This document shows, one piece after another, positions 1 through 59,417 of a stretch of 59,417 nt of DNA. This stretch comes from Bacteroidales bacterium (GTDB lineage Bacteria > Bacteroidota > Bacteroidia > Bacteroidales > F082): positions 6,438 through 65,854 of the forward strand of contig JAOZOO010000004.1 of assembly GCA_029933225.1 (NCBI GenBank). Direction: 5' to 3'. Numbering within the stretch: position 1 is the stretch's first letter; every line of letters begins with the position of its first letter. The position numbers were made by a program, and so were the translations under genes. Under the pieces are notes generated by a model that worked only from the letters and a program-made list of their open reading frames with translations, was not told the origin of the DNA and ran no database searches.

Positions 1-628
1 CTGAAAGGAAACCACAAGACAGGCACGGGATTGATTGCGAAGGCATGGAAGTGAGAGGGAGGGTAGATGGTTCAATTGCTTGATGGTTTGATCGGTAATG
101 GCTCATCCGTTTGACTGCTTGATGGTGTGTGAAGTATGCAGTATCCCCAACATTAAGCTGTGAACTGAACATACGAATATTTGGGATGTATGGTTCACAA
201 AAATGCATTGACCGGCTTGAAACAATAAAGCACAGAAACTTGTTACAGGGTTTAGGTGAATTGATGGATCCCGGGATGAAAAATTTTGTCAGAACAAAGC
301 TTCTTTCAGAAACCCTGACGTTATTACGCTTTTACAAAGATTACCCGATCAACAATTCCCATTAACCAATTCCTTATTACCCAGTATTCAGTCCACAGCC
401 TGTCCGGATTCCGAAGGAGACGGGTCGGCAAGCAAAAGTTTGTCAACAGGTTACCCTTCGAGCCAACTACAACCATTGCAACCATTGTAACAACTGCACC
501 CACTGCATCAAGCCACCCCCTTATCCACCTTATACCCTTATATCATTCATCCAATTATCTTTCCTGCATTTCATCCTTCCAATTATCCGTTTTCCGTTTT
601 CCCATTTTCTCCTCTCCCCAATTCATCC
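1..628. other. Non-coding or undetermined leading region
   Basis: No gene is recognised here. An open frame on the plus strand at 129-365 (78 codons) resembles no family I know, has no promoter box, and could be a gene remnant. An 11-nt word, TGCTTGATGGT, occurs twice, at 77-87 and 116-126. From about 380 to 628 the plus strand becomes strongly pyrimidine-rich (C/T runs with 'ccattgcaaccattgtaac' type redundancy). The same type of asymmetric sequence recurs at 13370-13500. Confidence 0.5.
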
Positions 629-636
629 TAACTTTG
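629..636 (+). promoter_or_regulatory. Bacteroidota -7 promoter element (TAACTTTG)
   Basis: TAACTTTG matches the TAnnTTTG consensus of the Bacteroidota primary sigma factor. The expected transcript start is around 641-643. The TTG at 634 that opens the longest reading frame lies inside this box and cannot be the translation start. The GTG at 667 is the first suitable codon. The -33 TTTG partner is not clear. Confidence 0.6.
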
Positions 637-666
637 TACCTTGCAGCCGATAATAAAATCACTTCA

Positions 667-1902
667 GTGAATCTCTCGTTTTACATAGCCCGGCGTTACC
701 TGATTTCCAAAAAGTCACATAATCTGATCAATGTGATTTCGCTGATCTCGGTGATCGGCCAGGCGGTCGGAACGGCTGCCCTGATCATTGTGCTATCGGT
801 TTTTAACGGTTTTGAAGATGTGATCATCTCGCTTTATAACACTTTCGACCCAGATTTTGAGATCACGGCCGTAAAAGGAAAAACATTTCATGAAAACACT
901 TTTCCCAAGCAGGACATTCTGATCATTGAAGGGGTAAAAGCCGTTGCCGGGGTTGTGGAGGAAGATGCCCTGTTCAAGTACGGCGACAAGCAATACATTG
1001 CGCGCATCAAAGGGGTGTCGGAAAACTACCCCGCGGTGTCAAAACTGGATTCGGTTATCGTTGACGGTTCATTGGTTTTGCAGGAAGGTAACGCAAACTT
1101 CGCTGTTGTGGGGGCCGGCGTGGCGTGGTTTCTCGGAATTAACCTGAACGATTACAAAAGTCTGCTGAATATTTATGTTCCCAAACGCGGAAGGGCCTCT
1201 TCTTTTGACTTTAACAATGCATTCAACAGCGAGGTGATCCATCCTGCCGGTGTTTTCTCTGTGCAACAGGAGTTTGATGAAAAATATGTGATCATTCCTT
1301 TACGGTTTGCACGACAGTTGCTTGATTATAAGGATGAAATAACATCAGAGGAGGTGTTCCTGAAACCGGGTACTGATGCCGGCGTAGTGCAAAGTAAAAT
1401 CGAAAAAATACTGGGACAACAGTTTGTGGTGAAAAACCGTTTCCAGCAGAACGAGGCGTTGTTCAAAATTCTGAAGTCGGAAAAACTCATCATTTTTCTG
1501 ATCCTTGTATTTATTCTTGTCCTCGCTTCATTTAACATCATCGGATCATTGTCCATCCTGATCGTAGAAAAACTGAAAGATATTGCCATCCTGAAAAGCA
1601 TGGGTGCGGGCAGGGGACTGATCCGGAAAATATTTACAGCCGAGGGTATGCTCATTAGTTTACTGGGGAGTGTCTCCGGACTTCTGATCGGGCTGGTTGT
1701 TCTACTCCTCCAGCAGCATTACGGCCTTGTGGGTCTGGGTGGTAACGAAGGTGATTTCATCATCAGTGCCTATCCTGTCAAAATGTATTTTGCCGATTTC
1801 GTCAAGGTGTTTTTCACTGTTCTTTTCATCGGCTTCCTCGCCACCTGGTACCCGGTTCGGTATCTGACCCGGAAATATGAGGATATTTCTTTGAAACAGT
1901 GA
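667..1902 (+). CDS. FtsX/LolE-like ABC transporter permease
   Basis: Integral membrane permease subunit of the MacB/LolCE type, which in Gram-negatives moves lipoproteins or other substrates across the inner membrane. An amphipathic N-terminus (FYIARRYLISKKSHN, typical of this group) leads into a first membrane helix. A large periplasmic MacB_PCD-like region follows, then three C-terminal helices of the FtsX domain, with the family phrase 'EKLKDIAILKSMGA' near residue 310. I start at GTG 667 (about 411 residues) because the upstream TTG overlaps the -7 box. No ATPase gene is adjacent, so the partner must be elsewhere. The gene converges on the ClC gene, 30 bp away. Lipoprotein release is the usual annotation, but substrate cannot be read from sequence. 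Confidence 0.88.
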   Translation: MNLSFYIARRYLISKKSHNLINVISLISVIGQAVGTAALIIVLSVFNGFEDVIISLYNTFDPDFEITAVKGKTFHENTFPKQDILIIEGVKAVAGVVEEDALFKYGDKQYIARIKGVSENYPAVSKLDSVIVDGSLVLQEGNANFAVVGAGVAWFLGINLNDYKSLLNIYVPKRGRASSFDFNNAFNSEVIHPAGVFSVQQEFDEKYVIIPLRFARQLLDYKDEITSEEVFLKPGTDAGVVQSKIEKILGQQFVVKNRFQQNEALFKILKSEKLIIFLILVFILVLASFNIIGSLSILIVEKLKDIAILKSMGAGRGLIRKIFTAEGMLISLLGSVSGLLIGLVVLLLQQHYGLVGLGGNEGDFIISAYPVKMYFADFVKVFFTVLFIGFLATWYPVRYLTRKYEDISLKQ

Positions 1903-1932
1903 GGAAGAGAGTAGGGAAGTGTTATGCCAGCT

Positions 1933-3711
1933 TTACTCCTCTGAGAAATCTTTCAGCAGGTCGCGGTAATGTGAAAAGACATTGGCACGCGAAACAAAAC
2001 CCACATACTTGTCGCCATCAAGGACAACCAGGTTGTATTTTCCTGAATGCTGGAATTTCTGGGCCACTGTCTCCATGTCATCATCAATGTTTACAATGCT
2101 TGACGGTTTCATCATCAAACTTTTCACACTGACTTTGTCGTATAATTCCGGCTGGAACATGATGTGCCTGATCTGATCGAGAATGATAAAACCGTAAAAA
2201 TTATCTTCATCATCCACAACCGGAAAAATGTTACGGTGTGAATCGGCAATGATTTTGACGAGATCGCCAAGTGTGGCATCAATATGCACTTTTGAAAAAT
2301 CCGTTTCGATTTGCTCTTTGACGTTCATCAGCGAAAGCAGTGACTTGTCTTTGTGGTGGGTCAGTATGTCGCCCCGTTTTTTCAACTGGATGGTATAGAT
2401 CGAGCGCGGCGACAGGAAACGTGTTAAGGAATAAGAAGTGGTGGCTACAAGCATAATGGGCAAAAACAACTCGTAACCCCCTGTAACCTCTGCAATAAGG
2501 AAAATGGACGTAAGCGGCGCATGGATCACGCCGGCAAGCATGCCGGCCATACCTACCATGGCAAAGTTGCTCACAGGCAAGTCGGTCATTCCGTAATGGT
2601 TGATCACGGTGACAAAAAACAAACCGGACATCGTGCCAATGAACAGGGTAGGGGCAAAAACACCACCGATACCACCACTCCGGAACGTTACTGTGGTGGC
2701 GACCACTTTAAAAACAACAATGGCAAACAATAGCGCCAGTGTAATTCCCATTTTGCCGTGATAAAAATAAAAGAGACTGTTGTCAAAAATAAAACTGAGA
2801 TCCCCCTCCATGGCTTTGTTAATGGCGCCGTATCCCTCACCGTATAATGAAGGTAACAGAAAAATGATGAGCCCCAGTGCTGAAGCGCCGATCAGAAATT
2901 TGGGAAACCATCCTTTGAACTTGTCAAATATCTTTCCGGACCAAACATAAAATTTGATAAAATAAGCGGATATCAGGGCTGTGAAAACACCCAGCCCGAT
3001 ATAATAGGGTGTTTCGTAAAGTTTAAAAATACTGATCCCTTTCATGGGATAAAGCACATCCAGTCCCTGAAAGAAATAAGTGGTCAGGACGGCCACAATT
3101 GAAGCAATCAGCAAGGGAACAAGCGCTGTCATGGTCATATCAAACAAAATGACTTCAAGTGCAAAGACGATGGCAGCAATGGGCGCTTTGAAAATGGCCG
3201 ACATGGCAGCAGCACTCGCCATGCCGAGGAGCGCTACCGTTTGTTTGTAGTTCAGACCCAAAAGTCTTCCGATATTCGATCCGATGGCCGACCCGGTAAT
3301 AACCGTAGGACCCTCAAGACCTACCGACCCTCCGAAAGCAACCGTCAGCGTACTGGTGATTATGGATGAATAGGTATTGTGTGGCTTGATCAGGCCGTGT
3401 TGCTTTGAAATGGCATACAAGACACTCGGCACACCGTCCCGGACAGGCTGGCGCAGAATGTATTTGATAAAAATAAGCGTCAGCAGAATGCCGGCTGCCG
3501 GATAAACTACATACATATAGTTGGAATAGTCAATGGAAAAGCCTGACGTCAACAGATGTTCCAACCCTTTTACCATGCTTCGGATGACCATGGCAACAAT
3601 TCCCGCAAGGAATCCTACGATTACACTGAGCGTGATCATCAGTTGCTTTGAAGGCAGCTTATGGATCCAACGGAGTATTTTGAAAATAATCTTTTTGCGC
3701 CTTGTTGTCAT
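1933..3711 (-). CDS. ClC-family chloride channel/antiporter with CBS domains
   Basis: Inner-membrane ClC protein of 592 residues. The transmembrane part covers about residues 20-430, and a pair of CBS domains follows from about 455 to the end. The selectivity-filter motif is visible as GGSVGLEGP (about residues 129-137) and contains the gating glutamate. A second conserved stretch, GGIGGVFAPTLFIG, lies near residue 350. The C-terminal segment carries two CBS repeats ('DATLGDLVKIIADSHRNIF' and 'DDDMETVAQKFQHSGKYNLV'), which usually bind adenine nucleotides. Whether it is a channel or an H+/Cl- exchanger cannot be decided here. A -7 box ends only 7 nt before the ATG, so the transcript may be leaderless. 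Confidence 0.93.
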   Translation of the reverse strand: MTTRRKKIIFKILRWIHKLPSKQLMITLSVIVGFLAGIVAMVIRSMVKGLEHLLTSGFSIDYSNYMYVVYPAAGILLTLIFIKYILRQPVRDGVPSVLYAISKQHGLIKPHNTYSSIITSTLTVAFGGSVGLEGPTVITGSAIGSNIGRLLGLNYKQTVALLGMASAAAMSAIFKAPIAAIVFALEVILFDMTMTALVPLLIASIVAVLTTYFFQGLDVLYPMKGISIFKLYETPYYIGLGVFTALISAYFIKFYVWSGKIFDKFKGWFPKFLIGASALGLIIFLLPSLYGEGYGAINKAMEGDLSFIFDNSLFYFYHGKMGITLALLFAIVVFKVVATTVTFRSGGIGGVFAPTLFIGTMSGLFFVTVINHYGMTDLPVSNFAMVGMAGMLAGVIHAPLTSIFLIAEVTGGYELFLPIMLVATTSYSLTRFLSPRSIYTIQLKKRGDILTHHKDKSLLSLMNVKEQIETDFSKVHIDATLGDLVKIIADSHRNIFPVVDDEDNFYGFIILDQIRHIMFQPELYDKVSVKSLMMKPSSIVNIDDDMETVAQKFQHSGKYNLVVLDGDKYVGFVSRANVFSHYRDLLKDFSEE

Positions 3712-3718
3712 TGTGGCG

Positions 3719-3726
3719 CAAATTTA
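3719..3726 (-). promoter_or_regulatory. -7 promoter element (TAAATTTG) of the ClC gene
   Basis: On the minus strand TAAATTTG fits TAnnTTTG. The box ends 7 nt before the ATG at 3711, so transcription would start at or within a base or two of the start codon. Confidence 0.55.
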
Positions 3727-3767
3727 GCAATTAAAGTAAGGTTTAAAAAAAACAATTAAAAATCTAA

Positions 3768-4520
3768 TCAAATTCGTTTCCATGCGCTTCTGTTGCCAAA
3801 GGTCACTTCGTCCATTACCGACTGAACGGCATATTCCATGGTTGTCAGTTCAAGGGCTACCAGGTTTCCGTAACCCGGCATGTTTCTGAAATAAATGCCG
3901 TTGTCAATATCAATAACCCGCGGGCCTTTGGCTTTGATGGACATGTCGATATATTCGAGGTTGACCGGAACGTGGCCGTGAATAATGGTCTTGTTGTGAA
4001 TCTTCTTCAAATCGGGAACATATTCCCTGATCCAGATCATGGAAAAACGGTCTTCAAGCGGATCTTCAATATCAAAGTTAAAACCGGCGTGGACAATGAT
4101 GAAATTCTCAATTTCAAGATAATAATCCAGTTTTTTCATCCAGTCAACGTAAAACTGCGGGATGTCCCTCGGACGCTCAACACCGAAACTTTCGAGCGCT
4201 TCTTTACCGCCGTAGGTCTCCCACTCTTTTTGTGTTTTTGTTTTCGGCCTGATGCCGAGAAAACTTTTTGCATCCTGATCGTCTTCCCAGGCGGTTATAC
4301 AGTAATCTTCATGGTTTCCCATCAGCCCTTTGATGTCGTATCCTTCCGCTTCGAGTTTCATGATATAATCCAGCACCCCTTTGCTGTCGGGCCCCCGGTC
4401 AATGTAATCACCGAGAAAAATTAGCTTGTCTTTTTTGTCCGGTTCAATCTGATATTCCAACAGCGTTTTCAGTGTTAAAACACAGCCATGAATGTCGGGA
4501 ATCACCCAAATTTTATTCAT
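3768..4520 (-). CDS. PPP-family metallophosphoesterase (ApaH/serine-threonine phosphatase-like)
   Basis: Cytoplasmic binuclear-metal phosphatase of 250 residues. All signature blocks are present: DIHG (about residues 9-12), GDYIDRGPDSKG (about 37-48), GNHED (about 83-87) and the later metal histidines in IVHAGFN and IHGHVP. This is the PPP superfamily, which includes diadenosine tetraphosphatase ApaH and bacterial Ser/Thr phosphatases such as PrpA. The length is slightly under that of ApaH (about 280), and I cannot assign the substrate. Its ATG overlaps the last base of the upstream gpmA stop codon (TAATG), so the two are probably translationally coupled. Confidence 0.9.
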   Translation of the reverse strand: MNKIWVIPDIHGCVLTLKTLLEYQIEPDKKDKLIFLGDYIDRGPDSKGVLDYIMKLEAEGYDIKGLMGNHEDYCITAWEDDQDAKSFLGIRPKTKTQKEWETYGGKEALESFGVERPRDIPQFYVDWMKKLDYYLEIENFIIVHAGFNFDIEDPLEDRFSMIWIREYVPDLKKIHNKTIIHGHVPVNLEYIDMSIKAKGPRVIDIDNGIYFRNMPGYGNLVALELTTMEYAVQSVMDEVTFGNRSAWKRI

Positions 4521-5266
4521 TATTTCTTTTTAATCTGGTTTGCCACCTGGTCCATCAGTTTTTTAATCTCTTCAGGATCGCCGATGAAATAATCTTTTAA
4601 CAGGTTCATATTGTCATCAAATTCAAAAACATAGGGAATACCTGTGGGAATGTTGAACTTCAGGATATCTTCCTTGCTCATATTTTTAAGGTGCATCACC
4701 AGCGCCCTCAGGCTGTTTCCGTGAGCAGAGACCAATACCTCATTTTTTTCTTTGAGCGTGGGTTTTATTTCGTTATCCCAGTATGGAATAAAACGCTCAA
4801 TCACTTCTTTCAATGATTCTGTCAGCGGAATTTCATCAGGGGTAAGTTCTGCATAGCGGGGATCAAATTTCGGGTTTCGTTCATCATCCGCAGCAAGTGG
4901 CTGGGGCGGTACATCAAAGCTCCTGCGCCAGAGCTGAACCTTGTCGGCACCGTATTTTTCCGCGGTTTCGGTTTTGTTCAGACCCTGTAACATACCGTAA
5001 TGTTTTTCGTTAAGCCGCCAGCTTTTTCTTACAGGCAGCCACATCACATCCATTTCCTCAAGAACAATCCACAATGTTTTGATGGCTCTTTTCAGGTATG
5101 AGGTGTAAGTAAAATGAAAATTAAAACCGTTTTCTTTCAGCGTTTGCCCGGCACGAACAGCCTCTTTCACACCTTCTTCCGAAAGGGGTACGTCAGTCCA
5201 TCCCGTAAAACGATTTTCTTTGTTCCACTGGCTCTGGCCGTGGCGTAAAAGTACGAGTCGTTTCAT
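4520..5266 (-). CDS. gpmA: 2,3-bisphosphoglycerate-dependent phosphoglycerate mutase
   Basis: Glycolytic enzyme interconverting 3- and 2-phosphoglycerate through a phosphohistidine. The N-terminus contains the catalytic [10 protein letters not shown] motif (His near residue 9) followed by [13 protein letters not shown]. Further family blocks are YLKRAIKT, the acid/base Glu in RLNEKHYG, and a second histidine in [14 protein letters not shown]. The length (248 residues) is normal for dPGM. I use the ATG at 5266, because the seven-codon extension to 5287 overlaps the promoter box at 5285-5292. The gene is transcribed divergently from the polysaccharide deacetylase and is coupled to the downstream phosphatase. 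Confidence 0.95.
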
Positions 5267-5284
5267 TATTTTGTAGTTTTTAAG

Positions 5285-5292
5285 CAAAAGTA
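5285..5292 (-). promoter_or_regulatory. -7 promoter element (TACTTTTG) of gpmA
   Basis: On the minus strand TACTTTTG fits TAnnTTTG and leaves a leader of about 12 nt before the gpmA ATG at 5266. It lies back to back with the plus-strand box at 5325-5332. Confidence 0.55.
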
Positions 5293-5324
5293 AAAAAAAG
5301 TAATCTCTAAAATGGAGACAATAT

Positions 5325-5332
5325 TATTTTTG
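5325..5332 (+). promoter_or_regulatory. -7 promoter element (TATTTTTG) of the deacetylase gene
   Basis: TATTTTTG fits TAnnTTTG and ends 5 nt before the GTG at 5338. Transcription would begin at or very near the start codon, which suggests a leaderless mRNA. Confidence 0.5.
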
Positions 5333-5337
5333 TTCCT

Positions 5338-5949
5338 GTGAAACTGATCAGGCCGGGCATCGGAAAATTATTGTTTCCCCAGTTGATCTGGGAAATTGAG
5401 ACATCAGAGAAAGAGATGTTCCTGACCTTTGATGATGGTCCTCATCCCGAGATTACTCCCCGTGTGCTTGAGATTCTGGACAGCTACCAGGCAAAAGCCA
5501 CTTTTTTTTGTGTGGGTGAAAATGTGGAAAAACATCCCGCAGTTTACAATAAAATCTTAAAAGAAGGACACGCCACAGGGAATCACGGTTATCATCATCT
5601 GAATGGCTGGAAAACGTCCAACAGGAAATATCTGGATGATGTGGAACATTGTTCCCGACTGATCGACTCTCATTTGTTCAGACCACCATACGGCCGGATC
5701 AGTTATTTGCAGATCGGTTATTTGAAAATAAACTTCCGGATAATCATGTGGTCGGTGCTGACTTATGATTTTGATAAAAAGCTGTCACCGCAAAAATGTT
5801 TGGATTATTCCGTAAAATTCAGCAGGCCGGGTTCCATCATCGTTTTTCATGACAGTGAAAAAGCTTCTGTCAATATGTTATTTGCACTTCCGCGTTTCCT
5901 CGATCATTTTTCGAAACTGGGTTATCGTTTTAAGGCACTTGATGTATGA
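5338..5949 (+). CDS. Polysaccharide deacetylase (NodB-homology) family protein
   Basis: Carbohydrate esterase family 4-like protein of 203 residues, expected to remove N- or O-acetyl groups from a cell-wall or capsular polysaccharide. The NodB motifs are visible: TFDDGPH (about residues 30-36, general base and metal Asp), the metal-binding H-x3-H motif in NHGYHH (about 83-88), RPPYG (about 114) and the C-terminal IIVFHDS. There is no signal peptide, which is common in the short Bacteroidota members. The GTG start at 5338 is kept because the next Met leaves almost nothing before TFDDGP. The -7 box lies immediately upstream. Confidence 0.88.
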   Translation: MKLIRPGIGKLLFPQLIWEIETSEKEMFLTFDDGPHPEITPRVLEILDSYQAKATFFCVGENVEKHPAVYNKILKEGHATGNHGYHHLNGWKTSNRKYLDDVEHCSRLIDSHLFRPPYGRISYLQIGYLKINFRIIMWSVLTYDFDKKLSPQKCLDYSVKFSRPGSIIVFHDSEKASVNMLFALPRFLDHFSKLGYRFKALDV

Positions 5950-5999
5950 CGCAAAACCGTATTATTTCGCATCTTTGCAGAGCAAATATCCTGGGTTTT

Positions 6000-7781
6000 A
6001 TGCGGGGAGTTATCAATATTGTTTTTTTTGTTTTCATGATCTTTGTCATTTACCGGTGTGCTCACCCTGTGATGCCATCGGGTGGAATGAAAGATACAAA
6101 GCCGCCGGAGATTCTTAAAACAGAGCCTCCGAACAAAAGCGCCCGGTTTGCCACCAACAAATTCACCATTACGTTTGATGAGTTTATCCAGTTAGACAAC
6201 ATCACACAAAAGGTGCTTATTTCACCTCCGATGAAAAAACTTCCCGACTTTAAAGTAAAAGGGAAATCGTTGCAGGTTAAATTTATGGAAGACCTGAGGC
6301 CCAATACCACTTATTCGATCAACTTTTCCGATGCCATTACCGATATCACCGAGGGAAATGCAATATTGAATTACACGTATATTTTTTCAACAGGTGACAG
6401 GGTGGACTCCATGAGTGTCAGCGGGGATGTTTACAATGCATTTGACCTGAAACCTGTTGAAAATGTTTCGGTCATGTTGTATAAAGATGATAACGATACC
6501 ATCCCGTTGGATTCGATGCCTTTCAGGGTTCAACCTTATTATTTGAGTAAAACGGACAAAAACGGCCACTTTGTGCTGACCGGTCTGGCCAATGTTCCTT
6601 ATCTGATCTTCGCACTGAATGACCTGAATGCCAACTATATCTTTGATCAGCCGGGCGAGGATATTGCTTTTCTCGATTCACTTGTTCAGCCAGAATATAT
6701 TGTGCCAATGGAAAAAGACACTTCAATTTCCGACAGTTCGGTTTTTGTTCCCGATTCGGTTTTTCTTGAAAATCCCCAATCACTAATCGATTCCCTTGAT
6801 CAGGATTCTGTTAAGCAATACGAGCATCAGGAGACAAATTATGAATTGTTCTTGTTTAATCAAAAGGACAGTACGCAAAAAGTGTTGGGGACAAGGTTGT
6901 TGCGAAAAAATGTCGTGGAATTTGCTTTTGCCTGGCCTGCCGAAGATGTTGACATCGAAACGCTGAACTTTTCCGCCGACACGCTCTGGTATCTTGTGGA
7001 AATGTCTCCTGATAAAGATACCGTTATGTGGTATATTAAAAACCTGCCGGTTGATACGCTTGATTTTCTGATCATGCACGGGGCCGACACGCTTGACAGA
7101 TTCTTTCAGCGGTTGAGCCCGATAGAAATGCTGGCAAAGAACAGAAACAAAAAGAAAGATAAAGAGGGAAAAAAGGAGTATCTGAAGTTTACGAGCAATA
7201 TCAAAGGCACACTGCGGTTAGACAAAAGCGCGGACCTTGTTTTTGATTATCCCGTTGCCAAAGTGATCTCCGATTCTATCTTACTCGTGGAAGGAAGTGA
7301 TTCAACTTATCAACCGGAATTTTATTTCTCCGATTCGCTGCATCTCAAAATGGTTTTCCCGTTAAAACTGAAGGAGGAAACCCGGTACGCTCTTGTTATC
7401 CCCGATTCATCGGTCATCGACTGGAACGGGCTGCATAATCAGGAGAAAACCATCGGTTTTACAACCAAATCTTTGCGTGATTACGGAATCTTTGTTATTG
7501 ACCTGAAACCTGCTCAAGAGATCAATTACATTTTGCAATTGATGACTGACAAGGAAGTTGTTAAAAGGGAAACCTGTTTTTCGTCAGATACGACCATTAC
7601 CTTTAATTATCTGATGCCGGGGGATTACATCCTGAAAGTGATTTACGATGCCAACGGAAACAAAAAGTGGGACAGCGGAAATTATATTTATGAGATTCAA
7701 CCTGAAAAGGTGGATTTTTACCCGAAGAAACTGACCATAAGGGCAAATTGGGAAGTTCAGGAAGAATGGAGATTAGAATAA
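6000..7781 (+). CDS. Ig-like domain lipoprotein (Big_5/SbsA-type)
   Basis: Predicted outer-membrane lipoprotein. From the ATG at 6000 a hydrophobic signal (VINIVFFVFMIFVIY) runs into a lipobox-like cysteine (YRCAHP), followed by the family phrase PSGGMKDTKPPEI. An Ig-like domain of the Big_5/SbsA type follows (TNKFTITFDEFIQLDN), then about 500 residues of beta-rich sequence. A final segment, about residues 520-590, resembles a small carboxypeptidase-regulatory-like fold (GDYILKVIYDANGNKKWDSG). Proteins with this layout are common in Bacteroidota and have no assigned enzyme role. The longer frame from 5946 overlaps the upstream gene. A near-consensus box (CATCTTTG, 5970-5977) supports the start at 6000. 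The gene converges on arsR, 6 bp away. Confidence 0.82.
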   Translation: MRGVINIVFFVFMIFVIYRCAHPVMPSGGMKDTKPPEILKTEPPNKSARFATNKFTITFDEFIQLDNITQKVLISPPMKKLPDFKVKGKSLQVKFMEDLRPNTTYSINFSDAITDITEGNAILNYTYIFSTGDRVDSMSVSGDVYNAFDLKPVENVSVMLYKDDNDTIPLDSMPFRVQPYYLSKTDKNGHFVLTGLANVPYLIFALNDLNANYIFDQPGEDIAFLDSLVQPEYIVPMEKDTSISDSSVFVPDSVFLENPQSLIDSLDQDSVKQYEHQETNYELFLFNQKDSTQKVLGTRLLRKNVVEFAFAWPAEDVDIETLNFSADTLWYLVEMSPDKDTVMWYIKNLPVDTLDFLIMHGADTLDRFFQRLSPIEMLAKNRNKKKDKEGKKEYLKFTSNIKGTLRLDKSADLVFDYPVAKVISDSILLVEGSDSTYQPEFYFSDSLHLKMVFPLKLKEETRYALVIPDSSVIDWNGLHNQEKTIGFTTKSLRDYGIFVIDLKPAQEINYILQLMTDKEVVKRETCFSSDTTITFNYLMPGDYILKVIYDANGNKKWDSGNYIYEIQPEKVDFYPKKLTIRANWEVQEEWRLE

Positions 7782-7787
7782 AACCTG

Positions 7788-8084
7788 TTATTCGTTACAA
7801 CGGTTAATACACTCGATAATATCAGTTATCACTCTGTTTTTTAAGCTGTAATAAATCTTTTTCCCTTCTCTGTGTGATATCAGAATGCCTTTGTTTTTCA
7901 GGATATTCAAATGATGTGATGCCGTGGCCTGCTCAATATTCAGTTCTTCATAGATTTGCGTAACACTCATCCTGTCGTTTATTGAAAGCAATTCAATAAT
8001 GGCGATCCGCATGGGGTGTGAGATCACTCTCAATTTACCGGCTGCGGTTTCCAATTTATTAAGATTAATTGTTAAATGTTCCAT
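7788..8084 (-). CDS. ArsR/SmtB-family transcriptional regulator
   Basis: Small winged-helix repressor-type protein of 98 residues from ATG 8084. The N-terminus carries the family feature ISHPMRIAIIELL. The recognition helix region is NIEQATASHHLNILKNKGIL (about residues 55-74), and the wing is SHREGKKIYYSL. The CxC motif of ArsR is missing, but two cysteines lie at the C-terminus (ECINRC) and could form a metal or redox site. The longer frame to 8135 begins inside the -33 element and is not used. The palindrome within its promoter suggests autorepression. No efflux or arsenic gene is adjacent, so the signal is unknown. Confidence 0.88.
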   Translation of the reverse strand: MEHLTINLNKLETAAGKLRVISHPMRIAIIELLSINDRMSVTQIYEELNIEQATASHHLNILKNKGILISHREGKKIYYSLKNRVITDIIECINRCNE

Positions 8085-8103
8085 ATCCGATATCCATTTG
8101 CGG

Positions 8104-8135
8104 CAAAAGTAAAAATATACATGTATGTAAAACAA
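8104..8135 (-). promoter_or_regulatory. arsR promoter with a palindromic operator in the spacer
   Basis: Minus-strand TTG at 8135-8133 (-33), a 21-nt spacer, then TACTTTTG at 8111-8104 (-7). The perfect 10-bp palindrome ATACATGTAT (8117-8126) lies between them, where a bound dimer would block RNA polymerase. A second AT-rich near-palindrome centred on TTTACAT (8137-8154) lies just upstream and may be an additional half-site. Confidence 0.6.
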
Positions 8136-8343
8136 TAATATATTTACATATATTGCTGTTTAAAACTATTTTATACTAAGTCTAAATAATACCATTGTCA
8201 CAGGAGAAAGGAAAAATGAATGGTTGGGAGGGTTGTGTCCTGTTGATGGGGAATTGGTTAATGGGGAATTGGTAAGTAGGAAATTAGTTAATTTTCACAA
8301 ATCTGTAACTTGTAACCTGCAACCGAAACCCACTTCACAACTC

Positions 8344-9987
8344 TTAATTCCTGAAAATTGGGGTAAACGAAAAAGTGTTTCCGTCGAACAGTCCTTTGTC
8401 ACTTAATTTCAATTCGGGAATCACCAACAAAGCCATGAATGACAACGTCATGTATGGTGCCCGTATGGTGGAGCCCATTAGATGCGCTTCTTTGTCTAAC
8501 TCATGATATCGGGCAGCCACCTCGAAACCGTCGCTGTCCGTCATCAATCCGGCCACCGGCAGGGATAAACCTTTTTGCTCATTTCCGCGGACAAGCGAAA
8601 TACCTCCTCTTTGGGAAATAACCTGATTGATGGCTTTTACAATTTGTTCATCACTGGTTCCCACGGCAACAATGTTGTGACTGTCATGTGCCACGCTGGA
8701 AGCAATGGCTCCGGTTTTCAAACCGAAGTTATGGATAAAGGCCACCGCCGGGTCGGCTTTCCGGTACCTGTTAAGCACAACAATCTTGAGAATATCATTT
8801 TCCGTATCGCTTATTACGTTACCATCAATAACTTTCGGGGTTACGTACTTTATTCCCGTGATGAGTTCACCGTCATAGGCGACGATCACTTTTAATTTTT
8901 CCCCTTTGGCCGGGATACGGATTTGGCCGGCAGTAACGGGTGTTGCATTAAATGCATTGGGATGGTCTGTTTTGAGTGACCGGATGAGTGTCTTTCCGTT
9001 TTCGGCAACCATGATGCCGTCCACATAAGTCCGGAGTATGTTGAAATCCCGAAGGTTATCCACTATGATCAGGTCGGCGGGGTCACCGGTTTGCAGGGTT
9101 CCCACGTCGAGGTTATAATGTTTGACGGGATTGAGAATAGTACTTTTCAGAACCTTCACAGGATCATATCCTTTGGCGATGGCTCGTTTGACTAATTGAT
9201 TGATATGTCCTTCCGCCAGGTCGTCGGGGTGTTTGTCATCCGAGCAGAAAAGAATGCGGTCGGCATATTTATCCATCAACCCGATCAGTGCTTCAAAATT
9301 TTTGGCGGCGCTGCCTTCACGAATCTGGATTTTCATTCCGTATTTCAGCTTGTCTAATGCTTCTTCAATTGTATAGCACTCATGGTCGGTTGTGATGCCG
9401 GCTTCGGCATATTTCCGGGCATCATCTCCTCTCACGCCTGGGGCATGGCCGTCTGCCGGCTTACCGTATTTCCGGGCGATGGCAATTTTTTGCATTTCAG
9501 AATCGTCACGCCGGATAACACCGGGATAGTTCATCATTTCCGATAAATATTTGATCTCCTCCCTGCTGAGTAAATCTTCAAGTTCTTTGGGGCCCAATGC
9601 ACTCCCGGCGGTCTCAAACGGTGTGGCAGGCACACAGGCCGAAGCTCCGAAATAAAATTTGAAAGGCACCTTTTTCCCGTTTTCTATCATGAATTCAACT
9701 CCGGGAATACCCAGTACATTGGCAATCTCGTGCGGATCGGAAACCGTGGCTACCGTACCGTGAATCACGGCAAGACGTGCAAATTCAGAAGGCACCAGCA
9801 TGGAGCTTTCGATGTGAATGTGCGAGTCGATCAGCCCGGGAAGGATGTAATGATCATCTGCAACCGAATCATCTCTGATAATAGATTTGATGAATCCGTT
9901 TTCAACATGAACGGTTCCTTTGAAAATGGTTTCCGAATACAGGTCAATGATATTTCCCGAGAGGGAGAAGGAATGTTCTGATTTCAT
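8344..9987 (-). CDS. ade: Adenine deaminase (Ade family)
   Basis: Amidohydrolase-superfamily enzyme converting adenine to hypoxanthine and ammonia in purine salvage. The protein is about 547 residues, normal for microbial Ade. Metal-binding and family blocks can be read in order: LPGLIDSHIHIESSM (about residues 48-62), TVSDPHEIANVLG (about 82-94), DGHAPG (about 180), TTDHECY (about 197), and the metal aspartate in FCSDDKHPDDL (about 247). The C-terminal Ade-specific domain has VAHDSHNIVAVG and GGISLVRG. I use ATG 9987; a TTG three codons upstream is possible. It is transcribed alone from the box at 10010-10017. Confidence 0.94.
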   Translation of the reverse strand: MKSEHSFSLSGNIIDLYSETIFKGTVHVENGFIKSIIRDDSVADDHYILPGLIDSHIHIESSMLVPSEFARLAVIHGTVATVSDPHEIANVLGIPGVEFMIENGKKVPFKFYFGASACVPATPFETAGSALGPKELEDLLSREEIKYLSEMMNYPGVIRRDDSEMQKIAIARKYGKPADGHAPGVRGDDARKYAEAGITTDHECYTIEEALDKLKYGMKIQIREGSAAKNFEALIGLMDKYADRILFCSDDKHPDDLAEGHINQLVKRAIAKGYDPVKVLKSTILNPVKHYNLDVGTLQTGDPADLIIVDNLRDFNILRTYVDGIMVAENGKTLIRSLKTDHPNAFNATPVTAGQIRIPAKGEKLKVIVAYDGELITGIKYVTPKVIDGNVISDTENDILKIVVLNRYRKADPAVAFIHNFGLKTGAIASSVAHDSHNIVAVGTSDEQIVKAINQVISQRGGISLVRGNEQKGLSLPVAGLMTDSDGFEVAARYHELDKEAHLMGSTIRAPYMTLSFMALLVIPELKLSDKGLFDGNTFSFTPIFRN

Positions 9988-10009
9988 TATGCTCAATTTA
10001 GAATTGTGT

Positions 10010-10017
10010 CAAAAATA
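10010..10017 (-). promoter_or_regulatory. -7 promoter element (TATTTTTG) of ade
   Basis: On the minus strand TATTTTTG fits TAnnTTTG, with a leader of about 15 nt to the ATG at 9987. Confidence 0.5.
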
Positions 10018-10138
10018 AAGAGAAAAAGAGAAAGTACGAAGTATTCAGAAAAATTGAAATAATCAGAGAATCCAGGGAACCTTATCCCGAACAATAAATC
10101 CATAATAATTGCTCCTCATACAGCAATCCTTTACCCGG

Positions 10139-11062
10139 TTATTTCAGTACTATTTCATCATACCGGTAAAAAATATCGAATCCTTTATTTTTCAGATATC
10201 TTTTTAACTCCCCCGGTTCATTGCGGAAAGTCATCAGCATAAAATCGCCCCCCCAGGCGCCAAGCGATTTGACTGTGCCGGAATGGTCAGGAAAATACAG
10301 GTCTTTGACTTTGGGCAGTTTCAGAATTTTTGACATCCGGTTTTCATGTTCGTTCAGAAGATGTTCAAACTCATCAAGGTTTTCGGTTTTAATTATCTTT
10401 TGCGTAATCGAACTGATTGCTTCAACATCTGTGTTATCAAAGGAGGATTTTCCAAATTCCGAAAGACTTTCTGATGTCCGTTGTTTGTGACCCGAATAGA
10501 CAAAATAAATATTGTCCTTAAAAGGAGGAGAAAACTGTATTTCGGAAATCACCGGCTGGTGGTCCAATAGCTGATAAATTATCGGCATTTTTGCCGTTGC
10601 GCAGGCAATATCATAGCCAGATCCTTCAAAAGTCAGCATTTGCAGCTTGAAAGGGTCAATGCCGGCCCAGCGGGCAATGTTGCTGATGAGCGTTGAACTG
10701 GAACCAAAGCCGTAATCGGGGTCAAACTCCAGAATCGTATCCACTTCAAAACCGGCACTTTCACTGTTAAGAAAATCCGAATTCAACGCCCGTGCTGCCA
10801 ACAGGATGTTTTTAAGTTTTTCGCAATATTCCGTTTCCGGCGCATAATCAACATTCAACTCCGGCAGATCAAAAATACACTGGAACCATAACCCTTCGGG
10901 TTCAATGGCGTGCCAGTGCAGTTTGTGTTCCTTGTTTTCCGCAACAGTCAGATGTTGTCCGGCTTTCAGAGGCACCGCCAGTGCTTTGGCCCCGGCAAGG
11001 ACAAGGTATTCTCCCGTGATCAGGAGTTTTCCCGAAGCGTACCAACTTTTTCTTGCTGTCAA
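10139..11062 (-). CDS. GHMP-family kinase, mevalonate/phosphomevalonate kinase-like
   Basis: Small-molecule kinase of 307 residues. GHMP motif 1 lies at the N-terminus (SGKLLITGEYLVLAGAKALA). Motif 2, the ATP-binding loop, is YGFGSSSTLISNIARW (about residues 122-137). The C-terminal glycine-rich motif 3 is in SLGAWGGDFMLMTF (about 265). The segment GSGYDIACATA is typical of the Bacteroidota GHMP kinase paired with HMG-CoA reductase. Its start overlaps the reductase stop by 4 nt (ATGA), so both act in one operon, probably phosphorylating mevalonate or phosphomevalonate for isoprenoid synthesis. The exact substrate is not determinable. Confidence 0.85.
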   Translation of the reverse strand: MTARKSWYASGKLLITGEYLVLAGAKALAVPLKAGQHLTVAENKEHKLHWHAIEPEGLWFQCIFDLPELNVDYAPETEYCEKLKNILLAARALNSDFLNSESAGFEVDTILEFDPDYGFGSSSTLISNIARWAGIDPFKLQMLTFEGSGYDIACATAKMPIIYQLLDHQPVISEIQFSPPFKDNIYFVYSGHKQRTSESLSEFGKSSFDNTDVEAISSITQKIIKTENLDEFEHLLNEHENRMSKILKLPKVKDLYFPDHSGTVKSLGAWGGDFMLMTFRNEPGELKRYLKNKGFDIFYRYDEIVLK

Positions 11063-12396
11063 GTTTTTCGAAGTTTGGAGATATAATCATTCACATTGGC
11101 AAAAGAAATCTTGTGTCCGAGAAAATATTCTTCTGCTTTTTTCTTTTCTTCATCGTTGGCCTGAAGGTGATTCAGGATATTGAAGAGGTGCATTTTCATG
11201 TGTCCTATCTGTATGCCCTTGGTTACCAGTGATCTTACCGCGGCAAAATTGTTGGCCAGGCCCACTGCCGAAGCGATCATCATCAGTTTTTTTGCAGACG
11301 GGTTACCCAACATCTCGAGCGATTTTTTTGCCAGCGGGTGAAGGTTGGTCAGGCCGCCGACAGTTCCCAAAGCAAGGGGCAGTTCCAGTGAGAATTTGAA
11401 TCGCCCGTCTTTTATTTCCACGGTCGAAAGGCTTTTGTATTTTCCTGTTCGTGAAGCATAGGTATGTCCTGCCGCTTCGATGGCCCTGAAATCGTTTCCG
11501 GTGGCAATGGCCACTGCGTCAATGCCGTTGAATATGCCCTTGTTGTGCGTGGTGGCCCTGTATTCATCTACTTCGGCTATTTTGACGGCCATCCGGAATT
11601 TTTCGGCAAACTGCTCTCCGGTAAGGTCGGTATCAATTCCCTCAAGTTCTTTGATGTCGCATTCCACCCATGTTCTGACGAGGCAGTCGGGCGTATAATT
11701 CGACAAAATGGACATGACAACAAGGCACTCTTTTTCTTCTCCTTTAAACACAGGATGGTGTTCGAAAAAAGATTTCAGCTCAACGGCAAACTCTTCGAGG
11801 CAGGAGTTGATAAAGTTGGCGCCCATGGAATCCACCGTATTGAAAGAAACTTTGATCTGGTAATAATTATCGATCCTGTCGGTCATATCCACCAGGTCAA
11901 AGCCCAGAATGCCACCGCCCCGTTTTTCCATATTCCCGGTAATGTGTGCTGTAGAACGGCGAAAAGCAGCGGTAAGCTCACCGAAAATGGACAGCAGTTT
12001 TTCTTTATCTCCATTCCAAAGAAAATGAACCTGACCGATTTTGATCACATCCACAACCTCGGAATGGAAGCCCCCGTGTTCAGACCAGAATTTGGCACTG
12101 GAAGAAGCGGCAGCCACCACCGAGCTTTCCTCAATTACGAGCGGAACCAGATGGGGCTTGCCGTTGACCACAACGTTGGGGACAACCCCGTAAGGAATAT
12201 AAAAGTTTGAAATGGTATTTTCACTGAATTCGTCAAAGATCTTCTGCACCTTATGGTCGGAATGCCAAAAGCTTTTCATGAGCTCAACACTCTCCACCTG
12301 CTTGTCCATCAGCTCGGCGACGATTTTGAGCTTGTCTTCTTTCAAGAGTTTCGAGAAACCCTTAATGATCAGATCACGTTTTCTTCTTCTCGGCAT
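11059..12396 (-). CDS. mvaA: Hydroxymethylglutaryl-CoA reductase, class II
   Basis: Catalyses the interconversion of HMG-CoA and mevalonate, the committing step of the mevalonate pathway. The 445-residue length fits class II enzymes. Blocks seen: VPLVIEESSVVAAAS (catalytic Glu, about residues 85-99), DSMGANFIN (about 190), ATTHNKGIFNGIDAVAIATGNDFRA (catalytic Lys within HNKG, about 282) and LGTVGGLTNLHPLA (about 342). Class II enzymes are degradative in Pseudomonas, but pairing with a GHMP kinase argues for the biosynthetic direction. A promoter box lies at 12452-12459. Confidence 0.93.
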   Translation of the reverse strand: MPRRRKRDLIIKGFSKLLKEDKLKIVAELMDKQVESVELMKSFWHSDHKVQKIFDEFSENTISNFYIPYGVVPNVVVNGKPHLVPLVIEESSVVAAASSSAKFWSEHGGFHSEVVDVIKIGQVHFLWNGDKEKLLSIFGELTAAFRRSTAHITGNMEKRGGGILGFDLVDMTDRIDNYYQIKVSFNTVDSMGANFINSCLEEFAVELKSFFEHHPVFKGEEKECLVVMSILSNYTPDCLVRTWVECDIKELEGIDTDLTGEQFAEKFRMAVKIAEVDEYRATTHNKGIFNGIDAVAIATGNDFRAIEAAGHTYASRTGKYKSLSTVEIKDGRFKFSLELPLALGTVGGLTNLHPLAKKSLEMLGNPSAKKLMMIASAVGLANNFAAVRSLVTKGIQIGHMKMHLFNILNHLQANDEEKKKAEEYFLGHKISFANVNDYISKLRKT

Positions 12397-12451
12397 TCCG
12401 TTTGATTTTCAGAAATATCAATTAATAATAACGTAATTGAATATCAGATTA

Positions 12452-12459
12452 CAAAATTA
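12452..12459 (-). promoter_or_regulatory. -7 promoter element (TAATTTTG) of the mevalonate pair
   Basis: On the minus strand TAATTTTG overlaps the stop codon of the upstream DUF4468 gene. It would give a leader of about 50 nt for the HMG-CoA reductase gene. Confidence 0.45.
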
Positions 12460-13011
12460 CCAATTATCAGGTTTTTCCTTTTCGGGAGGTACCATTTTTT
12501 CTTCGAGGCTTGTACTCCATTTATCCACATAACGGGCTATTTGTTGCAGGTAATCGTCCCACCGCTTGTCGTAAGCCGGGTCGTCTTTGTTGAGCCATTT
12601 TTCCACAGGCATAAATGTTTTTGATTTCAACACGATTTTATCAATGGTGTAACGATAACGGCCGTCTTTAAATTCAATGGTAAAGAAATAACGGATCATA
12701 CCGGCGTCGTATTTGATGCTGTCTTTATCATAATAATAAATACGAAACTGGTGCCGACCGGCTATTTTTCCTGTTTGGGGATCACGTAAAGTGGTCACGC
12801 GATTCGGGTCTTTGTAAAAGTCATTTAACCAATAAACGCAGCGTTTAAACAGCTCATCTTTGGTGCCTTCTACATCTACCACATTCCGGAAACGGATTTC
12901 CCTTGTTGCCGAATCAACAGGAATGGGATAAAGCCTAATCTCTTTTTTAATGTGCTGGGCATAAACCTGCATGCCTGCCAAAAGAAAAATCAAACCCAGA
13001 AAAGTTTTCAT
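12457..13011 (-). CDS. DUF4468 domain-containing exported protein
   Basis: 184 residues with a clear signal peptide (KTFLGLIFLLAGMQVYA followed by QHIKK). A compact alpha/beta domain matches DUF4468, a TBP-like fold widespread in Bacteroidota. Recognisable points are the N-terminal strand-turn 'IRFRNVVDVEGTKDELFKR', a basic central segment 'GRHQFRIYYYDKDS', and the strand pair 'IRYFFTIEFKDGRYRYTID'. It is probably periplasmic. No biochemical function is known for the family. The gene has its own promoter box (13035-13042) and probably forms a separate unit from the mevalonate genes. Confidence 0.8.
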   Translation of the reverse strand: MKTFLGLIFLLAGMQVYAQHIKKEIRLYPIPVDSATREIRFRNVVDVEGTKDELFKRCVYWLNDFYKDPNRVTTLRDPQTGKIAGRHQFRIYYYDKDSIKYDAGMIRYFFTIEFKDGRYRYTIDKIVLKSKTFMPVEKWLNKDDPAYDKRWDDYLQQIARYVDKWSTSLEEKMVPPEKEKPDNW

Positions 13012-13034
13012 AGTTAAACTTTTGTTTGCTCAAG

Positions 13035-13042
13035 CAAAGTTA
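13035..13042 (-). promoter_or_regulatory. -7 promoter element (TAACTTTG) of the DUF4468 gene
   Basis: On the minus strand TAACTTTG fits TAnnTTTG and leaves a leader of about 17-20 nt before the ATG at 13011. Confidence 0.5.
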
Positions 13043-13212
13043 ATAGAAATAAACTTTCGGAAGGTTATACCGGATTTAATTTTGAAGTAACCGGACAAAA
13101 CCGAATGTGTTTATGGCACGCTGTGGTGAACACCACCTGATATACTGAACGGTAACCGGGTAGGCATCATTCCAATCCTCCATTTTCGTCAATCGTTATT
13201 CTTCAAAAAAGG

Positions 13213-13316
13213 CTGTCATTTCGAGGGAAACGAAGCGTAGCGAAGTGACGAGAAATCCCCCCGGAGAGCACCCTTGTCCCGAGGAGATTTCTCCTCCTGC
13301 GTCATCGAAATGACAG
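13213..13316. repeat. REP/MITE-like palindromic element
   Basis: A 104-bp element bounded by perfect 12-nt inverted ends: CTGTCATTTCGA at 13213-13224 and its complement at 13305-13316. Inside are further complementary blocks (AGAAATCCCC against GAGGAGATTTCTC), so the whole folds into a long hairpin. The 'cgaagcgtagcgaagtgacgag' stretch is the style of palindrome dispersed through many Bacteroidota genomes. It has no coding capacity. Confidence 0.75.
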
Positions 13317-13555
13317 GGGGGGCCATAATTCCGTCCACTATTCCAAAACTTCAACATTCAAAATCTCCCCCGTCCTTTCCCGACCTTTCAGGAGCATGCC
13401 TTCCTGCCGTCAGCCATGGCCACCTGAAAGGTCAAATACCCTTCCAACCTTCCATCATTCCACCCATCCTTCACCTCTCACTACTCACAAATTCAAAAAC
13501 TAATAAGGTTTTGTTTTTCAGATAAGGATTTTATTGTCCTCAAATGTCCCCGTGT
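13317..13555. other. Non-coding spacer, pyrimidine-rich
   Basis: Between the palindromic repeat and the groEL terminator. The plus strand is C/T-rich ('cttccaaccttccatcattcc' style). It includes a short inverted pair, ACCTTTCAGG near 13392 against CCTGAAAGGT near 13425. I see no gene or promoter. Confidence 0.5.
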
Positions 13556-13591
13556 CAAAAAAAACCCGCTACACCTGAAGCGTAACGGGTT
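13556..13591 (-). terminator. Rho-independent terminator of groESL
   Basis: On the minus strand, downstream of groEL: stem AACCCGTTAC (13591-13582), a loop, GTAGCGGGTT (13572-13563), then a run of eight U (13564-13557). This is a textbook intrinsic terminator 23 nt past the groEL stop. Confidence 0.9.
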
Positions 13592-13613
13592 CTTTATTTT
13601 CGGTAAAATGATT

Positions 13614-15263
<1,650 letters not shown>

Positions 15264-15296
15264 TTATTAAATGATTAATTTTAATTCATAAATGTT

Positions 15297-15566
15297 TTAG
15301 ATGACCGCAAGAATATCGGATTGATTCATGATCAGATAATCTTTGTCATCAATGGTAATTTCGGTCCCTGCATATTTACCGTACAATACCCTGTCACCAA
15401 CTTTTACGGTAACGGGATTGTCCTCGGTTTTTTCAGGAACGGCCACAACGGTTCCCTGTTGTGGTTTTTCTTTTGCCGTATCAGGGATGATGATCCCGCC
15501 TGCAGTTTTTTCTTCGGCGGGAGCGGGTTCAACAACAACCCTTTCGCCAAGTGGTTTTATATTCAT
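15297..15566 (-). CDS. groS: Co-chaperonin GroES
   Basis: 10-kDa lid of the chaperonin, 89 residues. It begins [20 protein letters not shown]. The mobile-loop region [21 protein letters not shown] and the C-terminal [12 protein letters not shown] are typical. It is the first gene of the groESL operon. No TAnnTTTG box is evident upstream, but a sigma-54-like sequence is (see 15609-15625). No CIRCE inverted repeat was found. Confidence 0.98.
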
Positions 15567-15608
15567 AGTAAACAGATTTTTTGGTTATTATTCATGGGTT
15601 TGGGGATT

Positions 15609-15625
15609 TCCATATTTTGTGCCAA
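15609..15625 (-). promoter_or_regulatory. Possible sigma-54-type promoter upstream of groS
   Basis: The minus strand reads TTGGCACAAAATATGGA, against the sigma-54 pattern TGGCAC-N5-TTGC. The -24 half is perfect and the GG-to-GN spacing is right, but the -12 half has TGG instead of TGC. The predicted start is about 15597, 30 nt before the groS ATG. This is a weak, pattern-only call. Confidence 0.25.
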
Positions 15626-15633
15626 ACCGGGAA

Positions 15634-15672
15634 TAAAAAAAAATGTCAGAACGTTTATGACATTCTGACATT
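15634..15672 (-). terminator. Rho-independent terminator after secG
   Basis: On the minus strand AATGTCAGAA (15672-15663), a loop, TTCTGACATT (15651-15642), then a run of about nine U. It separates the lptE-secG operon from groESL. Confidence 0.85.
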
Positions 15673-15698
15673 TTAATGATGAAATAATTTCTTTTTAC

Positions 15699-16076
15699 TT
15701 ATTTGCCTCCCCCTTGCTGGTTTGATTGTCCCTGCGCGGGTTGTCCCTGTGACGGTAACGGCTGGTAATCAACTGGCGCCGGAGCATTTTTTGAGAAATC
15801 TTCGATTTGTTTTTTCAATTGTGAATCCTGCTGGGAAGTGTCAACTATACCCCGCGGGATAACCATTGTTGCTGTCAGGGCAAGTACCAGCAAAGCTACT
15901 GACAGTGTCCAGGTGGCTTTTTCAAGAAAATCGGCTGTTTGCCTGACGCCCATGAACTGCGAGCCGGCACCGGTAAAATTAGCTGCCAGGCCGCCGCCTT
16001 TTGGATTTTGAACCAAAACAATGAGACCGAGCAACACACATACGATCAGGATTAAAATGGATACAAAAAGATACAT
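15699..16076 (-). CDS. secG: Preprotein translocase subunit SecG
   Basis: Small inner-membrane component of the SecYEG channel. From ATG 16076 (125 residues) there are two membrane helices: YLFVSILILIVCVLLGLIVLV and, after the conserved loop QNPKGGGLAANFTGAGSQFMG, TWTLSVALLVLALTATMVI. The C-terminal tail is Gln/Pro/Gly-rich, as is usual in Bacteroidota SecG. The 16-codon-longer frame overlaps the upstream gene and is rejected. Last gene of an operon with the TPR protein (4-bp gap). Confidence 0.93.
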   Translation of the reverse strand: MYLFVSILILIVCVLLGLIVLVQNPKGGGLAANFTGAGSQFMGVRQTADFLEKATWTLSVALLVLALTATMVIPRGIVDTSQQDSQLKKQIEDFSKNAPAPVDYQPLPSQGQPAQGQSNQQGGGK

Positions 16077-16080
16077 CGTT

Positions 16081-17094
16081 CTAATTTTTAAGTTCTTCCT
16101 CTGCTTTTTGAATAAGGGCTGCAAAGTAACTACTTTTTTCCGGAAATTTCAAACTTAATTTTTCATAAATACTGATGGCTTTTTCAAAGCGTTTCTGATC
16201 GAAATAAATCGTTGCAAGTGTTTCGCTTACAATGTTTTCTTCGTCAACAACACTTTCTTTTGCCGCTTCTTCGGGATCGAAAAAAGTATGTTGGGGCTTT
16301 GAAATGCGGGGTTCGTTTTTGATAAATTTGTCGATAAGTTCCTGCTGATCTTTCACAGTCAGGGGTTCTTTCTCCTTTTCTTCTTCTGCCGGAACCGGTT
16401 GAGATGCTTGTTCGCTTTTTTCCTTTTCAAGATACCGTAAACGTTCGGCAACAATACGCATCAGATCGGAATGGGATGTGCTTCCTTCCACAGGCTCCAG
16501 GAATTCCTCAGGCTTTTGATCCGGTTCGGGTGCAGAGGCTTTTGACAACGTGTGAATTTCCTCACTTTTTTCTTCCGGTTTTTCAACAATTGCGTTCGTT
16601 CCGGTGGACCCTTCAGCAGTGGTTTCAGTTTCGACAAGCTCTGATTTACCGGTTTCCGGTTGTTCAACATCCTCCGGAGCTTCTTCTTTTGTGCCGGTTA
16701 CAACATCGACGGCTTCTTTCTTTTCAACGACAACTTCTTTTTCAACATCTTCCGCTACTTCTTCTTTGACAGTAGCTACGACACCGGCAGGTTCTTTCTT
16801 TTCGGCGGTTGTCTCTTTTTCAATGTCTTCATCCGGCAGGATCACCTTTTCGGCTGTCTTTGAAAGCGCATCGATGTGTTTTTTCAAAATCCGTCGGTTC
16901 CCTGCCTGAACGGCAGTCAGTTTCAACTGGGTATCATACATCACATGCTTTTCCTTAAAAAGGTTTAAGGTAAGCAGGATGCGGGCCGTCTGGCAATAGG
17001 GAAATTCTCTTACAAGTTCTGTCAGTTCCGGCAGCGACTTGTCGTTAAGAAGCGCCGGGTCAAGAATATACGCTGAAAAAATTTCTTTATTCAT
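16081..17094 (-). CDS. Acidic low-complexity protein with C-terminal TPR
   Basis: 337 residues from ATG 17094. The N-terminal 80 residues are a folded helical segment (LPELTELVREFPYCQTARILL). A long Glu/Val/Lys/Pro-rich linker follows (about residues 85-250), with degenerate repeats of the form VVxxxKEEVxEDVE. A C-terminal helical pair, 'ETLATIYFDQKRFEKAISIYEKLSLKFPEKSSYF', reads as one tetratricopeptide unit. It lacks a signal peptide or membrane helix. The function is unknown. Its constant place between lptE and secG in Bacteroidota hints at an envelope-related role. Confidence 0.75.
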   Translation of the reverse strand: MNKEIFSAYILDPALLNDKSLPELTELVREFPYCQTARILLTLNLFKEKHVMYDTQLKLTAVQAGNRRILKKHIDALSKTAEKVILPDEDIEKETTAEKKEPAGVVATVKEEVAEDVEKEVVVEKKEAVDVVTGTKEEAPEDVEQPETGKSELVETETTAEGSTGTNAIVEKPEEKSEEIHTLSKASAPEPDQKPEEFLEPVEGSTSHSDLMRIVAERLRYLEKEKSEQASQPVPAEEEKEKEPLTVKDQQELIDKFIKNEPRISKPQHTFFDPEEAAKESVVDEENIVSETLATIYFDQKRFEKAISIYEKLSLKFPEKSSYFAALIQKAEEELKN

Positions 17095-17107
17095 CGGGCA
17101 CTTTTTA

Positions 17108-17638
17108 TTACCAGTTGACAACGGCTTTATTAAAAATATCAGTAACCAGCATTTCACTGATGGTTACGATCAGATCGCCGGCAATGCTGTTCAGGTCGGC
17201 ATCCGAAGGATAATCGATAAATTCGGTGAATTTTTGTTCGAAATTCTTCTCGGGTTCAAATTTATTGAAATACCGTACGTTTACCGTGATTGTCAGCCGG
17301 TTAAGTGCGGCAGTCTGATTTCCCTGAATGGCAACGGGAGTTGTTTTATAATCCACTATTTCACCGTCAAGAGCCAGGTCGCCGTTGGCATCAACCATGT
17401 TGAGGTTTGCCTCACGGGTGAATTTGTCCCTTAACATATCTGTGAAAGTAGGGCTTAACAGGGGCTGGATCAGTGGCGCCCTGTTCTGAAAGTAAGCCAC
17501 CGAAACGGTTTTGGCCTCCGGCGGCACCGAAGCGCCCGTAAAGGAATATACTCCGCATCCCTCTGACAACAACAGGAAAAGACCGATTAGTGCCGGTAAA
17601 AAATATCTTGTAATATGCCAGTTATTCCGAGTGATCAC
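17108..17638 (-). CDS. lptE: LptE-family outer-membrane LPS-assembly lipoprotein
   Basis: Partner of the LptD translocon that inserts lipopolysaccharide in the outer membrane. 176 residues. A signal peptide ends at a lipobox cysteine (LLSEGCGVYSF, Cys about residue 28). The conserved LptE features 'YSFTGASVPPEAKTVSV' and 'FTDMLRDKFTREANLNMV' follow, then a beta-rich body. The start overlaps the stop of the sigma-54 regulator by 4 nt. The frame ends 13 bp before the TPR gene. Confidence 0.87.
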   Translation of the reverse strand: MITRNNWHITRYFLPALIGLFLLLSEGCGVYSFTGASVPPEAKTVSVAYFQNRAPLIQPLLSPTFTDMLRDKFTREANLNMVDANGDLALDGEIVDYKTTPVAIQGNQTAALNRLTITVNVRYFNKFEPEKNFEQKFTEFIDYPSDADLNSIAGDLIVTISEMLVTDIFNKAVVNW

Positions 17639-18858
17639 CTGATATTGTATTCTTTGATTTTACGATAAAGCGTACGTTCGGAGATACCCAGCTCTTTGGC
17701 AGCGCTTTTTCTTTTGCCGTGATGTTTTTCCAGCGCTTTTTTAATGAGTTCGTTTTCTTTTTCCTGAAGTGAAAGCGATTCTTCCACCACCTCGGTAGGA
17801 TGGAAGGTCTCTTCTTTATCCTCTCCGGGATGGGTGATCTTGATCTCGGGATATTCAGGCTCATCTTTTAAAATAGTGTCCGGGTAGTCTTTAACGAGCA
17901 ACGCCTTTGTTTGCTCGGCAGTGGGCTTGTGCTCTCCCTGTTCCATGAGACCGGCCACGATTTTCTTTAACTCCGTCATGTCTTTTTTCATCTCGAACAG
18001 CACTTTGTAAAGCAATTCCCGTTCCGAAATATGTTGTTCTTCCTTCTTTTGATAGAGAACGGGAAGTTCGGGTGTTTCATTGCCGGGCAGGTATTGTTTC
18101 AGCGTGGCCACATCTATTTCTTTACTTTTCTCAATGATCGAGATTTGTTCGGTCACATTTTTGAGCTGACGGATGTTCCCCGGCCAGTAATAATTTTCGA
18201 GCATATTCACTGCCTCGGGAGTCAGGCGCACAGGAGGCATCCTGTATTTCTCGGCAAAATCGGCAGCAAACTTTCTGAACAACAAATGAATATCTTCTTT
18301 GCGATTACGCAGAGGCGGGATGAAAATGGGAACCGTATTCAGCCGGTAAAACAAATCCTGCCGGAAGTTTCCTTTGGCGATGGCGTCGGGGATGTTTACA
18401 TTGGAAGCCGCCACCATCCTGACATCTGTCTTGATCACTTTGGAGGAACCCACTTTCATAAATTCCCCCGACTCGAGCACACGCAGGAGGCGGACCTGTG
18501 TGGACAAAGGCAGTTCGGCCACTTCATCCAGAAAGATCGTTCCCCCGTCGGCGACTTCAAAATAACCTTTCCGGGCCTCGTGTGCTCCGGTGAAGGAGCC
18601 TTTTTCGTGCCCGAACAGCTCGGAGTCTATGGTCCCCTCAGGGATGGCCCCGCAGTTGACGGCAATGTAATTGTTGTGTTTTCTCGCACTCATCTGATGG
18701 ATGATCTTTGGGAAAACCTCTTTGCCCACACCACTTTCACCGGTGATCAAAACAGTGAGATCGGTTGAAGCCACCTGCACGGCGACTTCAAGGGCTCTGT
18801 TCAGCATGGGTGAGTTGCCGATAATCCCGAACCGTTGTTTTATTGATTGAAGCTCCAT
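17635..18858 (-). CDS. Sigma-54-dependent transcriptional regulator (AAA+/Fis)
   Basis: Enhancer-binding activator of RpoN holoenzyme, 407 residues, with no N-terminal receiver domain. AAA+ features: Walker A GESGVGKE (about residues 40-47), the sigma-54 loop as GSFTGA (canonical GAFTGA with Ala-to-Ser), Walker B TIFLDEV (about 110) and arginine fingers in FRQDLFYRLN. A Fis-type HTH closes the protein (KSAAKELGISERTLYRKIKE, about 383-402). A Glu-rich linker lies between. It heads the operon with lptE, the TPR gene and secG. Without a sensory domain it may be constitutive or controlled by a partner. Confidence 0.93.
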   Translation of the reverse strand: MELQSIKQRFGIIGNSPMLNRALEVAVQVASTDLTVLITGESGVGKEVFPKIIHQMSARKHNNYIAVNCGAIPEGTIDSELFGHEKGSFTGAHEARKGYFEVADGGTIFLDEVAELPLSTQVRLLRVLESGEFMKVGSSKVIKTDVRMVAASNVNIPDAIAKGNFRQDLFYRLNTVPIFIPPLRNRKEDIHLLFRKFAADFAEKYRMPPVRLTPEAVNMLENYYWPGNIRQLKNVTEQISIIEKSKEIDVATLKQYLPGNETPELPVLYQKKEEQHISERELLYKVLFEMKKDMTELKKIVAGLMEQGEHKPTAEQTKALLVKDYPDTILKDEPEYPEIKITHPGEDKEETFHPTEVVEESLSLQEKENELIKKALEKHHGKRKSAAKELGISERTLYRKIKEYNIR

Positions 18859-18911
18859 ATTTTGCCTGTAAATCAGATTTTAAAATTAGTAAATATCACA
18901 AAACCGAAAAA

Positions 18912-21371
18912 CTACCGCAATTCCGCGTTAAGCTTTTGTTCAAACGTCTGCCTGATACGTCTCATGGTCTTGTCAATCACCTTGTCGGTGAGGGTTTTCC
19001 CTTCATCCTGCAGGATGAACGACAGGGCGTAAGATTTTTTTCCTTCCGGGATATTGTCTCCTTCATATACATCAAATAAACCGACTTTTTTCAGGATTCT
19101 CCTTTCGGCTTCAAAGGCCAGTTTTTCCATCTCGCCAAAATGTACCGATTTATCTATGAGCAAAGCCAGATCGCGACGGACAGCAGGGTATTTGGAAACC
19201 GGAGTGTAAACCGTTTCATTGGCGGCATGCATTTTCATCACCTTTTCCCAGTTGAAGTCTGCCATGAATACCTCTTGTTCAATATCGAACCGGCGCAGGA
19301 TTTTTTTACTTAATGCCGTTACCGTGGCTACGGTTGTATTGTCCTTTTGATATTCCAGCCCGTAGGAAAGATTATTCGAGCTGATTTCCCGGATACTCAT
19401 CCCTCTCCGGTCAATGCCCAGTTTACCGAAAATGCTTTCGACGACTCCTTTCAGGAAGTAGAAATCGGTTTTACGGTTGTCGTTATTCCAGTTTTCGGGC
19501 AGGACAGCTCCTGTGGTAAAAACAGCGAGGTGTTTTTCCTCGTGGTATTTCTTCAGCCCTGAATTTTTCTCTTTCGACGGGTCTTTACTGTAAATCTTCC
19601 CGAATTCATACAGCTTCTGGTCAGGGATTTTGTGGTTGATGTTGTAACTGACCACTTCGAGGCCGCCAAACAATAAAGACTGACGCATAACATCGAGGTC
19701 TTTGCTTAACGGATTGAGGAGGGTAACGCTTTTGTTTTCGTCAAAATCTTCATTTTCGATGTAATAGCCCGAACGGGTCAGTGAGTTGTTGATCATTTCC
19801 ACAAAGCCCTGTGCTGTCAACTGATCGGAGATCAGGTTCTGGACTTTTTCGGGATCGGGCTTCTGGCGGTAACTCACCGAAGCATCAATCTTGTCTTCAA
19901 ATTCCACATTGTTGTAACCGTAAACGCGGAGGATTTCCTCGATGACATCGGCCTCGCGTTTTACATCCACTTTGAAGGTGGGGATCAGCAGTTTCATCCC
20001 CTCATCAGTTTCTTCCAGCACTTCAATTTCCAGGTCGGTCAGGATGTCTCTGATGATGTCCCTGCCGATGACTTTGCCGATCAGGCGGTCAACATTTTTA
20101 TAGGTGATGTCCACCGTCCATTTTTCAATTTTTTCGGGATAGACATCTTTGATTTCGGAAGATATTTTCCCGCCTGCAATTTCTTTGAAAAGCATGGCCG
20201 CCCGTTTCAGGGCAAAAAGGGTCATTTCGGGATCGGCGCCCCGCTCGAAACGGAAAGAGGCATCTGTCTGCAATCCGTGACGCTTGGAGGTTTTACGAAT
20301 ATGTGCCGGGTCGAAGTAAGCACTTTCCAGGAAAATGTTGGTGGTCTGTTCGGTTACGCCGGAATCCAGCCCGCCGAACACCCCGCCGATGCACATGCTA
20401 TCTTCGGTATTGCAGATCATCAGGTCGTCAAAGGCCAGTTTTCTTTCCACACCATCCAGTGTGACAAAGGGAGTGCCTTCCGGCATTTTCTTCACAACCA
20501 CCTTGTTGCCTTTGATCTTGTCGGCATCAAAAGGGTGGAGGGGCTGGCCGGTTTCATGCAGGATGTAGTTAGTGATATCCACAATGTTGTTGATGGGCCG
20601 CAGTCCGATGGCATTGAGCTTGTTTTTCAGCCAGTCAGGGGATTCCTCAACCTTAACACCTGACAGGGTGACGCCCGAATATCGCGGGCAGGCTTTGGAA
20701 TCTTCCACAACAACCTCAATATCAAGGGAAGTGTCATCCACTTTAAAATCTTCAACCGACGGCAGATGAAGCTTGTATTTCCGGGTATTTTTCAGCCGGT
20801 TCAGTCCGGCAGCCACATCCCTTGCCGAGCCGATATGCGAAGCGGCATCGGCGCGGTTGGGGGTCAGGCCGATCTCATAAACGTAATCTTCTTCAATCCT
20901 GAAATAATCAGCAGCCGGTGTGCCGGGTTGTAGTTTATCGGGTAGCACCATGATGCCTTCGTGTGATGTGCCCAGCCCCAGTTCGTCTTCTGCGCAGATC
21001 ATCCCTTCCGAGACGGCCCCGCGGATTTTGGCTTTTTTGATGGTGAATGATTCTTCTTCAGAATACAAGATGGTGCCCACGGTAGCCACGGGAACGGTCT
21101 GCCCGGCAGCCACATTGGGCGCACCGCAAACAATAGGCAGGATTCGGCCACCACCCACATCCACGGTAGTAATGCTTAATTTGTCGGCATCGGGGTGTTT
21201 CTCACAGGTCAGCACTTTGCCGATAACCACGCCTTCCAGTCCTCCTTTTACCGACTGAAACTTTTCAAAACCTTCCACTTCCAGTCCGATGTTTGTCAGA
21301 ATGTCAGAAAGCTCCAACGGCTCCACATCAATGTCCACATATTGTTTCAGCCAGTTATATGATAATTTCAT
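18912..21371 (-). CDS. pheT: Phenylalanyl-tRNA synthetase beta subunit
   Basis: Beta chain of the alpha2-beta2 enzyme charging tRNA-Phe. 819 residues, normal for the bacterial beta chain. N-terminal KLSYNWLKQYVD, an EMAP-II-like tRNA-binding domain (about residues 40-150), the B3/B4 editing domain (GLTPNRADAASHIGSARD onward), the B5 domain, the catalytic-like core and a C-terminal FDX-ACB anticodon-binding domain (SKYPAVRRDLALLIDK, about 722-737). pheS is not adjacent. Own promoter box at 21401-21408. Confidence 0.97.
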   Translation of the reverse strand: MKLSYNWLKQYVDIDVEPLELSDILTNIGLEVEGFEKFQSVKGGLEGVVIGKVLTCEKHPDADKLSITTVDVGGGRILPIVCGAPNVAAGQTVPVATVGTILYSEEESFTIKKAKIRGAVSEGMICAEDELGLGTSHEGIMVLPDKLQPGTPAADYFRIEEDYVYEIGLTPNRADAASHIGSARDVAAGLNRLKNTRKYKLHLPSVEDFKVDDTSLDIEVVVEDSKACPRYSGVTLSGVKVEESPDWLKNKLNAIGLRPINNIVDITNYILHETGQPLHPFDADKIKGNKVVVKKMPEGTPFVTLDGVERKLAFDDLMICNTEDSMCIGGVFGGLDSGVTEQTTNIFLESAYFDPAHIRKTSKRHGLQTDASFRFERGADPEMTLFALKRAAMLFKEIAGGKISSEIKDVYPEKIEKWTVDITYKNVDRLIGKVIGRDIIRDILTDLEIEVLEETDEGMKLLIPTFKVDVKREADVIEEILRVYGYNNVEFEDKIDASVSYRQKPDPEKVQNLISDQLTAQGFVEMINNSLTRSGYYIENEDFDENKSVTLLNPLSKDLDVMRQSLLFGGLEVVSYNINHKIPDQKLYEFGKIYSKDPSKEKNSGLKKYHEEKHLAVFTTGAVLPENWNNDNRKTDFYFLKGVVESIFGKLGIDRRGMSIREISSNNLSYGLEYQKDNTTVATVTALSKKILRRFDIEQEVFMADFNWEKVMKMHAANETVYTPVSKYPAVRRDLALLIDKSVHFGEMEKLAFEAERRILKKVGLFDVYEGDNIPEGKKSYALSFILQDEGKTLTDKVIDKTMRRIRQTFEQKLNAELR

Positions 21372-21400
21372 TGTAGATTCATTTAAAAAATTGCGAAGTG

Positions 21401-21408
21401 CAAAAGTA
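21401..21408 (-). promoter_or_regulatory. -7 promoter element (TACTTTTG) of pheT
   Basis: On the minus strand TACTTTTG fits TAnnTTTG, about 30 nt before the pheT ATG at 21371. No clear T-box or attenuator was recognised. Confidence 0.5.
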
Positions 21409-21984
21409 AAGAAATATAGATTTGATTTACTGATGACAAACGACTATTTGACCAGCGCCGGGTGGTCTTTCCCCAAATAATCATCAGAGCCGGCAGAATT
21501 CCCGGGGATACGATTTTGTTTTTATTGCTAATATTATATTAAATGGTGTATTCAGCTTTGCGCAAAGCTATTTTAAAATTCCATGAACGGAATAAAATAT
21601 TACAGGTTGAGTTTACCAAAAACCCGTATCTTTGGGGGAGCCCTGGGAAATACGTGCTGTTTCAATAGTTAAGATGCTTTGACAAAACAGATTAACGCAA
21701 AAAATCACTGCGGGATGGAACCTGATTAGTAGATAATCTTATGCCTGATGTTCAATGCAATACGAAGGTTGTTAACAAAAATGCTGAAAAAAAGTTCAAT
21801 TATTTAAGAAACACATGCAACGTTTGATCCTTTTTATTTGTTTTATAAGTTACGGGGACAAGAACACCCGAAGTGTTTTAAAAGCCGAACAAATGAGATG
21901 CAGAAGTCCTGATTTATTACAGCAACCACCTTAACAATAATATTTTCGGGTAAATTTAATCGCAAAAAAGAATTCCTTTAAAAT
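21409..21984. other. Non-coding gap with an orphan promoter; possible small RNA
   Basis: About 580 bp between pheT and the giant gene with no convincing reading frame. TATCTTTG at 21627-21634 (plus strand) fits the -7 consensus, and TTG at 21607-21609 is a short-spaced (17 nt) -33 candidate, yet no ORF follows. A small hairpin, AACAC...GTGTT (21863-21877) followed by TTTT, could end a transcript of about 240 nt. This is a candidate non-coding RNA only. No known RNA family was recognised. Confidence 0.25.
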
Positions 21985-22015
21985 TTTGGAAAAAAAATAT
22001 ATTGTTATAAATTTG
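21985..22015 (+). promoter_or_regulatory. Canonical Bacteroidota promoter of the giant T9SS gene
   Basis: TTTG at 21985-21988, exactly 19 nt spacer, TAAATTTG at 22008-22015. This is the best full -33/-7 match in the window. The predicted transcript start is near 22021, with an AT-rich leader of about 75 nt before the ATG at 22098, as in highly expressed Bacteroidota genes. Confidence 0.8.
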
Positions 22016-22097
22016 CCTGAATTCTTAAAAACCAAAAGTTTTATTATTCAAATCAATTGAAATTATTAAATTATTTTTTAACAAAAACCATTTTCTC

Positions 22098-25000
22098 ATG
22101 AAAAGTTTTACAAAGTTTTTTGTGTTGATTTTGGCGATGTTGTTTACCGTTGGTATTGTAGCTCAGCAACAAATGAGCGAGCAGGAATATCAGGTACTGC
22201 AGCAGAAGGCACAGCAGGAACTTGCAGCGCATGGTCCTACGCATGACGTGCCTTATGCGCCAAACGATGTCAGAGCAACCGGAGACGATTGTTCTGATCC
22301 TATCATCATCACTGCCTCACCGGGGATGAGCGCTTGGTCAGATATGAGCCAGACCACGTGCGGTCGTGTGGATGATTACGATGCTACCTGCATGGGTAGT
22401 TATGACGGAGGAGAAGACATCATTTACGAACTGGATGTCACCGCCGACATGAGCCTGAAATTCATTTTCGACCCGGTTGAAACTTACTCAGGTATTGCCG
22501 TTATGGATGCCTGTGGAAATGCAGGGAGCTGCCTTGTCCTGAAAACAGGTTCCTCAACCGATGTAAGAGAATTCACTTATGCTTTCACTGCAGGCACTTA
22601 TTACATCCAGGTTGATTCCTGGCCGTCGCCGGATTGTATCGGTTTCGACCTGACAATCGAAGAGTACTTTCCGCCTGCCCCGGCTGATCCGATCAATACT
22701 TTCCCTTACATGGAAGATTTTTCGGCTTGTGACTGGCCATCGACGATGAAGCCGTTTGCCGGTGCTGAAGCCCATGCCGTTGTCCGTTCCGATGCCGGTG
22801 TTGAAGGTTGCGGCGCTTTACTTGACGGAAACAGCTACGCAGGTTTTTACCATGAATACGGTGGAAACTGCGACAATGCTTTTAACTTCAACTATCCCGA
22901 TCACACAGCACAGATTCAGATGACTGTTGAGCCTGACGGCTCTACCGGTCTGTTGTGGTTGGATTTCGACATGCAGCAGTTCTTTTCATTTGCAGATTAT
23001 TACAGTTGGTTCAGGGTAACAGCTAACGGCACAGCCCTTACTGAAGTTAACACCGGCAAAACCTGCTTCCAGTCGGATGATCCTTATGGCAGCGGATGGC
23101 AGCATCTTGAATATGCTCTTGCCGATTACCAGAATGACCCGTCATTTGAACTCTATATTGAGTACGTTGGTAAATATTACTACCTCTATTACAGGGGAGG
23201 TGACGCCGTTATGATCGACAATGTTCATATCTGGTACAAACCGGTTGGAAATGTTGAAGGTACGGCATACAACGGTGTGATGACCGATCCTGTAGAGAAT
23301 GTTGAGATCGGTTTCCTCGGAGACAATCCGCCTTATGCGCCGATCATGACCAATGCCAGCGGTTATTACCGTTTCAATAACGTACCGACGGAGCCGGTTG
23401 ATACTTACGACATGTATGGATACAAAGACATGATGAACTATGTCGTACAGACCATTACTTTCATTACAGGTTCCACCATCACGGTTGACTGGAATATGGC
23501 ACCGCCATTGATGGTTGTTACACCTGCTGTTCTGGAAGAGACCATGAATCCGAACGAGTGGCGCAGTGTACCGATCACCATCACCAACGGCCCCACCGGC
23601 GGCCCGTTGCACTGGACGGCAGAAATCGTATTCGGCGACCCGCCTCCGGCACCCGGAAATCACGTCAGTGTACCCCCGTTTGAAGGATCAGTACCTCCGG
23701 CTCTGGCAGCCGAGAGCAATGAACTGGCTCCGCAGGGTTATGGTGTGGCCGGACAAAATGCACAAAACGATGGCTCACGCGGCGTTATGGCCTTTGGATA
23801 TGAAGCCATTGCCAACGGTACATTCAATTTTGATGTGGATGACCTTCCAGGAAAGACCCAGGTTGGCGGCGGATCACCCGGCGGTGACTTTATCGGCGGT
23901 ATGGCATTCAACATGGAAGACGAAAACGAAGTCTTTGCTTCCGGTTTTTACCAGGCAAAACTTTATTCAATAGACCGTTCAACAGGAACATTTACCGTGA
24001 TCGGTGATCTCGGTGGTGGCGTATATCAGGCATCTGATATGACGGTTGACCCTACCGACGGCACCTATTATCTGTCAACGACAAGCGATCTTTATACCGT
24101 TGATGTAACTACCGGAGCAGCAACCAAAGTTGGTTCTTTCGGTGTTGCTAGCAACATGATGATTGGTATTGCCTGTGACGGTGAAGGAAACCTGTGGGGA
24201 TACACAATCCTGAACGACATGTTCTACTCCATTGATAAAACCACGGGGGCCGCTACTCCTGTTGGTGGTATTGGTTTCAATGCTTCTTATGCACAGTCCA
24301 TGTTCTACGATCAGCAGGATGACCGTGTGATCATGTCTGCATTTAATGCAGGTAATTTCTATGCAGAAATCCGTGAGGTTGATGTAACCACCGGAGGAAG
24401 CACAGTTTTAAGTTCGGAATATTATGTTGAGATGACCGGTTCGGCAGCTCCTGTTTCAACTGCCGGTGGTGGCTGGTTAGACCTTTCGGCTTATGAAGGC
24501 GATGTGCCCTCCGGCGAGTCTAACTTTGTCAACGCTTTGTTTGACGCCACAGGAACGGTAGCAGGCCAGGTATGGACTGCCGATGTGATCTTTACAGCCC
24601 AGCCCAGCGTAAGCACGGCTACCGTTGACGTGAGCATGATCATTGCCGGCGAACCGCTGGTACCCGTCGATGAGTTTGAGGCCGAGCTGGCCAATGCGGT
24701 TACAGGCCAGGTTGACATGAGCTGGAGTTTTGCCAGCGAGGACATCACGTTCCAGTATTTCCTGGTACGTCGTGACGGATCGCCGATCGCGAACACCCAG
24801 AACATGTATTACACGGATTACCTGCCCACTTATGGCACCTATTATTATACGGTATCGGCAGTTTATGCCGAAGGCGAATCGGTACCGGCAGGGCCTGTTG
24901 AAGTCATCTGGCTGATTCCGGAACTTTGCTGGAATCCCGATCCTGTTTACGGCGAAGTGTGGACCGGCGACCAGGAGACCTTCCCGCTGGTTTTAGAGAA

Positions 25001-28000
25001 CTGTGGTGAAGGACAGTTAGCCTTTGAATTCACCGGCTTTGACGATCCTGACTTCAGCAATGGATTTGTCACGGCAGTAGAGCCTTATTCAGGCGTTATT
25101 GCCGAAGGCGAGAGCATGACGGTGAATGTCACGTTTGACGCTACGGGTTACGGTGCAGGCACCTATAATGTTGATCTGGATCTGGCTACCAACGAGTTGC
25201 CTCCCGACAACGAGCGTACGATCGCCTGTCAGATGGTTGCTTATACCCCGGCCACGCTCTACGGAGTGGTTACGGACTGTGACGACGACTTCCCCGTTAA
25301 CCATGTCACCGTAGTCGCCACCAACACGGCCACGAGTGATGTATTCACCGGCGAGACCGATGCCATGGGCTATTACGAGTTTTATGTTGACGAAGGCACT
25401 TATGATCTTCAGTTCATCAAATTATCCTACCTGTCCACTGATGTGGCTGGTATTTATGCTCCTGCGGGCACAATGACGGAAGTCAATGCCTGTATTGTTG
25501 AAAATCCGTATCCTGTAAACTGGGTAGTTGCTGATCCCAACGAGGCTGACGATGCGTGTATGATCACGTGGTCACTGCCTATGGGCCCGTATGAGATCAT
25601 TTATGATGACGGTACGGCAGAGAACTATTTTGCATGGATACAATATGGTGGTGCTGTGGCAGTTAAGTTCACCCCTGCCGGTTATCCTGCCAGTGTTGTC
25701 GGCGGACGTTTGTATGTCGGTGACGGCAGCTTCCCCGAGGGCGCCAACTTTATCGGCGCACCGATGGCCGTAGGTATCATGGATGACGATGGCCCGAGCG
25801 GTATGCCCGGTACCATTATGGATTCCGCCATGGTCACTGTTGACCAGTACGGCTGGGTTGACTTTTCACTGAATGGTTCCACTTTCAACGACGGCAACTT
25901 CTACATTGTGATGTGGCAGTTGACCATACCACCGTTCTCGCCACCCGTAGGTGTTGACGAGGAGAATCCTGTTGTTTACCGTTCCTATACGAAACAGGCC
26001 GGTGGTGAGTGGCAGACTTCAGCATACAACGACTTCATGATCCGTGCCACTGTCTTCGGCCCCGGCGACAACGTTGTCGCTGCCATGGCTGAAGGGCCGA
26101 GCGTTATTCCGCCGAAGCCCACCGACGGTGCACACATAGCCGCCAAGATGCCGATGGCTTTGCCCGGCACGATCAAAGGCGGCGCTTTCATGCCTGTTGC
26201 CAATCAGGAGGCTGACCGTGATCTGGAGAAATACAACGTAGCCTTTGTTGACGGCTTTGATCCCGGTGCAGGCGAGACGCCTCAGGATGGGACGCTGACA
26301 ATTATCAAGACGACGAAGAACAATTATTACAATGATGCCACTGCATGGGATGCAGCGCCTCCGGGCTTCTATGCCTATGCCGTGCGTGCTGTTTACACCA
26401 GCAGTAAATCCATCTGGGCTTACTCCAACGTAGCCGCTCACCTTATGGACAGGATGGTGACCGTTAACGTAAGTCAGTGTGACAACGAAGAGCCTTCGGG
26501 CGTTGTGGTTATGCTGATGGGTTATGATTATCCGTACCAGATGCTTGTTCAGGTAACACCTGCCTCGGGCACGGTTGTCTTTGACAGCGTGATCATGGGC
26601 ATGTACGATCTGTCGGCAAGCAAGATCGGTTACCAGGCGTGGGAAGACCCGAACTTCCTTGTCAACGGCGACAAGATCGTTGACATCGTATTGCAGGAGA
26701 ATGCCTACCCGGCCCGTAACCTGTATGTTGACCCGTTGTCCTCTGTAGCTACATGGGATGAGCCGCTTTATCTGCAGGTACCCATGGAAGGTTTCGAGAG
26801 TGAGCCGTTCCCGCCCGCAGGCTGGACAAGTCTGACCAGTGGTATCGGCTGGGAGCGTGTTGAAGACGGCAGTAGTTCCTTCTGGACCGTACCTACGCCT
26901 CCGGAAGAAGCCGGTGACTGGTACATTGTTGCCAACGACGACCAGGTCTCGTGGAACAACGGTTGCTGTGATTACATGATCACACCCGAGTGCGACCTTC
27001 GTGAGGCCACTGATTACGTATTGCATTTCTTAAGCTACTATGACGGCGCTTACGGTCAGAAAGCTTATGTGGAATACTCCACCGACGCCGGCGCTACCTG
27101 GGAAGTACTGATCGAGCTTTCCCCTGCTTTCAGTTGGGAAGAGTACAACTACGATCTGTCCGACATGTCGGGTGAGAACGGCCTGTCGTCCGTATGGTTT
27201 GCTTTCCATGCCGATGATAACGGTGGCTGGGCTTCCGGCTGGGCTGTTGACAACATCCAGGTCGGCGACGGTCCTGTTGACATCGACGGTTACTATGTCT
27301 ATCTTGACGACGGTTTTGTAGCGCAGACCGATGCCGACACCCGTACGTACACCTATGGAGACCTGCAATACGGTACGACCTATACTGCAGCAGTGGCAGC
27401 CCTGTACGGATGTAATGTATCCGAGAAGATCTATTACACGTTCACCAGTGGTTATCTGTATCCGCCGCGCAACCTGTATGACGAATACCTTTACGGCACC
27501 AACGAGGTACCGTTGTTCTGGAATCCGCCGATGACGGGTGACGGGGTACCTATGGCCGGTGCCTCCGACGGCAACTATGCCAAGGGCATCTATGAGGCCA
27601 GCTTTGGTGCAGCACCCATCAACGGTGTAGCCGTAGCCGAGGGCGAAGAGCCGAACCAGGAGTTCCTGAACGGTTATCGTGCTCCCGATGTTTACGGAGT
27701 CTCGAACGACATCCCTGCTTATGCATGGTTTGATGCCGAGAACACAGGCGTTGTGAACCAGATCACCTCCTGGCCCGGTGGCGGAGCATTTGCCAACGCA
27801 GCCGAGATGATGCACGGCAATCCCGACTTCATGTATGAGATTGACAATGCCGGAACGGTACGTAAGTTAGACATCCCCAATGCGAGTGTAGAGACACTGG
27901 GCAGCATCAGCGTACAGCCGCTGGCCATGGCGTTAGACTACACGACGGGAGTTTATTATGTAAACGACCAGAGTGAGAACCTGTACACGGTAGATCCTGA

Positions 28001-30299
28001 AGGCCTGACCACGGAGCTGGTCGGTAACTTCGGCTACACCGGACAGTGGATCATCGGTATGACGTTTGACGAGGACGGCAACCTTTACGGTTACGACCTT
28101 GTAAGCGACAACATGTGGGCCATCGACAAAGAGACCGGAGCGGCCACGCTTTTGGGCAACATTGGTTTTGATGCCAACTTTGGCCAGGGTATGGCCTGGG
28201 ATCAGTTAAACGGTCAGGCCGTATTGTCCGCCTTCAACAGCGGCACGTTTGCCTGTGAATACCGTGTAGCCGATCTGACTACGGGTAACACGAGCTTTGT
28301 CTCGAACATCGGCAGTCCCGGCGCCACACAGTTTGGAACGATCGCTATCCCGGTCACGGGTGGTGGTGGCGGCGGCGGTGTAGTACCGGCAGGACTCACC
28401 TCGTTCAACATATACCGCAGCGGCACGCTTGTAGGCACCGCACCCTACACTGGCGAAGGCACCGAAGACTGGATATTCTTTGCCGACAACGGTGTCATGC
28501 CCGGCACGTATTATTACGGGGTCACCGCATTGTACGACCTGGCAGTTTATGGTTTCCCGGGCGAGACCGGCGAATCCTTACCCGACGGGCCTGACACGGT
28601 CACCGTAGTCTGGGGCTATGACTTACCGTTCATGGAGAGCTGGGATCAGGGGTCGTTTGATTACAACGACTGGACGACGACAGCTTCCAACTGGGTTATC
28701 AGCAGTCAGAACGGTAATCCGGAGCCATCGGCCCAGTACAACTGGGATCCCGATCCGGGTGCAGACTACGCCGTATCTCTGGTAAGTCCTCCGTTGAATG
28801 CGGACATGCTTACCGAAGGTGACATCTGGTTAGACTTCGAGTACTATCTTGAAGACCGCAACACCACCGGTGAAGAGAAGTTAGCTGTAGAGGTTTACAA
28901 CGGCCAGGACTGGACGCAGGTAGCCGAATACAGCAACACATCAGACTTTGACTGGACACCACAGCATCTGAAGATCACGCAATATGCGATGAGTCGTGTC
29001 TTCCAGGTACGTTTCACGGCCATGGGCATGAATGCCTTTGACATTGTACGCTGGAATGTTGACAACATCGAGGTTTACCGTACATGCGGCACTCCGGAAG
29101 ATCTGGAAGGCGAATATGTATGGAACGATCTGGACAACTTCGGAGCTGCATTGAACTGGGTAGCTCCCGAACTTCCCACCCCGCCTGAGGGCTGGATCGA
29201 GTGGGATGACGGCACGAACTTCAGCGGCATCGGTTTGACCGATGGCGGCACGTTCACCGTAGCAGCCCGCTGGGATGCAGGCGGCTTGCCCGACTTGCAG
29301 GGTACATCGATCACCAAGATCAAGTTCTTCCCGCAGGATGACGGCGCCGAGAGCTTCACGGTCAAGGTATGGAAAGGCGAGAATGCTTCCACATTGTTAG
29401 CTTCGCAGGAAGTTGCCAGTGTAGTGGTAGGCACCTGGAACGAGATCGTTCTGGATACGCCCGTACCTTATGATGACACGCAGGAGTTGTGGATCGGTTA
29501 CACGGTGAACAACCATACAGCCGGTACGTTCCCTGCCGGAACAGATGCAGGCCCTGCGATAGCCGGTTACGGTGACAAGATCACTTTGGACGGTGTTACG
29601 TGGGACAACTTGAGTGACTTCGGTCTGGATTACAACTGGAATCTGGCCGCCTATCTTGAAGTACCCGAGGGTATGAGTGCAGAGGTTACTCCGTTGGTTG
29701 ACAACACGGTTTACAACAAGAGCGTTTCGACGCCTGTCCGCGGAGCTGTTCACGAGAACGGCATCTCCAACGGCAACCAGGTTGACCGTGCCTTCACAGG
29801 CTTCAACATTTACAGGCAGGGACCCGGCGAGAGTGACTACACGTTGATCGACTTCGTAGCTTACGAAGAAGGGACGATGGATTACAGTTACTTCGACGAG
29901 GATCCTTATCCGGGTCAATATCCTTACACGGCCTGTTACCAGGTAACGTCCGTATGGGAGAGTGAGACGGATTACTGTGAGTCAGAACCTGCACCGGCCA
30001 AACTGATGCCCATTGAGGACTTTGTCTGTGTATTGATCACATCGATAGACGATCCTATGGCAGGAGAGGTTACGGCCTTGTATCCGAATCCTGCCCGTGA
30101 GTTGGTGAACATCACCTCGAGTCAGGCGATGACGCATCTGACGATCGTGAATTATGTAGGCCAGGTAGTCTATGATGCAGCGATCACGGATCAGACTACC
30201 CTGACGCTGAACACAGGCGCTTATGATGCCGGTGTTTACGTGGTACGCATCACGACCGACAACGGCGTAGTTACCAAACGGATGACCATCACCAAATAG
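22098..30299 (+). CDS. Giant multidomain T9SS-secreted surface protein
   Basis: 2733 residues. Signal peptide 1-22 (ends GIVAQ). In order: a PPC-like beta domain (about 60-200), a choice-of-anchor-J-like domain (about 202-380), a carboxypeptidase-regulatory-like domain (about 386-468), a propeller-like repeat region (about 574-773), FN3 (about 867-945), an anchor/Ig-like region, and a second regulatory-like domain (about 1054-1135). Four FN3-like domains then each appear split by a large insert (1137-1450, 1536-1785, 1788-2170, 2330-2635). The inserts include an anchor-J domain and a second propeller-like region (about 1887-2075). Another anchor-J domain lies near 2175-2325. The C-terminal type A sorting domain (about 2660-2733) starts LYPNPARELVNI and ends VVTKRMTITK. 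No enzyme motif was found. An adhesin or extracellular binding role is inferred. Strong promoter, own terminator and highly biased GC-rich codons suggest high expression. Confidence 0.9.
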   Translation: MKSFTKFFVLILAMLFTVGIVAQQQMSEQEYQVLQQKAQQELAAHGPTHDVPYAPNDVRATGDDCSDPIIITASPGMSAWSDMSQTTCGRVDDYDATCMGSYDGGEDIIYELDVTADMSLKFIFDPVETYSGIAVMDACGNAGSCLVLKTGSSTDVREFTYAFTAGTYYIQVDSWPSPDCIGFDLTIEEYFPPAPADPINTFPYMEDFSACDWPSTMKPFAGAEAHAVVRSDAGVEGCGALLDGNSYAGFYHEYGGNCDNAFNFNYPDHTAQIQMTVEPDGSTGLLWLDFDMQQFFSFADYYSWFRVTANGTALTEVNTGKTCFQSDDPYGSGWQHLEYALADYQNDPSFELYIEYVGKYYYLYYRGGDAVMIDNVHIWYKPVGNVEGTAYNGVMTDPVENVEIGFLGDNPPYAPIMTNASGYYRFNNVPTEPVDTYDMYGYKDMMNYVVQTITFITGSTITVDWNMAPPLMVVTPAVLEETMNPNEWRSVPITITNGPTGGPLHWTAEIVFGDPPPAPGNHVSVPPFEGSVPPALAAESNELAPQGYGVAGQNAQNDGSRGVMAFGYEAIANGTFNFDVDDLPGKTQVGGGSPGGDFIGGMAFNMEDENEVFASGFYQAKLYSIDRSTGTFTVIGDLGGGVYQASDMTVDPTDGTYYLSTTSDLYTVDVTTGAATKVGSFGVASNMMIGIACDGEGNLWGYTILNDMFYSIDKTTGAATPVGGIGFNASYAQSMFYDQQDDRVIMSAFNAGNFYAEIREVDVTTGGSTVLSSEYYVEMTGSAAPVSTAGGGWLDLSAYEGDVPSGESNFVNALFDATGTVAGQVWTADVIFTAQPSVSTATVDVSMIIAGEPLVPVDEFEAELANAVTGQVDMSWSFASEDITFQYFLVRRDGSPIANTQNMYYTDYLPTYGTYYYTVSAVYAEGESVPAGPVEVIWLIPELCWNPDPVYGEVWTGDQETFPLVLENCGEGQLAFEFTGFDDPDFSNGFVTAVEPYSGVIAEGESMTVNVTFDATGYGAGTYNVDLDLATNELPPDNERTIACQMVAYTPATLYGVVTDCDDDFPVNHVTVVATNTATSDVFTGETDAMGYYEFYVDEGTYDLQFIKLSYLSTDVAGIYAPAGTMTEVNACIVENPYPVNWVVADPNEADDACMITWSLPMGPYEIIYDDGTAENYFAWIQYGGAVAVKFTPAGYPASVVGGRLYVGDGSFPEGANFIGAPMAVGIMDDDGPSGMPGTIMDSAMVTVDQYGWVDFSLNGSTFNDGNFYIVMWQLTIPPFSPPVGVDEENPVVYRSYTKQAGGEWQTSAYNDFMIRATVFGPGDNVVAAMAEGPSVIPPKPTDGAHIAAKMPMALPGTIKGGAFMPVANQEADRDLEKYNVAFVDGFDPGAGETPQDGTLTIIKTTKNNYYNDATAWDAAPPGFYAYAVRAVYTSSKSIWAYSNVAAHLMDRMVTVNVSQCDNEEPSGVVVMLMGYDYPYQMLVQVTPASGTVVFDSVIMGMYDLSASKIGYQAWEDPNFLVNGDKIVDIVLQENAYPARNLYVDPLSSVATWDEPLYLQVPMEGFESEPFPPAGWTSLTSGIGWERVEDGSSSFWTVPTPPEEAGDWYIVANDDQVSWNNGCCDYMITPECDLREATDYVLHFLSYYDGAYGQKAYVEYSTDAGATWEVLIELSPAFSWEEYNYDLSDMSGENGLSSVWFAFHADDNGGWASGWAVDNIQVGDGPVDIDGYYVYLDDGFVAQTDADTRTYTYGDLQYGTTYTAAVAALYGCNVSEKIYYTFTSGYLYPPRNLYDEYLYGTNEVPLFWNPPMTGDGVPMAGASDGNYAKGIYEASFGAAPINGVAVAEGEEPNQEFLNGYRAPDVYGVSNDIPAYAWFDAENTGVVNQITSWPGGGAFANAAEMMHGNPDFMYEIDNAGTVRKLDIPNASVETLGSISVQPLAMALDYTTGVYYVNDQSENLYTVDPEGLTTELVGNFGYTGQWIIGMTFDEDGNLYGYDLVSDNMWAIDKETGAATLLGNIGFDANFGQGMAWDQLNGQAVLSAFNSGTFACEYRVADLTTGNTSFVSNIGSPGATQFGTIAIPVTGGGGGGGVVPAGLTSFNIYRSGTLVGTAPYTGEGTEDWIFFADNGVMPGTYYYGVTALYDLAVYGFPGETGESLPDGPDTVTVVWGYDLPFMESWDQGSFDYNDWTTTASNWVISSQNGNPEPSAQYNWDPDPGADYAVSLVSPPLNADMLTEGDIWLDFEYYLEDRNTTGEEKLAVEVYNGQDWTQVAEYSNTSDFDWTPQHLKITQYAMSRVFQVRFTAMGMNAFDIVRWNVDNIEVYRTCGTPEDLEGEYVWNDLDNFGAALNWVAPELPTPPEGWIEWDDGTNFSGIGLTDGGTFTVAARWDAGGLPDLQGTSITKIKFFPQDDGAESFTVKVWKGENASTLLASQEVASVVVGTWNEIVLDTPVPYDDTQELWIGYTVNNHTAGTFPAGTDAGPAIAGYGDKITLDGVTWDNLSDFGLDYNWNLAAYLEVPEGMSAEVTPLVDNTVYNKSVSTPVRGAVHENGISNGNQVDRAFTGFNIYRQGPGESDYTLIDFVAYEEGTMDYSYFDEDPYPGQYPYTACYQVTSVWESETDYCESEPAPAKLMPIEDFVCVLITSIDDPMAGEVTALYPNPARELVNITSSQAMTHLTIVNYVGQVVYDAAITDQTTLTLNTGAYDAGVYVVRITTDNGVVTKRMTITK

Positions 30300-30340
30300 T
30301 GAGAAGTCAGACGCGGTAATTACTTACCGGTAAAAAAAGA

Positions 30341-30369
30341 AAGGGCAGCCCGAAAGGCTGCCCTTTTTT
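30341..30369 (+). terminator. Rho-independent terminator of the giant gene
   Basis: Stem AAGGGCAGCC (30341-30350), loop CGAA, GGCTGCCCTT, then a T run to 30369. A perfect ten-base stem 41 nt after the stop codon. The A run upstream means it could also work on the other strand. Confidence 0.92.
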
Positions 30370-30384
30370 AATTCTCCTGATTTT

Positions 30385-30392
30385 TACCTTTG
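30385..30392 (+). promoter_or_regulatory. -7 promoter element (TACCTTTG) of the ABC-F gene
   Basis: TACCTTTG fits TAnnTTTG. The TTG at 30390 that opens the longest frame is part of this box, so translation must start further downstream (TTG at 30411). Confidence 0.6.
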
Positions 30393-30410
30393 CAAAAAAT
30401 TACGATTCCA

Positions 30411-32354
30411 TTGATCTCGGTAAGTAACATAACCAAAGAATTCCAGGGAGAACCGATCTTTTCCAATATTTCTTTTAACATCAATCCGAAAGAACGCATT
30501 GGCCTTGCCGGTAACAACGGTGCAGGCAAAACCACGTTGCTCCGCATAATCAATGGAGAGGTGGAACCTGAAGAGGGAGAAGTAGTGATTCCACGTGATG
30601 TTTCGGTGGGTTATCTTCCGCAGGAGAAAAGGATTGATCTGGCCGGGACTATTCTTGAAGAGACATTAAAGGTTTTTGATTTTATCGGGGATTTAAAGGA
30701 CAGGCTTGAAGAGATTCATAAGCAGATCGAATCAAGGGATGATTACAATTCAAGGGGTTATCACCGGCTTCTCGAGGAACAATCCGCCATTATGGAACAG
30801 TTGAGGCTGGCCGAACCTGAGAAACTGAGGGGAAAAGCCGAAAAAATTCTGGCCGGCCTGGGATTTGAGCCCGAAGCTTTTTCTCAACCGGTCAGCAATT
30901 TAAGTATTGGCTGGCAGATGCGCGTTGAACTGGCAAAGTTGCTTCTGCTCAACCCTGACCTGCTCATGTTGGATGAGCCCACAAATCACCTTGATATTGA
31001 ATCCATTCAGTGGCTTGAAGATTTCCTGTCAAATTATCCCGGAACCGTTTTAATGGTGTCTCACGACCGCACCCTGCTCGATCATTTAACCACGCGGACT
31101 ATCGAGATCAGCAATGGTAAACTGTATGATTACAAAGTTCCTTATTCACGTTATATTCATCTCCGGGAGGAACGCTTTGAACAGCAGGCGGCGGCATTTA
31201 ATAACCAGCAAAGGCAAATCAGGCAGATAGAGCGGTTTATCGAAAGGTTCAGATATAAAAACACCAAAGCCCGGCAGGTACAGTCAAGGATAAAGCATCT
31301 GGAGAAGTTAGAAAAAATAGAGATTGACGAGCGTGATCAGGATGTGATTCATTTTACTTTTCCCCCTGCTCCTCACAGCGGAAAGGTGACTGTCCTTGGA
31401 AAATCGGTTGGTAAACATTACGGTTACAAGAAAGTCCTCGATAATATTGACCTCGAAATCCTGAAAGGGGAGAAGATCGCTTTTGTGGGCAGGAACGGGG
31501 AAGGAAAAACCACGCTTGCCCGCATCATTGCCCGGCAGCTTTCACATGAAGGAAAGATCACACTGGGTCACAATGTGATTACCGGATATTATTCACAGGA
31601 TCAGTGGGAAATGCTTGATCCGGACAAAACGGTTTTTGAAACCCTTGATGATGTGGCTGTTGGTGACATCCGGAAAAACCTGCGTACCATTCTCGGGGCT
31701 TTTCTCTTCCAGGGAGATGATATTGACAAAAAAGTGAAAATCCTTTCGGGTGGCGAAAAATCAAGACTGGCACTGGCAAAATTACTGCTTACCCCAAGCA
31801 ATCTGCTGATCCTTGACGAACCGACAAACCACCTTGATATTCTCTCGAAGGATGTGCTGAAAAATGCTTTGCTCCAATACAACGGAACGCTGATCATTGT
31901 TTCACACGACCGGGATTTCCTGCAGGGACTGACGACACGCTTGTATGAATTCAGGAATAAAAAGATTAAGGAATTCAGGGGGGATATATTTGATTTTCTG
32001 GAAAAAAGAAAATTAGAGAACCTGAAAGAGCTTGAATACCAGAACAAAAAGCAATCCGGAACAAAAGAAAGCAGTGACAATAAATTGAAGTGGATACAAA
32101 AAAAGGAAAAGGAAAAAAAGATCAGGAAAACGGAAACGGCTATTTCAAAACTTGAAGATGCCATCGCCCTGCTTGAAGATCAGTTAAAAGAGATCAACGA
32201 AAAGCTCTCCAAACCGGATGAATATACCAGCGAGATCAAGTCCGGAGAGCTTTATGTTGAGCATGATCTTATTTCAAAAAAGCTGGAAGACCATTTCATG
32301 GAATGGGAAAAACTGCATGAACAACTGGAAAATCTTCGTCATGAATCATACTAA
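30411..32354 (+). CDS. ABC-F family ATPase
   Basis: Soluble tandem ABC protein of about 647 residues, a ribosome-associated translation factor class (EttA/Uup/YheS relatives). The first domain has GNNGAGKTT and LMLDEPTNHLD. The second has GRNGEGKTT, LSGGEKSRLALAK and LILDEPTNHLD. The inter-domain arm (about residues 235-310) is a charged helical linker (RQIRQIERFIERFRYKNTKARQ), and the C-terminus is a coiled coil of about 100 residues. The first signature reads LSIGWQMR, where LSGGW or FSGGW is usual. Start: TTG 30411, giving MISVSNITKEFQGEPIF, the usual ABC-F N-terminus. Whether it gives antibiotic resistance cannot be inferred. Confidence 0.92.
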   Translation: MISVSNITKEFQGEPIFSNISFNINPKERIGLAGNNGAGKTTLLRIINGEVEPEEGEVVIPRDVSVGYLPQEKRIDLAGTILEETLKVFDFIGDLKDRLEEIHKQIESRDDYNSRGYHRLLEEQSAIMEQLRLAEPEKLRGKAEKILAGLGFEPEAFSQPVSNLSIGWQMRVELAKLLLLNPDLLMLDEPTNHLDIESIQWLEDFLSNYPGTVLMVSHDRTLLDHLTTRTIEISNGKLYDYKVPYSRYIHLREERFEQQAAAFNNQQRQIRQIERFIERFRYKNTKARQVQSRIKHLEKLEKIEIDERDQDVIHFTFPPAPHSGKVTVLGKSVGKHYGYKKVLDNIDLEILKGEKIAFVGRNGEGKTTLARIIARQLSHEGKITLGHNVITGYYSQDQWEMLDPDKTVFETLDDVAVGDIRKNLRTILGAFLFQGDDIDKKVKILSGGEKSRLALAKLLLTPSNLLILDEPTNHLDILSKDVLKNALLQYNGTLIIVSHDRDFLQGLTTRLYEFRNKKIKEFRGDIFDFLEKRKLENLKELEYQNKKQSGTKESSDNKLKWIQKKEKEKKIRKTETAISKLEDAIALLEDQLKEINEKLSKPDEYTSEIKSGELYVEHDLISKKLEDHFMEWEKLHEQLENLRHESY

Positions 32355-32402
32355 TTTTTCTTCTCATCAGAAACAGATCAGTTTCCGTTCGATATTATTC
32401 CT

Positions 32403-32410
32403 TATTTTTG
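32403..32410 (+). promoter_or_regulatory. -7 promoter element (TATTTTTG) of the yifB-like gene
   Basis: TATTTTTG fits TAnnTTTG and leaves a leader of about 12-15 nt before the ATG at 32430. Confidence 0.5.
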
Positions 32411-32429
32411 TTTAAAACCAAAACAAAGC

Positions 32430-33968
32430 ATGCTTGTAAAAACGTTCGGCGGTGCCATTCAGGGTGTTGATGCCATTTTGATCACTATAGAGGTCAATGT
32501 GAGCAAAGGAAAGAAATTTCACCTGACAGGATTACCCGACAATGCGATCAAAGAGAGCCAGCACCGGTTGGTTGCTGTCTTGAACAATACGGGACATCGC
32601 TGGCCCGGCAAGCGAGTGGTGGTAAATATGGCTCCGGCGGATATAAAAAAAGAGGGATCGGCTTATGATTTGCCCATCGCCATTGCTTTGCTGGCAGCTT
32701 CCGAACAGATGAAAGAAGGGGATATTCACGATTATTTGATGATGGGAGAACTCTCACTCGACGGGAGTTTAAATCCCATCAAAGGGGCGTTGCCTGTGGC
32801 GCTAAGGGCAAGAGAGGAAGGTTTTAAGGGTTTGATACTACCGAGGCAGAACGCCGCCGAAGCAGCCATTGTTGAAGGTCTTGATGTGTTTGGTTTTCAT
32901 CATATCAACGAGGTTATTGATATGCTGGAAGGAAGAAGTGATGCTGAAAAAACCTTCGTGGACAGGGTTGAGATATTTTCCCGGAGTATGGAAGAATATC
33001 CTTTCGATTTTTCAGATGTCAAAGGGCAGGAAAACATCAAACGGGCACTGGAAATTGCGGCTGCGGGCGGACACAATGTGATCATGATCGGGCCTCCCGG
33101 TTCCGGAAAAACCATGCTTGCCAAGCGGCTGCCTTCCATCCTGCCGCCCATGACACTTGATGAAGCCCTGGAAACCACCAAGATACATTCTGTTGCCGGA
33201 TTGATGGGCGAAGACACGGCGCTGATCACCGCGCGCCCTTTCCGTTCGCCGCATCACACCATCAGCGATGCCGGGCTGGTGGGGGGAGGTACTTATCCGC
33301 AACCGGGAGAAATATCACTGGCACAGAACGGTGTTTTGTTCCTCGACGAATTGCCTGAGTTTAAACGCTCTGTGCTGGAAGTAATGCGCCAGCCCATGGA
33401 AGACAGGGTAGTTACGATTTCAAGGGCAAGGGTGACGGTTGAGTATCCTGCCAGCTTCATGTTAGTAGCCGCTATGAACCCTTGTCCCTGCGGGTATTAC
33501 AACCATCCGGATAAACCGTGTGTCTGTTCGCCCGGCGCAGTAAAAAATTACCTGAACCGGATATCTGGCCCGTTGATGGACCGCATTGACCTGCACGTGG
33601 AAGTAACGCCCGTACCTTTTACCGACCTCTCGGAAGCGCCTCCCGGAGAGAAAAGCAGAAACGTGAGAGAACGGGTGATCAAAGCCCGGAAAATCCAGGA
33701 AGAACGATTTAAAAATCACGATAAAATATTTGCCAATGCACAGATGACCAGCAGAGATCTGGATACTTATTGCCGGTTAGATGCACAGGGGAGTATTTTA
33801 CTGAAAAATGCCATGGAGAAGTTGAGCCTTTCGGCCCGGGCTTACGACCGGATCATCAAAGTAGCAAGGACGATTGCCGACCTCGACGGTACGGAAAGCA
33901 TTCAGCCCGAACATCTTGCCGAAGCTATTCAATACCGCAGCCTTGACAGGGAAAGTTGGGGGTCATGA
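32430..33968 (+). CDS. YifB/ComM-family Mg-chelatase-like AAA+ ATPase
   Basis: 512 residues. An N-terminal Lon-protease-like fold (VKTFGGAIQGVDAILITIEV ... LTGLPDNAIKES) is followed by a Mg-chelatase AAA+ module. Walker A is GPPGSGKT (about residues 218-225), Walker B is VLFLDELPEF (about 303-312). Cysteine pairs in CPCGYYNHPDKPCVC (about 353-367) are family features. A C-terminal lid helix bundle ends the protein (LSARAYDRIIKVARTIADL). In naturally transformable bacteria the ComM homologue is a branch-migration helicase aiding integration of incoming DNA. The role in Bacteroidota is inferred from family only. Confidence 0.94.
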   Translation: MLVKTFGGAIQGVDAILITIEVNVSKGKKFHLTGLPDNAIKESQHRLVAVLNNTGHRWPGKRVVVNMAPADIKKEGSAYDLPIAIALLAASEQMKEGDIHDYLMMGELSLDGSLNPIKGALPVALRAREEGFKGLILPRQNAAEAAIVEGLDVFGFHHINEVIDMLEGRSDAEKTFVDRVEIFSRSMEEYPFDFSDVKGQENIKRALEIAAAGGHNVIMIGPPGSGKTMLAKRLPSILPPMTLDEALETTKIHSVAGLMGEDTALITARPFRSPHHTISDAGLVGGGTYPQPGEISLAQNGVLFLDELPEFKRSVLEVMRQPMEDRVVTISRARVTVEYPASFMLVAAMNPCPCGYYNHPDKPCVCSPGAVKNYLNRISGPLMDRIDLHVEVTPVPFTDLSEAPPGEKSRNVRERVIKARKIQEERFKNHDKIFANAQMTSRDLDTYCRLDAQGSILLKNAMEKLSLSARAYDRIIKVARTIADLDGTESIQPEHLAEAIQYRSLDRESWGS

Positions 33969-33997
33969 GGAACAACTTGTAGAAAAACAAAGTCGAA

Positions 33998-34417
33998 ATG
34001 AGAAAAATAAAAGCGACCATCGAAGAACTGAACAAACTGAACAAAGGAACACTGATGGAACAACTTCACATTGAGTATGTGGAAGTCGGGGACGGTTATA
34101 TTAAGGCAAAGATGCCCGTCAGTGAAAGAACCAAACAACCGGCAGGCATATTACATGGGGGAGCTACCCTGGCGCTGGCCGAAACGGTGGCCGGCCTCGG
34201 TTCCGCTGTTATTGTGGATTTGAATGAATACGAGGTACGCGGCTCACAGATCAGTGCGAATCATGTGGGAACGGCGCATACAGGCTGGGTTTTTGCCGAA
34301 GCCAGCCTGATCCACCGCGGTAAAAATACCCACGTGTGGAACATCGACATCAAAGATGAAAACAACAGGATGCTCTCCACAGCCCGCCTGACAAACTTCT
34401 TAATCAGAAAGAAATAA
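33998..34417 (+). CDS. Hotdog-fold thioesterase (PaaI/MenI-like)
   Basis: 139 residues. The hotdog signature is GILHGGATLALAETVAGLGS (about residues 48-67), with the catalytic Glu following HGG. The C-terminal strand block NIDIKDENNRMLSTARLTNF completes the fold. This length and motif match PaaI and the DHNA-CoA thioesterase group (YdiI/MenI). Because the window contains menB and menA but no thioesterase beside them, this gene is a reasonable candidate for hydrolysing 1,4-dihydroxy-2-naphthoyl-CoA, though it is about 16 kb from menF. It follows yifB by 29 bp with no obvious promoter, so it may be cotranscribed. Confidence 0.85.
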   Translation: MRKIKATIEELNKLNKGTLMEQLHIEYVEVGDGYIKAKMPVSERTKQPAGILHGGATLALAETVAGLGSAVIVDLNEYEVRGSQISANHVGTAHTGWVFAEASLIHRGKNTHVWNIDIKDENNRMLSTARLTNFLIRKK

Positions 34418-34526
34418 ATTCACGGATTAGGTTTGTATTTTATTGTCCGGACTGCACTATTTCCGGCCAAACCGGAACGGGTTGAAAATCGGAAATTCTG
34501 CTTAGCTAATGAATTGGGAAACATTT

Positions 34527-35023
34527 CGTTCCGCTGGAACTTTTTTCCCTTTTTATTTTTATTCCAGGGACTTACGTCGCCTGGCAATAAGATGTCCTGC
34601 CTACGGCAGTCCTTAAATCTGCATGTCTGAAAAATAAAAAGCTGCGAACCTGCCCGCCTCCGTCGGCTGACGGATATGGCAGGCGGGTGCACGAATATTT
34701 AAGATTTGAGCGAATGAAACGCTTCACCCGAACGGGTGAAGCAAAATTCGCGTAAATCCGTATCATCCGCGGCAAATAAAAAACACTTGTGGATTTTAGG
34801 TTAGTATAAACACCGGTACATTTACAACGCTTATCATACAAGCGATTTTAATGCCTTCAAGACAATTATTTCTTGTTTATTGAGCGGCGACTAAAGTCGC
34901 CGGTACGGTTATACGCAACATTAATTTTAAACGTTAAACACATCCCATCGGGATGGAATGTTATAGCCGGGGACGTAAGTCCCTGGGTTGATGTCAATGA
35001 GCAATCAAGTTCCAGCGGAACGA
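34527..35023. repeat. Inverted pair of MITE-like units
   Basis: The left unit starts CGTTCCGCTGGAAC at about 34529 and continues with CCAGGGACTTACGTCGCC near 34564. The right unit, read on the minus strand from about 35023, is CGTTCCGCTGGAAC and then CCCAGGGACTTACGTCCCC. The two copies face each other with about 300 bp between. The right unit includes the small hairpin CATCCCATCGGGATG (near 34944). This sequence style is a known class of dispersed palindromic repeat in Bacteroidota. Confidence 0.65.
34721..34742. repeat. Perfect 22-nt hairpin
   Basis: GCTTCACCCG followed by AA and CGGGTGAAGC: ten-base arms with a two-base centre. There is no U run, so it is not an obvious terminator. It may be part of the surrounding repeat cluster. 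Confidence 0.7.
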
Positions 35024-35139
35024 CATATCAGTTTGACGGGGAATAGTTCACCAAAAAGATGGAGTGAATAAGCGCAGCACTACAAATCATTCAGTCAGGG
35101 TTTAATATTCGTTTTCCTCAAATTACTGCCTTTAATGAA

Positions 35140-35496
35140 TCAAAGGGGCTTGTCCTCGTCTTCTTCTGCTCTTTTCAGCAAGTCGGCGTCATCAAGCAAA
35201 TCCAGGTCGGCATATTTATCTTCGTAGCCGGCTTTGATCTCGTCCCGCAGAAAACCGGCATCGTTATAGTCATCATCCTGATCGATGATGTCATAAGCTT
35301 CCTGTACCGTCATCCTGACGAGGTAATATTTATCTTCGGTTTCAAAAGGGAGCGCACTCACTTTCAAGCCGTCTTTGTTGGTAAATGTGATCAAATACTC
35401 GCTGAATCCCGAAGGATACGCCAGTTTGATCTGTTCCTGGATTTTTTCGTCGAGTTTTTCAAAATCCTTGATAACACGTGGTTTGCTGTCACTCAT
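35140..35496 (-). CDS. Conserved small acidic Bacteroidota protein
   Basis: 118 residues from ATG 35496 (a frame seven codons longer exists). The first half is an ordered segment, 'IKDFEKLDEKIQEQIKLAYP' and 'ITFTNKDGLKVSALPFETEDKYYLVRM'. The second half is Asp/Glu-rich (DQDDDYND, YADLDLLDDADLLKR). It is recognisable as a short protein conserved in the phylum, with no experimentally supported function that I know of. Some database entries call it 'DNA primase', which nothing in the sequence supports. The acidic tail could mediate contact with a basic partner. Confidence 0.7.
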   Translation of the reverse strand: MSDSKPRVIKDFEKLDEKIQEQIKLAYPSGFSEYLITFTNKDGLKVSALPFETEDKYYLVRMTVQEAYDIIDQDDDYNDAGFLRDEIKAGYEDKYADLDLLDDADLLKRAEEDEDKPL

Positions 35497-35664
35497 TGCC
35501 TTTGGTTTTTGGGTCAAAAGTTTATTTCCGGTTCACAGAGATGCTAAAGTCAAAATCTATAGCAATTATAAACATTTTATTTATTTGCAAGCAAATGAAT
35601 AAAAAAAGTTGATTTCCCGTTTTTTAATTTATACGATTTAGAATCTAAAAAGATAAATAATCTT

Positions 35665-37530
35665 TTATAAATTCAATGCCAGGTGATAAGCGTTGGCAAT
35701 GGCTTCCTGTGCTTTTCCCGGTTTTTCGGCATCGCCCACAATGTGAATGGGGATTTTTCCGGCCAGTTCATTTTTCAGCTCATCCACCGGTTTCATGCCG
35801 GTTGCCATTACGATTTTATCAATTCCTTCCAGTTGACTTATCTCGCCCTCTTTTTCAATGGTCACCGTAGAGTTTTTTATTTCAACGACTTTGGTGTTTA
35901 AATAGACGGGAACGTTCTTCTGTTTCAGTTTCTGGAGGGTCATTTTCTTCTCCAGCATTTCCATACCGCGGGCTATTTCACCCAGCATTTCCACAATGAT
36001 CACTTTGTTGTGCAGGTCAACCAGCTTACTGGCCATTTCAATGCCGATAAGCCCGCCGCCGACAACCAGGATGTTTTGGTTTTCGGGCAGGTTATCCTCC
36101 TCAAGGAAATCAGCCCAGTAATAGGTTTTCATTCCTTTGATGGGCGGGATGGCAGGAACTGCACCCGTAGCGATGATCACCTCGTCATAATCCTTACCCA
36201 CCAGTTTTTCCGGTGTTGCTTTCTGGTGAACCACGACAACACCGTTTTCTTTAAGCTCTTCTTTGAAATAATCGACGATTTCTTTCAGACTCTCTTTCTT
36301 GGGCGGGAGCCAGGCAAGGTTAAACTGTCCGCCCAGCTTATTTTTCTCGAAAACCGTTACTTCATGTCCCCGTTTTTTCAGCGTAATGGCGGCTTCCATG
36401 CCTGCCAGCCCGCCGCCGGCGATGGCAAAATGTTTCTTCTCTTTTGCGGGTTTAAGGATTTTTTCCTTTTCGTGCCCCACAATGGGATTAACCACACAAC
36501 CCAGGCCCATGCCGCTTTTTACGCCACCAAGGCAGCCCTCGGAACAGGCGAGGCAGGGGCGGACATTTCCTTTCACCTTATGCAGATATTTTCCGGCAAA
36601 ATCAGGATCGGCGACCAGGGCCCTGCCGAGGCCGATGTAATCGGCGTGATATTCATTTAGCAACAGATCGACGTCTTTGCGCGAGTTGATCCGGCCCACA
36701 AAGATCACGGGCAGGTCCACCTCTTTTTTCAGGCGGGCTGCCAGTTCCCAGGTTTTTCCTTTGGGGACAAACATGTGCTGGAAGAACCACGGGGGTGTGG
36801 AACAGGCCGTCCCGGCCGTAACATGAATAGCAGCAACACCTTTGTCTTTTAAGATTTTTGAAAAACGGATCATGTCTTCAATATGAAAACCGTTGGGAAT
36901 CATCTCGTCACCACTGATACGAACGATAACGGGAAGCCTGGTGATTTGTAAAACGGCATCCAGCACCTCAAGCGGGAATTTGATCCGGTTTTCGAAACTG
37001 CCGCCATATTCGTCAGTGCGGGTGTTTACTGCCGGAGAAATGAACTGCGCCATCAGATAACCGTGGCCAAACTGCAGTTCGATAATATCGAATCCCGCAC
37101 TTTCAGATCTTCGTGCAGCATCACGGAAAAGCGCAATGACCTGATCCATATCATTGCGGTTCATCGCTTTTGGTGTAGCTCCCCCGTTCTCACAGGCCTT
37201 GTCAACGGATGACAAGAAATAGTTCCCCGGTAATTTCGGGTTGGCCATTCTGCCCGGGTGGTTCAGGTGGGCAACGGCCTTTGCTCCGTTCTTGTGCACG
37301 GTTTCGTTGAGAATTTTAAGCCCTTCGAGCTTATCGTCGGCATCAATGCCCAGTTGTGTGGGCAGCTCCCGCAGACCTTTGTCGAGATACAACGGTTCAT
37401 AAGTTACAGCGCCCATGTTTTTGGAACGGGCATCATAAAAATTGATGTGTCTTTGATTGACTTTGCCGTCGCCGGTGGCATAGCCCAGCTTGACAGGGGC
37501 AAAGATGAATGGGTTATTAAGTGTTATCAT
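35665..37530 (-). CDS. Old-yellow-enzyme/FAD oxidoreductase (2,4-dienoyl-CoA reductase-like)
   Basis: 621 residues, three parts. An FMN-binding TIM barrel (about 1-325) begins NNPFIFAPVKLGYATGDG and contains LQFGHGYLMAQFISPAVN. A 4Fe-4S site follows, formed by CLACSEGC and a further Cys in LGCVVNP (about 331-355). The C-terminal half has FAD-binding IAGGGLAGMEAA (about 373) and NAD(P)-binding ILVVGGGLIGIEMA (about 475). This is the FadH/trimethylamine-dehydrogenase architecture. The natural substrate is unknown; enoates or dienoyl-CoA are family precedents. It is transcribed alone. Confidence 0.9.
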   Translation of the reverse strand: MITLNNPFIFAPVKLGYATGDGKVNQRHINFYDARSKNMGAVTYEPLYLDKGLRELPTQLGIDADDKLEGLKILNETVHKNGAKAVAHLNHPGRMANPKLPGNYFLSSVDKACENGGATPKAMNRNDMDQVIALFRDAARRSESAGFDIIELQFGHGYLMAQFISPAVNTRTDEYGGSFENRIKFPLEVLDAVLQITRLPVIVRISGDEMIPNGFHIEDMIRFSKILKDKGVAAIHVTAGTACSTPPWFFQHMFVPKGKTWELAARLKKEVDLPVIFVGRINSRKDVDLLLNEYHADYIGLGRALVADPDFAGKYLHKVKGNVRPCLACSEGCLGGVKSGMGLGCVVNPIVGHEKEKILKPAKEKKHFAIAGGGLAGMEAAITLKKRGHEVTVFEKNKLGGQFNLAWLPPKKESLKEIVDYFKEELKENGVVVVHQKATPEKLVGKDYDEVIIATGAVPAIPPIKGMKTYYWADFLEEDNLPENQNILVVGGGLIGIEMASKLVDLHNKVIIVEMLGEIARGMEMLEKKMTLQKLKQKNVPVYLNTKVVEIKNSTVTIEKEGEISQLEGIDKIVMATGMKPVDELKNELAGKIPIHIVGDAEKPGKAQEAIANAYHLALNL

Positions 37531-37562
37531 AACTTTGTGTTTTATTTGGTTTGACGTCCCCG

Positions 37563-37688
37563 CCCTAAAGCCCGCCTGACCGGACGGGCAGGGACGGGGT
37601 AACTGATTTATTTCATTAACCCCCTCTGTCCTTCGGACATCCCCGCCTGACTGACACAGTCGGGCAGGTCCCCCGAAGGGGGAGAAAT
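37563..37688. repeat. Dispersed GC-rich repeat, copy 1
   Basis: Contains CCCTAAAGCCCGCCTGAC, CGGGCAGGG and GGGTAACTGATTT, which recur with few changes at 43252-43312. A second inverted block, CCCGCCTGACTGACACAGTCGGGCAGG, and CCCCCTCTGTCC...CCCCCGAAGGGGG palindromes follow. No coding potential. Confidence 0.7.
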
Positions 37689-37757
37689 ACCATTGTGTTA
37701 ATTATTAATCCGTTAAACATAAGGGGTTTGGTTTTTATTTCATATTTATGTTCGCTG

Positions 37758-38435
37758 TCAGTTTCCCGGTTTTTTGGGGCCGGGTATATTCGCTTTCAGC
37801 AATCTCACGTATTTTTTAAAATAAAAGTCTTCATTAAAATCATCAAACCCAAAGGTTTTCAGTATTTCTTTCCAGTCGCGTTCCACGTAATCAAACGCAT
37901 ATTTACATTCAATGGTTTTGAACACAAAACGATGGAATGCCGGTATTTCATTCAGTTTGAATTCCCCGAAATCAAGAATAATGAATGCTCCACCCGGTTT
38001 CAGATGATTCCGTGCATTTTCAATCACTGTTTTTCTCACCTCATGCGGAAAACCATGTATGACAAAACTGATAAATACTTTATCAAATTTTTTATTCAAG
38101 TCAAATTCCTCGTCAATGCGGCTTTGAATGAATGTCGCTCTTTTGTCGTCTTTGAACCGTTCATTAAATTGATCTCCCATGATCTCCGAGAGGTCCATTC
38201 CGGTTACCGAGCCTTTCTCGTTAAGATAAGCCAGCATCAATTCAGCATTTCGCCCTGTTCCGCAACCCAAATCCAGAATGTCATCATCCGGCCGGATTTC
38301 CATGTGACGTATCGCCTTGTGGATAAACCCTTTGTAAAGGCCGAATGAAGCCGTGTTTATGACTTTGTCATAATTTTTTAAAACGAACGGGCTTAACTCA
38401 ACTCCTGAATCGGGATATATCTTTTCTCTTTTCAT
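37758..38435 (-). CDS. Class I SAM-dependent methyltransferase
   Basis: 225 residues with a Rossmann-like methyltransferase fold. Motif I is ILDLGCGTGRNAELML (about residues 52-67), acidic loop MDLSEIMG (about 79), post-motif KVFISFVIHGFP (about 117) and LKPGGAFIILDFGEF (about 142). The substrate is unknown. Its start overlaps the MFS gene's stop by 4 nt, so it is the last gene of the array beginning at 41032. The final residues (PKKPGN) and stop codon lie in a sequence that matches the dispersed repeat at 43325-43364, so the C-terminus seems to be repeat-derived. Confidence 0.85.
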   Translation of the reverse strand: MKREKIYPDSGVELSPFVLKNYDKVINTASFGLYKGFIHKAIRHMEIRPDDDILDLGCGTGRNAELMLAYLNEKGSVTGMDLSEIMGDQFNERFKDDKRATFIQSRIDEEFDLNKKFDKVFISFVIHGFPHEVRKTVIENARNHLKPGGAFIILDFGEFKLNEIPAFHRFVFKTIECKYAFDYVERDWKEILKTFGFDDFNEDFYFKKYVRLLKANIPGPKKPGN

Positions 38436-39655
38436 TTCTTACAATTCAATTTATGAATAAAAAACAACGACAGCAAAACAATAACAATATATATGATGAA
38501 AAACGGCTGAAAACCAAACTGTTTAATGATCCAGCCTCCTGCCAGCGGGAAGATAGCAGGCAGAATGTTCCCCGCACCGGAGATGCCTGTGTAAAGTGCC
38601 CGGTTTTCATTACCCGATACCTCCAGCAAGACGCCATTCATAGTAATACCATAAATGGCAAAAACGATTCCTCCGATAAAAAACAAAAATCTGAACGGGT
38701 ACAATGTGGACGAAAATATAACCACTATGGGAATGATCACAGCGAGAAAAACATTACTGTAAAGCAGGTAACGGTATTTGTATTTTCCCATCAGGGCAAA
38801 CAGCAGCAAACCGGTAGCCACACTTCCGATGACTTTGAACAGGAGGAAAAAACCGGTATCGGCGCTTTGGGTATGGAAATTTTCTTTTGCATAAAGAATA
38901 ATAAAAGGAAGCAATCCAATGCTGATTCCCTGGGTGTTGATAAATCCGAGGAAATAACCCAGCCGGCCGTTTTCTTTCAACTCCACCCTGATCAGTTCGA
39001 GAAAATGTTTCGGGTTTTTTACGGTCAGTTTTGAGGGGATAACTTCTTTCAGACTCCAGAAGCCCAGCGATGCAACAAACAGGGAGGCAAAGCCGACAAA
39101 AAACATGTAGCTGTAGTTTATGGGATAACCGGTGATGGTCAGCACTTTTTTGGCCAGCAAAGCGGAAATAAACAAAATGGTTCCCGTAATCACCTGTCTG
39201 ATAGAGAAGAAAGGCTTCCGTGATTTCATATTTATGGATTTGCCGAGAATGTCAGTATAACTGATGTTGGCAAAAGCCCCGCCAAGCGAAAAAACAGTGA
39301 TCACAATAAAAATCAGCCAGATGGCATACCGGCTGTCGAGTTGCATGTAATAAAAAAGAATGATACTTAAAGCCAGCAGCGAGAGAATCCTCGAATTGAT
39401 GCCCAGCAGCAGAAATTTCTTTTTATGCGAATAATTGCTGATGAACGGGGCAAAAATTAACTGGGTGAAACTGGAGCCACCCAGCATGATGGCGGTCATG
39501 ATGCCGATCTGCACCGACTTTCCGCCTGCATCCACCAGCATGGCCGGGATGACCGTGTCCACATCAATAAAACTACGGGCAAAAGCCAAAAAGCTCGCAT
39601 GCCAGATCAGCGAATATAAATTGTGGTTTGATATTTTCTTTGTCAGTACAGTCAT
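38432..39655 (-). CDS. Major facilitator superfamily transporter
   Basis: 407 residues with about twelve hydrophobic segments, typical of MFS. Recognisable points are the first helix region 'SLIWHASFLAFARSFIDVDTVIPAML', the helix 2 segment 'GIMTAIMLGGSSFTQLIFAPFIS' and the basic loop SNYSHKKK, which corresponds to the usual helix 2-3 motif. It overlaps its neighbours by 4 nt on both sides, so it is tightly coupled to the mini radical-SAM gene and the methyltransferase. The transported compound is unknown. Context suggests a metal, cofactor or methylated product of this array. Confidence 0.86.
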   Translation of the reverse strand: MTVLTKKISNHNLYSLIWHASFLAFARSFIDVDTVIPAMLVDAGGKSVQIGIMTAIMLGGSSFTQLIFAPFISNYSHKKKFLLLGINSRILSLLALSIILFYYMQLDSRYAIWLIFIVITVFSLGGAFANISYTDILGKSINMKSRKPFFSIRQVITGTILFISALLAKKVLTITGYPINYSYMFFVGFASLFVASLGFWSLKEVIPSKLTVKNPKHFLELIRVELKENGRLGYFLGFINTQGISIGLLPFIILYAKENFHTQSADTGFFLLFKVIGSVATGLLLFALMGKYKYRYLLYSNVFLAVIIPIVVIFSSTLYPFRFLFFIGGIVFAIYGITMNGVLLEVSGNENRALYTGISGAGNILPAIFPLAGGWIIKQFGFQPFFIIYIVIVLLSLFFIHKLNCKK

Positions 39656-39954
39656 CGAACAAACCTGCGTACGTAATAATTTTTCCCCCGGAAAACGGTT
39701 TTGGGCAAAAATCCTTTTTCGATCAAACGGTTGACCCCATCAAAATCTTTGCCTGATTTTTCCAACAATCCCTTCACTGCATCTTCGCTGAATAGTTCAT
39801 CCGGCAAATAAAACACCTGTCTTTCCAACTGCATCCTGACCGCTTTGCCCACCTGGCAATAAATAAAGGAGTAGGTGCAGTCTTTATGCGGGATGTCATT
39901 GACCCCGATGCTCTTGCCTAACCTGCGCAACGGAACCGGACCAAATACTTTCAT
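39652..39954 (-). CDS. Truncated 'mini' radical-SAM-like protein
   Basis: 100 residues. The first 45 match the N-terminus of a family of about 300-residue radical-SAM proteins: FGPVPLRRLGKSIGVNDIP, then CTYSFIYCQVG. The cluster loop C-x3-C-x2-C is altered: the middle Cys is Phe. The text then jumps to what looks like the C-terminal winged-helix tail of the same family (EDAVKGLLEKSGKDFDGVNR ... GKNYYVRRF). The whole SAM-binding barrel is absent, yet the frame is intact and overlaps its neighbours by 1 and 4 nt. It is either a repurposed small protein or decay after an in-frame deletion. It is not expected to be catalytic. Confidence 0.6.
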   Translation of the reverse strand: MKVFGPVPLRRLGKSIGVNDIPHKDCTYSFIYCQVGKAVRMQLERQVFYLPDELFSEDAVKGLLEKSGKDFDGVNRLIEKGFLPKTVFRGKNYYVRRFVR

Positions 39955-40394
39955 TATCTTCTTTTATCGTCAATGGAAAGTTTTAAAATTCCTTTATCAA
40001 TACGGAACAGGCGATGGTTTTCCCTGTGGCTGATCATTTCGTCTTCCAACCATTTGATGTGTTGCCGCAAGACCTCAATGACTTCATCGGGAGTTTCTTT
40101 TGTGATGATCACCGGGATAAACTGCTCATTGACCATGGTGATGTTCTTGCCGAATTGCTTGGATACAAGGATATTGACATCGTGATCTTTCAAAAAAGCA
40201 ATGATTGCTTTTCCCTTTTTCGGCAAACCGTGTGCATTTTCATCGTACTGCAGTTTGATTTTATTTTCAAGTTTGTTAATCAGATTAATGTCGTCCCCGT
40301 CAATCTCATAAATTAAAAATTGATCGGCATCGCCAAAGTGCTTCTTTTCAAAATGGGTTTTTTTGTTCACTGCAAATGCAAAACGTAGTTTCAT
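39954..40394 (-). CDS. NifX/ORP-like (dinitrogenase FeMo-cofactor family) protein, extended
   Basis: 146 residues. The N-terminal 100 match the NifB/NifX/NafY cofactor-binding fold: RFAFAVNKK at the first strand, KHFGDADQFLIYEI in place of the usual HFGxAxxF motif, and AIIAFLKDHDVNILVSKQFG for the helix-strand pair. A C-terminal extension of about 45 residues (VIEVLRQHIKWLEDEMISHR and a basic end) is not part of the core fold. Family members carry or sense metal-sulfur clusters. It overlaps the upstream methyltransferase and the downstream mini radical-SAM gene. Confidence 0.75.
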   Translation of the reverse strand: MKLRFAFAVNKKTHFEKKHFGDADQFLIYEIDGDDINLINKLENKIKLQYDENAHGLPKKGKAIIAFLKDHDVNILVSKQFGKNITMVNEQFIPVIITKETPDEVIEVLRQHIKWLEDEMISHRENHRLFRIDKGILKLSIDDKRR

Positions 40395-41032
40395 ATCTTT
40401 TTGATTTTGGTTCCTTTGATCACGATAAAACTCCCCTTACCGTATCCTTTTTCGGGTTGTTGAATTTCGCGGATGTCCGAAAGATCGCCAAAAAGAGTCT
40501 GGACGGTTCCGGTTATCTCAAAACCCGCATGACGAAGATAATTCATTATTTCGGGTGTGCTGAAAAAAACAGCGTGTTTGTAAAAAATGTTGTCCTCTTT
40601 AATTTTTTGATAAAACCTGCCAATCCGGCTGTCTTTGTCCACATATCCGATAATTACACTGCCGTTGTTTTTTAAGATGCGGTGTATTTCTGTTAGTGAT
40701 CTTTCCACGTTGTCCACAAAACAAATGGTAGTCACCATCAGGGCAAAGTCGAAGCTGTTATCCGGATACGGAAGATTTTCAGCGACCCCGGTTTTTGTTT
40801 CGATGCCTTTTTCTCCGGCTATTTTAAGCATGGCTTCCGAAGGATCAACGCCTTCTTTTACCCCAAGCGGACCGGCAAATCTTCCTGTGCCCACACCAAT
40901 TTCAATGCCTCTTCCCGTTTTGGGAACAAGATTTTCAAGTGCCAGTAATTCCGACTGATATGCCGGTTTGTTGTCAGCAAACCATTGCTCATACAAGCCG
41001 GTATATTGATCGAAAGGATCTGTTGTGGACAT
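40391..41032 (-). CDS. Class I SAM-dependent methyltransferase (type 11)
   Basis: 213 residues. Motif I is GIEIGVGTGRFAGPLG (about residues 41-56), followed by GVDPSEAMLKIA (about 59), LPYPDNSFDFALMVTTICFV (about 86) and LKNNGSVIIGYVDKDS (about 121), all of Methyltransf_11 type. The substrate is unknown. Methyltransferases of this type often neighbour NifX/ORP-family genes in anaerobes. It is the first gene after an internal promoter candidate (41070-41103) and overlaps the downstream NifX-like gene by 4 nt. Confidence 0.85.
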   Translation of the reverse strand: MSTTDPFDQYTGLYEQWFADNKPAYQSELLALENLVPKTGRGIEIGVGTGRFAGPLGVKEGVDPSEAMLKIAGEKGIETKTGVAENLPYPDNSFDFALMVTTICFVDNVERSLTEIHRILKNNGSVIIGYVDKDSRIGRFYQKIKEDNIFYKHAVFFSTPEIMNYLRHAGFEITGTVQTLFGDLSDIREIQQPEKGYGKGSFIVIKGTKIKKI

Positions 41033-41069
41033 GTCTTGTTATTTTTTAAGCTTCATCACTTTTAAAAAA

Positions 41070-41103
41070 CAAATTTAATTCAACTACCTAAAAAATCAGC
41101 AAA
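41070..41103 (-). promoter_or_regulatory. Internal promoter of the second module
   Basis: The minus strand has TTTG at 41103-41100, a 22-nt spacer and TAAATTTG at 41077-41070. It lies in the only sizeable gap (99 bp) between the ATPase pair and the methyltransferase, and would allow the 41032-37758 genes to be expressed separately. The spacer is a little longer than usual. Confidence 0.45.
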
Positions 41104-41131
41104 TAAATATCCATTATTGATATGAACCGTT

Positions 41132-42022
41132 TTATTTTGTTACCTCAGCGTATGCTGTTTTTGCCACGTTTTCCCATATTTCTTTGATCATTTTTGAGAG
41201 GGCAGAGGCAGGCTTGAACTCCACAATTGTTTTTTCATGCAACATGGCCTCAACCATTACTGTGTCAAAGGGTATTCTCGCCAGCAATTGAATGGAATTC
41301 TCTTCGAGGTATTTCTCAATTTCTTTTGTCACCCCGGTGTTGATATCGTATTTATTGATCACGGCAAACATTTCGGGTTCAAAATTACGTGCCAGGTCCA
41401 CGAGTCGTTCAATATCGTGAAGCCCGGATTTTGTGGGTTCAATAACCATCAAAACTTTGTGTGTTCCTGTCAGCGCCGAGATTACGGGACATCCGATTCC
41501 GGGAGGGCCGTCGGTGATCACAAACCGGGCGCCCGTCTCTTTGGCAATTTCCATTGCTTTTTTCCGGACTTCGGTGACCAGCTTACCTGAGTTTTCTTCT
41601 CCGGCGCCCATCCGGGCATGAACCAGTGTGCCAAAGCGGGTATTGGAGACATACCAGAAATTATTGTTGTTTTTTTCGGAATGGATCGCGCCGACAGGAC
41701 AGATGCGCTCACACAACCGGCATCCTTCACACTGAAAGGGATTGATCTCTAATCCGCCGAAAGGCTTGTAATGAATGGCATCGAACCGGCAGTATTCCAC
41801 GCATTTGCTGCACCGGGTACAGTTGTCATCGTCGATCTTTGCCACGTAGTTGCTTTCAAACCGGTGTTCTTCAAGAATTTCCGGTTTCAGGATCAGGTGC
41901 ATATCGGCAGCATCCACATCGGCATCACAAAAAACGGCATCACGGGCCACTGACGCCAGGGCAGCAGCAATGGTCGTTTTGCCGGTGCCTCCTTTTCCAC
42001 TCAACAAGGTGATCTCATGCAT
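41132..42022 (-). CDS. MinD/Mrp-type P-loop ATPase with ferredoxin insert (B)
   Basis: About 296 residues. Deviant Walker A SGKGGTGKTTIAAAL near the N-terminus, Switch II-like ITDGPPGIGCPVIS (about residue 170). A two-cluster ferredoxin domain is inserted at about 70-110: CTRCSKCVEYCRF and CEGCRLCERICPVG, each with the C-x2-C-x2-C-x3-C pattern for 4Fe-4S. This architecture is that of the two ATPases in the orange-protein complex of Desulfovibrio, where they support cell-division-related functions. It starts 8 nt inside its paralogue's end. ATG 42022 was chosen because the protein then begins MHEITLLSGKGG. Confidence 0.88.
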   Translation of the reverse strand: MHEITLLSGKGGTGKTTIAAALASVARDAVFCDADVDAADMHLILKPEILEEHRFESNYVAKIDDDNCTRCSKCVEYCRFDAIHYKPFGGLEINPFQCEGCRLCERICPVGAIHSEKNNNNFWYVSNTRFGTLVHARMGAGEENSGKLVTEVRKKAMEIAKETGARFVITDGPPGIGCPVISALTGTHKVLMVIEPTKSGLHDIERLVDLARNFEPEMFAVINKYDINTGVTKEIEKYLEENSIQLLARIPFDTVMVEAMLHEKTIVEFKPASALSKMIKEIWENVAKTAYAEVTK

Positions 42023-42893
42023 AATCACTTACTTTTTCTTTTAGGTCCTGGACAATTTGCCTGTAAATATTTTCCATTTTTTCAGGGATGTGCGATAGTA
42101 ACTCACCCCGTGCATAACCGGAAGCATACTTTTTATCGAAAGGTATCTCGCCGATCAGTTCTATGTCTTCTTTTTCCAGATAATCATAAACATCGCGGTT
42201 TCCCAGGCCGGCTTTGTTTACGATCACACCGAAAGGTTTCTCCAGTTCCCTCAACAGGTCCACCGTGAGTTTCAGGTCGTGCAGTCCGAAAGGGGTGGGT
42301 TCCGTAACAAGGATGATGTAGTCGGCATCTGCTGTGGTGGTAACCACCGGGCAACTGGTTCCGGGAGGAGCGTCATACAGGATCACTTCCGCATTGTTTA
42401 CCGGTTCTTTTTTCACAATCTTGATCAGCGAGGTCTGCATGGCCGAGCCGATTTTCAGCAGCCCTTCAACGATTACTGCCTGTTCGTCCACCGCATATTT
42501 CCTGATTTTTCCGATGGAATAGGGTTTTTCTATGATGGCATCATCCTGGCAGGCCACAAGACAGGCTCCGCAGGAATGGCACAGGCTGGGGTTAATCTCC
42601 GCAAATTTCACCGGCGGGATGACCACAATGGCGTTGAACTCACAATATTCAACACACTTTCTGCAAAAAGTACATTTGTCGGTGATAATTTCGGGTACCG
42701 GTAAGGTGGCCTCCTTTTCTGAAAGAAGTTTTGCGCCGGGAAAGAAGATCAGGTCGTTGGGCTCTTCCACATCGCAATCCACCAGTGCGACCCGGCTGGT
42801 CCATGACTGCCGGATAAAATGAAAGAGATTGACTGAAACTGTAGTTTTTCCCGTTCCCCCTTTTCCGCTCGCTATGGCTATCTTTAGAGGCAT
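42015..42893 (-). CDS. MinD/Mrp-type P-loop ATPase with ferredoxin insert (A)
   Basis: About 292 residues from ATG 42893, which is one base past the preceding NifX stop. Walker A is SGKGGTGKTTVSVNLF; the DCDVEEPND segment matches MinD Asp motifs. The ferredoxin insert is CTFCRKCVEYCEF ... CHSCGACLVACQD (about residues 68-115). Switch II is DAPPGTSCPVVT (about 188). It is paralogous to its downstream neighbour. Tandem pairs of such ATPases are the hallmark of orp-type operons. The nine-codon-longer frame to 42920 overlaps the NifX gene and is not used. Confidence 0.88.
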   Translation of the reverse strand: MPLKIAIASGKGGTGKTTVSVNLFHFIRQSWTSRVALVDCDVEEPNDLIFFPGAKLLSEKEATLPVPEIITDKCTFCRKCVEYCEFNAIVVIPPVKFAEINPSLCHSCGACLVACQDDAIIEKPYSIGKIRKYAVDEQAVIVEGLLKIGSAMQTSLIKIVKKEPVNNAEVILYDAPPGTSCPVVTTTADADYIILVTEPTPFGLHDLKLTVDLLRELEKPFGVIVNKAGLGNRDVYDYLEKEDIELIGEIPFDKKYASGYARGELLSHIPEKMENIYRQIVQDLKEKVSDYA

Positions 42894-42894
42894 A

Positions 42895-43230
42895 TCAGTG
42901 GTCACATTTGTTTTCATCAACGGTCAACTTGTTGTTGAGGTAATCATTTACCAGTTCATCCGCCTTTTTTTGCCTGGCGCCAATGTGTACCCTGATGTTG
43001 TTGGCTTTAAAAATATTCACTGCCTGCGGGCCGATCCCGCCGACAATAACATCGGTAACGCCAATTTCTGACAGAAACCGCGGGAATGTTCCGGGTTGAT
43101 GCGGCGGTGCATCAATAACCGTATCCGAGACAATCCGTTTTTCTTCCACAGCAATCAATGCAAATTGCCGGGTATGACCAAAGTGGTTGTTCATGATCCC
43201 GTTTTCGATTGGTATTGCAAATATTTTCAT
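42895..43230 (-). CDS. NifX/ORP-family protein with C-terminal CDH
   Basis: 111 residues from ATG 43230. The fold core is KIFAIPIENG, NHFGHTRQFALIAV (cluster-associated HFG motif, about residues 15-28), and GVTDVIVGGIGPQAVNIFKANNI (about 58-80). The C-terminus ends KCDH, a Cys/His pair recurring in this subfamily. Members bind iron-molybdenum or Mo-Cu-type sulfide clusters in the best-studied cases. It sits immediately before the two MinD-type ATPases, and upstream lies a 240-bp repeat-containing gap. Confidence 0.85.
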   Translation of the reverse strand: MKIFAIPIENGIMNNHFGHTRQFALIAVEEKRIVSDTVIDAPPHQPGTFPRFLSEIGVTDVIVGGIGPQAVNIFKANNIRVHIGARQKKADELVNDYLNNKLTVDENKCDH

Positions 43231-43251
43231 GGTATTGTTGTTAAGCCCCAA

Positions 43252-43364
43252 CCCTAAAGCCCGCCTGACTGACGCAGTCGGGCAGGGGCTGGGTAGCTGA
43301 TTTGTTTCATTACATTATCTTTTCTTCGCTGTCAGTTTCCCCGTCCTTTAGGGCGGGGATATCT
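43252..43364. repeat. Dispersed GC-rich repeat, copy 2
   Basis: CCCTAAAGCCCGCCTGACTG, CGGGCAGGG and GGGTAGCTGATTTGTTTCATTA match copy 1 at 37563-37618. Further on, TTCGCTGTCAGTTTCCC (43325-43341) matches the end of the 37758 methyltransferase gene. CCCCGTCCTTTAGGGCGGGG (43340-43359) is a hairpin. Confidence 0.7.
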
Positions 43365-43390
43365 CTCTCTGATATTTAATACAAACAAGG

Positions 43391-43449
43391 CCGTCTCAAA
43401 GGCGGACTTCCTGTTTTTACGGGGAAAGTCCGTCTATTGAGATAGCCCT
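43391..43449 (-). terminator. Long hairpin downstream of the DUF5320 gene
   Basis: Nested complementary arms: GGCCGTCTCAA against TTGAGATAGCC, and CGGACTTCC against GGAAAGTCCG. It begins about 20 nt after the DUF5320 stop (minus strand). Only a mixed U-rich stretch (TTGTTTGTATT) follows, so it could be an attenuating terminator or a repeat element. It splits the operon between the DUF5320 and NifX genes. Confidence 0.5.
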
Positions 43450-43471
43450 TCTTGTTCAAAGAACGGGAAGA

Positions 43472-43675
43472 TTAACGACGGTGCCACCAGCCCCGGCCCC
43501 AGCCGCGACCTCTGCCTCTTCCTCCGCCGAATCCGAATCCGAACCCTCTTCCGCGAGGGAAGTCATCTTCAGGAGCTTCGGGATTGGTCTTCACTTCATC
43601 GTCTTTGCATCTTCCTAATCCTCTTCCGGTGCGGGGACCTTCGCCCCGCGGTCCGGTACCATCAAATCCTGGCAT
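43472..43675 (-). CDS. DUF5320-type small protein
   Basis: 67 residues. The N-terminus PGFDGTGPRGEGPRTGRGLG followed by RC is the DUF5320 signature. The C-terminal half is Arg/Gly/Phe/Trp-rich (GRGFGFGFGGGRGRGRGWGR). Such proteins are found almost only next to NifX/ORP, MinD-ferredoxin and DUF134 genes, as here. Function unknown. The single cysteine and basic Gly-rich tail could suit nucleic-acid or cluster binding, but that is speculation. Confidence 0.82.
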   Translation of the reverse strand: MPGFDGTGPRGEGPRTGRGLGRCKDDEVKTNPEAPEDDFPRGRGFGFGFGGGRGRGRGWGRGWWHRR

Positions 43676-43697
43676 AATAGACCTCCTTTCATTATGT

Positions 43698-44267
43698 TTA
43701 AATACCTAATATTTTTGCGTCCACAAAAAATTCAGTGTGGACGTTCACGTCATAATCCGATAATATCAGTTCATCGGTTACCGTGGTCAGCTCCAGTTGA
43801 AATGAATCCAGTTTAATGTAATCCTTCAAATCATCCGAAGCTGTTTCAAGTTCAAGTGTATTACCCACGCTGTTGTCAATATCCTCTTTCCAGGCAATCA
43901 GCTTTTTGTCCAAACCCTCGGCATTGATATAAATCTTAATGGATTTCAAAAAGCTGAAGTCCTTATTCTGGTCAGGGTCAAGTAACAGCACCATCTTTTT
44001 CAATACGATCTCCTCAATCAGATCTTTTCTCGTATCGTTTATTTCAAAAGTCTGCTCCGAATTGGTTTTGATGTTCGGAGTGATGATATTGAAAGGCACA
44101 TTAACCCCGATCGTTGAAGGAATGGTGATGGTTTCATCATAACTCATATTGAAGTGTGTCAGCTTATCAATCTCTTTACAACCTGTTATTGAAAACAGAA
44201 AGAGAATAAGCGTAAGCGATGTTGCTCCCGTAATTTTAAAAAGCCGGTTTGTGTTCCTGAATATCAT
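43698..44267 (-). CDS. Predicted lipoprotein of unknown function
   Basis: 189 residues. The N-terminal signal LFKITGATSLTLILFLFSITGC ends in a lipobox cysteine (about residue 30), predicting an outer- or inner-membrane lipoprotein. The rest is beta/alpha without a family I recognise (TINVP-like strands, LLLDPDQNKDFSFLKSIKIYI, LDSFQLELTTVTDELILSDY). It lies within the DUF134-NifX-DUF5320 operon, 12 bp after the NifX gene and 22 bp before the DUF5320 gene. Envelope proteins are not usual members of this cluster, so it may be a recent insertion or a lineage-specific partner. Confidence 0.7.
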   Translation of the reverse strand: MIFRNTNRLFKITGATSLTLILFLFSITGCKEIDKLTHFNMSYDETITIPSTIGVNVPFNIITPNIKTNSEQTFEINDTRKDLIEEIVLKKMVLLLDPDQNKDFSFLKSIKIYINAEGLDKKLIAWKEDIDNSVGNTLELETASDDLKDYIKLDSFQLELTTVTDELILSDYDVNVHTEFFVDAKILGI

Positions 44268-44279
44268 CCTTTTTATGAT

Positions 44280-44594
44280 TTATCTGATACTGTCAATTAT
44301 TTCCTGAATGGTTCTGTTGTCATCCGGAAGGATCACCATCTGGATGTTGAACCGTTCCAGCAGGTCTTTGGCCTTGGGGCCAAAATCGCCGGAGATCACT
44401 TTTTTCGCTCCCCATTCCACAACCTGTTCGGCTGTTTTTACACCTGCGCCGCTGTGTGCCGCGGTGTTCGGGTTGGGGTAGAATGTTGCTTTTTTTGTGT
44501 TTTCGTCGTAAAGGCAAAAATATTTTGCTCTTCCGAATCGCAGATCAAATTTTGAACTCAATTGATCGCCTGTTGATGTGATTACTGTTTTCAT
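44280..44594 (-). CDS. NifX/ORP-family protein
   Basis: 104 residues, nearly the length of orange protein. It begins KTVITSTGDQLSSKFDLRFG, with RFGRAKYFCLYD at the cluster-motif position and GAGVKTAEQVVEWGAKKVIS followed by GDFGPKAKDLLERFN in the second half, all standard for the family. It is the first structural gene after the DUF134 regulator (4-bp gap). The best-studied relative, from Desulfovibrio gigas, holds a Mo-Cu sulfide cluster non-covalently; whether this one does is not known. Confidence 0.86.
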   Translation of the reverse strand: MKTVITSTGDQLSSKFDLRFGRAKYFCLYDENTKKATFYPNPNTAAHSGAGVKTAEQVVEWGAKKVISGDFGPKAKDLLERFNIQMVILPDDNRTIQEIIDSIR

Positions 44595-44598
44595 TTTT

Positions 44599-45006
44599 TT
44601 ATTTATTTCTTAATGGTTTAATTTCTGTTGATTTACACATGGGGCAATGTCCGTTGCCTCCTTGTGCCGGGACGGTGAACCGTGCATGGCATTCATTGCA
44701 TTCAAACCAGTTTTTTTCGAGATATGCATTGCCAAAAACCGTGATGATCTCTTTGGACTCAACCAGTGCATGGGCTATTTTCCTGCGGGCACTTTCGTAG
44801 ATCCTGGCAAAAGTTGCACGGGACACAGCCATCAGTTCCGATGCTTCCTGATGATTCATCAAGTCGTAATCAGCAAGCTTTATCGCTTCATATTCTTCAT
44901 AAAGCAACTCCACCTTGCTGCGGTTTCTTCCGGGATGGCCATAGGGCCTGTATCCCCTGAATTTAGGGGGTTCCACAACTCTTCTTAATCTTCTTCTTCT
45001 CGGCAT
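44599..45006 (-). CDS. DUF134-family DNA-binding protein with zinc ribbon
   Basis: 135 residues. Opens PRRRRLRRVVEPPKFRGYRP, as in all DUF134 proteins. A sigma-70-region-4-like HTH follows (LMNHQEASELMAVSRATFAR, about residues 49-68). The C-terminus adds a zinc ribbon, two Cys pairs CNEC and CPMC (about 101-104 and 121-124). It is the probable regulator of the NifX/MinD array and lies first in the operon. The perfect palindrome next to its -7 box is the natural candidate for its binding site. Confidence 0.88.
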   Translation of the reverse strand: MPRRRRLRRVVEPPKFRGYRPYGHPGRNRSKVELLYEEYEAIKLADYDLMNHQEASELMAVSRATFARIYESARRKIAHALVESKEIITVFGNAYLEKNWFECNECHARFTVPAQGGNGHCPMCKSTEIKPLRNK

Positions 45007-45024
45007 CCCTTTTTAAATTTTTTG

Positions 45025-45048
45025 CAAATATAATGAGAATATTCTCAT
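45025..45048 (-). promoter_or_regulatory. Promoter and 16-bp palindromic operator of the DUF134/NifX operon
   Basis: Minus-strand -7 box TATATTTG (45032-45025). Abutting it is the perfect palindrome ATGAGAATATTCTCAT at 45033-45048, which occupies the spacer where a repressor would block polymerase. There is no clear -33 TTTG, so an activator is also possible. The DUF134 start codon is at 45006. Confidence 0.65.
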
Positions 45049-45313
45049 AATGAAAAAATTTTATGAAATTTTTTTTTGGGGGTGTAAAATTTATTTGACA
45101 ATAAATTTTTTGGTTTTTTCTGGTCTGGTGTTTCAATCGTCCTTTCAGGATTCTGGGGGCTCGGGTATGTCTCAAAAGTTCTCTGTGCCTCTTTGTGTTT
45201 ACTTGGTGTCTCTCTGTGACACAATTACAAAAAGCTGTTACACAAAGGTTCACGGAGAAGACGCAAAGAAACACAAAGATTTTATTCTTTGGCTTGATGG
45301 TGTAGGTTCATTG
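45049..45313. other. Non-coding gap after the operon promoter
   Basis: About 265 bp. First an AT/T-rich stretch with a G run (45060-45130), then an imperfect inverted repeat (45181-45280, separate entry). I see no gene. Confidence 0.6.
45181..45280. repeat. Imperfect inverted repeat (CTTTGTGT/ACACAAAG family)
   Basis: The left arm CTTTGTGTTTACTTGGTGTC is complementary, with mismatches, to GACGCAAAGAAACACAAAG on the right. The right arm also contains GCTGTTACACAAAGG, matching GCTGTTGCACAAAG at 57505. This is a dispersed family in the window. Confidence 0.65.
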
Positions 45314-46930
45314 TTACTGCCCACCAATAAATTTTTTAACAGTGACGCCATTCTTTGTTTTCACCTTCAGCAGATAAATGCCTGCCGGGAAAGCGGTGAT
45401 GTCCAGGATCTCATTTTGGGAATGAACGATTTTACCGATCAGTATCCTGCCCCCCATATCTGTAACTGTAAGTTCCCGCATGTCTTTTCCCTTCACCGTG
45501 ATATGGCCGGATGCCGGGTTGGGAAAGATGTCAATGGAAATGTGTGTCTTTGTTGCCTGATCATAGATGGAGTTGATATTCTCACCCGGTACTTTCATGC
45601 GTTCAAACCAGATGTTGAGCTTTCCGGTGCGCGTGTCGCCCCAAACGGAATACAGGGTATCATTTCTCAGTTTCACACACAGAAAATCATTGCCTGAATT
45701 GGCCAGCACATCATCATATTCAATCAATGTATCCGATATCCTGAAATTGGGAGAAAATGAAGCAGAATCTTTGCTCCGGTAAGCCCCCCAGATTTCATAG
45801 CTTGTTTCGTATCCTGGTTCACCGGAGTTCCTCCTGTCGCGCCAGTTGACAACGACGTTTCCTTCGTCATCAAAAGCCGCCCATATCAGATCCTGCAATA
45901 TACCGTTTCCTGCAGGGTCGTCATTTACCCGCACGGGGTCGGTCCAGCTTACACCTTTGTCGTAAGTTTCGGTAATATAAACATCTGGATCGCCAAGGGG
46001 AGCAACAGGAAAACAAAATAAAAGATGGTCCGAATCGGAAGGGTCGGCAATCAGCACGTATCCTTTTTTCGCCAGCGGCTCATCAATTGAGCTGGTTATT
46101 TTCAGCACTTCATGATACTGGAAAGTATTTCCCCCGTCAGAGGAAGCAGCCAGTAAATACCGTGCATAAGGACTTTGTGCCAACAGATAACTCGGATAGA
46201 TGCAATAATAAGTTCCGTCTCGCGAAACAGCGGGCGATGCCATTGGGCTTTGAATTGTATTGCCCACAAGCCAGCCGGTTGTGTCCACATATTTCCAGTC
46301 GTCCCACGAGGCGCCGTGATCGGTGGAGCGGATGAAATAAGGCCGGTTGGGGGGATTAATCCATGGCGCAGGTTTGGTAGTGATATATATGTTCCCATTA
46401 CCATTACCTTTTGATATATCAATGGCTGACCAGGGTCTGTCAATGGGTTTTTTTGTTCCGTCGGCAAATCCGTTGATGACTTCCACCGGCTCGCTCCACG
46501 ACAGCCCGCTGTCAGTTGATTTGACCACATATACAGCACCCGAATCGGGTTCGGTACGGTAATCAACATAAAACAGGAACAAATTCCCCGTTTCATCAAA
46601 TACCATGGAAGGGTCGGCAGAACCGTAGTTTGGTGAAGCATGCGGAATGAAAACAGGCTCGCTCCATGTTTCTCCGCGGTCGAAGCTGGCAGTGGTTTTG
46701 ATCACGATCTCTTGCTGCCACTTCCAACTCATCCACGCCACGACGATATTTTGCGGATTGGCCGGATTGATGGCAAGATAAGGTTCGCCGTCAAAGACAA
46801 CTCCATTGGAAAGGTTCTGATTTTGACTAAAAAGAGATGTTTGTACAGAAACTGCCAACCAAAAAATCAGCAACCCGGTCAAAGAAAGGAAAGACTTTCC
46901 GTAAGTTGTTTCTATTACTGCTTGTCTCAT
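45314..46930 (-). CDS. Asp-box (sialidase-like) secreted protein with T9SS sorting domain
   Basis: 538 residues. A signal peptide follows a short polar start (LTGLLIFWLAVSVQTSLFSQ). The body is a beta-propeller with Asp-box/BNR-type repeats: FDRGETWSEP, STDSGLSWSEP, STDHGASWDDW, SSDGGNTFQY and TYDKGVSWTDP. The C-terminal about 75 residues form a type A sorting domain (IFPNPASGHITVKGKD ... AGIYLLKVKTKNGVTVKK), so it is exported by the type IX system. The sialidase catalytic Arg triad and Tyr/Glu pair were not identified, so glycosidase activity is uncertain. The ATG overlaps the cbpM stop (ATGA). Confidence 0.85.
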   Translation of the reverse strand: MRQAVIETTYGKSFLSLTGLLIFWLAVSVQTSLFSQNQNLSNGVVFDGEPYLAINPANPQNIVVAWMSWKWQQEIVIKTTASFDRGETWSEPVFIPHASPNYGSADPSMVFDETGNLFLFYVDYRTEPDSGAVYVVKSTDSGLSWSEPVEVINGFADGTKKPIDRPWSAIDISKGNGNGNIYITTKPAPWINPPNRPYFIRSTDHGASWDDWKYVDTTGWLVGNTIQSPMASPAVSRDGTYYCIYPSYLLAQSPYARYLLAASSDGGNTFQYHEVLKITSSIDEPLAKKGYVLIADPSDSDHLLFCFPVAPLGDPDVYITETYDKGVSWTDPVRVNDDPAGNGILQDLIWAAFDDEGNVVVNWRDRRNSGEPGYETSYEIWGAYRSKDSASFSPNFRISDTLIEYDDVLANSGNDFLCVKLRNDTLYSVWGDTRTGKLNIWFERMKVPGENINSIYDQATKTHISIDIFPNPASGHITVKGKDMRELTVTDMGGRILIGKIVHSQNEILDITAFPAGIYLLKVKTKNGVTVKKFIGGQ

Positions 46931-47256
46931 TCTATATCAAAAAATTCCCCGGGAAAAAGATTCGTCATCCTGACTTCGTGTTTGCTGAGCAGATGTTTCA
47001 TTCTTGTCACTTCCTTTTGAAGCTCCTCAATCCGTTGCCGCAAATCCAGGATAATCTCAATGCCTTCCTTGTTCACTCCCAGTTCCTGATAAAGCCGGAT
47101 TACCCGCTCACACCGCTCCATTTCATCTATATGGACGCAGGGTTTGTTTTGAATCATCCTGATCTCAAACAGCCCGAAATCAGCAAACTCTCTGATCAGG
47201 GTGACCGAGATATCATAAAAATCAGCAAATTCCCTTAGTGTAATATATTTTTTCAT
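46927..47256 (-). CDS. cbpM: CbpM-like chaperone modulator (MerR-type HTH)
   Basis: About 109 residues (a start three codons upstream at 47265 is also possible). It carries a MerR-like HTH (KYITLREFADFYDISVTLIR) and a helical C-terminal part with a coiled coil (LRQRIEELQKEVTRMKHLL). CbpM proteins bind the J-domain of CbpA and inhibit its co-chaperone and DNA-binding activity. It follows cbpA by 3-12 bp, the usual pairing. Confidence 0.87.
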   Translation of the reverse strand: MKKYITLREFADFYDISVTLIREFADFGLFEIRMIQNKPCVHIDEMERCERVIRLYQELGVNKEGIEIILDLRQRIEELQKEVTRMKHLLSKHEVRMTNLFPGEFFDIE

Positions 47257-47268
47257 CGAAGTCATAGC

Positions 47269-48195
47269 TTAAAATTTTGATCTGAGGTTTGACAATTCCC
47301 TGAATAATTCTTTCTCTTTTGAAGAGAGTTTTGTAGGCAGTTTCACATTGATGCGCACATACAAGTCGCCAAATTGTCCCTTTTTACGGTAAACCGGAAA
47401 CCCTTTTCCTTTCAACCGGAGGGTGGTGCCGTTTTGGGTTTCGGGTTTTATTTTAACTTTCACGTTACCACCCAGTGCGGGGACGATGGTTTGTCCGCCC
47501 AGGATCGCAGTATAAAGGCCGATGTCGTGGCTCATATACAGGTCATCATCTTTGCGTTCAAAGACCGGGTCGGCATCCACCAGAACAGTAATGAACAGGT
47601 CTCCGTTTTCGCCGCCGTTCATTCCCGGCGCTCCTTTTCCTTTCAGCCGGATGACCTGTCCGTCCTTAATGCCTGCCGGGATGGTGATCCGCATGCTCTT
47701 CCCGTTTACCGTGATGGTGTGTTTTGAATCGGAATAAGCTGTCCTCAACGGGAGATGCATCTCGGCGTGAAAATCCTGACCTTTCATAGCACGTGGACGC
47801 CGTTGCCTGAATGTGCTGCCGGTAAAACCACCGCCAAACATGGAACGGAAGAAGTCGGAAAAATCGTCCATGTCAAAATCAGCAGCACCGGCACTCTGAT
47901 ATTGAAACGGTCCCTGTTGCTGTCCAAAGCCACCGGCTTTATTCCACGCTTCGTGTTGTTCGTCGCTCACTTTGGCCCAGTCCATGCCGTAAGCATCGTA
48001 TTTTTTGCGTTTTGCCGGGTCGCTCAACACCTCATTCGCTTCGTTGATCTCCTTGAATTTCCGTTCGGCTTCCGCATTCCCCGGATTTACATCGGGATGA
48101 TATTTGCGGGCCAGTTTACGGTAGGCCTTTTTGATCTCCGCTTCCGAGGCCTTTTTGTCCACCCCAAGGATTTTATAATAGTCTTTAAATTGCAT
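47269..48195 (-). CDS. cbpA: CbpA-type DnaJ co-chaperone
   Basis: 308 residues. J-domain at 1-70 ([20 protein letters not shown], with the HPD motif in [10 protein letters not shown]), a Gly/Phe/Gln-rich linker (about 80-135), and two C-terminal peptide-binding domains (about 140-300). The CxxCxGxG zinc-finger repeats of DnaJ are absent, which places it in the CbpA group, a DnaK partner and nucleoid-associated protein in E. coli. A short inverted repeat, CTAAATT...AATTTAG at 48204-48225, lies just upstream of the ATG. Confidence 0.94.
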
Positions 48196-48291
48196 ATTAT
48201 TTACTAAATTTATTTGCGAATTTAGTCATTATCAAAGTTTAGGCCAGTTTTGTTTTTGAAAAAACCAGACTTCACAATATAATATTGGGAG

Positions 48292-49080
48292 TTAATACTT
48301 GTCGCACAGCTCAAAAAGCTTTTCCACTTGTTCCTTGTTTTGGCCGAACGGACAGTTTGTCATGTGCCGGTGTTCAAAATATTTTCCCGTGACTCCCTCA
48401 ACTTCCGGAGAGGTTGCAAGCCAGGCTGGCGTGTCGGCACCCTCTTCGGGTGATTCATGACCGCCGAAACCCAGGTCGGTGGAGAGTCTGGATCGGACAT
48501 CCCCCGGATGACAGACATTGACGGTAATGTTGTGTGTTTTCAACATATCTGCAAAAGCAACCGTCAGCATACGGTCAGCTTGCTTACTTTGACGGTAAGC
48601 TGTGTTGTTGTTGTAATGCCTGTATTTGAATTCGGGATCAGCCATATCCAAATCACCGGCCCAGTAAGAAGCTACATTGACAATTCGTGCCGGAGCCGAT
48701 TTTTTCAGATGCGGGATAAAATATTTCATCATCCGGAAATAGCCGAGTACATTGGTAGCCCATTGCATTTCAATGCCTTCGGGAGTTTCTTCCCTGCGGC
48801 GCGGAGTAACCCCTGCGTTGTTTACCAAAACATGCAACGGTTTGTCCCACAAACCGGCCAGCTTTTTTATTTCTTCTTTTTCTGAAAGGTTTGCCAAAAC
48901 ATAGCTAATTTGTTGATTACCCGTAACATTTTTCAGATAATCAACAGTATCTTCCGCCTTGTTTGGATTCCGTGCGAGAATAATCACTTCATATCCGGGT
49001 TTTTCAGCAATCAGCCTGGCGATGGCTTTGCCGATGGCTCCCGTGCCGCCGGTAATAAGAGCAGTTTTCAGACTGTGCAT
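48292..49080 (-). CDS. Short-chain dehydrogenase/reductase
   Basis: 262 residues of the classical or retinol-dehydrogenase-like SDR type. Cofactor loop ITGGTGAIGKAIARLIAE (about residues 9-26), NNAGVTPRR (about 87), catalytic Ser in IVNVASYWAG (about 134) and YRQSK (about 161), which provides the Tyr and Lys. The substrate is unknown. It is transcribed divergently from the histone-deacetylase-family gene, 65 bp away. Confidence 0.88.
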   Translation of the reverse strand: MHSLKTALITGGTGAIGKAIARLIAEKPGYEVIILARNPNKAEDTVDYLKNVTGNQQISYVLANLSEKEEIKKLAGLWDKPLHVLVNNAGVTPRRREETPEGIEMQWATNVLGYFRMMKYFIPHLKKSAPARIVNVASYWAGDLDMADPEFKYRHYNNNTAYRQSKQADRMLTVAFADMLKTHNITVNVCHPGDVRSRLSTDLGFGGHESPEEGADTPAWLATSPEVEGVTGKYFEHRHMTNCPFGQNKEQVEKLFELCDKY

Positions 49081-49145
49081 GTTTCTGTCGGTATTATCGG
49101 TTTCGTCGTCTAAATTATTAATTTTACATCATCAATTCATATCTC

Positions 49146-50036
49146 ATGAAAATCCTTTTCAATAAAAAGTTTTTAGCGCATAATAAAAACAGTGAAGCGG
49201 AAGGTTCCTATCGTGTTGAAGAATTCAAAGACATTGAGGACACAATTGTTGACGGCGAAAAGTGGATTTCGCTCGTCCATCCCGGGGATTATATAGAAGA
49301 GATAAAAAAAGCCTGTTATGAAAATAAAGTTATCGCCGAGGTGGAATTAACACCAGATACCTGGGAGGCTGCCTGCCTTTCGGTTGGGCTGACTGTGAAG
49401 GCCTCGGAAGAGGGTGATTTTGCAGTGGTGCGACCGCCGGGACATCATGCAGGTTTTGAACGCCCTGCCGGCTTTTGCTTGTTCAACAACATTGCCATTG
49501 CTGCCCAAAAATTAGTGAATGAAGGCAAAAAGGTTTTTATTCTCGATATCGACGGACACCATGGCGACGGCACCCAGAATATTTTTTACGAAAGCGACAA
49601 GGTATTTTATTGTTCCATCCATCAGGAATACGCCTATCCCTTTACCGGGTTTCCCACTGAAACGGGTAGTGGAAAAGGAGCGGGCTATACCCTTAATTTC
49701 CCGTTGATGTCGGGGAAAGGGGATGCTGACCTGTTGGACAGGGTGGATAAAGCCATTGTGAAAGCGCGCGATTTCCAGCCGGATGTTATCGGCATTTCGG
49801 TGGGCTTTGACGGTTATGTGAAAGACCGCCTGCTGCAATTGAATTTTACACAACGGGGTTACTACGAATGTGCTTTCAGGATCAAGAAAAATTTCAGAAG
49901 AATACCTGTTTTTGCAGTTCTAGAGGGAGGATATCATTACGATATCAGGCAACTGACCGACGCTTTTGTAGAAGGAATAAACAACGGGGGTAAAGCGCCC
50001 CGGATGAAATATAACGAGGATATGGCTATCGGATAA
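49146..50036 (+). CDS. Histone-deacetylase-family (acetoin utilisation/APAH-like) hydrolase
   Basis: 296 residues. Zinc-dependent amidohydrolase fold with RPPGHHAGFERPAGFCLFNN (catalytic His pair, about residues 98-117), FILDIDGHHGDGTQNIFY (metal Asp and His, about 135-152) and GFDGY (second metal Asp, about 223). The C-terminal LEGGYHYD holds the glycine pair of the active site. Bacterial members deacetylate polyamines or lysine side chains. The target is unknown. It precedes menF by 39 bp on the same strand and may be cotranscribed. Confidence 0.9.
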   Translation: MKILFNKKFLAHNKNSEAEGSYRVEEFKDIEDTIVDGEKWISLVHPGDYIEEIKKACYENKVIAEVELTPDTWEAACLSVGLTVKASEEGDFAVVRPPGHHAGFERPAGFCLFNNIAIAAQKLVNEGKKVFILDIDGHHGDGTQNIFYESDKVFYCSIHQEYAYPFTGFPTETGSGKGAGYTLNFPLMSGKGDADLLDRVDKAIVKARDFQPDVIGISVGFDGYVKDRLLQLNFTQRGYYECAFRIKKNFRRIPVFAVLEGGYHYDIRQLTDAFVEGINNGGKAPRMKYNEDMAIG

Positions 50037-50075
50037 TTGAATTTCTATTATATTGTGCCTGTCTAAACCTAAACT

Positions 50076-51164
50076 ATGGAAAAAATTGCCAATGCTATCC
50101 TGCTGGGACTGGAAAAGGATGTTGCTTTTGCAGCATACCGTCTTCCCGGAAAGAAGCAGGAAGTTTTATGTGTCATACAGCCGGACAGAGAAGTTGCAAA
50201 AGTCAATATTGAAGATCTTGAGCAATATTCCGGTTTTTTTATTGCTCCGTTCGACAGTGCCGGTGACGGCAAAATGTATTTTATCAGGCCTGACATTGTG
50301 GTATCCGAGAGCGGGAAAGCACCGGATATGGAGCCTCTGATGAAATTGCCGGGTGATGTGAAAGAAGACTTTTCTATTGCCAATCATGAAATGTCGAAAG
50401 AAGAATACATCAGCCGGGCAGCTTATCTTGTTGAAATGCTGAAAGACGATGCGCTGAAAAAGATTGTTTTATCCCGTCTGATCAATATGCCCCACATTCC
50501 GGGGTTTCAGGTTACAGAATTTTTTGCTGCTTTGCAAAAAAGGTATCCCGAGGCATTTATTTTTTTATTTAATATTCCCGGACAAGGAACCTGGATCGGC
50601 GCTTCTCCCGAAACCCTGTTGAGTTTAAATGAAAAAACTGCCGAAACAGTTGCTCTTGCAGGGACGCGCCCGATGGATGATATGGACTGGACGCATAAAG
50701 AAGTTGTCGAGCAACAAATCGTTACGGATTTTGTGAAAGAAACACTTGAGAATCATGGAATAACGTACCAGATGAAAGGGCCGGGAACTTCCATGGCGGG
50801 GAACTTGGTTCATCTGAAAACATCTTTCCAGTTGCCTGCAAAGTTAGTGAACGGAAAAGCCGGGAAACTCATTAAGGATTTACATCCCACGCCGGCTGTG
50901 TGTGGTTATCCCAAAACAGAAGCTTTCGACCTGATAAAAGTCGTTGAAAAACACAAACGCAGGTTTTATACCGGTTTTCTGGGACCATGGAACCTGAACG
51001 GCACGAACCATTTGTTTGTCAACTTGCGTTGTGCTGAAATAAAGGGTGACGAGATGAACCTGTATGTGGGGGGAGGGATTACGACAGAGTCTGATCCTGA
51101 AGCCGAGTGGGAAGAAACAGTAAAGAAATCACAGACATTATTGACGATTGTGGAAAAATTATGA
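50076..51164 (+). CDS. menF: Isochorismate synthase
   Basis: Converts chorismate to isochorismate at the entry to menaquinone synthesis. 362 residues, the short type common in Bacteroidota. Family blocks: KIVLSRLINM (about residue 129), GQGTWIGASPETLL (about 167), ALAGTRPMD (about 191), LHPTPAVCGYPK (about 270) and FYTGFLGPWN then VGGGITTESDPEAEWEET at the C-terminus. First of the men series; menD starts 10 bp after its stop. Confidence 0.94.
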   Translation: MEKIANAILLGLEKDVAFAAYRLPGKKQEVLCVIQPDREVAKVNIEDLEQYSGFFIAPFDSAGDGKMYFIRPDIVVSESGKAPDMEPLMKLPGDVKEDFSIANHEMSKEEYISRAAYLVEMLKDDALKKIVLSRLINMPHIPGFQVTEFFAALQKRYPEAFIFLFNIPGQGTWIGASPETLLSLNEKTAETVALAGTRPMDDMDWTHKEVVEQQIVTDFVKETLENHGITYQMKGPGTSMAGNLVHLKTSFQLPAKLVNGKAGKLIKDLHPTPAVCGYPKTEAFDLIKVVEKHKRRFYTGFLGPWNLNGTNHLFVNLRCAEIKGDEMNLYVGGGITTESDPEAEWEETVKKSQTLLTIVEKL

Positions 51165-51174
51165 AATTTGCTGC

Positions 51175-52854
51175 ATGACTTCCGATAAAAAAAGCGTCAG
51201 CCTGCTGGCGGATATTTTCGTTAAAAAAGGACTTTCCGATATTGTTATTTCACCGGGTTCCAGAAATGCGCCCCTGAACATTTCGTTTGCAAACCAGCCT
51301 GGAGTCAGGGCGTTGAGCGTGGTGGATGAGCGAAGCGCCGCTTTTTTTGCGCTGGGGATGGCACAACAAACCGGAAAAACCGTGGCCATTGCCTGTACCT
51401 CCGGGTCGGCAGTGCTGAATTATGCCCCGGCCATTGCAGAAGCCTATTACCAGAAAATCCCCCTGCTTGTTTTAACGGCTGATCGTCCCCCTGAATTGAT
51501 TGATATGGGCGACGGGCAGACCATCCGGCAGAAAGAAGTTTACAGGAACTATGTCAAAGAAAGTTTTGAGCTGCTGTGTGAGGAAGATGATCAGGCGGGT
51601 ATGATGATGAACGAAGATACAATCAACAGAGCCATTGATCTGACGATGTATCCCGAACCGGGGCCCGTACATATCAATATTCCATTGAGGGAACCGCTTT
51701 ACGGAACCACTGAAGAACAGCCTGACGGAAAAGTTTTTGATGCACGGATGACCATTTACGGGCCGGACAAACTGCTGCTCGAAGAACTGGTTGCAACATG
51801 GAAAAAGTCGGAAAAAATTCTTTTGATTGCCGGACAAATGCTTCCGGATTTGCAACTGAACAAATATCTATCGGAACTGGCCGGACGCGAAAATGTGGCT
51901 GTTCTGACGGAGACCACTTCGAATCTGAATAGTGAACGTTTTGCTGATTGTATTGACAATATTATTTCGACCATCGGTGAAGAGGAGGCGGATACATTTC
52001 AACCGGAGTTGCTCGTTACTTTTGGCGGGCAGGTGGTTTCGAAAATGCTGAAAAAGTTTTTGCGGCAGCACCGACCTGTAAACCACTGGCATATCTCGCC
52101 ATCGGGTGAAAAGATGGACACTTATTTTAGTTTGAACGAAATAGTGGCCATGCAACCGGCTGAATTTTTCCGCATAGTAATGGGGATTTCCGATGCACGG
52201 TCATCAGGGTATGCGTCAACATGGTCAAGCCGGAAAAAACAAGTGGAAGAAAAAAGGGATGCTTATCTGAAAACCATTCCTTACAGCGACCTTCAGGTGT
52301 TTGATGTTTTGCTGAATGAAATACCGGATGATACTCTGCTACACCTTGGCAACAGCACGCCGGTGAGGTATTCACAGTTGTTCGGCAGTAAACCGAAATT
52401 CGTTTACCACTCCAACCGGGGAGTGAGCGGTATTGACGGGCAGGTTTCCACGGCAGCCGGTGCGGCGTTTGTCAGCGACAAAATCAATACTATAATCACA
52501 GGAGATCTGGGTTTTCTGTACGATTCCAATGCGCTGATGAACCACAATTTGACGCCCAACCTGAAGATTATTGTCATCAACAACGGCGGTGGCGGAATAT
52601 TCCGGTTTATTCCCGGTCCTGACACTTCTCCTCAATTAGAAACCTTTTTTGAAGCCCGGCACAACTGGCGTGCGAAAAAAATCGCAGAAGCATTTGATGT
52701 AGCCTATTTTAAAGCGGAAACATTGCAGGAACTAAAAAATGTATTGCCCGCTTTTTACAAAAATAATTTTTCCCGCCCTGCGCTGCTCGAGATTTTTACT
52801 CCGGCGGAAACCAATGCAAAAGTGCTGAAAGAGTATTTTAAAGTGTTGAAATAA
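51175..52854 (+). CDS. menD: 2-succinyl-5-enolpyruvyl-6-hydroxy-3-cyclohexene-1-carboxylate synthase
   Basis: Thiamine-diphosphate enzyme that joins isochorismate and 2-oxoglutarate. 559 residues from ATG 51175. N-terminal ISPGSRNAPL (about residues 29-38), VVDERSAAFFALGMA (with the catalytic Glu, about 49-63), TSGSAV and TADRPPELIDMGDGQTI. The C-terminal ThDP motif is GDLGFLYDSNAL ... NNGGGGIF (about 443-480). The frame from 51148 overlaps menF and is not used. Confidence 0.96.
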   Translation: MTSDKKSVSLLADIFVKKGLSDIVISPGSRNAPLNISFANQPGVRALSVVDERSAAFFALGMAQQTGKTVAIACTSGSAVLNYAPAIAEAYYQKIPLLVLTADRPPELIDMGDGQTIRQKEVYRNYVKESFELLCEEDDQAGMMMNEDTINRAIDLTMYPEPGPVHINIPLREPLYGTTEEQPDGKVFDARMTIYGPDKLLLEELVATWKKSEKILLIAGQMLPDLQLNKYLSELAGRENVAVLTETTSNLNSERFADCIDNIISTIGEEEADTFQPELLVTFGGQVVSKMLKKFLRQHRPVNHWHISPSGEKMDTYFSLNEIVAMQPAEFFRIVMGISDARSSGYASTWSSRKKQVEEKRDAYLKTIPYSDLQVFDVLLNEIPDDTLLHLGNSTPVRYSQLFGSKPKFVYHSNRGVSGIDGQVSTAAGAAFVSDKINTIITGDLGFLYDSNALMNHNLTPNLKIIVINNGGGGIFRFIPGPDTSPQLETFFEARHNWRAKKIAEAFDVAYFKAETLQELKNVLPAFYKNNFSRPALLEIFTPAETNAKVLKEYFKVLK

Positions 52855-52856
52855 AA

Positions 52857-52946
52857 AAATCACGCAAAGACGCTAAGAACGCAAAGTTATCTTGCGGATT
52901 TATTATGATATCATTTCTTTGCGTCTCCGCGTCTTTGCGTGAAAAA
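52857..52946. repeat. Inverted repeat of the ACGCAAAG family
   Basis: The left arm has CACGCAAAGACGC and ACGCAAAG; the right arm has CTTTGCGT and GCGTCTTTGCGTG. It begins two bases after menD ends and may act as a transcription end or processing site as well as being a dispersed repeat related to the one at 58702-58763. Confidence 0.75.
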
Positions 52947-52998
52947 GGATAGTTGTTAAATCTGACCAAAAAACCACTGTGTCTGCTGCGTACAATTC

Positions 52999-53691
52999 CT
53001 AAATCTCAAAAGGCAATTCCTTTACGATCTCAATCTGATGAGGGGTGACCTCTGCCTGCAACGGAATGACCTCTACCCCGGCTTTGTAAACTTCGGCAAG
53101 TCGGGCTGAATATTCCGGGTCGATGTCCCATGCGGGGGCGAATATCTTTACGTCCATGCGCTGGATGATGTATAGCATCACCGCCCGAATCCCCTGTTTT
53201 TTGACTTCCAGCAAGGTATTGAGGTGTTTCAGTCCCCGCGAAGTGACGGCATCCGGAAAGCGTGCGGTGTCGCCGTCTTTCAGGGTGACGTTCTTTACCT
53301 CAATGAAGCACTTCTCTTTTTCATTTTCCGCATAAATATCAAAACGGCTGTCGCCGAACCTGACTTCACGTTTGACCGTCGTGTAACCGCGCAGTGCCGG
53401 TATTTTTCTGTCCCGCACCGCCTCGTAAGCCAGGATGTTCGGGATGTTCGTGTTAATCCCCACCCATCCGCCGTTGATGTATATCATCTCCCATGTGTAT
53501 TTTGTTTTGCGTTTGGGGTCATTCACCGGAGACAGATAAACCGGTGCGCCTTCTTCGAGGCACGACTTCATGGAACCCGAGTTGGTGCAATGGGCCGTAA
53601 CCAACCGGCCGTCTTCAAGTTCCACATCTGTTAAGAACCGTTTGTAACGTCTGATCAGTTTGCCCGGAATCAAGGGATTTTGGAATTTCAT
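52999..53691 (-). CDS. sfsA: SfsA family protein (sugar fermentation stimulation, nuclease-like)
   Basis: 230 residues, usual length. Starts KFQNPLIPGKLIRRYKRFLTDVELEDG, an OB-like N-terminal part. HCTNSGSMKSCLEEGAPVYLS (about residues 34-54) is the SfsA signature. The C-terminal nuclease-like core holds DSRFDIYAENEKEKCFIEVK and TLKDGDTARFPDAVTSRGLKH, with the Asp/Glu-x-Lys arrangement of PD-(D/E)xK enzymes. Its role is poorly defined. It is inserted on the opposite strand between menD and menB. Confidence 0.94.
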   Translation of the reverse strand: MKFQNPLIPGKLIRRYKRFLTDVELEDGRLVTAHCTNSGSMKSCLEEGAPVYLSPVNDPKRKTKYTWEMIYINGGWVGINTNIPNILAYEAVRDRKIPALRGYTTVKREVRFGDSRFDIYAENEKEKCFIEVKNVTLKDGDTARFPDAVTSRGLKHLNTLLEVKKQGIRAVMLYIIQRMDVKIFAPAWDIDPEYSARLAEVYKAGVEVIPLQAEVTPHQIEIVKELPFEI

Positions 53692-53707
53692 GGATGTTGT
53701 GTTTTTG

Positions 53708-53715
53708 CAAAACTA
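53708..53715 (-). promoter_or_regulatory. -7 promoter element (TAGTTTTG) of sfsA
   Basis: On the minus strand TAGTTTTG fits TAnnTTTG, with a leader of about 10-12 nt to the ATG at 53691. A plus-strand variant box (TACTTTCG, 53912-53919) stands before menB. Confidence 0.5.
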
Positions 53716-53941
53716 TGGTCTTTTTGTTTTTACAATGAAACATTCGGAAAACAAAAACCTTATTTTAAACCTTATCAGATTAATAGTTAAAGTTCAAAAA
53801 ACAATACCAACCTTATTACCTTATTCTTCAATTCTTTGTAAATGAAAAAGATATATCCAAATTCCTGTTTTTTTGGCTTTTTCACTGTCATTCAGGTATG
53901 CGATAATTTTCTACTTTCGCTTGAAATTAAAAATCAGTAAC

Positions 53942-54763
53942 ATGAGCGAAAGAAACTGGAAACCCATCCGCGAGTTTGAAGAGATTAAGTTGGAGCGGTG
54001 GAACCACATCGGCAAAGTCACCATCAACCGGCCGAGATATTACAATGCTTTTACACCGACAACCACCACTGAAATGTCTTTGGCAATGGACATCTTACGC
54101 GAAGACCAGACCATTTACACCATCATCCTGACCGGCGAAGGCGACAAGGCCTTTTGCAGCGGTGGCGACCAGAACGTGAAGGGCAGGGGAGGATACATCG
54201 GCAAAGACGGCGTGCCGCGGCTGAACGTGCTGGATGTGCAGCGCAAAATACGCTCCATGCCCAAACCCGTGATAGCTATGGTGAACGGCTATGCCATCGG
54301 CGGCGGACACGTACTGCATGTGGTCTGCGATCTGAGCATCGCCTCCGAGAATGCCATCTTCGGGCAGACAGGCCCCAAGGTGGGCAGTTTCGATGCCGGG
54401 CTGGGTTCATCGTATCTTGCGAGTATCGTCGGGCAGAAAAAAGCCCGCGAGATATGGTTCCTGAACAAACAATACACAGCGCAGGAAGCGCTGGAAATGG
54501 GCCTGGTCAACAAAGTGGTGCCTTTTGACAAGCTGGAAGACGAAACAGTGGAATGGTGCCTGACCATGCACAAACGCAGCCCCATGGCCCTGCGGATGAT
54601 CAAGCTGGGGCTGAATGCCGAACTGGATGGTCAGATCGGACTTCAGGAGTTTGCAGGCAACGCCACCCTGATGTATTACATGATGGATGAAGCCCAGGAA
54701 GGTAAGCAGGCATTCCTCGAGAAACGTGATCCCGATTTCCACAAGTTCCCGAAGTTTCCGTAG
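53942..54763 (+). CDS. menB: 1,4-Dihydroxy-2-naphthoyl-CoA synthase
   Basis: Crotonase-fold enzyme closing the naphthoquinone ring from o-succinylbenzoyl-CoA. 273 residues from ATG 53942 ([16 protein letters not shown]). Oxyanion-hole segments are [15 protein letters not shown] (about residues 71-85) and [20 protein letters not shown] (about 115-134). The MenB-typical [17 protein letters not shown] (about 146-162) is present. The 23-codon extension to 53873 runs through the promoter region and is rejected. Confidence 0.96.
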
Positions 54764-54852
54764 GAGTTAAGAGTTAGGTGTTAAGTGTTGGGAGTTATGT
54801 GTTGTTTGCATATCCTGCACCCCGCATCTCGCAACCCACTAATATCAACCCC

Positions 54853-55752
54853 ATGCCCAAACCAACCTCCTGGATAAAAGCATTTCGTTTGCGGACACTC
54901 CCGCTGGCGCTGGCCAGTATCATCATGGGCAGTCTGCTGGCCATTCATGACGGTGTGTATAGCTGGTTAGTGATCCTCTTGGCGGTGCTGACGACTATCC
55001 TTTTGCAGGTATTGTCTAACCTGGCCAACGATTACGGTGACTGGATGAAAGGGACTGATAATGAGGGTAGGGTTGGCCCAACCAGGGCAGTTCAGAGCGG
55101 GGCGATTACACATGAACAAATGAAAAAGGCGGTAATCATCTTTGCTTCGCTGTCGTTGCTGTCGGGTGTCTGGCTGCTATATGCCGCTTTTGGGGATGAT
55201 TTTGTCAAATCGTTGATATTTTTTGTTTTGGGTATTGCAGCTATTCTTGCTGCCGTTAAATATACTGTGGGCAAGGGTGCTTACGGCTATTCCGGACTGG
55301 GTGACTTGTTTGTTTTTCTTTTTTTCGGACTTCTTGGCGTGTTTGGAGCTTATTACCTGAATACGCTGTATCTGAATCCGCAAATTTTCCTGCCTGCTAC
55401 GGCATCCGGCCTCATGAGTTCGGGGGTGCTCAACCTGAACAACATGCGGGATATTGACAATGATATTCTTTCGGGAAAACATACACTGGCTGCAAAGTTG
55501 GGCTACCGGAAAGCGCGGATATATCATTTGCTACTGGTTACTTTCGCACTGATCGCTGTAACGGTTTATGTGTTAATGAACTATTCTTCTCTTTGGAATT
55601 TGTTGTATCTGCTGACATTGCCTTTGTTTTTCAAAGACCTTGTTGCTATCTTCAGACAAAGTGACAATTCAAAACTGGATCCTTACCTGAAAAAGCTGGC
55701 ATTGACAACGCTGCTTTTTTCGGTGCTTTTCGGGGTGGGAATGATTTTGTGA
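54853..55752 (+). CDS. menA: 1,4-Dihydroxy-2-naphthoate polyprenyltransferase
   Basis: Inner-membrane UbiA-family prenyltransferase that attaches the isoprenoid tail. 299 residues from ATG 54853 (MPKPTSWIKAFRLRTLPLAL). The Asp-rich motifs NDYGDWMKGTDN (about residues 63-74) and NNMRDIDNDILSGKHTLAAK (about 195-214) bind Mg-diphosphate. About eight hydrophobic helices surround them. It follows menB by 89 bp of G/T-rich low-complexity sequence. Confidence 0.94.
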   Translation: MPKPTSWIKAFRLRTLPLALASIIMGSLLAIHDGVYSWLVILLAVLTTILLQVLSNLANDYGDWMKGTDNEGRVGPTRAVQSGAITHEQMKKAVIIFASLSLLSGVWLLYAAFGDDFVKSLIFFVLGIAAILAAVKYTVGKGAYGYSGLGDLFVFLFFGLLGVFGAYYLNTLYLNPQIFLPATASGLMSSGVLNLNNMRDIDNDILSGKHTLAAKLGYRKARIYHLLLVTFALIAVTVYVLMNYSSLWNLLYLLTLPLFFKDLVAIFRQSDNSKLDPYLKKLALTTLLFSVLFGVGMIL

Positions 55753-55870
55753 TTTGACGCTGATTTTGTTTTTTTGACGCAGTTATACGCAGATTATTTA
55801 TGATTTTATCTGCTTTTATTTGGAGATGTTTTCGATAAGTATTTATCTGATCTGACTGTATTTTTCAATA

Positions 55871-56287
55871 CTAAAGCAGCTCTATCTTTTCCACCACCAG
55901 CTCAATTTCCTCAACGGTGTTCAGCACCTTGTCGGCGATGTCGGAGATGGACCATCGGACAGGCCAGCAATTGATCAGCTTCCAGCCGCGCAACGACCGG
56001 TTTTTGTAATTCAGCTCAATCAGGATGTCTTTTTTCACCAGCGTACCCGACTGGATTTCTTTCAGCCAGTTCCAGAACGGTTGTTCACGCGTGCGTTTTT
56101 TGTAAAGGGTTACATTTTTGCACTCTGAATAACCGGGGGATTTTTCAATGGAACCAGTTTTTTCATTGACTTCCTCATTGACATTGATGTATGTGGAAAG
56201 GCCGCTGATTCTGATAAATCCCGTTATTTCTTTCCCGTCGAGGATCAGTTTGAAATGCGTCTTGTTTTCCTGTGATTTTCTTGCCAT
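55871..56287 (-). CDS. Lone contractile-tail tube protein (phage T4 gp19/eCIS tube-like)
   Basis: 138 residues. The N-terminus FKLILDGKEITGFIRISGLS fits the 'FxVxIDGxxVGGFxExSGL' start of the T4 gp19 family. The middle has TLYKKRTREQPFWNWLKEI and a basic segment. The C-terminal NCWPVRWSISDIADKVLNTV corresponds to the conserved WPVKW block. Proteins of this group form the inner tube of phage tails and extracellular contractile injection systems. No sheath, spike, baseplate or AAA+ gene is nearby. It stands alone, reversed, between menA and menC. Cys and Lys/Arg content looks like that of its neighbours, so recent transfer is not evident. Confidence 0.78.
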   Translation of the reverse strand: MARKSQENKTHFKLILDGKEITGFIRISGLSTYINVNEEVNEKTGSIEKSPGYSECKNVTLYKKRTREQPFWNWLKEIQSGTLVKKDILIELNYKNRSLRGWKLINCWPVRWSISDIADKVLNTVEEIELVVEKIELL

Positions 56288-56408
56288 GCTCTGTCTGAAT
56301 TTACCGGCGGGCTAAAAGTAATAAATTCACAGAATAGTTCATTAGGTTAAAAAAATTTTCCTTTTTACATCCGATTTACGGATTTACTATTTTTACAAAA
56401 AAACAGAA

Positions 56409-57472
56409 ATGCTCACCGCACGATACGTAAAACATACTTTACGATTTAACCGACCGTCAGGCACGTCACGCGGTATCCTGACGGAGAGGATGCATGGTAC
56501 ATTGTGGTCTCCGAAAGTGAAAATTCTGAAATCAAAGGCATCGGCGAATGTGGTATTATTCCCGGGTTGAGCATTGATGACCGCCCTGATTTTGAAAGTA
56601 AAATAAAAGAAATCGTAGCCGGTATCAATAACCACCTGCATTGGCTTGAAGAAGGGCTGTTCGAATTTCCTGCCATCCGGTTCGGACTGGAAACCGCCCT
56701 GAAAGACCTTGAAACGAGCGGGAAAAGGTTGTTGTTTCCTTCTGAATTTACGGAAAACAAAACAGGCATACCTATCAACGGATTGATCTGGATGGGAGAT
56801 TATGCATTCATGCGGCAACAAATTATTGAAAAAATTAAAGCCGGTTTCAGATGCATCAAGATGAAGATAGGAGCCATTAATTTTGAGGAAGAACTGAAAC
56901 TGCTGAAACTGATCCGTAAGGAATTTAGTGAAAAAGAGCTGGAACTGCGTGTGGATGCCAACGGCGCTTTTTCGCCGGAAGAAGCACCGGAAAAACTGAA
57001 ACGGCTTGCCGAACTGGATTTGCACTCCATTGAACAGCCCATCCGGGCGGGACAATGGGAGGAAATGGCAAAACTTTGTTCCGACACGCCTTTGCCCATT
57101 GCACTTGATGAGGAATTGATTGGAATAACAGAAAAGGAAAAGATCGGTAACATGTTGGATGTCATCCGTCCGCAATATATTATCCTAAAACCGGGATTGC
57201 TTGGAGGATTCAGGCAAAGTGAGGTGTTTATCGCGGAAGCGGAGAAGAGAAACATCGGCTGGTGGGTTACTTCGGCGCTGGAAGGCAATATCGGGCTGAA
57301 TGCCATCGCGCAGTGGACTTTTACGCTGAATAATCCCATGCCGCAGGGGTTGGGTACGGGACAGGTTTTTTCGAACAACATCCCGTCACCATTGTACATC
57401 AGGGATGCAGCGCTGTGGCATGATGTGGAGAAAGATTGGGATTTAAAGATTATTGAAAGTAAATTTGAATAA
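56409..57472 (+). CDS. menC: o-Succinylbenzoate synthase, with an apparent frameshift near codon 27
   Basis: Enolase-superfamily enzyme dehydrating SHCHC to o-succinylbenzoate. The long frame (from 56504) has the catalytic residues: KMKIGA (Lys pair, about 56880), VDANGAF (Asp), SIEQP (Glu), ALDEEL (Asp) and ILKPGLLGG (Lys). It lacks the first 30 residues of the capping domain. Those are encoded from ATG 56409 (LTARYVKHTLRFNRPSGTSR, then GILTER) in another frame. Adding one G at the GG of 56488-56489 would join them as TERDAWYIVVSESE and give about 354 residues, the normal length. So this is either one missing base in the assembly or a real lesion. It is followed 112 bp later by menE. Confidence 0.88.
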
Positions 57473-57499
57473 TTCGAAAAATCAAAAGGTTTTATTGCT

Positions 57500-57552
57500 A
57501 AAAAGCTGTTGCACAAAGTTCCACAGAGAAAGCACAGAGAACCACCAAGGAG
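57500..57552. repeat. Single-arm copy of the CACAAAG repeat family
   Basis: AAAAGCTGTTGCACAAAG then TTCCACAGAGAAAGCACAG, parallel to AAAAGCTGTTACACAAAGG then TTCACGGAGAAGACGCAAAG at 45229-45268. Sits between menC and menE. Confidence 0.55.
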
Positions 57553-57584
57553 GTATTTTTTTGGGATATTGAAAAGTATTATCA

Positions 57585-58691
57585 ATGAATAAACAAGATA
57601 AAACATATCTGATAGATGGGAATCTGTTCGACAAGGATGGATTGATCTCTTTCTGTTACGGAAACATGACTTCCCCCGACATTCCCGGCTGGGAAAGGGA
57701 AATCTGGGAATTCATTTTGGAGTGGCTCTCTCCCAATGATGAACTGGAAGTTCAGACTTCGGGTTCTACGGGTGAACCGAAACGGATTAAATTGTCAAAA
57801 GTGTATATGGCTGCCAGTGCCCGGCTGACACTGAAATTTTTCGGATTGAAACATCGTGATCCTGTACTGCTTTGTTTATCCGTAAAATACATTGCCGGGA
57901 AGATGATGGTCGTCAGGGCGTTGACCGGAGGTTTGAATCTACTGCTTTCAGAACCTTCTTCTGCCCCTGATTTCAGCAGATTTGGCAAAATATCTTTTTC
58001 GGCCATGGTGCCGATGCAGGTGTCGGAATTGCTGGCAAAACCAGATGGAAGGATACAGCTTGAAAAAATAGAAACCCTGATCATCGGTGGAAGTTTCATC
58101 GACAAGACGTTGGAAAATGAATTGAAAAATTTGAAAAATAACATCTGGCAGACTTACGGGATGACAGAGACCATAAGCCACATCGCGTTGCGAAAGTTAA
58201 ACGGTCGCGATGCTTCGGAATGGTACAAACCCCTTCCGGGAGTGGAGTTAAAAAAAGATGAAAGGGGCTGCCTTGTTATTACGGCGCCACACATCGGTGT
58301 TCAAAACCTGGTGACCAACGACCTGGTTGAATTCAATGACAAAAGAGCATTCAAAGTCCTTGGAAGGGTTGACAATGTAGTTATCAGCGGGGGCGTCAAG
58401 CTTTTTCCCGAGAAGATAGAGCAGAAACTTTCCGGAAAGGTTGAAAATGAATTCTTTCTGGCAGGTCTGCCGGATGACAAACTGGGGGAGAAACTGGTGA
58501 TGTTTATTGAGAGTGAATCACTTAATCCTGCCGGTAAAGATCAACTTTGGAAAACCATAAAAAATACGGTTTCCGGGTACGAGGTTCCCAAAGAGTTCAT
58601 CTTCCTCAATAACTTTGAGCGCAATGAACAGGGGAAAGTTTTGCGGAAAAAGACAGCGGATAAATATGCGTCCTCTTTATTTCCCGGTTAA
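57585..58691 (+). CDS. menE: o-Succinylbenzoate-CoA ligase (MenE-like, AMP-forming)
   Basis: Activates o-succinylbenzoate with ATP and CoA for MenB. 368 residues, the short form found in Bacteroidota. Adenylate motif TSGSTGEPKRIKLSK (about residues 55-69), QTYGMTETISHIALR (about 190-204), GRVDNVVISGGVKLFPEKIE (about 262-281), and the C-terminal catalytic Lys region NEQGKVLRKK. The N-terminal region is reduced compared with other acyl-CoA ligases. A perfect AAGGAGGT occurs 28 nt upstream of the ATG but is too far away to act. Confidence 0.92.
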   Translation: MNKQDKTYLIDGNLFDKDGLISFCYGNMTSPDIPGWEREIWEFILEWLSPNDELEVQTSGSTGEPKRIKLSKVYMAASARLTLKFFGLKHRDPVLLCLSVKYIAGKMMVVRALTGGLNLLLSEPSSAPDFSRFGKISFSAMVPMQVSELLAKPDGRIQLEKIETLIIGGSFIDKTLENELKNLKNNIWQTYGMTETISHIALRKLNGRDASEWYKPLPGVELKKDERGCLVITAPHIGVQNLVTNDLVEFNDKRAFKVLGRVDNVVISGGVKLFPEKIEQKLSGKVENEFFLAGLPDDKLGEKLVMFIESESLNPAGKDQLWKTIKNTVSGYEVPKEFIFLNNFERNEQGKVLRKKTADKYASSLFPG

Positions 58692-58701
58692 AAACACTAT
58701 T

Positions 58702-58763
58702 TTTCACGCAACGGCGCAACGAACGCTACGTTGGAAAAAATATCGCCGCGTCGCCGCGTGAAA
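58702..58763. repeat. Inverted repeat between menE and the M14-like gene
   Basis: TTTCACGCAACGGCGCAACG (58702-58721) pairs imperfectly with CGCCGCGTCGCCGCGTGAAA (58744-58763). Related in sequence to 52857-52946 (both contain TCACGCAA). It lies between convergent genes and ends two bases before the M14-like stop, so it may terminate both. Confidence 0.7.
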
Positions 58764-58764
58764 T

Positions 58765-59417
58765 TTATTTCATCAGCAGCGCATTGAATACCAGTTTGTA
58801 GGTCACCGGTGTGGAAGCCCTGAAAATGGGGCTGAAGGAATACATCACCATTTGCCCTTTTCCTCGTTTGATCCAGACCATGGCTACTTTTCTTCCGACC
58901 AGATCAATTTTCTCGGCATAACCGCTCATCAAAATATCTTTCTCGGGAAACCAGCCGACAACCCGCCGGTCCATGTCGAAGCCGGGTAATGAGGTGGTAA
59001 ATACGGGATTCCCCCGGTAAAAGATGCTGGTCTGCGGCTGCATGCCCATTGTCAGCGGAAAATCCGGTTTCCAGTTCACTTTCACAAAACTGCCGGGACA
59101 GTACAGCCCCTGCTTTTGCAACTGCGATGCCACATTCCGGAAAGGTAGCGAAAATGTTTCCGAATTGTCTTTGCCGTATTTCAGCGTCAATTGTCCTTCA
59201 AATAGCCCGGTAGACCTTCCCCATGAAATCACCTTACCGCCGTTGTTGACGAAACTGATGATTTTCTGTAGTCCTTTTTTCCCGATTCCCTTGGTATATT
59301 CCGGGGGATAGCGGGGCTGATAATATCCTTTTGAAGAATATTTTCCGTCAAGCAGTACCGACTTGTTCTCATCCGGGAAAATGATGACGTCGAAGTTCTT
59401 TTCCAGGTCGGTTCCTG
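58765..59417 (-). CDS. C-terminal part of an M14-peptidase-associated protein (partial)
   Basis: The frame is open to the window edge, so the start is outside. 217 residues are visible. The most N-terminal visible part reads LEKNFDVIIFPDENKS then YTKGIGKKGLQKIISFVNNG and GKVISWGR, a class-I glutamine-amidotransferase-like fold. It is followed by LPFRNVASQLQKQGLYCPGSFVKVNW and MVWIKRGKGQMVMYSFSP. This combination matches the C-terminal non-catalytic domain found after the zinc carboxypeptidase domain of large M14-family proteins in Bacteroidota. The catalytic domain, if present, lies beyond 59417. The stop at 58765 is 73 bp from the menE end. Confidence 0.65.
   Translation of the reverse strand, partial: GTDLEKNFDVIIFPDENKSVLLDGKYSSKGYYQPRYPPEYTKGIGKKGLQKIISFVNNGGKVISWGRSTGLFEGQLTLKYGKDNSETFSLPFRNVASQLQKQGLYCPGSFVKVNWKPDFPLTMGMQPQTSIFYRGNPVFTTSLPGFDMDRRVVGWFPEKDILMSGYAEKIDLVGRKVAMVWIKRGKGQMVMYSFSPIFRASTPVTYKLVFNALLMK

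Follow-up and report, generated by a model that had tools for sequence, protein, structure and literature searches.

The window, a 59,417-nt stretch of contig JAOZOO010000004.1 from a Bacteroidales bacterium, carries an orp-type gene cluster followed on the same strand by a second group of genes. Gene content, overlaps between genes, and the persistence of both halves, with much of their surroundings, in other families could be observed directly, and the linkage of the second half to orp-type genes was well supported. We tentatively read the locus as a Bacteroidales-type ORP cluster joined to a conserved accessory module, with a core of an extended NifX-like protein (NifXext), a methyltransferase (MTb), and an inner-membrane exporter, which may methylate and export a metal-sulfur or metalloid compound.

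Gene content of the two halves

An ORF check confirmed that all cluster genes lie on the minus strand at their previously described positions. Pfam analysis revealed DUF134, DUF5320, Nitro_FeMo-Co (NifX) domains, and two CbiA/ParA ATPases in the cluster, with two class I methyltransferases and an MFS_1 protein in the second half. The first half was arranged in the order DUF134, NifX1, lipoprotein, DUF5320, NifX2, and two ferredoxin-MinD ATPases. Its first gene (44599–45006) encodes a DUF134 DNA-binding-type regulator (PF02001, 3.6e-22) with 92% identity to that of the same-genus contig JAADID010000194.1 (L023, 24,358 bp). NifX1 (44280–44594) is an ORP-like one-domain Nitro_FeMo-Co protein (PF02579, 1.2e-12; solved ORP 2wfb, E 2.6e-7), followed by an orp companion lipoprotein (43698–44267; lipobox by eye, no Pfam match) and the glycine/arginine-rich small DUF5320 protein (43472–43675; PF17253, 3.4e-13). 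NifX2 (42895–43251; PF02579, 3e-16; TM1816-type 1o13, 2.4e-10), with a likely ATG start placed by eye at 43230, resembles the DiNase domain of MrpORP. The ATPases MinD1 (42015–42920; CbiA, 6e-18), which is Orp3/4-like, and MinD2 (41132–42028; CbiA, 7.3e-12) each carry two 4Fe-4S motifs in two Fer4 stretches.

The earlier note had called this half an orp-type gene set, which was borne out by the domain matches, the matches of NifX1 and NifX2 to solved structures, and the spread of MinD2 relatives in the order (71/198 genomes, own included). Its DUF134, DUF5320, and two ferredoxin-MinD genes were recovered; the NifX-domain proteins of the cluster number three only when NifXext is counted, and the lipoprotein gene had gone unlisted. 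Four NifX-domain frames of 109–160 aa each were found in the genome, three in the cluster and the fourth on another contig (C29).

The halves are separated by a 99-nt gap (41033–41131), in which an internal promoter had been proposed. One Bacteroidetes-type promoter match was found at 41070–41103; five such matches occurred window-wide against 2.9 expected, a number reached in 18 of 100 shuffles. A sigma-70 scan revealed no excess of promoter-like (11 vs 13.4) or terminator-like sites (11 vs 9.6), and L023 has no such gap between the halves. The promoter is not established, as the matches were not above chance across the window.

The second half starts with MTa (40391–41032), a class I SAM methyltransferase (Methyltransf_11, 2.5e-18; 1vlm_A, 2.1e-68) found in 19/198 genomes, own included, and regarded as an optional module member. 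NifXext (39954–40394; PF02579, 5.3e-13) and MTb (37758–38435; Methyltransf_25, 1.6e-19) form the module core. Between them lie a short gene (39652–39954) and an MFS transporter (38432–39655; MFS_1, 9e-22; PF07690, 77.9 bits vs gathering cut-off 33.4), the exporter of the module at its own locus, for which no solved relative was found at E 0.01. The junctions, MTa/NifXext −4, NifXext/short gene −1, short gene/MFS −4, and MFS/MTb −4 nt, agree with the overlaps of 1–4 nt described before. Downstream, an OYE/NADH:flavin oxidoreductase with an FAD domain (35665–37530; Oxidored_FMN, 7.1e-53) probably belongs to the module, and the unit may continue past 37758.

NifXext has a C-terminal extension of about 35 aa which is kept across relatives. 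The protein contains no cysteine, and its gene is carried by 2/6 genomes of the genus, own included. A profile search at E 0.1 matched it to no solved structure. A model predicted from six sequences (best of five pLDDT 70, others 51–53) gave the best matches to NifX 9ian_F and NafY 1p90, and the fold also matched TM1816. MTb, a highly conserved class I SAM methyltransferase, retained 57–66% identity outside the genus and was found in 12/198 genomes at 1e-30, own included. Its solved relatives were only remote ones, and its structure model, from two sequences, was unusable (pLDDT 43).

The short gene at 39652–39954 had been taken for a mini radical-SAM enzyme. It had no Pfam or NCBIfam match, and alignments resolved it into 57 N-terminal and 43 C-terminal residues of a longer protein. 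Residues 1–57 align to the start of radical-SAM proteins of about 310 aa, and residues 58–98 to their residues ~270–312; the C-terminal part aligned in 10/10 tested proteins, and 0/300 shuffles reached the score in each. Because Phe occupies the middle Cys of CxxxCxxC and about 210 core codons are gone, the product cannot be a usual radical-SAM enzyme. A functional mini enzyme, which would lack the cluster cysteine, the barrel core, and any family match, was thus rejected, and the alignments identify the gene as an in-frame deletion remnant. No second short full-cover copy occurred among the matches listed, and a full-length radical-SAM relative had no solved relative at 0.001.

Linkage in other genomes

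In L023, MinD2 is followed after 11 nt by NifXext, after a further 41 nt by MFS, then by MTb, which overlaps MFS, and by OYE. The second half thus stands beside NifX/MinD genes in another genome; the earlier note had tied chance adjacency to its standing so in none. The 11 genes common to both loci showed dN of 0.03–0.18 vs dS of 0.5–2.5, and G226:C325 equals L023 in both length and gene identities. On G176:C32, the order NifX1-lipoprotein-DUF5320-NifX2-MinD1-MinD2 is present, with NifXext-MFS-MTb 8.5 kb further on the same strand. The lipoprotein homologue adjoining NifX1 and DUF5320 there (L084:9649-10236) is 52% identical.

The ten non-own MTb loci came from nine genomes in nine other families. 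At all ten, a same-strand member of the recurrent set lay no more than 225 nt away, the set and the score thresholds having been chosen from these same loci without a random-locus baseline. An exporter lay within 650 nt in six (MFS in three, ArsP_2 in three), never both within 8 kb. NifXext was within 1.3 kb of MTb at 4/10 loci and MFS within 650 nt at 3/10, on the same strand; the MFS relatives adjoining both NifXext and MTb were 66% (G052) and 57% (G176) identical to that of the window. A NifX-domain or MinD gene occurred within 8 kb at 6/10 loci. Against the proposed reading, a MinD gene did so at only 2/10, neither kind passed the threshold at 4/10, and two MTb genomes (G056, G076) had no MinD2 match.

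In some genomes an ArsP_2 heavy-metal exporter adjoins MTb in place of MFS, and across the other genomes ArsP_2 adjoins MTb or sits near NifXext. The ArsP_2 protein of L031 matched PF11449 (5e-38) and the 'arsenic efflux' model NF037962 (151.6 bits, cut-off 100); both ArsP_2 and 'arsenic efflux' are names taken from annotation. The OYE/FAD gene lay close to NifXext in G062 (43 nt) and G103 (76 nt), and further off from MTb in G083 (3.8 kb) and G153 (4.6 kb, opposite strand). Neighbourhoods were tallied for 13/20 non-own MTa places (13/18 genomes) and 9/13 non-own MFS places (9/12 genomes). No set gene was found within 8 kb at 4/13 of these MTa loci and 4/9 MFS loci, nor around NifXext in G159, some of these contigs being short.

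Co-occurrence, in tests that ignore phylogeny, supported a linkage of NifXext, MTb, and MFS. With the own genome left out, NifXext (8/197) and MTb (9/197) shared five genomes (p = 2.8e-6); the MTb counts leave out the distant G009 and G127 (32–33% identity), and p values were also computed with both. MTb-MFS (p = 3.8e-5) and NifXext-MFS (p = 5e-4) likewise co-occurred. MinD2 was present in 9/9 genomes with long NifXext, own included, vs 71/198 overall (p = 7e-5), the long set leaving out the shorter or more distant G044, G053, G066, G096, G155, and G171; with these included, 14/15 NifXext-type genomes have MinD2. Co-occurrence was borderline for MFS-MinD2 (8/13, p = 0.047), weak for MTa-MTb (p = 0.038) and MTa-NifXext (p = 0.027), and at chance for MTa-MFS (p = 0.69). 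At the phylum level, at most eight candidates were scored per genome.

The tie of the second half to NifX/MinD genes was thereby upheld, with conserved neighbourhoods in several families and the halves 11 nt apart in L023. A fixed set of five genes travelling together was not supported: the core was NifXext, MTb, and an exporter (MFS or ArsP_2), MTa proved optional, and the radical-SAM gene is a remnant at this locus. Gene order was reshuffled between genomes, and the wider neighbours, with Pfam-checked names, were mixed: damage-control phosphatase, ThrRS-type editing domain (ThrED), TrmO, KaiC, AmmeMemoRadiSam, CGGC, cytochrome bd oxidase, FeS_assembly_P, BtuR, VOC, and MBL. Another neighbour protein was named rubredoxin-like by eye and had no Pfam match.

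Proposed role and competing explanations

In the proposed scheme, the ferredoxin-type MinD ATPases, together with the NifX/ORP proteins, would serve to hold a metal-sulfur cluster or a thiometalate, or to load it, and NifXext would bind a species of this kind. From this pool MTb, joined by MTa where that gene is present, may methylate a small ligand or a metal(loid) compound, and the methylated product could leave through the exporter (MFS here, ArsP_2 elsewhere). The OYE/FAD enzyme may act as the electron donor. A step by a radical-SAM enzyme, which some relatives couple to MTa, would have been lost here, leaving the gene remnant. We infer this chemistry, substrates included, from the gene set. 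That a product is modified and exported, as the earlier note supposed, is likewise inferred, and becomes more plausible because ArsP_2 heavy-metal exporters lie near MTb or NifXext in other genomes. A bolder version sees here a pathway of metal homeostasis or detoxification in anaerobes with its own NifX-type carrier, in which the ORP/NifX proteins cooperate with a dedicated methyltransferase and an interchangeable exporter (MFS or ArsP_2) so that a metal(loid)-sulfide species is methylated and pumped out; it is speculative and on balance rather unlikely.

The Mo-Cu cluster of the ORP complex is not known to have a function. If the bolder version is true, this little-understood complex would gain a chemical role. 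The conserved partners, a NifX-fold carrier, a very well conserved methyltransferase, and a metal-type exporter, offer concrete and testable leads on what it handles.

It is quite possible that MTb, MFS, and NifXext instead do separate jobs and that genes of use under anaerobic, redox, or metal stress simply gather round orp genes through shared regulation and transfer. The very mixed wider neighbours and the reshuffled gene order fit such gathering; the NifXext-MTb and MFS-MTb pairs, close together on one strand in several families and co-occurring more often than expected by chance, speak against it.

Storage or repair of Fe-S or metal sulfides, or cofactor assembly, with the methyltransferase and exporter secondary, appears unlikely. 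NifXext would then be a store or carrier like IssA or NifX, or would serve Mo cofactor synthesis, to which its predicted fold similarity to NifX, NafY, and TM1816 and the FeS_assembly_P and cytochrome bd neighbours in G176 would conform. IssA likewise has a NifX domain and serves as a store of thioferrate (PMC8351635), and the highly expressed Archaeoglobus NifX/CbiA genes AF2378-AF2380 were assigned to iron-molybdenum cofactors (PMC3949148); both lend this explanation support. However, NifXext has no cysteine, and storage gives no reason why MTb and an exporter should be linked with it.

A role in tRNA or translation quality control, where MTb and radical-SAM proteins would act on RNA alongside the ThrRS-type editing domain and TrmO found near them in other genomes, seems very unlikely. 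ThrED lay within 350 nt of MTb at 5/10 loci (four genomes) and TrmO or TrmO-like genes recur, but neither was seen in the cluster itself, and the exporter and NifX proteins would be unexplained. That unrelated genes came to lie behind the orp cluster by chance would suit the gap ahead of MTa with its possible promoter, the absence of some members from most genomes, and the lone relatives; for NifXext, MTb, and MFS this was judged highly improbable given the adjacency kept in other families, the co-occurrence, and the 11-nt junction in the same genus. Nitrogenase cofactor biosynthesis, suggested by the NifX-domain proteins, was rejected and is close to refuted, as NifXext scored 26.7 bits vs a cut-off of 112 for the NifX equivalog TIGR02663 and the 92%-complete genome gave no PF00148 match in a search that matched 4/14 control genomes.

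Comparison with known systems

In the excerpts available of PMC6345978, the ORP complex of Desulfovibrio vulgaris Hildenborough comprises Orp3, Orp4, the [2Fe-2S] protein Orp5, Orp8, and Orp9/MrpORP, is putatively involved in cell division, and has its Fe-S proteins matured by MrpORP. Its Orp3 and Orp4 are P-loop ATPases with two [4Fe-4S] ferredoxin motifs each (PMC6345978), and two such MinD/ParA-type ATPases are present here. NifX1 corresponds to the one-domain DiNase protein Orp8, its 2wfb match ranking third after 1eo1 and 1rdu, and NifX2 to an MrpORP-like DiNase domain. The cluster differs in having no Mrp-DiNase fusion (NifX2 scored 106 bits on NF041136 vs a cut-off of 450, covering only model positions 263–365) and, judged from gene layout, in being one-stranded with DUF134 at its head, whereas the ORP complex has divergent sigma-54 operons. 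None of the five ORP proteins named in those excerpts corresponds to the lipoprotein, to DUF5320, or to a member of the NifXext-MFS-MTb-OYE extension. No description of the module was recognised in searches of open-licence PMC papers, which is weak evidence of its absence from print; the excerpts of PMC10434189, on iron stress with mention of DUF134, contained nothing on the cluster.

NifXext resembles the FeMo-co chaperones NifX and NafY in predicted fold and Pfam domain, but differs in its score far below the equivalog cut-off, its own C-terminal extension, and a genome lacking a PF00148 match. ArsM and ArsP are paired in metalloid methylation and export, and the methyltransferase similarly adjoins an ArsP_2-type exporter at 3/10 MTb loci. 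In contrast, the own locus has an MFS exporter, nothing among the cluster ORFs and family matches stood out as an ars regulator or reductase, and neither methyltransferase could be accepted as an ArsM arsenite methyltransferase (MTb 35.7 and MTa 28.3 bits, both far below the PRK11873 cut-off of 263). MTa is clearly homologous to 1vlm, presumably the Thermotoga maritima methyltransferase TM1293; the NifX-family protein 1rdu is TM1290, three tags away, which would mirror the NifX-methyltransferase pairing in another phylum.

Gene content and a probable radical-SAM gene remnant

The ORFs named in the earlier note are present on the minus strand, from 45006 down to 37758. Pfam and NCBIfam searches confirmed the families assigned to DUF134 (44599–45006), DUF5320 (43472–43675), two ferredoxin-containing MinD-like ATPases (MinD1, 42015–42920; MinD2, 41132–42028), the MFS_1 transporter (38432–39655), and two class I methyltransferases (MTa, 40391–41032; MTb, 37758–38435), and a Nitro_FeMo-Co domain was found in three cluster proteins. 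In the second half, overlaps were 4 nt between MTa and NifXext, 1 nt between NifXext and the mini gene, 4 nt between the mini gene and MFS, and 4 nt between MFS and MTb. An additional lipoprotein gene (43698–44267) matched no Pfam family and was not found in the same-genus locus L023; a 52% homologue in G176, a genome of another family, sits between NifX1 and DUF5320. A 621-aa OYE/FAD protein (35665–37530) comes after MTb and is also found near module genes in other genomes. A palindromic intergenic repeat (CCCGCCTGACTGACNCAGTCGGGCAGG) has two copies in the window, just after MTb (37642–37668) and inside the orp half (43260–43286), and 10 copies genome-wide at ≤2 mismatches against 0 for a reversed control.

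The mini gene (39652–39954) had been misread as a small radical-SAM protein. Residues 1–57 align with the start of radical-SAM proteins of about 310 aa (best 61% over 2–67), and residues 58–98 align with residues about 270–312 of the same proteins in 10/10 tested, none of 300 shuffles reaching the C-terminal score for any of the ten. About 210 codons are absent between the two parts, and the middle cysteine of the CxxxCxxC motif is replaced by Phe. Among the matches listed in 198 order and 60 family genomes, there was no other full-query match and no relative close enough for a selection test; the remaining ones covered the N-terminal part only, mostly in frames of 250–360 aa, some shorter. 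Genome G040 has a full-length radical-SAM gene of this kind at 6 nt from MTa, and another radical-SAM gene lies 24 nt from MTa in G103 and 23 nt in G102. Most plausibly, the mini gene is what an in-frame deletion left of a gene that once partnered MTa, with reading frame and overlaps preserved.

Conservation and linkage of the second half

The earlier note had regarded the second half as chance adjacency if it were conserved beside NifX/MinD genes nowhere else; a same-genus counterpart exists. On contig JAADID010000194.1 (L023), MinD2 is followed after 11 nt by NifXext, after a further 41 nt by MFS, then by an overlapping MTb and OYE, with 74–93% protein identity over 11 shared genes; MTa and the mini gene are absent from it. 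The same gene identities occur in G226:C325. The genus is patchy, NifXext being present in two of six genomes including our own, and outside it the long form was found in 8/197 other order genomes, each from a different family. Set genes, that is, recurrent neighbourhood genes, occurred within 8 kb in seven of these eight loci (none in G159), and MinD genes within 8 kb in three (G062, G098, G103) and 8.5 kb distant in G176, where contig C32 carries both halves on one strand.

MTb orthologues (58–67% identity) were present at 10 places in nine genomes of nine families. At all ten loci MTb has a set gene on its own strand no more than 225 nt away, the set being drawn from the same loci as tallied, without a random-locus control. 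NifXext was within 1.3 kb in four, MFS within 650 nt in three, the alternative exporter ArsP_2 (over Pfam and NCBIfam cut-offs) within 210 nt in three, and MTa 2 nt away at one and 1.5 kb at another. A NifX-domain or MinD gene lay within 8 kb of MTb at 6/10 loci, MinD at two (G050, G098); at G056, G076, G083:C250 and G153 neither was over threshold within 8 kb. Five of the ten loci (L031, L025, L038, L071, L080) carry, within 350 nt of MTb, an isolated archaeal-type editing domain of threonyl-tRNA synthetase. A protein of about 640 aa with ferredoxin, DUF1858, DUF2249 and NMT1-like regions is also a repeated neighbour of MinD, MTb or MFS genes (L084:3912-5852, L068:8849-10747, L073:1464-3398, L144:5682-7565) and matched no NCBIfam family at 1e-10.

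Hypergeometric co-occurrence, taking genomes as independent and leaving out our own, was 2.8e-6 for NifXext–MTb, 3.8e-5 for MTb–MFS, 5e-4 for NifXext–MFS, 0.027 for NifXext–MTa, 0.038 for MTb–MTa and 0.69 for MTa–MFS. With our own genome included, and again taking genomes as independent, MinD2 accompanied long NifXext in 9/9 genomes (7e-5), MTa in 15/19 (7e-5), MTb in 8/10 (0.005) and MFS in 8/13 (0.047). Among the matches listed for 374 other genomes of the phylum sample, with at most eight candidates scored per genome, there was no MTb at 1e-50; MTb was therefore seen only in this order. Linkage of the second half is very likely.

The five genes are not equally linked. MTa occurs in 19/198 order genomes, with a set gene within 8 kb at nine of 13 tallied loci (DsrE only in G154) and none at four. 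MFS relatives had one within 8 kb at five of nine loci and none at four, three of the latter being contigs or fetched stretches under 9 kb. MTa therefore counts as optional, and among the MFS relatives a dedicated role is apparent for the closer ones alone.

Candidate pathway and alternative readings

The composition, order, overlaps and conservation of the cluster are established. In the candidate mechanism, NifX/ORP proteins would bind metal-sulfur species, MTb would methylate a metal(loid) or ligand, and MFS or ArsP_2 would export the product. Outside the genus, MTb is more conserved (57–66%) than NifXext (42–51%). Apart from the SAM motif, its His127, His131, His168 and Cys177 are invariant; its solved relatives are remote ones only. 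MTa has a close solved homologue, 1vlm (2.1e-68), which we take to be the Thermotoga maritima protein TM1293; TM1290, the NifX-family protein of 1rdu, has a locus tag three numbers away. This proximity is a possible NifX–methyltransferase pairing in another phylum, Thermotogota. Chief among the rival readings is a loose neighbourhood of anaerobic genes that form no single pathway, given how mixed the genes further around are. The full binding, methylation and export mechanism is judged less likely than not; linkage and mechanism combined have somewhat under even chances. A nitrogenase role for NifXext is very unlikely, since PF00148 had no match in our genome (3.68 Mb, 92% complete).

Relation to NifX and the orp system

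The first half is of a known kind; the second half is real and apparently undescribed in the literature searched. NifXext (39954–40394) has zero cysteines and keeps the HFGDAD region; in its conserved C-terminal extension, W115, E119, F130, G135 and K138 are invariant in 10 sequences. Its AlphaFold model (six sequences; best of five, pLDDT 70) matches NifEN-bound NifX (9ian_F) and NafY (1p90), along with archaeal and Thermotoga homologues, at 18–22% identity.

The earlier assignment of the first half to the orp type holds. NifX1 (44280–44594) matches the solved ORP protein 2wfb (2.6e-7). For NifX2 (42895–43251) the matches are the MrpORP DiNase domain (106 bits, model 263–365) and 1o13, the TM1816 protein. 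MinD2 relatives (E 1e-50) occur in 71/198 order genomes including our own, and the order DUF134-NifX1-DUF5320-NifX2-MinD1-MinD2 recurs, with variations, in loci fetched around them. A second orp-like locus was observed in our genome (L067, G000:C29:1-20000), with VOC, a full-length 312-aa radical-SAM, DUF5320-like, NifX, CGGC, an NAD(P)HX repair enzyme and a small protein called "rubredoxin-like" from visual inspection. A published account gives the ORP complex as Orp3, Orp4, Orp5, Orp8 and Orp9 (PMC6345978). The fused MrpORP found there is missing in our genome, as all four NifX-domain frames found are short. Similar NifX/CbiA genes are highly expressed in Archaeoglobus, according to another report (PMC3949148).
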